A stretch of DNA of 37,222 nucleotides from Hyphomicrobiales bacterium (GTDB lineage: Bacteria > Pseudomonadota > Alphaproteobacteria > Rhizobiales > Beijerinckiaceae). The translations under genes were made by a program, and so were the position numbers. The notes beneath the pieces are model-generated. The model was not told the origin of the DNA. It did no database searches and saw nothing but the letters and a program-made list of their open reading frames with translations. Where the stretch lies: assembly GCA_025362655.1 (NCBI GenBank), contig JANYFM010000021.1:1-37222 (forward strand), written 5' to 3'. The stretch's first letter is position 1. Each line of letters starts with the position of its first letter. Shown piece by piece: positions 1 to 37,222 of the stretch.

Positions 1-512
1 ATCGGGACCAAGTGATCTTTCCGCTGGAGGCGCTCCCCGTGAACGCCGCCAAGCCGGTCACGCTGGTGCTCGATCTGCAATATGCCGCTTGCGATAAAAT
101 CTGCATCCCCGCCCAGGCCAAAGCAGGCTTGCGCCTGTCGCCCGCCGCGCCCGCCGGGCAGCAGGCCGCGCGGATCGCCGCTTTTGCCGCGTTGGCGCCA
201 AAGCCGTCCGGGAGCCCGGGCGCGCCGACATTCCGGCTGGAGCCGCAGGGAGGCGGCAAGGCTTGGGGCGACGGGAAGGCTTGGGGCGTCGCCATCACGC
301 CTGCGCCGGATGCCGGCGCTGACCTGTTCGCTGAATTCTCCGACGGCTGGTTTTTTGAAACCAAACGCGCCGCCACGGGCTTCACTCTGACCATGGTCCA
401 GCATCCCCAGGATGCCGGGCCGGGCCCAGTCGAGGTGAAGCTGACCTACACGGGTGAAAACGGCGCGTGGGAATCGATCCAGCGCCTCGACGCGCGGCCT
501 GCGACGCCCTAG
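1..512 (+). CDS. DsbD N-terminal-domain protein, 3' part only
   Basis: The frame is open back to the window edge, so the listed GTG at 12 is probably internal and the gene starts upstream of the window. About 170 residues are visible. The stretch DLQYAACDKICIPAQA resembles the cysteine-containing segment of DsbD alpha domains (thiol-disulfide interchange), where two cysteines six residues or so apart form the redox pair. No membrane segments follow, so this looks like the free-standing periplasmic DsbD-domain protein found in alphaproteobacteria rather than full DsbD. The peroxiredoxin gene begins 54 bases downstream on the same strand, which fits a shared thiol-redox role. Family assignment is from memory of the motif; the missing 5' end prevents checking for a signal peptide. 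Confidence 0.65.
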   Translation, partial: RDQVIFPLEALPVNAAKPVTLVLDLQYAACDKICIPAQAKAGLRLSPAAPAGQQAARIAAFAALAPKPSGSPGAPTFRLEPQGGGKAWGDGKAWGVAITPAPDAGADLFAEFSDGWFFETKRAATGFTLTMVQHPQDAGPGPVEVKLTYTGENGAWESIQRLDARPATP

Positions 513-566
513 AAGGGCGGCGGGCGTTTTGACATCCATTCCGATCAAGCCCGCAAGGAGTTCCCG

Positions 567-1046
567 ATGATTAAAGCTGGCGACCGCGTGCCGAACGCGA
601 CTTTCACCGTCATGGGCGCGGACGGCCCGAAACCCGTCACGACCGATGAGATTTTCAAAGGCAAGAAAGTCATTCTCTTTGCTCTCCCCGGCGCTTTCAC
701 GCCGACCTGCCACCGCAACCACGTGCCAGGCTTTCGCGACCAAGCCGCCGCGTTCAAGGCGAAGGGCGTCGATACCATCGCGGTCACCTCCGTCAACGAC
801 GTATTCGTTATGGGCGCCTGGGCCGATGCCAGCAACGCCAAGGATAAGATTGAGTTTCTGGCCGACGGCAGCGCCGCTTTCGCCAAAGCGGTCGGCCTGA
901 CGCTCGACCTTGAGGCGCGTGGCATGGGCCTGCGCTCGCGCCGCTATTCGATGCTGGTCGAGGATGGCGTCGTCAAGACGCTTAACGTCGAGGAAGGCAC
1001 CGGCACCGAAGCCTCCGGCGCTGACAATATGATGAAGCAGGTCTGA
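567..1046 (+). CDS. Peroxiredoxin, Prx5/type II (AhpC-TSA fold)
   Basis: This 159-residue protein is a thiol peroxidase that reduces H2O2 and organic hydroperoxides, in this subfamily usually with glutaredoxin or thioredoxin as reductant. The peroxidatic cysteine is C48 in the signature GAFTPTCHRNHVPGF, and the Thr and Pro before it belong to the conserved active site. There is no signal peptide, so it acts in the cytoplasm. The length is normal for the family. The ATG is preceded by AAGGAG at a good distance. The last codons (MKQV) and the stop are repeated in an 18-bp tandem array directly downstream, and the third copy forms the left arm of the terminator. Confidence 0.92.
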   Translation: MIKAGDRVPNATFTVMGADGPKPVTTDEIFKGKKVILFALPGAFTPTCHRNHVPGFRDQAAAFKAKGVDTIAVTSVNDVFVMGAWADASNAKDKIEFLADGSAAFAKAVGLTLDLEARGMGLRSRRYSMLVEDGVVKTLNVEEGTGTEASGADNMMKQV

Positions 1047-1082
1047 AATATGAAGCAGGTCTGAATGATGAAACAGGTCTGA
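1029..1082 (+). repeat. 18-bp tandem repeat, three copies, over the peroxiredoxin stop codon
   Basis: The units are 1029-1046, 1047-1064 and 1065-1082. Each has the form (atg/aat)atgaa(g/a)caggtctga and contains a potential M-K-Q-V-stop. Copy 1 is the authentic end of the peroxiredoxin gene; copies 2 and 3 lie after the stop. Copy 3 differs at one base (aaacagg instead of aagcagg), and this makes it pair better with gtttattt in the terminator. The repeat looks like slippage or duplication followed by recruitment into the hairpin. Confidence 0.9.
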
Positions 1083-1099
1083 GCGGGCCTGTTTATTTT
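1071..1099 (+). terminator. Rho-independent terminator of the peroxiredoxin gene
   Basis: The arms aaacaggtc (1071-1079) and ggcctgttt (1086-1094) pair over nine base pairs with one G-U, around a six-base loop. A T-rich tail (attttata) follows. It lies 25 bases after the stop codon and reuses the third tandem repeat copy as its left arm. Confidence 0.7.
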
Positions 1100-1100
1100 A

Positions 1101-1228
1101 TACCAAAGGGCATGAGCTTTGACTCATGACCTTTGGCAAGCGCGAACGCGCGCGGTCCTTAAACAAGTATCGGCTGACGCGCGGAAATCTATGAATTGAC
1201 CACAGGTCAATTCATAGAGCCCTTGGTA
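1101..1228. mobile_element. MITE-like palindromic element, about 128 bp
   Basis: The ends are imperfect inverted repeats, ATACCAAAGGGC (1100-1111) and GCCCTTGGTAT (1219-1229), each including a TA dinucleotide as expected for Tc1/IS630-type target duplication. Inside each end lies a strong hairpin: 1103-1116 with 1123-1136 (14 bp, one mismatch) and 1188-1201 with 1205-1218 (14 bp, perfect, three-base loop). No ORF in it resembles a transposase. This could be a non-autonomous element or a palindromic intergenic repeat; copy number elsewhere in the genome would decide. Confidence 0.5.
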
Positions 1229-1237
1229 TTAAAGCCT

Positions 1238-1271
1238 AACGGCCGGCTCCCTGGGGCCGGCCGTTTTGTTT
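1238..1271. terminator. Strong GC hairpin between convergent units, terminator-like
   Basis: AACGGCCGGC (1238-1247) and GCCGGCCGTT (1256-1265) pair perfectly around an eight-base loop. On the plus strand it is followed by tttgttt, a good U tract. On the minus strand, where ppdK ends 32 bases before it, the tail is the weaker taggcttta. It probably ends ppdK transcription and blocks read-through from the left. Confidence 0.6.
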
Positions 1272-1302
1272 GGGCGGATAGGGAAACAGCAATCCCGATC
1301 CC

Positions 1303-3976
<2,674 letters not shown>

Positions 3977-3981
<5 letters not shown>

Positions 3982-4010
3982 GAAATAGTCCCGGTCATGA
4001 AATAGTCCCG
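3977..4010 (-). repeat. Perfect 17-bp tandem duplication at the ppdK start codon
   Basis: The unit gtcatgaaatagtcccg occurs at 3977-3993 and again at 3994-4010 with no mismatch. On the minus strand each copy carries a GGGAC ribosome-binding-like stretch and an ATG. The duplication length is not a multiple of three, so the upstream ATG is out of frame with ppdK. Confidence 0.95.
3978..3998 (-). CDS. Six-codon upstream ORF (MTGTIS) overlapping ppdK
   Basis: The upstream copy of the duplicated start reads ATG ACC GGG ACT ATT TCA TGA, and its TGA overlaps the ppdK ATG as ATGA. Both ATGs have the same short upstream context because they come from the same duplicated unit. Such an arrangement could couple ppdK translation to the mini-ORF or compete with it. 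Whether it is translated cannot be known from sequence. Confidence 0.35.
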
Positions 4011-4072
4011 CTTGATCGGTCTCGAAACCGGGGACAGCGCCTGACCGGCGCGACTCATCCCGCTCCCGGCTG

Positions 4073-4078
4073 TTTATA
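4073..4078 (-). promoter_or_regulatory. Possible -10 element for ppdK
   Basis: The minus strand carries TATAAA about 95 bases upstream of the ppdK start codon. No good -35 hexamer is visible at the right spacing. The 200 bases between ppdK and higA hold nothing else recognised apart from a GANTC site at about 4051. Confidence 0.25.
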
Positions 4079-4181
4079 ACCCCACTCCTGACGGATTTCC
4101 GAACAGCGGGCAATGCGGGGGCTATTGCGGGCCGCGTGTTAAATGGTTGTTCTCGTGCGGCGCCGGGATCATGCAGCGCGG

Positions 4182-4478
4182 TCAGGCCGCGGCGCGAGGC
4201 GTGATGGCGGCGAGTTCGCCGGCGAGATGCTCGCCTTCCCGGTGCAGATCGTATTTTGCCTGCATGTTGAGAAACCATTGGGGATCGACCGTGAAAAAGC
4301 GACCGAGCCGCAGGGCTATGCTTGGCGAAATACCTTGGTTTCCGCGGCAGATTTCATTGATGCGGCTGCGCGGAACGCGAATGGATTTGGCGAGCGCGTA
4401 TATGGAAATGCCCATGGGAAGCAGGAACTCCGCTTTCAGAATTTCGCCAGGGTGAGGCAGGGGAATTTCGCGGTTCAT
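4182..4478 (-). CDS. higA: HigA-family antitoxin (XRE-type HTH)
   Basis: This 98-residue protein neutralises HigB and represses its own operon. The family pattern is clear: HPGEILKAEFL, then the helix-turn-helix segment with YALAKSIRVPRSRINEICRG, then ALRLGRFF and WFLNMQAKYDL. The ORF track begins 21 codons upstream inside higB; the ATG at 4478 is preferred because it starts MNREIPLPHPGE and follows GAGG at a proper distance. It lies 10 bases after the higB stop, and the toxin-first order is typical of higBA. The antitoxin appears complete. Confidence 0.9.
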   Translation of the reverse strand: MNREIPLPHPGEILKAEFLLPMGISIYALAKSIRVPRSRINEICRGNQGISPSIALRLGRFFTVDPQWFLNMQAKYDLHREGEHLAGELAAITPRAAA

Positions 4479-4488
4479 CTTTGTATCC

Positions 4489-4770
4489 TCAATGGTAGTC
4501 CACGAATTCAACGTCAAAGGCGTCGCCGTCCAGCCAGACAAAACAAATGCGCCATTGGTCGTTGACGCTGATCGACCACTGTCCGGCGCGTCTGCCTGTC
4601 AATGGGTGCAGGCGGTCGCCGGGGGGAACGCGGAGATCGTCGATCCGGGTGACCGTGTCGAGCAGAAACAGCTTTGACACGGCGCGTTTCGCCACATCGG
4701 ATGGAACATTCTTTGGGATGCGCCCTTGATGCCGCGCCCTTGTACGACTGTCTTTGATCGTTTTAATCAC
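4489..4770 (-). CDS. higB: HigB-family toxin (RelE-like mRNA interferase)
   Basis: HigB toxins cut mRNA on the ribosome. The C-terminal two thirds match well: DDLRVPPGDRLHPL, GQWSISVNDQWRICFVW and the final DAFDVEFVDYH. The first 30 residues are more basic than usual (DSRTRARHQGRIPKN) and lack the typical hydrophobic pair of the first helix. It starts with GTG at 4770 and is 93 residues, normal for the family. It is the first gene of the higBA operon on the minus strand. Confidence 0.9.
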   Translation of the reverse strand: MIKTIKDSRTRARHQGRIPKNVPSDVAKRAVSKLFLLDTVTRIDDLRVPPGDRLHPLTGRRAGQWSISVNDQWRICFVWLDGDAFDVEFVDYH

Positions 4771-4815
4771 AAAGCAAGCGTACTAGAAAATGGTACTTAA
4801 GGCAGGTCGTTCGCA
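4771..4815 (-). promoter_or_regulatory. Candidate higBA promoter and operator
   Basis: Upstream of higB the minus strand reads TTGTGC, 17 bases, TACCAT, which could be -35 and -10. Two GTAC half sites lie about nine bases apart around and just after this -10 (agtaccattttctagtac), a reasonable place for HigA autorepression. Neither has been compared with known operators. Confidence 0.3.
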
Positions 4816-4831
4816 CAACTTGGATATACCC

Positions 4832-5836
4832 TCACCCCCCGGCAATCTCTCGAGCCGCCTTCACCAGCTCCGCCGGCGCGCCGTAAATCTCCTCGACGGC
4901 CCGCAGCGCTTCTTCGCCTGACTTCGGGGCCACCGGAAGGCGCAGCCTGGCGGCATCGGCAAGGAAATCCGCGTCCCGCGCCGCCGCGTCAAAAGCCTCT
5001 CGCAAAAGGCGCACACGCTCCGCCGGAACCCCGCCTGACACCACGAAGGGCCGCCCCAAGCCGCCCGGCGCTGTCAGCAGGCGGATGATGTCCCGCGAGC
5101 GCGAATCCGGCGCCAGCGCGGCCATGTCCGGCAGGCCCGCGGGCATTCCCGGCGCGTTCGAGAGCGTCGAGCGCATCAGCGGGTTGATTTTGCCGCCGTC
5201 CACCCATTCGGCGGGCAGGCTGCTCCAAGCCCCGCAATCGCCGTCCAATTCGCCGCGCTCAATGGCGAAGCGCTGCTCGGCGCTGCCGGGATACCCGAGG
5301 ACCTGGCGCACATCGACGCCGAAAAAGCGTTTCAAAATGTTCTGGTTGATAAAAGCAGAGGTTCCCGGCCCGACGTCGCCCATATGCACCGGCCCGCGCC
5401 GCCGCACATCGTCAAGTGTTTTGAGGCCGAGCGCCCCCCACGTGTAGCAGACCGTATTGTCCGGGGTGATGCTCCCGATCCAGCCGTAGCCGCGGAAATC
5501 CGCTCTCACCCGCTCGGGAAACAGCCGGGAATCGCCGATCAAACTGAAATTGAACGTATTCAAAACCGTCCCGTCACGGGGCGCGCGGGTGTCCAGATAT
5601 TGCAAAGCGGTCAGGCTGGAGCCGCCGCTCATATTGCTGACGACGACATCGGGCCTGCCGGGAATAAACCGCCCCAAGTGCCGGGCCAGCAGCCGCGCAT
5701 TCAAATCGAACCCGCCGCCGGGCGAAAAGCCAACGAGAATCGTGATGGTTTTGCCGCGGTAGAAATCCTGCGCCGGCGCGGGCGCGGCGAAAGCCATTCC
5801 CGCCAGCAGGCCCGGCATAAGGCCGCGCAGCCGCAT
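4832..5836 (-). CDS. Orphan tripartite tricarboxylate transporter binding protein (TctC/Bug family)
   Basis: This 334-residue protein has a signal peptide (about residues 1-22, cleavage after APAPAQ) and the TctC/Bug opening FYRGKTITILVGFSPGGGFD, followed by NMSGG and other family segments. Bug proteins bind carboxylates, amides or aromatic acids in the periplasm. No tctA or tctB membrane gene is present in the window, so it either works with a remote TctAB or acts as a sensor. GGGAGT precedes the ATG. It stands alone on the minus strand between higB and a divergent membrane gene. Confidence 0.88.
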   Translation of the reverse strand: MRLRGLMPGLLAGMAFAAPAPAQDFYRGKTITILVGFSPGGGFDLNARLLARHLGRFIPGRPDVVVSNMSGGSSLTALQYLDTRAPRDGTVLNTFNFSLIGDSRLFPERVRADFRGYGWIGSITPDNTVCYTWGALGLKTLDDVRRRGPVHMGDVGPGTSAFINQNILKRFFGVDVRQVLGYPGSAEQRFAIERGELDGDCGAWSSLPAEWVDGGKINPLMRSTLSNAPGMPAGLPDMAALAPDSRSRDIIRLLTAPGGLGRPFVVSGGVPAERVRLLREAFDAAARDADFLADAARLRLPVAPKSGEEALRAVEEIYGAPAELVKAAREIAGG

Positions 5837-6023
5837 AGGATACTCCCGAACGCCGGCGCCTCAACGGGGCGGCCCGTCCGCAGGCTAGTCAATGTCAGGG
5901 CCTTTGCCCAGCGGCGGGCCTTGAGCACACTGACAGCGCCGCCCGGAGCGGCTATAGAAATTCTTGCAAACGCTAAATCCCCGCCTTTTTCACGCCGCAG
6001 GCCGCGCGCATCGTCCGGAACGA

Positions 6024-6641
6024 ATGAACAAGCTCATTTCCGCCCAATCCCCCCGCATTTTCGAAAACCCGCTGCTGGAGCGGTTTTCGCGGGCTCATCC
6101 GCGCATGCCGGTCTTCGTCTATGCGCCCGTTGCGGCGGTTTTCCTGTGGCTGGCCCTGCGCGAGGCGGCGGCGATCCCGGTGATCGCGCAGGCCCTCGGC
6201 GGCTATCTCCTGTGGACCCTGACCGAATATTTCGGGCACCGGTTCATATTCCACTTGGTTCTGCCCGGCGCGCTGGGCGCGCGGCTGCATTTCCTGATCC
6301 ATGGGGTGCATCACGATTTTCCCAACGATCCTTGGCGCCTCGTCATGCCGCCGCTGCTGAGCCTGCCGGTGTTGGGCATCGCCGCCGGGGTGATCTGGCT
6401 GATTTTCGGTGAAGCCGGCTTTGCGGGGGTCATGGCCGGATATCTCATTGGCTACATCCTCTACGACACGCTGCACTATGAACTGCACCACGCGGAACAG
6501 CGCAGCCGCGCCGGGCGCTGGCTGAAACGCCAGCATATGATGCATCATTTTCGCGATCCCAATCAGGCTTTCGGCATCAGCTGCCCGTGGTGGGACTATG
6601 CTTTTGGGACGGCGCGGCGGGAACCCCCGGAAAAAGCGTGA
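6024..6641 (+). CDS. Fatty acid hydroxylase / sterol desaturase family membrane protein
   Basis: Members are di-iron membrane oxygenases that hydroxylate or desaturate lipids. The 205-residue protein has the histidine clusters HRFIFH (72-77), HGVHH (93-97), HYELHH (151-156) and HMMHH (171-175) that bind the metals, between hydrophobic segments at about 32-48, 52-68, 107-129 and 131-147. The pattern and size resemble bacterial fatty acid 2-hydroxylase-like proteins. The ORF track starts 20 codons earlier; the ATG at 6024 is preferred because it follows GGAACGA. The substrate is unknown; adjacency to dxs hints at but does not show an isoprenoid or hopanoid link. Confidence 0.85.
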   Translation: MNKLISAQSPRIFENPLLERFSRAHPRMPVFVYAPVAAVFLWLALREAAAIPVIAQALGGYLLWTLTEYFGHRFIFHLVLPGALGARLHFLIHGVHHDFPNDPWRLVMPPLLSLPVLGIAAGVIWLIFGEAGFAGVMAGYLIGYILYDTLHYELHHAEQRSRAGRWLKRQHMMHHFRDPNQAFGISCPWWDYAFGTARREPPEKA

Positions 6642-6742
6642 TTTTAGGTGTCCGGCCTATTTGCCGCAGGCTCCACAGGCGTATAATCGGCTAAAATCTT
6701 TCATCGCGCTTCTGCTGTTGACCCGCGCCTTCCGGAAAATTC

Positions 6743-8668
6743 GTGACCCAGACCCGCTCAACCCCTCTGCTTGACCGCATCCAAAGCCCGCAGGACCTGC
6801 GCGCGCTTGCCCCTGGGGATTTGCGCCAGGCCGCCGACGAATTGAGGCAGGAGACAATCGGCGCGGTGTCTGTCACCGGCGGACATCTGGGCGCGGGGCT
6901 GGGCGTCGTCGAACTGACCGTCGCGCTGCATTACGTATTCGATACGCCGCGCGACCGGCTGATCTGGGATGTCGGCCATCAGGCTTACCCGCACAAAATT
7001 CTCACCGGGCGCCGGGACCGAATCCGCACCCTGCGCCAGCCGGGCGGCCTCTCCGGCTTCACCAAGCGGGCCGAGAGCGAATACGACCCGTTCGGCGCCG
7101 CGCATTCCTCAACCTCAATTTCCGCCGGCCTCGGCATGGCCGTGGCTCGCGATCTCCAGGGCGGCAAAAACAATGTCATCGCCGTCATCGGCGACGGCGC
7201 CATGTCCGCCGGCATGGCCTATGAGGCCATGAACAACGCCGGCCATCTGCATTCGCGCCTGATTGTCATTCTCAATGACAACGACATGTCCATCGCGCCG
7301 CCGACCGGCGCCATGTCGGCCTATCTCGCAAGGCTCGTGTCGGGCCGCACCTACACGTCGATCCGCGAGGCGGCCAAACAACTGGCGCGCCGGCTGCCGA
7401 AATTTTTCTACGACCATGCCAAGCGGACGGAGGAATATTCGCGCGGCTATTGGATGGGCGGCACGATGTTCGAGGAGCTGGGCTTCTATTACGTCGGCCC
7501 CATCGACGGTCATAACCTTGATCATCTTCTGCCGGTTTTGAAAAACGTGCGCGATAATTCCAGCGGGCCGGTGCTGGTTCACGTCGTCACTAAAAAGGGC
7601 CGGGGCTATCCGCCGGCCGAAGCCTCCTCCGACAAATATCACGGGGTCAACGCCTTCGACGTGGTGACGGGGACGCAGGCCAAAGCCAAGGCCAACGCGC
7701 CCGCTTACACAAAGGTGTTTGCCGACGCGCTGATAGAGGAGGCCGCGCGCGATGAAAAGATTGTCGCCATCACCGCCGCCATGCCGGCTGGCACGGGCCT
7801 TGATCATTTCGGCAAGAGGTTTCCGGCGCGGACTTTTGATGTGGGCATCGCCGAGCAGCACGCGGTGACTTTCGCCGCGGGGCTTGCGAGCGAGGGCTAC
7901 AAGCCGTTCTGCGCGATTTATTCGACGTTTCTCCAGCGCGCTTATGATCAGGTGGTGCATGACGTGGCGATCCAGAATCTCCCCGTGCGCTTCGCCCTCG
8001 ACCGCGCCGGCCTTGTGGGCGCCGACGGGCCGACCCATGCGGGCTCATTCGATCTTGCCTATCTCTGCTGCCTGCCGAACATGGTGGTGATGGCCGCGGC
8101 GGACGAGGCCGAGCTGGTTCATATGGTGGCCACCGCCGCGCGCCACGACAGCGGCCCGATCGCTCTGCGGTATCCGCGCGGCGAGGGCGTCGGTGTCGAA
8201 ATGCCGGAGCGCGGCATTCCCCTTGAAATCGGCAAGGGCCGGATGCTGCGCGAGGGCGCGCGCGTCGCGCTGTTCTCGCTCGGCACGCGCCTCGCGGAGT
8301 CATTGAAAGCCGCCGAGGACCTCGCCGCATACGGGCTCTCCACCAGTGTCGCCGACGCGCGCTTTGCCAAGCCGCTGGACAAGGATCTGCTGCGCAAACT
8401 CGCCGCGAGCCATGAAGTGCTGATCACCATCGAGGAGGGTTCGTCCGGCGGTTTTGGCGCGCTGGTGCTGCAAACCCTCAGCGATGACGGCGCGCTCGAT
8501 GCCGGCGGCCTCAAGGTGCGGACGCTGGTTCTGCCCGACACGTTTATCGATCAGGACAAGCCCGAGCGCATGTATGCGAAAGCCGGGCTCGACGCCAAGG
8601 GCATCGTTGCCAAAGTGCTGGAGACGCTGGGCCGCGGCGAAGAGGCCGCGCGGGGCATGATCGCGTAG
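6743..8668 (+). CDS. dxs: 1-deoxy-D-xylulose-5-phosphate synthase
   Basis: DXS condenses pyruvate and glyceraldehyde 3-phosphate, using thiamine diphosphate, in the first step of the MEP isoprenoid pathway (ispH of the same pathway lies at 34008-34964). The 641 residues match the family length. Seen are [15 protein letters not shown] near 76-90, the TPP-binding [18 protein letters not shown] from residue 150, and the transketolase pyrimidine domain with [15 protein letters not shown]. The C-terminal transketolase domain is intact. The start is GTG ([10 protein letters not shown]). Here it follows a membrane hydroxylase gene rather than the xseB often found beside dxs. Confidence 0.97.
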
Positions 8669-8681
8669 GGATGGCTGCCGC

Positions 8682-8897
8682 TCAATAATAAATCGTCTTG
8701 ACGCAGCCCTCGGCATCGCACGACACGCTCGTCAGCGGCGCGATCGTCCGCGCGGCCAGCGCGGCGGCGGCGGCGCGGGCGGCTGGGGTCCTCGGCACAG
8801 CGCCGGTGATGACGATACCCGCGCCGAGAGAGCCGGACGCTGTCTCAGCGAGGGCGGGCGCTGCGGCGATCATCAATACGGCGGCGATGCGGAGCAT
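8682..8897 (-). CDS. Small secreted protein of unknown function, 71 residues
   Basis: The product begins with a convincing signal peptide (MLRIAAVLMIAAAPALAE), leaving a mature peptide of about 53 residues rich in Ala and with two cysteines near the end (SCDAEGCVKTIYY) that could form a disulfide. GAAGGATT precedes the ATG, and a CtrA-like box overlaps that ribosome binding site. It converges with dxs (13-base gap) and is divergent from tlyA. I do not recognise the family. Signal peptide plus ribosome binding site support a real gene. Confidence 0.6.
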   Translation of the reverse strand: MLRIAAVLMIAAAPALAETASGSLGAGIVITGAVPRTPAARAAAAALAARTIAPLTSVSCDAEGCVKTIYY

Positions 8898-8901
8898 AAA
8901 G

Positions 8902-8916
8902 TTAATCCTTCGTTAA
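8902..8916 (-). promoter_or_regulatory. CtrA-like box (TTAA-N7-TTAA) over the ribosome binding site
   Basis: On the minus strand the sequence is TTAACGAAGGATTAAC, a full match to the TTAA-N7-TTAAC consensus for the alphaproteobacterial cell-cycle regulator CtrA. It lies 5-19 bases upstream of the small secreted gene start and includes its GAAGGA. Binding there would be expected to block transcription of that gene; the divergent tlyA start is 120 bases away. Confidence 0.45.
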
Positions 8917-9036
8917 TTCATTCTGCCACACCGCGTCCCGCAATGGAACACGGCTGCCGTTCCCCCGCGGGAACAGCAAATCCCGGGCCGCCGGAGATTG
9001 TTTCGCCGCCGCGGCAAGGGCGTGCTACGAGGCCGC

Positions 9037-9771
9037 ATGCGTCAGCGCGCCGACATTGCCCTCGTTGAACGCGGCTTCTTTGAAAGCCGCGCGCGCGCCC
9101 GCGCCTCCATCGAGGCCGGGCTCGTGACGGCGGATGGCGTCAGGCTGGCGAAGCCGGCGGAGCGGATCGCGCCCGGAGCGAGGATCGAGGCCGCCGCGCC
9201 GCATCCCTTTGTGTCGCGCGGCGGTCTGAAACTGGAGGCGGCGCTCGCGGCCTTCGGCTTTGAGGCATGCGGCGAAACCTGCCTCGATATCGGCGCCTCC
9301 ACCGGCGGCTTCACCGATGTTTTATTGCGGCGCGGGGCGGCAAAGGTTTACGCCGTCGATGTCGGCCGCGGGCAATTGCACGCCAGCCTGCGGGGCGATG
9401 CGCGCGTTGTTTCCATGGAGAGCACGGACGCGCGGGGCCTCGCCGCCGCCGGGTTCAGGGAACCGCCGGGGCTGATCGTCTGCGATCTCAGCTTCATATC
9501 GCTGAAACTTGTTTTGCCGCATGTTCTGGCCCTCGCGGCGCCCGGCGCGAAGCTGGCCGCGCTGATCAAGCCGCAGTTCGAGGCGGGCCGCGCGCGCGTT
9601 AACAAGGGCATTGTGCGCGATGCCGCTGTTCACCGGGACGTTTGTGAGGGCATTTGCGCTTTCGTCAGCGCGCTCGGCTGGCGCGTGCGCGGCGTGATCC
9701 CCTCGCCGATTGAGGGCGGAGACGGCAACCGCGAATTTTTATTGGGAGCGGCGCAGGGCGCCGGACTATGA
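9037..9771 (+). CDS. tlyA: TlyA family 16S/23S rRNA 2'-O-methyltransferase
   Basis: TlyA methylates ribose 2'-OH of cytidines in rRNA and is also annotated as hemolysin A. The 244 residues contain an N-terminal S4 RNA-binding domain (about 1-60, FESRARARASIEAGLV) and an FtsJ-type Rossmann methyltransferase with LDIGASTGGFTDVLL as the SAM site and ALIKPQFEAGR later. The ATG at 9037 starts MRQRADIALVERG and follows CGAGG; the track start at 8998 adds 13 unlikely residues. Its TGA overlaps the next gene's ATG, so the two RNA methyltransferase genes are translationally coupled. Confidence 0.93.
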   Translation: MRQRADIALVERGFFESRARARASIEAGLVTADGVRLAKPAERIAPGARIEAAAPHPFVSRGGLKLEAALAAFGFEACGETCLDIGASTGGFTDVLLRRGAAKVYAVDVGRGQLHASLRGDARVVSMESTDARGLAAAGFREPPGLIVCDLSFISLKLVLPHVLALAAPGAKLAALIKPQFEAGRARVNKGIVRDAAVHRDVCEGICAFVSALGWRVRGVIPSPIEGGDGNREFLLGAAQGAGL

Positions 9772-11060
9772 ATCCGCTGATGAACCAAACTTTGACAATC
9801 GACAAGCTCGGCCAGCGCGGCGAGGGCATCGCGGCCGGCGATGAGGGCCAGGTTTTCGTGCCCTATGCGCTGGCGGGCGAGACTGTGACCGCCGAGGTGC
9901 ATAACGAGCGCGGCCGGCTCGTTGAAATCCTTGAGCCCAGCCCCGACCGCATTCCGGCGTTTTGCCCGCATTACGGAATCTGCGGCGGCTGCGCCGTGCA
10001 GGCGCTGGCCGCGCCCGCCTATGCTGAGTGGAAGCGGGGTCTCGTGGTGGCCGCGTTGGCGCACGCGGGCGCTGTGATACCCGTCGCGCCGCTGATCGAT
10101 GCCCATGGCGAGGGCCGCCGCCGCGCGACTTTCCACGCGCGCTTTGCCCGCGATGAACGCGGCGCCGCCATCCTTGAAGTCGGATTCATGCGCGCCCGTG
10201 AGCACGCGATCGTCGACATCGAAGCCTGCCCGGTTCTCGCGCCCTCCATGGCCGGCGCTGTCGCCGCCGCGCGCGCTGTGGCTTCCGCGCTGAAATCCAA
10301 GGAGAAGCCCCTCGATATCGTTGTCACCGCGACGCTGAACGGTCTGGATATTGACGTCCGCGGCGCGGGAAAACTGGATTTCACCCTGTCGCAAAAGCTG
10401 GTTGCCGCGGCCGCCGCGCTCGACATCGCGCGGATTTCAAACCACGGCGAAACCATCATCGAGCGCCGGGCCCCCGCGCTCGCCATGGGCCGCGCCGGCG
10501 TGATTCTCCCTGCCGGCGCCTTTTTGCAGGCGACGTCAGCCGGTGAGGCTGCGCTGGCGGCGCTCGCGCAGGCCGGCATCGGCAAATCCAAGAGCGTCGC
10601 GGATCTATTCGCCGGCGTCGGCACTTTCGCGCTGCGCCTCGCCGAAACCGCCGCCGTTCACGCGGTGGAAACCGACGCCGCCATGCTCGGCGCGCTGGAG
10701 CGGGCCGCGCATGAGGCGCCGGGGCTGCGGCGCGTCACCATTGAGACGCGCGATCTGTTCCGCCGGCCGCTGCTGGCGGACGAGCTTAATCGTTTCGATG
10801 CGGTCGTGTTCGATCCGCCGCGCTCGGGAGCGGAGTCTCAGGCCAAACAGCTCGCAGCCTCCGCCGTGCCGGTCGTGATCGCCTTCTCCTGCAACGTCCA
10901 GACCCTCTCGCGCGATGCGAAGATACTGCTGGATGGCGGTTATGCCTGCGATCTCGTCACGCCCGTCGATCAGTTCCGCCACTCGCCGCATGTCGAGATG
11001 GCCGCCGTGTTCCGGCGCGCCAAAGTCAAAGCCGGACGGCGCGGACGCCTGCTCGGCTGA
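9768..11060 (+). CDS. TrmA/RlmD-type 23S rRNA or tRNA (uracil-5) methyltransferase
   Basis: This 430-residue protein has an N-terminal TRAM-like domain (TIDKLGQRGEGIA), a cysteine cluster CPHYGICGGC plus a later ACP for a 4Fe-4S site, and a C-terminal methyltransferase domain with LFAGVGTFALRLA. The catalytic segments DPPRSGAE and SCNVQTLSRD carry the cysteine nucleophile of m5U methyltransferases. The start overlaps the tlyA stop by four bases (ATGA). Family members modify U747, U1939 or tRNA U54; the exact target cannot be assigned here. Only 12 bases separate it from the convergent amidase gene. Confidence 0.92.
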   Translation: MNPLMNQTLTIDKLGQRGEGIAAGDEGQVFVPYALAGETVTAEVHNERGRLVEILEPSPDRIPAFCPHYGICGGCAVQALAAPAYAEWKRGLVVAALAHAGAVIPVAPLIDAHGEGRRRATFHARFARDERGAAILEVGFMRAREHAIVDIEACPVLAPSMAGAVAAARAVASALKSKEKPLDIVVTATLNGLDIDVRGAGKLDFTLSQKLVAAAAALDIARISNHGETIIERRAPALAMGRAGVILPAGAFLQATSAGEAALAALAQAGIGKSKSVADLFAGVGTFALRLAETAAVHAVETDAAMLGALERAAHEAPGLRRVTIETRDLFRRPLLADELNRFDAVVFDPPRSGAESQAKQLAASAVPVVIAFSCNVQTLSRDAKILLDGGYACDLVTPVDQFRHSPHVEMAAVFRRAKVKAGRRGRLLG

Positions 11061-11072
11061 GCCGCGCCGGCG

Positions 11073-11708
11073 TTACGCGATGGCCGGCTGCAAGGCGTTC
11101 AGATGCGCCTCGATTTCCTCGCAAGTCAGAAGGTCCGCGTATTTCTGGCCGATATCGAACAGGTTCGCCTCGTGCGGGCCCATGGCGCGGTCGCCGACGC
11201 CGTCAGACGCGACGATGACGCGGAAATTGTAACTCATGGCGTCAATGACAGAGGCGCGCACGCAGCCCGACGTCGTGCAGCCTGTGACGATAATGGTGTC
11301 CGCGCCTTTGCCGACCAGCCAGCCGGCGAGGCTGGTGCCAAAGAAAGCCGAGGGCTGCGTTTTGCGGATCACGTGTTCTCCGGGCGCCGGCTCCAGCTCG
11401 GGCACAATCTGGCTTGACAGCGCGCTTTCCGTGAGGCCCCGCAGGGCCGGCGCTTTCAGGCAAAACACGCCGTGGTCCGAACCGTCGTTCGCGTAAACGA
11501 CGCGGGTGAAGACGATGGGCAGCAGCGCGGCCCGGGCCGCCGAGAGCAGCCCCGCAGTGCGCGCGATGGCGTCGGCTATATTGCCGCCGCCGAATTGCGC
11601 GGGATCGTTGAAGCCGTTGGTGAAATCGACAATGAGCAGCGCCGGCGCGCGGCCGAAGCCCGACAGGTTGCCAAAACCCTGCGATTTGTAAATGTCGAGG
11701 TCCGCCAT
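11073..11708 (-). CDS. Isochorismatase-fold amidohydrolase, N-carbamoylsarcosine amidase/NicF-like
   Basis: The 211-residue cysteine hydrolase keeps the full triad: D28 (LLIVDFTNGF), K116 (RKTQPSAFFGT) and C149 in TGCTTSGCVRAS. The segments GGGNIADAI, FTRVVYANDGSDHGVF and the YNFRVIVASDGVGDRA end are close to N-carbamoylsarcosine amidase and to maleamate amidohydrolase NicF of nicotinate breakdown. It would release ammonia from a small amide or carbamoyl acid. The ATG at 11708 is preferred to the track start 20 codons upstream. It is the last gene of a minus-strand operon, 13 bases after the NMT1-like gene. A maleate-isomerase homologue is encoded divergently, which favours a maleamate-type reaction, but that is inference. 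Confidence 0.85.
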   Translation of the reverse strand: MADLDIYKSQGFGNLSGFGRAPALLIVDFTNGFNDPAQFGGGNIADAIARTAGLLSAARAALLPIVFTRVVYANDGSDHGVFCLKAPALRGLTESALSSQIVPELEPAPGEHVIRKTQPSAFFGTSLAGWLVGKGADTIIVTGCTTSGCVRASVIDAMSYNFRVIVASDGVGDRAMGPHEANLFDIGQKYADLLTCEEIEAHLNALQPAIA

Positions 11709-11721
11709 GGCGCTTCTCCCC

Positions 11722-12648
11722 TTACGGTTTCCAATAGCGGCTGAACCGCGTCGCCACCACATCCTCATAGGCGACGGGCGTCTCGATAAGCCCCTGGTTC
11801 ATTTGGAACTCAACCATGCCCCGCACAAATTCCGGCGTGATCGACGCATCATATTGCGGCAGATCGCGCTTGACGACATCGGCGATGAGCTCGGCCTCGG
11901 CGGCCGGGAAAAGCTTGCGTCCGACTTTTGTCGCCAGCGAAATGTCGGCTTTCAGCGCCTGTTGGGTTTTCACCAAAGCGCGCACCGCGGCCGCCGCCTG
12001 TTCGGGGTTGCGCTCGATCACCGCGTCCGACGTGATCAGGGCTGACATGGTGTAATGCAGCGCTTTGGGCGGCCCGTCGCCGCGCCGCGCATCGATCACG
12101 ATAGTGCCCGCGCCGCTGCGAACCGCGACCTCCGCGCCCATGCCGTTTGCCCAGAAGCCGTCGATGAGCCCGGCCTCCAGCGCTTTGGCGGCGGCGACGC
12201 CGAAATTCTTGTTCTCGCCCAGAAAGGCGCCGGGCACCGGGCCGATGGTCACTTTGTCGCGGACAACATCAATGCCGGATTCAATCAGCAATTGTTTCAG
12301 CCCGAGATCGACCAGCGGGGCGGCGCCGATGCTCAGCCCTTTGATGGCGGAAATATCGCCCTTTTTCGCGCCGATATCCTTGCGCAGAACCAGGAACCAA
12401 TAAGTGTTCTGCGCCTGCGCCGCCAAAAGTTTGCCGCCTTTCCAGCCGGGAAAAGCGAAGGGCACGCTGTGGGCGGAGCCGCCGACGAAATCGATGCCGC
12501 CGTCGCGCAAAACCTCCAGCGTTTTGTTGACCGGAAAAATCAGCTCCAGCTTCATATCGAGCCCCTCCTCCTGGAAGAAGCCAAGCTCGACGGCCGCCGC
12601 GGCGGGAAAGTAGGAGTTGGAAATCAGATCGGGGATGGCTATTTTCAT
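11722..12648 (-). CDS. NMT1/THI5-like (SsuA/TauA-type) binding protein without signal peptide
   Basis: The 308 residues follow the periplasmic binding fold of ABC-type nitrate/sulfonate/thiamine-precursor proteins: AAAVELGFFQEEGLDMKLEL near the start, GGIDFVGGSA and GAAPLVDLGLKQLL later. Unlike typical members there is no signal peptide or lipobox; the protein starts MKIAIPDLISNSYFPA at once, and no alternative upstream start adds one. No ABC permease or ATPase gene is in the window. It sits between the FAD monooxygenase (23-base gap) and amidase genes. It may be a cytoplasmic ligand-binding protein or enzyme, or may be exported by an unusual route. Confidence 0.82.
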   Translation of the reverse strand: MKIAIPDLISNSYFPAAAAVELGFFQEEGLDMKLELIFPVNKTLEVLRDGGIDFVGGSAHSVPFAFPGWKGGKLLAAQAQNTYWFLVLRKDIGAKKGDISAIKGLSIGAAPLVDLGLKQLLIESGIDVVRDKVTIGPVPGAFLGENKNFGVAAAKALEAGLIDGFWANGMGAEVAVRSGAGTIVIDARRGDGPPKALHYTMSALITSDAVIERNPEQAAAAVRALVKTQQALKADISLATKVGRKLFPAAEAELIADVVKRDLPQYDASITPEFVRGMVEFQMNQGLIETPVAYEDVVATRFSRYWKP

Positions 12649-12671
12649 TGGCCTCGGTCCTTGCTTTTGTT

Positions 12672-13877
12672 TCACACGATGGAATTGGCGCGGCGCAGTC
12701 CTTCGATCATCGCGACGCGCAGCAAATAGGCGCGCAGGGCGGCGGGGTCGGCGGCGATGGCGCGCAATTCATCGTGAAAGGCGCGCCGCGCGGTCTCGTC
12801 CTTTTGTTCGATGTTTCGCTTATTGTCGATGGTCTGACGCTGCAAAAACTCCTGCGCGACGGTGCGGCGCTGGCGGTCGTAGAGATCGAACAGGTCTTCG
12901 CTCTCCCCGTCAAACACCCGGCAGGTCTTATCCGCCAGATTGAATGCGTCGTGCAGGCCAAAGTTCATTCCCATGCCGCCGAGCGGATTGTTGATATGCG
13001 CCGCGTCCCCCGCGATAAGCAGGCGCCCGGCGCGGTAGCGCGAGGCGACGCGCTGATGCACGTCATAGAGGTTTTTGTGCGCGATGGCGTAATCCCCGGC
13101 CTTGGGGTGGAACCCCTGGATCAGCCGCTGCGCGTTCGCCTCGTCCAGTATCCCTTCCGGCGCCGCGGCGGCGTCGGTGGGGAACACCACGCGCCACATC
13201 CCCAGGCCGTCCTCGCCCGGCACGCGAAATAAGGCGCACCATTGTTCGGGGTCCGCGATGTAATTCGTCCATGCATAGCCAGCCGCGCCAAAATCGAAGC
13301 GCGTGCTGAGCACGAGAAAGCGCTCAGCATAGGTAAAGCCTTCGAATGGAACCTTCATGGATTTGCGCACCTGGCTGCGCCCGCCGTCGCAGCCCGCCAT
13401 ATAAAGGCCATGAAAAATCCGCGCGCCGTCCGGTGTTTCCACATGGGCCAGGACGCCCTGCGCATCCTGTTCGGCGCCGGTGACGCGGTGGCGCATCAAT
13501 ACCTCGGCGTTCGGATAATCCTTGAGAAGATCGCGCAGAAGAAAGCAGAGCTTGTGCTGCTCCAGCATCAGGCGGAAGGGATACCGGGTATCGTCCCGGA
13601 GCGAGCCGAGATCGAAATCCGCAATGACGCCAAGCCGCCGGTCGCGGTACTGGTAGTTGGGCACAACCAGCCCGCGGGCGATCATCGCTTGCGCGGCGCC
13701 GATGCCGTCGAACAATTCCAGGGTCGGCGGATGGATCGTGCCGGCTCTCGGATCATCAAAAATTTTATCCCCCGCCTCAAACAGGGTGACGGGAATGCCG
13801 CGCCGCGCGAGGCAAAGCGCGAGGGTGAAACCAACGGGCCCGCCGCCTGCGATCAGCACCCTGTCCCGCCCGCTCAT
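12672..13877 (-). CDS. FAD-dependent aromatic monooxygenase, PHBH family
   Basis: This 401-residue flavoprotein hydroxylase has the dinucleotide site LIAGGGPVGFTLALCLARRG at 9-28 with the acidic end of strand two (LFEAG), and the second FAD motif LLIAGDAAHINNPLGGMGMN near 300. A DG segment (GCDGGRSQVRKS) is also visible. Such enzymes hydroxylate phenolic or heteroaromatic acids with NAD(P)H and O2. The ATG at 13877 follows GGAGCGG; the track start adds 17 residues. It is first in the minus-strand operon monooxygenase, binding protein, amidase, and divergent from the racemase-like gene. Substrate unknown; the operon suggests an N-containing aromatic. Confidence 0.88.
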   Translation of the reverse strand: MSGRDRVLIAGGGPVGFTLALCLARRGIPVTLFEAGDKIFDDPRAGTIHPPTLELFDGIGAAQAMIARGLVVPNYQYRDRRLGVIADFDLGSLRDDTRYPFRLMLEQHKLCFLLRDLLKDYPNAEVLMRHRVTGAEQDAQGVLAHVETPDGARIFHGLYMAGCDGGRSQVRKSMKVPFEGFTYAERFLVLSTRFDFGAAGYAWTNYIADPEQWCALFRVPGEDGLGMWRVVFPTDAAAAPEGILDEANAQRLIQGFHPKAGDYAIAHKNLYDVHQRVASRYRAGRLLIAGDAAHINNPLGGMGMNFGLHDAFNLADKTCRVFDGESEDLFDLYDRQRRTVAQEFLQRQTIDNKRNIEQKDETARRAFHDELRAIAADPAALRAYLLRVAMIEGLRRANSIV

Positions 13878-13919
13878 ATCCGCTCCGAAAACACAACCGC
13901 CGTCACCAGGGCCAGCCGC

Positions 13920-13936
13920 CGCATTCACCTAATGCG
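13920..13936. promoter_or_regulatory. Inverted repeat in the divergent promoter of catabolic region A
   Basis: CGCATT-CACCT-AATGCG has perfect six-base arms around a five-base centre. It lies between the FAD monooxygenase start (13877, minus) and the racemase-like start (14000, plus), a position typical for an operator controlling both units. No regulator gene is adjacent, so the binding protein is unknown. Confidence 0.35.
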
Positions 13937-13999
13937 CTCTTTCAAAATCCGTCAACAGGCCGCACAATGATGCGCATCGCACAGGCGCCGGGAGGCCGC

Positions 14000-14782
14000 A
14001 TGAATCCGCAAAACAAAATCCTCAAAGCCCAGCAGCCGTGGATCGGCCCGCGCGGCCGCATCGGCGTTGTGCTGCCCTCGACCAATATCGGCGTCGAATA
14101 TGACTGCCAGCGCATCATCCCGCCCGGCGTGACGTGGCATTTCGCGCGGTTTTTCGTGGCGCAGCCCGATCTTTCCAGCGATGATATGTTCCTCGCCTTC
14201 ATTGAGGAAATCCGCAAAACGATTCCCGACGCGGTGCGCGATATCATGACCTGCGAGCCCTCTTACATTATGATGGGCATGTCGGCGGAAACGTTCTGGG
14301 GCGGCCTTGAGGGCAATGCCGAATTTGAGGCGCGGCTGCGCGAGGGGCTTGGCCCGCATATCGGGCTGACCAGCGGCGCCGCCGCGCTGAAAGCCTCGCT
14401 CGACGCTTTCGGCGCGAGACGCGTGGCGGCGCTGACGCCCTATCAAAGCGTCGGTGACGATCAGGTGCGGCGGTTTCTGGAGGAGTCCGGCTATGAGGTG
14501 ACAAACGTCGTTGGCCTCAAATGCGATACCGCGACCTCGATCGCCCATACGCCGCCGCGCGAGGTGATCGACGTTATTCTCAACCAGCTCGATGGCGACG
14601 GCGTTGACGCCATCGTTCAGGCTGGCACCAACCTTTCGACACAGGATATTTTCCCCGCGCTGGAAATGCAGCTCGGCAAGCCGCTGATCCCCATCAACGT
14701 CGCCACCATCTGGCACGCTCTGCGGGCGCAGGGAATCGTCGACAGGATTTATGGCCGCGGCCTGCTGCTGGAGCGGTTTTAG
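14000..14782 (+). CDS. Asp/Glu racemase-superfamily protein (maleate isomerase/AMDase-like) lacking both catalytic cysteines
   Basis: The 260 residues match the maleate isomerase/arylmalonate decarboxylase fold: GRIGVVLPSTNIGVEYDCQRI at the start, PYQSVGDDQVRRFLEESG in the second half, and KPLIPINVATIWHALR near the end. In characterised members a cysteine sits in the G-C-T-S loop and another in the S-C-x-x-L loop. Here these read GMSAETFWGG (M94) and AGTNLST (G209), so neither cysteine is present; C36, C84 and C175 lie elsewhere. The chemistry must therefore differ from the two-cysteine mechanism. The ATG at 14000 follows GGGAGG; two further ATGs at 13967 and 13970 are possible. It is divergent from the monooxygenase-amidase operon. 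Confidence 0.85.
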   Translation: MNPQNKILKAQQPWIGPRGRIGVVLPSTNIGVEYDCQRIIPPGVTWHFARFFVAQPDLSSDDMFLAFIEEIRKTIPDAVRDIMTCEPSYIMMGMSAETFWGGLEGNAEFEARLREGLGPHIGLTSGAAALKASLDAFGARRVAALTPYQSVGDDQVRRFLEESGYEVTNVVGLKCDTATSIAHTPPREVIDVILNQLDGDGVDAIVQAGTNLSTQDIFPALEMQLGKPLIPINVATIWHALRAQGIVDRIYGRGLLLERF

Positions 14783-14784
14783 CT

Positions 14785-15762
14785 TCAGGTCGCGCTTAAG
14801 CCCGCCAGTTTCACCGCCTCGGCCCAGAGTTTAATGTCCGCCGCGATGGTTTCGCGGAACTGGTCGGGCCGGTCGCCCAGCGGCGTGATGCCGAACGTTT
14901 CGAAAGCGCTCAGCAGTTCCGGCGCCTTCAGCGCCAGCGCCACTTTAGCCGCGAGGCTGTCGATGATTTCGCCAGGCGTGCCCGCCGGCGCCAGCAAGCC
15001 GTTCCACGTCAGCGTTTTGAACCCGGGGAAGCCTGATTCCGCAACCGTCGGCACATCCGGCAATTGCGGCGCGCGCGCCGCGCTGGAGATGGCCAGCAGA
15101 CGCAGCGAGCCGGTGCCCGCATGCGGCATAACCTCCGACAGATTGGCAAAATAAAAGGGAATATGACCCGCCAGCAGATCGGTCACCGCGGGCGCGCCGC
15201 CCTGGTAGGGCACGTGCGTCATCGTCAGTCCCGCGCGGTTGAGCAGCAGCATCATCGTAAGATGGCTGAGGCTGCCGATGCCGCCGGAGCCGTAGGGCAT
15301 GCTGTCTTTCGCCGCTTTGGCGTAAGCGACGAACTCACCGAGCGTTTTGGCTTGCACGAGCTTGGCGCTCGCCGCCAGCACGAAGGGATTGTAACCGACA
15401 TTGCTGACCGGCGCGAAATCGTTGACGGGGTCATAGTTGACCTTGGTCATCGCCGGAAAAATGGCGATCTGCGGCAGCGCCGCCATGAACAATGTATATC
15501 CGTCCTTCGGCGAGCGGGCCGCCGCGCTGGCAGCCAGCGCGCCATTGGCGCCGGGCCGGTTTTCGACGATGAACTGCTCTTTGAACAGTTCGCTCAATTG
15601 CCGCGCGGTCAGCCGGGCGATGCTGTCGGTGTTGCCGCCGGCCGCGAACGGCACGAGAATGCGAACGGGTTTCAGCGGCCATCCCTGCGCGCGGGCCGGC
15701 AATGCGGCGCTGACAGGAAGGCCCGCGAGGACGGCGGCGGTGAAACGTCGTCTTGTCAGCAT
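14785..15762 (-). CDS. Tripartite tricarboxylate transporter binding protein (TctC/Bug family)
   Basis: The 325-residue protein starts MLTRRRFTAAVLAG, a twin-arginine-like signal ending at ARAQG, then the typical WPLKPVRILVPFAAGGNTD, VENRPGANG and YGSGGIGSLSH family segments. It would capture a carboxylate or related small molecule in the periplasm. No tctA/tctB partner is present. AAGGAG precedes the chosen ATG; the track start 15 codons upstream is less likely. It converges with the racemase-like gene (2-base gap) and is divergent from the amidohydrolase gene, so it probably serves the same catabolic region. Confidence 0.92.
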   Translation of the reverse strand: MLTRRRFTAAVLAGLPVSAALPARAQGWPLKPVRILVPFAAGGNTDSIARLTARQLSELFKEQFIVENRPGANGALAASAAARSPKDGYTLFMAALPQIAIFPAMTKVNYDPVNDFAPVSNVGYNPFVLAASAKLVQAKTLGEFVAYAKAAKDSMPYGSGGIGSLSHLTMMLLLNRAGLTMTHVPYQGGAPAVTDLLAGHIPFYFANLSEVMPHAGTGSLRLLAISSAARAPQLPDVPTVAESGFPGFKTLTWNGLLAPAGTPGEIIDSLAAKVALALKAPELLSAFETFGITPLGDRPDQFRETIAADIKLWAEAVKLAGLSAT

Positions 15763-15926
15763 GAGACGGCTCCTTGGAATGCTATTGTAGCGCATTTTGA
15801 AGTCCAAGCCAGATTCGGGCCAGGACCGCGTAATGCCGAAACGCCGCCACCGCTTGATCTGAGGCGCGGGATACGGGAAGGTCGCGTTTTCCGGATCATC
15901 TCCGGCGCAACACTTCTGGAGGAGTC

Positions 15927-17012
15927 ATGACGGCATTTCTGGCGCGCGGTGTGTCGGCGGGCGAAGCGGCATGCTCCTGTTGCGGCGTTTCCCGGCGCGG
16001 ATTGTTGCTGGGCGGCGCGGCGGCGGCGGGCGCGGCGCTCGCGGGGCCGGCGGGCTTTGCGCAAACCCCCGCGCCCCCTTCCCCTTCTTCGCGCATTGAC
16101 ACGCATCATCATTTCTATCCGCCCGCGGTGCAGGCGTTCCCCGGAGTCGCAAGCCCGCTGATCGCCGCGTGGTCGCCGGCCAAATCGCTGGAGGAGATGG
16201 ACAAGAACGGGGTGAAAACCTCGATCCTCTCGATGGCCTCCGCGCCGCTGGCTTGGTTTCAGATGGAAACCCAGGAATCCCGCAAATTCGTGCGCGGCAT
16301 CAACGATTTCGGCGCAAAGATGATCGCCGACAAGCCCGGCCGCTTCGGCCTTTTCGCTTTTCTCTCCATGGTTGATGTCGAGGGCTCTCTGAAAGAGATT
16401 GAATATGCCTTTGACACTCTGAAAGCCGATGGCGTCGGCCTGTCCACAAGCTACGTTGACAAATATCCGGGCGACGAGAAATTCGCGCCCGTCTTCGCCG
16501 AGCTCAATCGCCGCAAAGCGACGGTCTATTTTCACCCGACAACCGCCGCTTGCTGCGCCGGCTATGTTCCGCAGGCCGGCGATTCATGGGCCGAAGTGCC
16601 GCACGACACGACGCGCGCCATCCTCAGCCTGATGTTCACGGGCTCCTTGCTGAAATACCGCGACATCAAGTTCCTGTGGTCGCACGGCGGCGGCACGGTT
16701 CCGATGCTGGCGGGCCGCATAGACTGGCTGTCGAACCTCCAGGTGCGCAACCGCAAGGATTTGCTGCCCGACGGCATTGAGGCGGAGCTGAAGCGCTTTT
16801 GGTATGATACCGCGAATGCCGGCTATGCCAGCTCCATGGCGGCGCTGCTGAAGCTGGTGCCGTCCTCGCAGATAGTGTTTGGCACCGATTATCCTTATAT
16901 CACCACGGAATGGAACATGAAGGCTTTGCGCGGCGCGGGCATCACGGATGAGATGATCCGCGGCATTGAATCGGAAAACGCCAAAACACTCATTCCGCGC
17001 CTCAAAGCCTAA
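15927..17012 (+). CDS. Tat-exported metal-dependent amidohydrolase, ACMSD-like
   Basis: The 361 residues begin with a twin-arginine signal (VSRRGLLLGG at 21-30, cleavage near GFAQT) followed by an amidohydrolase-2 TIM barrel. The metal ligands are in place: H60 and H62 in DTHHHFYP, H203 in YFHPTTAACC, H253 in WSHGGG and D321 in FGTDYPY. The family includes decarboxylases and hydrolases such as ACMS decarboxylase and gamma-resorcylate decarboxylase. Export would place the reaction in the periplasm. GGAGG precedes the ATG. It heads a plus-strand operon with the GST and FMN reductase genes. A close homologue, frameshifted, lies at 30488-31596. Confidence 0.9.
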   Translation: MTAFLARGVSAGEAACSCCGVSRRGLLLGGAAAAGAALAGPAGFAQTPAPPSPSSRIDTHHHFYPPAVQAFPGVASPLIAAWSPAKSLEEMDKNGVKTSILSMASAPLAWFQMETQESRKFVRGINDFGAKMIADKPGRFGLFAFLSMVDVEGSLKEIEYAFDTLKADGVGLSTSYVDKYPGDEKFAPVFAELNRRKATVYFHPTTAACCAGYVPQAGDSWAEVPHDTTRAILSLMFTGSLLKYRDIKFLWSHGGGTVPMLAGRIDWLSNLQVRNRKDLLPDGIEAELKRFWYDTANAGYASSMAALLKLVPSSQIVFGTDYPYITTEWNMKALRGAGITDEMIRGIESENAKTLIPRLKA

Positions 17013-17033
17013 TCCGCCTTAAAGGAAAACAAT

Positions 17034-17681
17034 ATGTCCGCAGTCATTCTCCACGGTTATTTCCGCTCGTCGGCGGCGTTCCGCACCCGCATCGCGCTCA
17101 ACCTCAAAGGGATCGCCTACGGGCAAAAATCCCGCCATCTGCGCAAGGGCGAGCAGCGCGCGCCCGATTTTCTCAAGCTCAATCCGCAGGGCCTCGTGCC
17201 CGCGCTTGAGATCGACGGGCGGGTGCTGACGCAATCCCTCGCCATCATTGAATATCTTGAAGAGACGCGGCCGGCGCCGGCGCTGCTGCCGAAGGATTCC
17301 GCCGGACGGGCGCGGGTGCGCGCGCTGGCCTACGCCCACGCCATAGAAATCCACCCCATCAATAATCTTCGCGTGCTGCAGGACCTGACCGCGCGGTTCG
17401 GCGCCGATGAGAAGGCGGTGGCGGACTGGTTCCGCCACTGGGTGAACGAAACCTTCGGCCCGATTGAAACGATGCTGGCGAATGATTCCGCGACGGGAAA
17501 ATTCAGTCACGGCGACACGCCGGGCCTGGCGGATGTGTGCCTAGTGCCGCAGGTCGTCAATAATATGCGTTTTGATGTGGATATGTCGGTTTACCCGGTG
17601 ATTTCCCGTATCCATAAAGCCTGCCTAGAACTGCCGGCCTTCGCCGACGCGATGCCGGCAAAACAGCCGGACGCCGAATAG
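17034..17681 (+). CDS. Zeta-class GST, maleylacetoacetate/maleylpyruvate isomerase family
   Basis: These enzymes use glutathione to isomerise maleylacetoacetate or maleylpyruvate in tyrosine or gentisate breakdown. The 215 residues show YFRSSAAFRTRIALNLKG (N-terminal thioredoxin fold with the active-site serines), LNPQGLVPALEIDG and QSLAIIEYLEETRP, then an all-helical C domain with the SLADVCLVPQ-type segment (here GLADVCLVPQVVNN). The Cys of the SSC motif is Ala, as in related alphaproteobacterial forms as far as I recall. It lies 21 bases after the amidohydrolase gene with its own AGGAAA site. No dioxygenase making the substrate is encoded nearby. Confidence 0.9.
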   Translation: MSAVILHGYFRSSAAFRTRIALNLKGIAYGQKSRHLRKGEQRAPDFLKLNPQGLVPALEIDGRVLTQSLAIIEYLEETRPAPALLPKDSAGRARVRALAYAHAIEIHPINNLRVLQDLTARFGADEKAVADWFRHWVNETFGPIETMLANDSATGKFSHGDTPGLADVCLVPQVVNNMRFDVDMSVYPVISRIHKACLELPAFADAMPAKQPDAE

Positions 17682-17715
17682 TCCTCCGGCGCAATCCATT
17701 CTTCGGGGACACATT

Positions 17716-18294
17716 ATGCCGCACCGCAAACCCTTTATCGTAGGCATTGGCGGGACGACGCGCTCCGGCTCGTCGTCCGAGCAGGCGCTGACGCTGGCGC
17801 TCAAACACGCCGCCGCGGCCGGCGCGGATACCATGCTGTTTGGCAGCGCCGATCTCGTGCAACTGCCGATGTACGATCCGGATCCCGGCGCGATGACTCC
17901 ATCGGGCAAACGGCTGATAGAAATCCTGCGCAGGGCGGACGGCGTCATATTAGCTTCGCCCTGCTATCACGGCGGCGTTTCCGGGCTGATTAAAAACGCC
18001 ATCGATTTCATGGAGGAGATGAACCGCGATGAACGCGTTTATCTCGACGGGCGCGCTGTCGGCCTCATTGCCTGCGGCTACGGCTATCAGGGCCCCGGCC
18101 CGGTGCTGGCGCAATTGCGCCAGACCGCGCACGCCCTGCGCGGCTGGCCGACGCCGCTGGGTGTCGGGGTCAATTCCGCCGTGGTGAAATTTCAGAACAG
18201 CGAATGTTCGGACGCCGCAATCGGCAAACAGATCGAAATCATGGCGCATCAGGTGGCGGAATTCGCGGCGCACCGGATTGCGGCGAAAGGATAA
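17716..18294 (+). CDS. NADPH-dependent FMN reductase family flavoprotein
   Basis: The 192-residue flavodoxin-fold protein has GIGGTTRSGSSSEQAL, which holds the FMN phosphate, and LASPCYHGGVSGLIKNAIDF, the second FMN contact region. Homologues such as SsuE supply reduced flavin to two-component monooxygenases or reduce quinones and azo or chromate compounds. It is the third gene of the plus-strand operon of region A. A luciferase-like monooxygenase that would need reduced FMN is encoded 8 kb away in region B; partnership is only a suggestion. Confidence 0.9.
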   Translation: MPHRKPFIVGIGGTTRSGSSSEQALTLALKHAAAAGADTMLFGSADLVQLPMYDPDPGAMTPSGKRLIEILRRADGVILASPCYHGGVSGLIKNAIDFMEEMNRDERVYLDGRAVGLIACGYGYQGPGPVLAQLRQTAHALRGWPTPLGVGVNSAVVKFQNSECSDAAIGKQIEIMAHQVAEFAAHRIAAKG

Positions 18295-18369
18295 GGCGCG
18301 GAGAGGCTTTTTCCCCGGCCATAACGCGCCGCGGTTCCCGCCACGAGGCGCTCATTGCGGGGCAAAATA

Positions 18370-18897
18370 TCAAGCCACAAGCCGCAGCCGGCAGCGGAAT
18401 TCGCGCGGCGAAGCGAGAGCCCCGCGCAATTGCTCCAAGCTCGATACGCCAGGCGCAATCGCGGCTTTGCGCACGATCAAACCTTCCACCGCGCCCAGAC
18501 CGGGAAACAGCCGCTGGAGCAAAGTCGCCGGCGAGGCACGCAGGATCGCCGCGGCCGGCGCGCGTGTCCGGGCGACGCCGAACATATCGGTGATCTCCTC
18601 AATAAAGCCGGCCTCCGGCGCCCGGCCAGCCCGCAAAATCAGCACAAGATCGCCGCGCGCCGCCGCCAGCCCGGCGGCCAGCACGCTATCGGGCCCTGCG
18701 CTAAGCGCCAGCGCGCAACCCGCATGGTCAGCAATTTCAGCGGCTTGAGCTGTGCCGTTCGTCGCGGCCAGCGTTACATCGCGTATCAGCCCTTCAATAG
18801 CGGCCGGCACCAGCGAGGCAAGCGTGCGCACCATGGCCTCGGGCGAGGCTGAAACGCGAACGCGCCCATCGGATGCGACTATGACAGCAGACAGCAT
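18370..18897 (-). CDS. Short glycosyltransferase-family-2-like protein
   Basis: The 175 residues resemble a shortened GT-A family 2 domain: AAIEGLIRDVTLA, then ADHAGCAL and GLAAARGDLVLILRAG, which corresponds to the region ending in the DxD motif of TIGR04283-like transferases. The DxD itself is replaced by RAGRAP, so catalytic activity is doubtful. Similar genes stand next to PA0069-type radical SAM genes in Rhizobiales, as far as I recall. It is divergent from the radical SAM gene and convergent with the FMN reductase gene. Alternative: an unrelated conserved protein of unknown function. Confidence 0.6.
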   Translation of the reverse strand: MLSAVIVASDGRVRVSASPEAMVRTLASLVPAAIEGLIRDVTLAATNGTAQAAEIADHAGCALALSAGPDSVLAAGLAAARGDLVLILRAGRAPEAGFIEEITDMFGVARTRAPAAAILRASPATLLQRLFPGLGAVEGLIVRKAAIAPGVSSLEQLRGALASPREFRCRLRLVA

Positions 18898-18962
18898 GGC
18901 CTGTGCATATCACGGATTCGAAAGGCGAAAACCGCGTCGCCCCCTTGGTTTTCCACAGCGGC

Positions 18963-18994
18963 TTGACAAAAAAATAAATGTTCCTTATTTGTTC
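18963..18994 (+). promoter_or_regulatory. SOS-type promoter: TTGACA plus LexA box GTTC-N7-GTTC
   Basis: TTGACA at 18963-18968 forms a consensus -35. The direct repeat GTTC (18980-18983), seven bases, GTTC (18991-18994) is an exact match to the LexA box of alphaproteobacteria and covers the -10 region (TTATTT, 16-base spacing). LexA would block this promoter until DNA damage. The radical SAM gene starts at 19038, about 43 bases downstream, so the site also shows that the longer track ORF starting at 18978 is not the real start. Confidence 0.7.
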
Positions 18995-19037
18995 TTTCGT
19001 TCCCTCTTTGTTTCAATCCAGGTTTGGAGCCGGCCCC

Positions 19038-20207
19038 ATGCAAGCGGAGTTATTGAGTTCTGGCTCCGCCCTGCCGCTGATGCCCCGCAATGGGCGTGTG
19101 AACATCGGCGCGCATAATGGCGAGGCTTTCGCCTTGCCGGGAATCGCACCGGCCCGCCGCCATGGCCGCGGCGCGGCGACCAACCGCAGCGGGCGCTTTG
19201 AAAGCGAGGCGCGCGAGGCGCTCGACGACGGCTGGGACAGCCTCGGCGAACTGGAGGCATTGCGCACCGAGGTTACCATCGAGCGCCCCAAGACCATTAT
19301 CACCCGCAATGATTCGCCGGATATATCCTTCGACCGCTCGATCAACCCCTATCGCGGCTGCGAGCATGGCTGCGTTTATTGTTTTGCGCGGCCGACCCAT
19401 GCCTATATGGGCCTCTCGCCAGGGCTCGATTTCGAGACGCGGCTGTTCGTCAAGGACGGCGCGGCGGGACTTCTGGAAAAGGAGCTATCGGCCAAAAATT
19501 ACGTGCCGAAGACGATCGCCATCGGCACCAATACGGACCCCTATCAGCCCCTGGAGCGCAGCCACAGGGTTATGCGTTCGGTGCTTGAGGTGCTGGAGCG
19601 GACCGGACATCCTGTCGGCATCGTCACAAAATCCCACCTTGTCACCCGCGATATCGACATTCTCTCCCGCATGGCGCGGCGCGGACTGGTGAAAGTCGCG
19701 CTCTCCGTGACGACCTTGGACCGCAAACTTGCCCGCCTGATGGAGCCGCGCGCCGCCAGTCCGGAACGGCGGCTGGATGCGATCGCTCAATTGTCGCAGG
19801 CCGGCATTCCCGTCAGCGTCATGGTTGCGCCGGTCATTCCCGCCATCAACGATGCCGAGATCGAGACCATACTTACCCGCGCCCGCGCTTTTGGCGCCAG
19901 CGAGGCGGGATATGTGATGCTGCGGCTGCCGCTGGAGGTTGCGGATTTATTCGGCGAATGGCTCCTGGAGCATTATCCGGACAAACATAAGCGGGTCATG
20001 TCGCTTGTCGGCGATATGCGCGGCGGCAAAGCCTATGATTCCGCCTGGGGGGAACGCATGACCGGCACCGGCCCCCAAGCCTGGATGGTCGGCCGCCGAT
20101 TTGAAACCGCCAGCGCGCGGCTGGGCTTTCGTCAGTCGCGGTTGAAGCTGCGAACCGATCTCTTCACGCCGCCGGCGAAATCTTCAGCGCAGCTCGCGCT
20201 GTTCTAA
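19038..20207 (+). CDS. PA0069-family radical SAM protein (SplB-like)
   Basis: The 389-residue protein has the radical SAM cluster motif C-x3-C-x2-C in GCEHGCVYCFARPTHAY and segments DFETRLFVK and GTNTDPYQPLER typical of the PA0069/Rv2578c group, which is distantly related to spore photoproduct lyase. The reaction is not established for this group. The upstream LexA box suggests a role in the DNA damage response. The ATG at 19038 (MQAELLSSG) is chosen because the track start lies inside the promoter. The order radical SAM, rnhB, ccrM appears in other Rhizobiales, here with two small genes between. Confidence 0.93.
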   Translation: MQAELLSSGSALPLMPRNGRVNIGAHNGEAFALPGIAPARRHGRGAATNRSGRFESEAREALDDGWDSLGELEALRTEVTIERPKTIITRNDSPDISFDRSINPYRGCEHGCVYCFARPTHAYMGLSPGLDFETRLFVKDGAAGLLEKELSAKNYVPKTIAIGTNTDPYQPLERSHRVMRSVLEVLERTGHPVGIVTKSHLVTRDIDILSRMARRGLVKVALSVTTLDRKLARLMEPRAASPERRLDAIAQLSQAGIPVSVMVAPVIPAINDAEIETILTRARAFGASEAGYVMLRLPLEVADLFGEWLLEHYPDKHKRVMSLVGDMRGGKAYDSAWGERMTGTGPQAWMVGRRFETASARLGFRQSRLKLRTDLFTPPAKSSAQLALF

Positions 20208-20284
20208 AACGGCGGACCGGTTCATCCGCATTGTTAAAGCCATCGCCTTAAGTTCAAGCGTTGCGTCGCAGTCAGGAGTCCGCC

Positions 20285-20731
20285 GTGAAGTTTTATCCCG
20301 GTATCACACTCGTCACGCTGGGCGTCGAGAATGTCGAGCGGGCCGGAGCGTTCTATGAGCGGCTTGGCTGGCGGCGGTCCAAGGGGGCGAGCCAAGCGGC
20401 GATTATGTTCTTTGCGCTCAATAATCTGGCGCTGGCGCTGTTTCCCCGCGATGCGTTGGCCGCCGACGCGGGGCTTGATCCCGGCGCCGCCGGGCAGCCG
20501 CGACAATTCAGCGGTGTCACGCTGGCGCAAAATCATGGCAGCCGGAGCGCCGTCGATTCAGTCATTGCCGGCGCGCGCGCGGCGGGCGCGGATATCGTTA
20601 AAACGCCCTGCGATACGGCATGGGGCGGCTATCACGGCGTTTTCGCTGACGCGGACGGCCATATCTGGGAAATATGCCACAACCCGTTTTTTCCTCTGTC
20701 AGCGAATGGCACTGTCACTTTGCCGCCGTAA
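20285..20731 (+). CDS. VOC (glyoxalase/bleomycin resistance) family protein
   Basis: The 148 residues contain two beta-alpha-beta-beta-beta units of the vicinal oxygen chelate fold: ITLVTLGVENVERAGAFYERLGW at the start and GGYHGVFADADGHIWEICHNP at the end. The GHIWEI glutamate is a likely metal ligand. Substrate unknown. GTG at 20285 is preferred over the track ATG because AGGAG lies eight bases before it. It follows the radical SAM gene by 77 bases on the same strand and may be co-transcribed. Confidence 0.85.
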   Translation: MKFYPGITLVTLGVENVERAGAFYERLGWRRSKGASQAAIMFFALNNLALALFPRDALAADAGLDPGAAGQPRQFSGVTLAQNHGSRSAVDSVIAGARAAGADIVKTPCDTAWGGYHGVFADADGHIWEICHNPFFPLSANGTVTLPP

Positions 20732-20741
20732 CCCCGGCGTT

Positions 20742-21284
20742 TCAGGGTTTTGCGGTTCCGATGAACCCGTAACGCGCGGCCAGATACAGGCCGATCGCCG
20801 CGATGAAGGCGAGGCCCACGAGACCGATGAAGCCCCAGTTCTGCTGCGCCGCCGGCGCGCTTGGCGGTGTGTGCCGGGCGGCAATCGCGTAGTTGCGCTG
20901 GGCGGCGCCGTTGGATGCCGGCCCAGCCGGGGTCGCGGGACCGCGGCCCTCAAGGGTCGCTTCGGCCAGATGCAGGTAGGTCGCAAGGCGGCGGGGCGTG
21001 CTCTCGCCGATAATATAGGAGGCGAGTTCGCTCTCCTGGGGTTCGCGGCTCTTGGCTTTGTTGAAGGCGATCAGCCAGTCGTGCTTGTTTTGCTTGTAGA
21101 TCGAATAAGCCACGAGGCCGACAATGTCTGTGTCGGCTTTGACGAGATTGCCGAAGACGGCATTGCGGTCGGAATCGCCTTCATCCGCCTCCGGATGAAA
21201 ATCAGCGGCTCCGGTCGCTGCGGCGCCTCCGGTTGAAGCGGCGGCTTGCAGCGCGGCCTGATCCAGGCTTTCGTTCTTCGTCAT
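20742..21284 (-). CDS. Tail-anchored membrane protein of unknown function
   Basis: The 180 residues have a disordered acidic N-terminus, a conserved-looking core (LVAYSIYKQNKHDWLIAF) followed by a Pro/Ala-rich linker, and one membrane segment at the C-terminus (GFIGLVGLAFIAAIGLYLAA). No signal peptide is present, so the protein is probably anchored by its tail with the core in the cytoplasm. I have a vague memory of the core in other alphaproteobacterial proteins but no function. The ATG at 21284 starts MTKNESLDQ; the track start adds 23 residues. It is divergent from rnhB. Confidence 0.7.
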   Translation of the reverse strand: MTKNESLDQAALQAAASTGGAAATGAADFHPEADEGDSDRNAVFGNLVKADTDIVGLVAYSIYKQNKHDWLIAFNKAKSREPQESELASYIIGESTPRRLATYLHLAEATLEGRGPATPAGPASNGAAQRNYAIAARHTPPSAPAAQQNWGFIGLVGLAFIAAIGLYLAARYGFIGTAKP

Positions 21285-21380
21285 CTTCGCAACTCCCGTT
21301 AATGCCTCAACGCTTCCTTGGGCCGGCCCCGACGCTGCCGCAAGCGGCTTCACGCCTGATGCGGCGCTTCCCTATAGGAT

Positions 21381-21409
21381 AAAACGCTGGGCTCAAACAC
21401 CGGCGTTTT
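21381..21409. promoter_or_regulatory. Hairpin in the leader between the tail-anchored gene and rnhB
   Basis: AAAACGCTGG (21381-21390) and CCGGCGTTTT (21400-21409) form a ten-pair stem with one mismatch or G-U pair. A TATAGG motif lies just upstream at about 21373. The stretch could be an operator or an RNA hairpin in the rnhB leader; nothing else is recognised in these 185 bases. Confidence 0.35.
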
Positions 21410-21469
21410 CGCCATGCGCGAACCGCCAACACGATGGAATGGGTTGCCCGTGGCGCCAGAGGAATGCGA

Positions 21470-22114
21470 ATGCCGTCCATAAGCCGCCTGCCGACCGCAA
21501 AGCCGGACTTCGTTTTAGAGCGCGCGCTCATACAGCGGGGCCTTTGGCCGGCTGCGGGCGTTGATGAGGCCGGCCGCGGCCCCCTCGCGGGTCCTGTCGC
21601 GGCGGCGGCGGTTATACTTAACCCCGGCAATTTGCCCCCGGGGCTGGATGATTCCAAAAAGCTCAGCCCCGCCCGCCGCGATGCGCTCTATGAAGAAATC
21701 TTCGCCCGGGCGCTGGCGGTTAGCGTCTCGCTTGCGCCGGCGGGCGAAATTGACCTGCTCAACATTCGCGCGGCAAGCCTGCTCGCCATGCGCCGCGCGC
21801 TGGCCGGACTGGCGGTTGAGCCGGTCCACGCGCTGATCGACGGCAATGCCGTGCCGCCCGGTCTCGTCTGCGGCGCGCAGGCGATCATCCGGGGCGATGC
21901 GCGCAGCCTATCCATCGCGGCAGCCTCTATTATCGCAAAAGTCACGCGCGACCGGGCGATGCTGCGGCTTGACCGCGAATATCCGCTTTATGGTTTCGCC
22001 CGGCATTTCGGCTACCCCACCGCCGCGCACCGTTCCGCCTTGGCCGCGCACGGCCCGTGCCCATTTCACCGCGCTTCTTTTGCCCCGGTGCGCGCCGCGC
22101 TAACCCGGTCTTAA
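21470..22114 (+). CDS. rnhB: Ribonuclease HII
   Basis: RNase HII cuts RNA in RNA/DNA hybrids and starts ribonucleotide excision. The 214 residues begin with the catalytic signature [14 protein letters not shown] and contain [23 protein letters not shown] and [14 protein letters not shown] with the later acidic residues, ending [21 protein letters not shown]. Start choice: ATG at 21470 follows AGAGGA; two earlier ATGs (21464, 21434) are possible. It lies 158 bases upstream of ccrM, as in several Rhizobiales, and a CtrA-like site overlaps its last codons. Confidence 0.95.
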
Positions 22115-22115
22115 C
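22100..22115 (+). promoter_or_regulatory. CtrA-like site upstream of ccrM
   Basis: CTAA-CCCGGTC-TTAAC matches the CtrA consensus TTAA-N7-TTAAC at all but one base. TTAACT at 22111 could serve as the -35 region with a -10-like taaat near 22136. In Caulobacter ccrM is activated by CtrA, so the position is plausible. A near-perfect 16-bp palindrome (cttgagaattcttaag, 22152-22167) follows and is unexplained. Confidence 0.4.
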
Positions 22116-22209
22116 TTTGTTTCGGGCGGGGTTGGTAAATGCTTGTGAAAGCTTGAGAATTCTTAAGAAAGGCGTCCGAAAAAGGGACAGCATTTTATCG
22201 GAGCCCTAA

Positions 22210-23454
<1,245 letters not shown>

Positions 23455-23464
23455 ACCTTTTCGC

Positions 23465-24709
23465 TCAACCCTTGCCCGTCTTCGCCGTTTTGGCATCGCG
23501 CTTGGCGAGCGTGCGCAGCCGCAGCGCGTTGAGCTTGATAAAGCCGGCGGCGTCGAGATGGTCATAGGCGACCGCGCCCTCCTCGAAGGTGACGAGGTCC
23601 TGATCGTACAGCGAGAACGGCGATTGCCGCCCGGTGACGCTCACATTGCCTTTGTAGAGCTTCAGCCGCACGCGGCCGGTTACCTTCTGTTGGCTGCGGT
23701 CGATCAACGCCTGGAGCATTTCGCGCTCCGGCGAAAACCAGAATCCGTTGTAAATGATCTCGGCGTATTTCGGCATCAGCTCGTCTTTGAGATGGGCCGC
23801 GCCGCGGTCCAGCGTGATTGATTCGATGCCGCGGTGCGCCTGCAAAAGAATCGTTCCGCCCGGCGTCTCGTAAACGCCGCGTGATTTCATGCCGACGAAA
23901 CGGTTCTCGACGAGATCGAGCCGGCCGATGCCGTTGGCGCGGCCGAGTTCATTCAGCTTTGTCAGCAGCGCGGCGGGCGAGAGCTTCACTCCATCGACGG
24001 CGACCGGATCGCCTTTTTCGAAATCAATGGCGATTTCCGTGACTTTGTCGGGCGCATCCTGCGGGGCGATTGTCCGCATATGCACATATTCCGGCGGCTC
24101 CGCCCACGGGTCCTCCAGCACCTTGCCCTCGGAGGAGGAGTGCAGGAGATTGGCATCCACGGAAAAGGGAGCCTCGCCGCGCTTGTCCTTGGCGATGGGA
24201 ATTTGATGCGCCTCTGCAAAAGCGATCAGCGATTCCCGGCTTTTGTATTCCCACTCCCGCCACGGCGCGATCACCTTGATGTCTGGCTCCAGCGCGTAAT
24301 AGCCAAGCTCAAACCGCACTTGGTCATTGCCTTTGCCGGTCGCGCCGTGGGAGACCGCGTCGGCGCCGACTTTGCGGGCGATCTCAATCTGCTTTTTGGC
24401 GATCAGCGGACGCGCGATGGAGGTGCCCAGCAGATACAGCCCCTCATATTGCGCATTGGCGCGGAACATCGGGAAAACATAGTCGCGGACAAATTCCTCG
24501 CGCAGATCCTCGATGAAAATATGCTCGGGCTTGATGCCCATCAGCAGCGCTTTTTCACGCGCGGGCGCCAGCTCCTCGCCCTGGCCGAGATCGGCTGTGA
24601 AGGTGACGACCTCGCAGCCATAGGTGGTTTGCAGCCATTTCAGGATGATCGACGTGTCGAGCCCGCCGGAATAAGCGAGGACCACGCGTTTGATATGCTT
24701 TTGCGCCAT
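23465..24709 (-). CDS. argG: Argininosuccinate synthase
   Basis: ArgG joins citrulline and aspartate with ATP in arginine synthesis. The 414 residues start with [18 protein letters not shown], the PP-loop that binds ATP, and contain [19 protein letters not shown], the citrulline/aspartate site, and [19 protein letters not shown] near the C-terminus. The track ORF runs 182 codons further into the PAP2 gene; ATG at 24709 ([16 protein letters not shown]) is the family start. The gene is monocistronic in appearance, with a candidate promoter in the end of the upstream PAP2 gene. Confidence 0.98.
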
Positions 24710-24758
24710 TTTATCCGCTCGTTTGAAAGGGCGGGGCCGCCGCCTGAAATCGGGCCGG

Positions 24759-24786
24759 ACTATAGTCAGGGCTTTCGATCCCGCAA
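24759..24786 (-). promoter_or_regulatory. Candidate argG promoter
   Basis: On the minus strand TTGCGG (24786-24781) is followed after 16 bases by TATAGT (24764-24759), about 50 bases before the argG start codon. The -10 lies in a perfect ten-base palindrome, gactatagtc (24758-24767), overlapping the PAP2 stop codon. Confidence 0.45.
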
Positions 24787-25434
24787 ACCCCGGAAAATCA
24801 AGCCATGCAGAATTTGCAGCAAAAGCAGGGTGATCAGCCCGGCCAGCACGATATCTGACAGAAAATGCCCGCCGTAAGCCATGCGCAACAGGCCTGTCAG
24901 CGCGCCAAAAACGACCGCCCCGGCGATGGCGGGCGCGCGCCAGGGCGGCGGCGCGAGACTGGCCGGGCCGATTAGCCAAAATCCGGCGGAAGTCTCTCCG
25001 GACACAAATGAGCAGTTCTTTTTGCAGGCGCCATCCACCGCGTTGATGGGCCGGAAATCGAAATTGCCGCCGAATTCCTTCAAATGGACCGGGCGCGGCC
25101 TGTGCCAATGATCCTTGAGGCCTAGGTTGACGACGAGCCCGGGGCCGATCGCCATCGATAAGACGATGAAAACAACGGCGCGGTTTGACGGGATCAGCGC
25201 CGCGGGCAGGCCGACCTTCGGGCCAAGCCACCAAGCCAGCGGAAAGGCCGCGCACACCGCAAGCGGCAGAGTATAGAAAATTCCGCGCAGGACCCGTGAT
25301 GCGGGGCTTGCGCCGATAAAGGCATTATCGAAAAACAGGCGCGCGGCCGTCAAATCGATTTCGGGATCGCGGATGAAAAGCCCCGCGGCGGCGAGCGTCA
25401 ACAGCAGCGTGATGATGAATGCATTGCGCGACAA
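24766..25434 (-). CDS. PAP2-superfamily membrane phosphatase
   Basis: The 222-residue protein has five or six membrane segments and the three PAP2 motifs: KDHWHRPRP (107-115), SFVSGET (142-148) and [11 protein letters not shown] (184-194). Motif 2 normally ends in His (SGH); here it is Glu. Members remove phosphate from lipids such as undecaprenyl diphosphate, phosphatidic acid or lipid A. The start is taken as TTG at 25434 because GGAGG stands seven bases before it; the longer track ORF from 25548 overlaps the Uma2 gene and adds no family sequence. It lies upstream of argG on the same strand. Confidence 0.82.
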
Positions 25435-25495
25435 GGAGGCCTCCGGATGGCGGGAGGCATAGTGGATCGCGCCGGGCGTTACAATAAAGCTGCTT

Positions 25496-26113
25496 TTAGT
25501 CTTCGTCGTTCGCGGGAACGAGGCCGATGTCGGCGAGGCGCACCGCAAGCTCCGGCGCGAGCGCCGGCGTCAGCATTTGCGAGGGAGGCTCATCAACAAC
25601 ATGCGCATAGCCTTCCGCCGCAAGGCGGCGGTGCACGCGGGTCACCAGCGTCTTGGCGTTGATAACCCAGACCTCGCGCACGCCAAAGGCGGCATAGATT
25701 CCGATTTTGCGCCCGAGGTCATAAATCAGGCTGGTGTCGGCGACTTCGATGGCGAGCAGAAGCTCCGGGCCTGTGACAGCTTCCGGCGCGAGCCCTTTGC
25801 GAAACACACAGAAATCCGGCTCAAGGAACGAATTGTCGTCGAGATGCAGCGTTGTTTCCGGAACGACCTCCAGATTTGCCGGCACGACGCTCAAAAAGAA
25901 GGGAAGCAACTGCCTCTTTATCCATTCATGGCGGGCGCCTTTTGGTGACATTGGCACAATCTCCCCGCCAACCAGCTCAATCCGTTCGTTGTCAGCAAGG
26001 ATGCCGGCACGGACCATGCTCTCGATTTCCGCGACGCTCCACGCGCGGCGCTCCATTCCCTCGGCGGCGCGGGTGGTTTTGCGGGGCGGGCTGGGGCGGA
26101 AGACCTCGTTCAT
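25496..26113 (-). CDS. Uma2 family (DUF820) putative PD-(D/E)XK endonuclease
   Basis: The 205-residue protein shows the Uma2 pattern: WSVAEIESMVRAGIL, ERIELVGGEIVPMSPKG, then the nuclease core LEPDFCVFR ... LLLAIEVADTSLIYDLGRKIGIYAAFGVREVWVI with D, E and K in the expected order. The role of the family is unsettled; it is abundant in cyanobacteria and also found in alphaproteobacteria, often scattered as single genes. ATG at 26113 is chosen over GTG at 26122. It is divergent from the region B operon. Confidence 0.88.
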   Translation of the reverse strand: MNEVFRPSPPRKTTRAAEGMERRAWSVAEIESMVRAGILADNERIELVGGEIVPMSPKGARHEWIKRQLLPFFLSVVPANLEVVPETTLHLDDNSFLEPDFCVFRKGLAPEAVTGPELLLAIEVADTSLIYDLGRKIGIYAAFGVREVWVINAKTLVTRVHRRLAAEGYAHVVDEPPSQMLTPALAPELAVRLADIGLVPANDED

Positions 26114-26221
26114 GGAGGGCACTTTATCACGGCCAAAGACCTTTTTGAACCCTGGCGGTCGCCCCCTTTCCCCTTTCCCCGTTCCGGCCCTATAGTCTTT
26201 CGCTCACAGGAACCTCCAGCA

Positions 26222-27310
26222 ATGAAATTCGCGCATTTCTCTCACGTCTGGGCGAAACCGCTGATGACCCCGCACCAGCGTTACGAGCAGCTATGGCGGG
26301 AGCTTCAGCTCTGCGACGAGACGGACTTCGACTACGCTTTTTGCGTCGAACATCATTTCCGCCCCGATGAGAGCCTGATGTCTTCGCCCTCGCTGTTCTG
26401 TGTCGGCGCGGGAGCCCGCACGAAGCGGCTGCGCATCGGCCCGATGGGCTACATAGTTCCGCTCTACAATCCGCTGCGCCTCGTCGAGGAAATCGCCATC
26501 GTCGATCAGATGCTCGGCGGGCGCATGGAGCTGGGCCTCGTGCCGGGCATCACTCCCTCTTATTTCATACCCTTCGGCATTGACCACGACGCGCGCAAAT
26601 CGCCGACGCTGGAATTCATTCCCTATATGCGCGCCGCTTTCGGCGAAAAGCAGCCGTTCTCTTTTGAGGGCAAAATTCTCAAAACCAAAAGCGCCAAAAT
26701 CGCGGTGCAGCCGATGCAGAAACCGCACCCGGAGGTGTGGATGCAGAGCCGCGACCCCGCGACACTGGAGTTCTGCGCGGCCAACGGCATCAATACCGGG
26801 TATTTCATCGTGTTTCCGCGCCTTCAGGCGGCGGAGCGCTATCGCAAATATATAGCGGACTGGCAAAAAGCGGGCTGGACGCGCAAGCCAAAGATCGCCT
26901 ATTCGCTCCCCGTCTATGTCGATGAAACCGATGAGGCCGCGATCGGCAAGGCTTTGTTCCGCGCCAGCCGCGCCTATGAGGGATTTCTCAAAGAGCCAGA
27001 GCCCGGCGAGACTTTCGAGCAGAGGCTGGAGATATTCGCCGACATGTTCATCCAGCGCGGCGAGCCCGGCGCGGCGCAAAATATGCGCAACATTTTCGAT
27101 CCGGACTATCTCATGAAAAACAATCTTATTTTCATAGGCTCGCCGAAAACCGTGGCGGAGAAAATCCACAAAGCGGCGGAGGAGGGGCTTTTCAACACCT
27201 TCCTCGGCGAGTTTAATTTCTCGGACCTGCCCGAAGAGGACCTGATGCGCTCGATCCGGCTGTTCGGCGCGAAGGTGATACCCGCGCTGCGGGACTACGA
27301 GCCTTTTTGA
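26222..27310 (+). CDS. LLM-class flavin-dependent monooxygenase (luciferase-like)
   Basis: The 362-residue TIM-barrel protein has CVEHHFRPDES, IGPMGYIVPLYNPLRLVEEIAIVDQMLGGRMELGLVPG and the late GSPKTVAEKIHKAAEEG typical of bacterial luciferase-like oxygenases, which use reduced FMN and O2. Substrate unknown. An AGGA site precedes the ATG, and a TATAGT sequence at 26191 could be the -10 of the operon. It heads a six-gene plus-strand operon (26222-31596). The FMN reductase in region A might supply reduced flavin. Confidence 0.92.
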   Translation: MKFAHFSHVWAKPLMTPHQRYEQLWRELQLCDETDFDYAFCVEHHFRPDESLMSSPSLFCVGAGARTKRLRIGPMGYIVPLYNPLRLVEEIAIVDQMLGGRMELGLVPGITPSYFIPFGIDHDARKSPTLEFIPYMRAAFGEKQPFSFEGKILKTKSAKIAVQPMQKPHPEVWMQSRDPATLEFCAANGINTGYFIVFPRLQAAERYRKYIADWQKAGWTRKPKIAYSLPVYVDETDEAAIGKALFRASRAYEGFLKEPEPGETFEQRLEIFADMFIQRGEPGAAQNMRNIFDPDYLMKNNLIFIGSPKTVAEKIHKAAEEGLFNTFLGEFNFSDLPEEDLMRSIRLFGAKVIPALRDYEPF

Positions 27311-27350
27311 CCGCCGCGTCCGGCGGAACGATAAACCCGGGGGGGAAAAC

Positions 27351-28697
27351 ATGGCCCAGCAAACCGTCGATGTCTCCGCGCTGATCAACGCGGGGCAAAC
27401 GAGCGGCTTCATCAAGAAGCTCGTGCTGATAACATTTCTTCTTGTCGTTGCCGACGGCTTTGACATCAGCGCCGTCGGCGTGGCGATTCCCGGCATTTAC
27501 AAAAGCTTCGGGATCACCGACCCCAACACGGGCGCGCTGATGATCACCGCGAGCCTGTTCGGCATTCTCGTGGGATCGCCTCTCTTCGGGCTGATCGGCG
27601 ACCGCTTCGGCCGAAAGGCGGCGATCATATCCTCGTGCTTTCTGTTCGGCGTTTTCACATGGGTCACCGTGTTCGCCGGCAGCGCGGCGCATGTCATCGC
27701 GCTGCGGTTTGTCGCCGGTCTCGGCATTGGCGGACTGCTGCCGAATGTCACCGCGCTTATTTCGGAACTGGCGCCGGCGCGCTACCGCGCCGCTGTCATC
27801 ATCCTCGCCTTCACCGGCGTGGCCTTCGGCGGAGGCCTGCCGGGCCTCGCGGGCGCGGCGCTGGTGCCTCAATACGGCTGGCCGGTGATATTCCACATTG
27901 GCGGGGTGTTCCCCATCGCCGTGTCGATCCTTTGCATCTGGGTTTTGCCGGAATCGGTGAAGTTCCTCGTGCAGAAAAACAAGGGCGGCGAGGCTGTGTA
28001 TGACGCGCTGTCGAAAATGGGTGTCGCCGAAGGGCTTAACGCCGGCATGAATTTTGTTATCGCCGATGAGCCGAAAACACAGGGCTGGGCCATCGGCGAA
28101 TTGTTCCGCGGCAGACTCGCGGTGATCACGCCGCTGCTGTGGCTGCTGTTCGTCGCCAATCTCATGGGTTATTATTTCCTGCTGGGCTGGACGCCGACGG
28201 TATTGCTGAAAGCCGCCAACATCGACCAGACCACCGCCAATCTGGCCCTGCTGTCGCTGCAAATGGGCGGCGTCGCCGCGGGGCTTTTGCTGTTCTGGTT
28301 CCGGCTGATGGAGCGCCACGGCATTCTGCCCGTGGTGTTTTTCTTCGCGCTGGCGGTGCCGGTCGTGGCGGGCATCGGCTACGCCGCCTCGACACAATCG
28401 ATCGGGCTGCTGTTCGCCCTGCAGTTTCTCGCGGGAATCTGCTGCCTTGGCATCCAGTTTTCCATCAATGCGGTGTCCGGGATGATCTATCCGACCGCCG
28501 TGCGCTCCAGCGGCTCGGGATCCGCGCTGGGGGTCGGGCGCATCGGCTCGATCATCGGCCCGCTGGTTGGCGGCGCGCTGCTGGCGCGGCAACTGCCCAT
28601 CGACCAGCTCTACGGCTATGCCGCGCTGCCCTTTGCCGCCGGCTGCGTGATCACCATCATCCTCATGCGGTTTTACAAAAAGCCGGCGCTCGCATGA
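27351..28697 (+). CDS. MFS transporter, aromatic acid:H+ symporter (AAHS) type
   Basis: The 448 residues form twelve predicted membrane segments in two halves. DGFD in the first membrane helix and GDRFGRK in the loop between helices 2 and 3 match the aromatic acid:H+ symporter group (PcaK, BenK). It likely imports an aromatic or related acid used by the operon. It starts 40 bases after the monooxygenase gene, after a G-rich stretch and ATG. Together with the oxygenase this suggests the operon acts on an imported acid. Confidence 0.88.
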   Translation: MAQQTVDVSALINAGQTSGFIKKLVLITFLLVVADGFDISAVGVAIPGIYKSFGITDPNTGALMITASLFGILVGSPLFGLIGDRFGRKAAIISSCFLFGVFTWVTVFAGSAAHVIALRFVAGLGIGGLLPNVTALISELAPARYRAAVIILAFTGVAFGGGLPGLAGAALVPQYGWPVIFHIGGVFPIAVSILCIWVLPESVKFLVQKNKGGEAVYDALSKMGVAEGLNAGMNFVIADEPKTQGWAIGELFRGRLAVITPLLWLLFVANLMGYYFLLGWTPTVLLKAANIDQTTANLALLSLQMGGVAAGLLLFWFRLMERHGILPVVFFFALAVPVVAGIGYAASTQSIGLLFALQFLAGICCLGIQFSINAVSGMIYPTAVRSSGSGSALGVGRIGSIIGPLVGGALLARQLPIDQLYGYAALPFAAGCVITIILMRFYKKPALA

Positions 28698-28741
28698 CGC
28701 GCCGCATTGGCCCGCCCGGCCGCGCCTGCTAAAGAAAGCGC

Positions 28742-29527
28742 ATGTCCCTTTCCCCCGAGGAAGTCGAGCGCTACGCGCGCCACATCGTGCTGCACGGCGT
28801 CGGCGGCCCCGGCCAGCAAAAGCTGAAGGCTGCGCGCGTTCTCAGCATCGGCGCGGGCGGGCTTGGGTCGCCTTTCATCCAATATCTCGCCGCCGCCGGC
28901 GTCGGCACCATCGGGATTGTCGATGATGACACGGTGTCGCTGTCCAATCTGCAAAGGCAGGTGCTGCACGGCACGCCCGATATCGGGCGCATGAAAACCG
29001 ACAGCGCGGCGGATGCGGCGGCGCGCATCAATCCGCACGTCAACATTGTCAAACACCCGTTTCGTCTTGATGCGGCGGGCGCGCCGGCCCTGCTGGCGCA
29101 ATACGACGTCATTGGCGACGGCTCGGATAATTTTGAAACGCGCTACATTGTCTCGGACGCCTGCTTTCACGCGCGGCGTCCGCTGATCACCGCGGCGGTT
29201 GGCGAGTTCGACGGCTCGATCACGACCCTGCGGCCGTTCGAAACGGGAAAAGACGGAAAGCCCAATCCGACGTATCGCTGTCTCTTTCCCGAGGCGCCGC
29301 CGGCCGGCTCGATTCCCGCCTGCGCGCAGGCCGGCATACTGGGCGCGCTCACCGGCATAGCCGGCGCGATGATGGCCCTGGAGGTCATCCGCGAGATCGT
29401 CGGCTTCGGAGAGAGCCTCGTCGGGCGCATTCTGCTGATGGACACGCGTTCGATGCGTTTTGAGACCATGAGCTACGCCTGGGATCCTCAGAACCCGCTG
29501 AACGGCGAGGGCGCGGACCCGGCTTGA
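28742..29527 (+). CDS. HesA/MoeB/ThiF-family adenylyltransferase without the zinc site
   Basis: The 261-residue E1-like enzyme has SIGAGGLGSPFIQYLAAAGVG (ATP-binding glycine loop), DDDTVSLSNLQRQ and GDGSDNFETR. MoeB-type proteins activate the C-terminal glycine of a sulfur carrier such as MoaD or ThiS. The four zinc cysteines of MoeB are not kept: the first pair reads T-Y-R-C (177-180) and the second N-P-L-N (251-254). Cys194 in IPACAQAG remains. The same form is common in Rhizobiales as far as I recall, so it may be a normal subgroup. It lies in the middle of a catabolic operon, an odd place for molybdopterin biosynthesis; no carrier gene is adjacent. Confidence 0.88.
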   Translation: MSLSPEEVERYARHIVLHGVGGPGQQKLKAARVLSIGAGGLGSPFIQYLAAAGVGTIGIVDDDTVSLSNLQRQVLHGTPDIGRMKTDSAADAAARINPHVNIVKHPFRLDAAGAPALLAQYDVIGDGSDNFETRYIVSDACFHARRPLITAAVGEFDGSITTLRPFETGKDGKPNPTYRCLFPEAPPAGSIPACAQAGILGALTGIAGAMMALEVIREIVGFGESLVGRILLMDTRSMRFETMSYAWDPQNPLNGEGADPA

Positions 29528-29577
29528 ACGGCGCGCGGGCCTGCTCTATCAATCGCCATCCAAAAGGGAGGTCCTCC

Positions 29578-30096
29578 ATGTCGCTCTATGAATTCTCCGT
29601 TCCGGCGTATCAGCAAATTCTCGGTGGGATGCTCGGCGTGATGGACAAGACCATCGCCCACGCTAACGCCAAAAAATGGGACCATTCCGTCGTCTGCAAC
29701 GACCGTTTGCACCCCGACATGTTCAGTTTCGCCCGCCAGGTGCAGTCCTTCACCGATCACGCCGCCGGCTCCAGCCTGCGCCTCGCCGGCAAAGAGGCGA
29801 ACCTGGCACCGCGCGATGAGACAACGCTGGAGGGATTGCGCGAGCGCATCGCCAAATCGCTGGCCCTGGTCAATTCAGTGACGGCCGCCGATGTCGATGC
29901 GCGCGCCGCCAGCGATGTGGCGTTTCCCATGGGGCCGCGTCAGGTCATCATGAAGGGCAAAGATTATATGATGCATTTCGCCCTGCCCAATTTCTATTTC
30001 CATGCGGTCACCGCTTATGACCTCCTGCGCCACCGCGGCGTCGAAATCGGCAAGCGGGATTTTCTGGGGGCTGTGCCGGGTTTTCCGAAAGCCTGA
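29578..30096 (+). CDS. DUF1993 family protein
   Basis: The 172-residue protein matches DUF1993: YEFSVPAYQQILGGMLGVMDKTIAHA, then LHPDMFSFARQVQSFTDHAAGSSLRLAG, and MHFALPNFYFHAVTAYDLLRHRGVEIGKRDFLG at the end. The pattern of helices and conserved His resembles DinB/YfiT-like four-helix proteins, which often bind metal and glutathione or other thiols; that link is inference. ATG at 29578 follows GGGAGGT; the track start adds 18 residues. Fourth gene of the region B operon. Confidence 0.85.
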   Translation: MSLYEFSVPAYQQILGGMLGVMDKTIAHANAKKWDHSVVCNDRLHPDMFSFARQVQSFTDHAAGSSLRLAGKEANLAPRDETTLEGLRERIAKSLALVNSVTAADVDARAASDVAFPMGPRQVIMKGKDYMMHFALPNFYFHAVTAYDLLRHRGVEIGKRDFLGAVPGFPKA

Positions 30097-30140
30097 AATT
30101 TCCGCGCGCCGCGCGGTCTTTCGACACGGAGGAAATTTCC

Positions 30141-30491
30141 ATGAGCATTCATCGCATCGGCGCGGGCCCGCGCATGAGCAAGGCCGTCGTTCATGCCGGC
30201 ACGGTATATCTCGCGGGGCAGGTCGCGGACGCCTCCAAAGGCAAAAGCGTTGCTGAGCAGACGCGCGAGATTCTCGCCATGATCGACGGCCTTCTGAAAG
30301 AGGCGGGCAGCGATAAATCGAAACTGTTGTGGACCAATATCTGGCTGTCGGACATTTCGACCTTCGCCGAGATGAACAGCGTTTGGGACGCCTGGGTGAT
30401 TCCCGGCCAGGGGCCGGCGCGCGCCACCGTCGAGGCCAGACTCGCGGGTCCCGAATACAAAGTCGAAATCGCCGTCACAGCGGCGGTGTGA
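30141..30491 (+). CDS. RidA family enamine/imine deaminase
   Basis: The 116 residues have the YjgF/RidA pattern with GTVYLAGQVAD, NIWLSDISTFAEMN and the substrate-binding RATVEARLAGPEYKVEIAVTA containing the conserved Arg and Glu. RidA hydrolyses reactive enamines and imines; related proteins act as 2-aminomuconate deaminases in aromatic degradation. GGAGG precedes the ATG. Its TGA overlaps the next gene's GTG (GTGA), so it is coupled to the amidohydrolase, which belongs to the ACMSD-like family, a pair also met in 2-aminomuconate chemistry. Confidence 0.92.
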   Translation: MSIHRIGAGPRMSKAVVHAGTVYLAGQVADASKGKSVAEQTREILAMIDGLLKEAGSDKSKLLWTNIWLSDISTFAEMNSVWDAWVIPGQGPARATVEARLAGPEYKVEIAVTAAV

Positions 30492-31596
30492 CGCGGGTGA
30501 GCGCGCTCCGCCCGGCCTTCGAATGCGGGGTTGCCGCCGCCGCGCGTTCAGGCTGCGGCTGCGCGTCGCGGCGCGGGTTTTTGAGAACTCTCGGCGCCGC
30601 CGCCGCGGCCGCCGCTGTTCCCGCCGCCGCGCAGACCCCCGCCGGCGGCGGCCGCATCGACACGCATTTCCATTATTATCCCGCGCCGCTGTCGCGCGAG
30701 CTGGAGGAATGGTGGCTTTCAAATCCCGCGCGCGGCCCCTTGCAGGCGGGCGTGCGCGACTGGAGCGTTTCGAGGACGCTGGAACTGATGGATGAAAGCG
30801 GAATGCAGACCGGCGTCTGCTCGCTGTCGATTCCCGGCGCTCGGCTGAAACCGGACTTGGAAAGCACGAAACGCATAGCGCGCGTCAGCAATGAGTTCGG
30901 GGCGCAAATGGGGCGCGATCATCCCCGCCGTTTTGGCCTGTTCGCCACGCTGCCGTTTCCCGATGTGGACGCCTGCCTGAAAGAGATTGAATATTCTCTC
31001 GACACGCTGAAGGCCGACGGAATCGGCATGATGACGAGCTATGACGGCAAATATCCCGGCGATAAAGCCTTCGCGCCGATTTTCGAGGAGCTGAACCGGC
31101 GCAATGCCGTCATTTATTTCCACCCGAATTCACCCGCCTGCTGCGGTGGCGTGATCGCGGGGATCAGCGAGGCATTTTTGGAATATCCCTACGATACCGG
31201 CCGCGCGATACTCAGCCTGCTGCTGTCGGGCACATTCAGCCGCGCGTCCGGCGCGCGCTACATCTTCTCGCACACAGGCGGCCCCATCATCATGCTGGCG
31301 GGCCGCGTTGAAAATATGATCTCGCGCCGCGCCGACCTGCAGGCGCGGGTTCCCGAAGGCGTGCCCGCTGTTCTCAAGCGGCTCTATTACGACACCGCGA
31401 ATTCCGCTTATCCGCAAAACCTGGCGGCGCTGCTTGCCTATGCGCCCCTTTCGCAGGTGCTGTTCGGCTCCGATCGCCCTATTACACGATTGCCGAAAAC
31501 CTCGCGGAGCTATCGAAGGCCGGCCTCACCGATGGACAGCGCTCCGCGATCGAGCGGGACAATGCGCTGGCGCTGTTCCCGCGGCTGCGCGGCTAG
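30488..31596 (+). pseudogene. Second Tat-exported ACMSD-like amidohydrolase, frameshifted near its 3' end
   Basis: The frame opens with GTG at 30488 (or 30497) and has a Tat signal, CASRRGFLRTLGAA. The barrel then follows the homologue at 15927 closely: RIDTHFHYYP, LKEIEYSLDTLKADGIG, KYPGDKAFAPIFEELNRRNAVIYFHPNSPACC, FSHTGG and VLFGSD. Just after GSD (31472-31474) one base is missing. The other frame continues with P-Y-Y-T-I-A-E-N-L to PRLRG and stops at TAG 31594-31596, which shares CTAG with the stop of rnhA. In the uncorrected frame an unrelated tail runs to 31870 across rnhA. The lost part is about 40 residues after the last metal ligand. A sequencing error and a true mutation look the same here. 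Confidence 0.82.
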
Positions 31597-32045
31597 GCGG
31601 GCGGGCTCTTCAGGAACGGCTGCGATCCCCGCCTCGCCAGCCCGTCGGCGCGCTCGTTCATCTCATTGCCCGCGTGGCCCTTCACCCAGCGCCACTCGAC
31701 ATCGTGCGCGGCGCGGGCGGCGTCGAGCCTTAGCCAGAGGTCCATGTTCTTCACCGGCTTTTTGTCCGACGTCTTCCAGCCGTTTTTTTTCCACCCGTGA
31801 ATCCACGACATCACGCCGTTGCGCACATATTGGGAATCCGTGTGGATATCGATGCCGCAGGAACGGCTGAGAGATTCCAGAGCCATGATCGCGGCCATCA
31901 GCTCCATGCGGTTGTTGGTGGTCAAAGCCTCGCCGCCGCACATTTCCTTTTCGTGCCCGCCGAACGTCAATATCACGCCCCAGCCGCCCGGCCCGGGGTT
32001 TCCCGCGCATGCGCCGTCGGTCCACGCCGCCGCGCGCCCGCTCAC
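31593..32045 (-). CDS. rnhA: Ribonuclease HI
   Basis: RNase HI degrades RNA in RNA/DNA hybrids. All four catalytic acids are present in the 150 residues: D10 ([13 protein letters not shown]), E48 ([10 protein letters not shown]), D70 (IHTDSQYV) and D134 (NERADGLA). The basic handle segment [20 protein letters not shown] is also present. The start overlaps the thrB stop by four bases (ATGA), and the stop shares CTAG with the convergent amidohydrolase. Confidence 0.97.
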
Positions 32046-33007
32046 CGCAGCAGCCCGTAGTCGCGCGCGCTGTCCGCCTGCTGGTGGAAGCGCAGCTTTT
32101 TTAGATATTCCAGCGGGTCTTTGGGTTTCACCAGCGCGCCCTCCGGCTTGTTGAGCCAGTCGACAAGGCGGGTCAGAAGAAAGCGCAGCGCCGCGCCGCG
32201 CGCCAGAACCGGCAGCGCCGCCGTCTCCGCATCGCCGAGGCGGCGCACACGCTCGTATCCGTTGATCAGCGCCATTCCCTTGGTGATATTGAAAGACGCG
32301 TCCGGTTCAAAGCACCAAGCGTTCAGGCAGATCGCGACATCGTAAGCCAGAAAATCCGTGCAGGCGAAATAAAAATCGATCAGGCCGGAGAGTTTTCCCG
32401 CGAGGAAAAACACATTGTCGGGAAATAAATCCGCGTGGATAATTCCCGCCGGCAGGTCCTTCGGCCAGATTTGGTAGAGCGAGGCGATCTCCTCCGCGAT
32501 GGTGACGGCGAGGCCCGGCAGCACCTCGTCCGCGCGCGCCTCGGCGCTGCGAAACAGCGGCAGCCAGCCGCGGAACGACAGGGTGTTCTCCCGCGTGGCG
32601 CCATAGCCGGCGCCCGCCTTGTGAAGGTTGCCGAGGGCCTCGCCGACCATGCCGCAATGGCGGGCGTCCGGCCGGCGCGCTGACAAGCCGTCGAGAAACG
32701 TCACAATGACAGCCGGCCTGTCCGCCAGCCGGCCGAGCGCCTGGCCGCGGCTGTTTTTCACCGGCTGCGGGCAAGTGACGCCATGCGCGCTCAGATGCTC
32801 CAGCAGGCCCAGAAAAAACGGCAGGTCCGCCTCGTTCACGCGCTTCTCGTACAGGGTCAGGATGAAATAGCCCGCCCCCGTGTGAAGCAGATAGTTCGAG
32901 TTCTCGACGCCTTCGGCGATGCCTTTGAACGACAACACGGCTCCGATGTCATAGGACGCGACGAAGGCTTCCAGCTCCTCGTCCGCGACTTCTGTGTAAA
33001 CGGCCAT
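32042..33007 (-). CDS. thrB: Homoserine kinase, type II (aminoglycoside-phosphotransferase fold)
   Basis: This enzyme phosphorylates homoserine for threonine synthesis. The 321 residues follow the alphaproteobacterial ThrB form: [46 protein letters not shown] and [14 protein letters not shown] with the catalytic Asp and Asn, then [15 protein letters not shown]. The ATG at 33007 is chosen; the track start is eight codons upstream. It is coupled to rnhA by an ATGA overlap. In many Rhizobiales ispH stands directly upstream; here an oppositely oriented EamA gene separates them. Confidence 0.95.
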
Positions 33008-33095
33008 GCGAATCGATCCGGCGCGGCGCATCGTTTGCGCTCTGATTCGACCGTGTTAAAGGAATTTTCCCGAAAGTGGAATCCGGACCCAGCCA

Positions 33096-33998
33096 ATGCT
33101 CGCCGCAGTCCCGCCCTGGCTCTGGGTGCTGTTCACCGTCATCGCCGCGGCCGCGCAGACGGCGCGCAATGCCATGCAGCGCGAACTCGTCGGCAAGGTC
33201 GGCACGGCGGGCGCGACCTATGTCCGCTTTCTCTTCGGCCTGCCTTTCGCCCTGATTTTCCTCGCCGCGCAGCGCTATGCGACGGGCGTTGAAATGCCGG
33301 TTCCGGGCGCCGCCGCGCTGGCCTGGTGCGCGCTCGGCGCCGGCGCGCAGGTGATCGCCACGGCGCTGATGCTCATGGCGATGAAGGGGCGCTCCTTCGT
33401 CGTCGCCATCGCTTTCACCAAGACAGAACCGGTGCTGGTGGCGCTGTTCAGCATTGTTTTTCTGAACGAGACGCCCTCGCCGATGGTGGCGCTCGCCATC
33501 GCCGTCGCCACCGCCGGCGTGCTCATCATGTCGGCGCCGCGCGGCGCGGATGCCTCGCTTGGACTGAAGCCGGCGCTGACCGGCCTTGCCTCGGCGGCCT
33601 TTTTCGGCCTGTCGGCGACGGGTTACCGCGGGACGATCCTGGCGCTGCCCTCGCCCTCTTTCCTGATGCAGGCGACGACGGTTCTGGCGATGGGGCTCGC
33701 CCTGCAATGCCTCATCATCGTGCTCTGGCTGCTGGCGCGCGACCGCGCCTTGCTGGCGCAAATTATCAGCAATTGGCGGCCCTCGCTGCTGGCCGGCTTC
33801 ATGGGCGCCTTCGCCTCGCAGTTCTGGTATCTGGGCTTCGCCATATCGACGCCGGCCAAGGTGCGCACGCTGGCGCTGGTGGAAGTGCCCTTCGCGCAGA
33901 TTGTATCGCGCGGCATGTTCAAGCAGGGCATGAAGCCGGGCGAGTATTTGGGAATCGCGCTGATTATTGCAGGCGTGGTTTTGCTGTTGGCTGGCTGA
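33096..33998 (+). CDS. EamA/DMT family transporter
   Basis: The 300-residue protein consists of about ten membrane segments in two EamA repeats; the end of the first repeat is recognisable in FTKTEPVLVALFSIVFLNETPSP and of the second in LVEVPFAQIVSRGMFKQGMKPGEYLGIALIIAGVVL. Relatives export amino acids, nucleosides or other metabolites; the substrate is unknown. It is divergent from thrB (88 bases) and ends 9 bases from the convergent ispH. Confidence 0.9.
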   Translation: MLAAVPPWLWVLFTVIAAAAQTARNAMQRELVGKVGTAGATYVRFLFGLPFALIFLAAQRYATGVEMPVPGAAALAWCALGAGAQVIATALMLMAMKGRSFVVAIAFTKTEPVLVALFSIVFLNETPSPMVALAIAVATAGVLIMSAPRGADASLGLKPALTGLASAAFFGLSATGYRGTILALPSPSFLMQATTVLAMGLALQCLIIVLWLLARDRALLAQIISNWRPSLLAGFMGAFASQFWYLGFAISTPAKVRTLALVEVPFAQIVSRGMFKQGMKPGEYLGIALIIAGVVLLLAG

Positions 33999-34007
33999 GG
34001 CCGCTGT

Positions 34008-34964
34008 TCAAGCGTTTTCCCGCAGCGCGCGGGGCAGCGGAAAGAACATGTTTTCCTCAGCCGTCATCACGCTCTCCACCGTCACTTCGAAGCGTTGGCG
34101 GAACGCCTCGATCAATTCATCGACGAGAATTTCCGGGGCCGAGGCGCCCGCCGTGATGGCAATGGAGCGCAGCCCCTCAAACGCCGGGAAATCAATATCC
34201 GCGGCGCGGAGCACCAGCCGCGCATAGGGGCATCCCGCGCGCTCGGCGGTCTCCTTTAGCCGCTGGGAATTCGATGAATTCGGCGAGCCCACCACCAGCA
34301 CCGCGCCGACGCGCGGCGCGACGGCTTTCACCGCCTCCTGGCGGTTCGTTGTGGCGTAGCAGATATCCTCGCGCGGCGGGCCCGCGATGCCGGGAAAGCG
34401 CGCCGTGAGCGCGGCGATGATATCGCGCGTGTCATCGACAGAGAGCGTCGTTTGCGTGGCATAGGCCAGTTTTTCAGGATCAGCCGGCGCAAGCCCTGCG
34501 ACATCGGCCGCGGTCTCCACCAGCAGCACGGCGCCGTCAGGCAATTGCCCGACGGTGCCCTCGACCTCGGGATGCCCGGCATGGCCGATGAGAATAATCC
34601 TGCGCCCGCGTTTGTGATGAATGGCGCATTCGCGGTGCACTTTGGTCACCAGCGGACAGGTCGCGTCGATCGAAATGAGATGCCGCGCGTTGGCCTCGGC
34701 CGGCACGGATTTCGGCACGCCGTGGGCCGAAAAAATCACCGGAGCGCCCGCCGCCGAGGCTTCATCAAGGCTTTCGATGAATACCGCGCCTTTGGCGCGC
34801 AGCGCGTCCACCACATATTTATTGTGAACGATCTCGTGGCGCACGTAGACCGGCGCTCCGAATTTTTCCAGCGCCCTTTCCACGACATCAATGGCCCGCA
34901 CAACGCCCGCGCAAAAGCCGCGCGGCGCGCAGAGCAGGATATGAAGCGGCGGTTTGGCTGGCAT
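34008..34964 (-). CDS. ispH: 4-hydroxy-3-methylbut-2-enyl diphosphate reductase
   Basis: IspH makes IPP and DMAPP in the last step of the MEP pathway. The 318 residues keep the three iron-sulfur cysteines C18 (RGFCAGV), C103 (ATCPLV) and C202 (DICYATTN), the substrate histidines in HEIVHNK, FSAHGV and [11 protein letters not shown], and [11 protein letters not shown]. It starts at ATG 34964. It belongs with dxs at 6743 in the same pathway though 25 kb apart. The 145 bases to the divergent MATE gene hold no clear promoter. Confidence 0.97.
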
Positions 34965-35109
34965 TGGGGAGCCCGGCGGCGGAGGAAAACGCGCGCTTGT
35001 AACATGAAATTCCGCAGGCTTGCCGCCCCATCTTGATCCCCCGCGCGGCGCGCCTTAAGTCTGGCGCGGCGCGACGCCGCCCCCAACGGAAATCCCCAAG
35101 AAAATCCTC

Positions 35110-36486
35110 ATGTCCGCGCCTCTCGAGATTGAAGCCCCGGCCGGCGCCGTTTTTACGCGCGGCTCGACGCTGCGCCACGTGCTGGTGATGACCGCCACCG
35201 GCTCGGTCGGCCTGATGGCTATTTTCTGTGTCGAACTGCTGTCGATCCTTTATATTTCGTGGATCGGCGATCCCGCGCTGATGGCCGGCATCGGTTTTGC
35301 GGGACAGGTGATGTTTTTCGCCGTGTCGATCAACATTGGCCTTTCCATCGGCGTCTCCGCGCTGGTGTCGCGCGCGCTTGGCGCGGGGGATCGCGGCGCG
35401 GCGCGGCGTCTCGCCGGGTCGGGACTGCTAACCGCTTTCGCGATATCCTGCTTTGTAACGGCGCTGGCGTTTCCCTGGCGCTATGAACTGCTGAGCGCGC
35501 TCGGCGCGCGCGGCGGATCGCTGGCGGCGGGCGCGCTTTACCTTGATTGGACGCTGCCAACCCTGCCGCTGATGAGCCTTGGGATGGCGCTGGCGGGCCT
35601 GCTTCGCGCCGCGGGCGATGCCAAACGCGCCATGTATGTGACGCTGTTCGGCGCCATCGCCGTGGCGGCGATCGATCCCGTGCTGATCCTCTGGCTGAAA
35701 ATGGGGATCACCGGCGCGGGCATCGCGGTCAACGTTTCGCGTTTCGTCTGGTTTGCCGTGGGCCTGTGGGGCGCCGTTCGCGTCCACGCGATGATCCGCC
35801 GTCCGGCGATGGCGGATTTGAAGGGCGATTTCATGCCGCTGATGCAAATCGCCGGGCCGGCGATCCTGGCCAACCTCGCCGCGCCCGTGGCCATGGCTTA
35901 TGCGCTGAGTGTTATGGCGGGCTTTGGCGAACCGGCGGTCGCCGCTGGAGCCATCATTGACCGGGTGACGCCCGTCGCCTTCGGCGCGCTGTTTGCCATG
36001 TCGGGCGTCGTCGGGCCGATCATCGGACAGAATTTCGGCGCTCGGCTTTTTGGGCGGGTGCGCAGCACGCTGACCCAGTGTTTTGCGCTGTCCGCGGTGT
36101 ATGTCTGCGTGATGTGGCTGTTGCTGCGGGCGGGTTCAGCGCAAATCGTCGCGCTGTTCGGCGCGACGGGGGAAACCGCTGAACTGGTGACATTCTTTTG
36201 CGCCTGGGGCGCGGTGATCTGGGTGTTTCTGGGCTGTCTTTTTGCCGCCAATGCGGCCTTCAACAATCTCAATTACGCGGTTTTGTCGACATTCTTTAAC
36301 TGGGGCCGCGCCACCCTGGGCACTATTCCCTTCGTCTGGCTGGGCGCGCGCCTATACGGGCCGCGCGGCATTATTATGGGCATTGCCGTGGGCGCAGCCG
36401 TCTTTGGGATCGCAGCCATTGTCTGCGCCTACGTGATCACAGCGCGGATCGAAAAAAAAGCGGCGGCTAATCTACCAATCCCGTAG
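35110..36486 (+). CDS. MATE family efflux transporter
   Basis: The 458-residue protein has twelve membrane segments in two MatE halves. Typical are GDPALMAGIGFAGQVMFFAVSINIGLSIG, VSRALGAGDRGAARRLA and the mirrored GAIIDRVTPVAFGALFAMSGVVGPIIGQNFGA in the second half. MATE pumps expel cationic drugs or metabolites with Na+ or H+. The ribosome binding site is weak (AAGAAAA). It is a single gene, followed by the DUF937 gene after 58 bases. Confidence 0.93.
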   Translation: MSAPLEIEAPAGAVFTRGSTLRHVLVMTATGSVGLMAIFCVELLSILYISWIGDPALMAGIGFAGQVMFFAVSINIGLSIGVSALVSRALGAGDRGAARRLAGSGLLTAFAISCFVTALAFPWRYELLSALGARGGSLAAGALYLDWTLPTLPLMSLGMALAGLLRAAGDAKRAMYVTLFGAIAVAAIDPVLILWLKMGITGAGIAVNVSRFVWFAVGLWGAVRVHAMIRRPAMADLKGDFMPLMQIAGPAILANLAAPVAMAYALSVMAGFGEPAVAAGAIIDRVTPVAFGALFAMSGVVGPIIGQNFGARLFGRVRSTLTQCFALSAVYVCVMWLLLRAGSAQIVALFGATGETAELVTFFCAWGAVIWVFLGCLFAANAAFNNLNYAVLSTFFNWGRATLGTIPFVWLGARLYGPRGIIMGIAVGAAVFGIAAIVCAYVITARIEKKAAANLPIP

Positions 36487-36544
36487 TTTTGGTTTAAGTA
36501 ATAGGGCGGCCGCACGGGACCGCTGCCGGTTTTTGGAGAGTTTC

Positions 36545-37222
36545 ATGTTAAATCTCAATGATATTATGCAGAACGCCCACAATGGCGGGGGCATTGCGCA
36601 CCTTGCGGAGCAGTTTGATATCACGCCTCAGCAGGCGCAGGCCGCCGTTCAGGCGATACTGCCCTCGCTGTCCATCGGCTTGCAACAGCAGATGGCCGGT
36701 CCCGGCTTTGGCCAGTCTCTCAGCCATTTCGCCAACCGTCAAAACCAAGCCGCTTTCGAGACGCCGGAAGCGGCGCAAAGCGACGACACGGTTGCCTCCG
36801 GGACCGACGTGCTCAATCACTTATTCGGCAACGAGGACGTGACCGGGCAGGTCGCCCAGAACGCCGCCCAGCACACGTCGCTGTCCGCTGATCTGCTCAG
36901 TCAAATGATGCCGGTGGTCGCCGCCATGGTGATGGGCGGACTGTTTAAAGCGATCGCCGCGAAGGGCGGGCTTGGCGGCATTTTCGGCCAGGCCGCCGCT
37001 GCGCCGGCGCCTGCCGCGCCGAATCCCGCGGGCGGCGGCGGCATCGGCGATATCCTGGGGCAAATGACCGGCCCGCGCGCGCCCGCTCCGGCCCCCGCGC
37101 CCGCCAGCGGCGGCGGCATCGGCGATATTTTGGGCCAGCTCACCGGCCAGCGCGCCGCGCCGCAGGCTGCGGCAGCGCAGGCTCCCGGCGGCGGCGGCGG
37201 TCTAGGTGATATCCTCAGCCAG
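36545..37222 (+). CDS. DUF937 (YidB-like) protein with Gly-Ile-Gly-Asp repeats, 3' end outside the window
   Basis: This ORF is absent from the track because it has no stop in the window. The first 130 residues match DUF937: MLNLNDIMQNAHNGGGIAHLAEQFDITPQQAQAAV, LPSLSIGLQQQM, then ASGTDVLNHLFGNED and SADLLSQMMPVVAAMVMGGLF. After it comes a low-complexity tail with three visible copies of GGGIGDILGQ(M/L)TG separated by Ala/Pro linkers. GGAGAG precedes the ATG. Function is unknown for the family. At least 226 residues are present. Confidence 0.85.
   Translation, partial: MLNLNDIMQNAHNGGGIAHLAEQFDITPQQAQAAVQAILPSLSIGLQQQMAGPGFGQSLSHFANRQNQAAFETPEAAQSDDTVASGTDVLNHLFGNEDVTGQVAQNAAQHTSLSADLLSQMMPVVAAMVMGGLFKAIAAKGGLGGIFGQAAAAPAPAAPNPAGGGGIGDILGQMTGPRAPAPAPAPASGGGIGDILGQLTGQRAAPQAAAAQAPGGGGGLGDILSQ

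Follow-up and report, generated by a model that had tools for sequence, protein, structure and literature searches.

Predicted LexA control of a PA0069-family radical SAM gene in Alphaproteobacteria

The PA0069-family radical SAM gene in the window (the whole 37,222-nt stretch of DNA analyzed) appears, with high confidence, to be under LexA control, with the direct repeat at 18980-18994 as its functional operator. The retention of this SOS site before the same gene across Alphaproteobacteria makes it very probable that an uncharacterised radical enzyme is synthesized upon DNA damage. In the mechanism proposed here, LexA would bind the direct repeat at 18980-18994 and probably also a degenerate repeat at 18999-19013; once bound, it would cover the -10 region and block RNA polymerase. 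DNA damage would then lead, via RecA filaments, to self-cleavage of LexA, and the PA0069-family radical SAM protein would be made. The most likely mode of action of the enzyme is light-independent, with damaged DNA as the presumed substrate and by radical chemistry that would not proceed through the cysteine-based hydrogen transfer of spore photoproduct lyase (SPL).

Organization of the predicted operator region

The following features were assigned at the locus:

18963..18968, + strand: -35 hexamer TTGACA, assigned from sequence, with TTGAC at an equal offset in five sites of the same layout
18980..18994, + strand: predicted LexA operator GTTCCTTATTTGTTC (GTTC-N7-GTTC), a box kept before orthologues at spacer 7 only
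18986..18991, + strand: putative -10 hexamer TATTTG, inside the operator, at 17-nt spacing from the -35
18999..19013, + strand: second, degenerate candidate LexA operator GTTCCCTCTTTGTTT, with a single mismatch, 19 bp past the first box
19038..20207, + strand: PA0069-family radical SAM protein, 389 aa, with CxxxCxxC at C108/C112/C115 (NF033668, PF04055)

The original prediction had placed an exact GTTC-N7-GTTC site over the -10 region of a promoter with a consensus TTGACA. Both the site, GTTCCTTATTTGTTC at 18980-18994, and the hexamer at 18963-18968 are present as claimed, and GTTCCTTATTTGTTC is the sole GTTC-N7-GTTC in the whole window, lying 43 bp upstream of the radical SAM ATG at 19038. 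The overlap with the -10 region was borne out in part: TATTTG does lie inside the box, but it is a weak hexamer that matches TATAAT at only three of six positions, and a strict sigma-70 scan therefore reported no promoter. TATTTG or TATATG also occupies the corresponding -10 place in Beijerinckiaceae-like relatives. The reading frame of the radical SAM gene is open from an ATG at 18978; because residues 1-38 (counted from 19038) are modelled as disordered, the ATG at 19038 or 19080 is a likelier start, and the one at 19038, 43 bp past the box, seems most plausible.

Further along the + strand, after the radical SAM gene, are genes for RNase HII (rnhB, 21434-22114) and a CcrM-type adenine methyltransferase (22273-23454). 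Although 71 of the 80 orthologous loci have rnhB downstream, an operon with rnhB was rejected for the window, where an opposite-strand gene intervenes and co-transcription is thus not supported. Two genes on the - strand, 18370-18897 and 20742-21353, have no Pfam/NCBIfam match, and relatives of them occur in 8/80 and 2/80 loci, respectively.

Conservation of the LexA box upstream of orthologues

Two sets of orthologous loci were compared. The first comprised the best 80 orthologues from a search of genome contigs, and GTTC-N7-GTTC was found within 400 bp upstream in 77 of them, or in 76 when the limit is set at 350 bp from conserved residue 47. The second was drawn class-wide from 289 genomes, 161 of which had a match above the NF033668 cut-off; 110 of these loci, mostly higher-scoring, mostly from different families and including the window's own, were read. 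In this sample, which is biased to higher-scoring orthologues and in which related loci are not independent, the exact box was present within 350 bp in 93 of the 109 loci having enough upstream DNA. It was absent at that distance in the other 16, about half of which carry one farther upstream or with one mismatch. The original prediction had named orthologues lacking the box as a refuting outcome; this outcome did not occur, the box being there in 76/80 and 93/109.

The signal is specific to the spacer and to the upstream position. All other spacers from 0 to 15 gave 0-4 matches per set, save spacer 14 (13 in the first set, none class-wide), and control matches inside the gene numbered 0/80 and 1/110. 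The extended consensus upstream of orthologues is TGTTCTTGwTTTGTTCT, with sharp edges. Two loci (L124 and L125) have two exact boxes 11 bp apart, forming three in-phase GTTC units about 106-118 bp before the anchor.

Comparison of the flanking bases points to two promoter layouts, in which the operator would overlap the -10 in the window and the -35 in most relatives. In the more common one (125 of 167 sites), the spacer of the box starts with a TTG-like triplet (mostly TTG), a possible -35 inside the box, and TAnnnT follows 16-18 nt beyond the triplet (offsets 26-28) in 77 of these 125 sites. The other layout, with the box over the -10, is that of the window and of some Beijerinckiaceae-like relatives. 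Five sites, each with the window's layout, have TTGAC at exactly 17 bases before the box, against 0/125 of the more common layout; a TTGACA-type promoter was therefore rejected as a class-wide feature. In either layout one promoter hexamer would be hidden under the bound repressor, as expected of a LexA operator. A second site (at most one mismatch) at +18/+19 was found in 6 of 14 Beijerinckiaceae-like loci vs 3 of 153 others; since these 14 loci are related, the second box is best regarded as a lineage feature and not as six independent gains.

The divergent gene at 18370-18897 (-) starts about 83 bp from the box, on its other side, and might be the one that the box serves instead. This is very improbable: only 8/80 loci have a detected relative of the protein it encodes, while the box tracks the radical SAM gene, and the flanking promoter elements are oriented toward the latter. 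The bare pattern carries little weight of its own, as 0.83 occurrences of GTTC-N7-GTTC are expected in the window by chance, 59 of 100 shuffled windows had at least one, and the genome-wide count (55 matches) equals that of a reversed-pattern control (60), for which reason the count was rejected as evidence; it is position and conservation before orthologues that make the box significant. A chance match at 18980-18994, which these expectations and the unraised genome-wide count would allow, has a negligible probability and can be taken as already refuted by the orthologue comparison, in which a single spacer recurs before the same gene throughout the class and another LexA motif substitutes for it in other Pseudomonadota.

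LexA sites in other Pseudomonadota and in the host genome

Among 40 non-alphaproteobacterial orthologues, the E. coli-type motif CTGT-N8-ACAG, often similar to TACTGTATATATATACAGTA, was detected upstream in 25, compared with 0/40 within the coding region and at most one at any other spacer. The carriers comprise all 18 sampled from family f167 together with f178, f187, f188 and two of three from f189, and as they are drawn from few families, they do not represent 25 independent events. The canonical motif was absent in the remaining 15 of 40 (f169, f190, f203, f204, f207, f211, f212, f214 and one of f189). Loss of lexA as a cause of absent boxes was not supported, given that a lexA-family match was present in all 56 genomes checked. 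Five of these matches were only below the family cut-off, and the genomes concerned (one alphaproteobacterial and four not) all lack the box.

The host has a lexA gene (C160:1491-2201) that is itself preceded by GTTCTCTTTGTGTTC on the other strand (C160:1368-1382), and GTTC-N7-GTTC boxes also stand before its ssb, comM/yifB-type and dnaE genes. The same box probably precedes imuA, here an ImuA-like gene that scores weakly against its family, and radA may have it too. Besides lexA itself, a low-scoring lexA-family match (36.3 bits; G000 C208:11145-11534, L010) was seen, probably another S24-type peptidase. In addition, an AT-rich LexA-like box, GTTCATTTTAGGTTC, was observed near contig ends at G000 C32:3472-3486 (L007) and C244:12-26 (L101), 36 bp ahead of an open frame of 453 codons; these two may be a single locus split by the assembly, with an unknown SOS gene.

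The predicted fold of the gene product resembles SPL

The protein matches NF033668 (rSAM_PA0069) over its full length (556.6 bits vs a cut-off of 360, profile 2-348/348), a family whose library entry carries no assigned function. A Pfam search returned PF04055 (Radical_SAM) only and found no photolyase/FAD-binding domain (CPD photolyase, Phr). A structure model was built from an alignment of 85 orthologues (mean pLDDT 84.6), and a fold search with it against solved structures gave SPL as the top six matches (E 6.2e-10 to 4.9e-9, TM 0.51-0.61, TMt 0.57-0.61), the best being 4fhc; SkfB came next at 2.4e-7, and the weaker matches include RNA and peptide modifiers (MiaB, SkfB). A sequence search against solved structures yielded weak local radical SAM matches only. 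The model suggests a [4Fe-4S]/SAM core on an SPL-like fold.

All three cysteines of the window protein belong to CxxxCxxC, and no fourth conserved cysteine column exists among 229 relatives; the SPL catalytic cysteine is therefore absent. The distant relation to SPL that had been proposed for this family is thus right at the level of fold but does not extend to this residue. Y114 is invariant among the 229 relatives, and position 116 is Phe in 175 and Tyr in 54. Judging by position relative to the cluster motif rather than by residue alignment, Y114 and position 116 may correspond to the radical-transfer residues Y97 and Y99 of SPL. In B. subtilis SPL, Cys141 is required and donates a hydrogen to the thymine radical (PMC5368176). 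The protein, although SPL-like in fold, therefore lacks a defining feature of SPL, and 'photolyase' is a doubtful label.

Possible roles of the enzyme

SPL chemistry is itself not light-driven. The protein is probably a light-independent DNA-lesion enzyme whose substrate or hydrogen donor differs from that of SPL. We give DNA-lesion reversal as its job about an even chance. More tentatively, the PA0069 family may carry out light-independent SAM-radical DNA repair, in which both the lesion (not the spore photoproduct) and the hydrogen donor (not the cysteine of SPL) would differ from those of SPL, and thus form an undescribed SOS direct-reversal branch in Pseudomonadota.

It is also quite possible, if short of an even prospect, that the SOS-induced enzyme targets something other than a DNA lesion, such as RNA, a compound of the nucleotide pool, or a protein or peptide. 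Radical SAM enzymes act on very diverse substrates, and MiaB and SkfB are among the weaker fold matches; SPL nevertheless outranks these in the fold search, its E-value being lower by over two orders of magnitude, and DNA-damage regulation recurs in several LexA systems. A true SPL or photoreactivation enzyme, as the labels 'splB' and 'photolyase' imply, is unlikely. The closest fold match (4fhc, E 6.2e-10), CxxxCxxC with the invariant Y114, and the photolyase naming in PMC3323433 and PMC3925955 would agree with this; against it, the SPL family TIGR04070 scores 18.4 bits vs a cut-off of 400, a photolyase domain is missing, and the protein has the three cluster cysteines only, with no fourth one conserved in 229 relatives, whereas SPL needs C141 (PMC5368176).

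With predicted LexA control across most of the class, and under the other LexA motif in other Pseudomonadota, the gene is very probably a genuine part of the DNA-damage response. Photolyase and SplB are routine labels for its product despite the absence of a residue needed for SPL chemistry, and the repair target of this SOS enzyme thereby becomes a concrete, testable question.

Comparison with known systems

The nearest sister family by score is NF038135 (the Rv2578c family), at 220.7 bits under its cut-off of 430. With SPL (TIGR04070; 4fhc and others) the window protein shares the radical SAM CxxxCxxC and, according to the model, the overall fold; unlike SPL it has no Cys141 equivalent, and the residue after the third cluster cysteine is Phe (Phe/Tyr in the family).

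Comparative genomics lends strong support to LexA control of this radical SAM gene; the novelty implied for its SOS link did not hold, since an SOS link of splB/COG1533 genes had already been published (PMC3323433, PMC7739468, PMC8565304). LexA sites before 'splB' (COG1533) were published in 2012 for alpha- and beta-proteobacteria (PMC3323433). SplB-like radical SAM proteins have been implicated in SOS (PMC3765255), a radical SAM protein is listed in the SOS core of Gram-positive bacteria and also for Balneolaeota (PMC7739468), and COG1533 is listed for Bacteroidetes (PMC8565304); a radical SAM gene of COG1533 has been described as a common SOS member (PMC7739468, PMC8565304). Within a limited literature collection, we found no report of PA0069 or Rv2578c together with LexA. 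PA0069 is reportedly part of a published P. aeruginosa SOS list. The SOS link of the broad enzyme group is thus already known, and this locus is a fresh instance of it.

The splB genes of PMC3323433 resemble the present case in having LexA sites before an SPL homologue and in using two unrelated LexA motifs. That study concerns multi-chromosome species and terms the product a photolyase, and the comparison holds at the 'splB'/COG1533 level. Relative to that work, the range here takes in the whole class as well as other Pseudomonadota, and the catalytic cysteine of SPL is shown to be missing. What the present analysis adds is breadth within the PA0069 subfamily, two layouts of operator and promoter, a second box in tandem with the first, and the absent catalytic cysteine.
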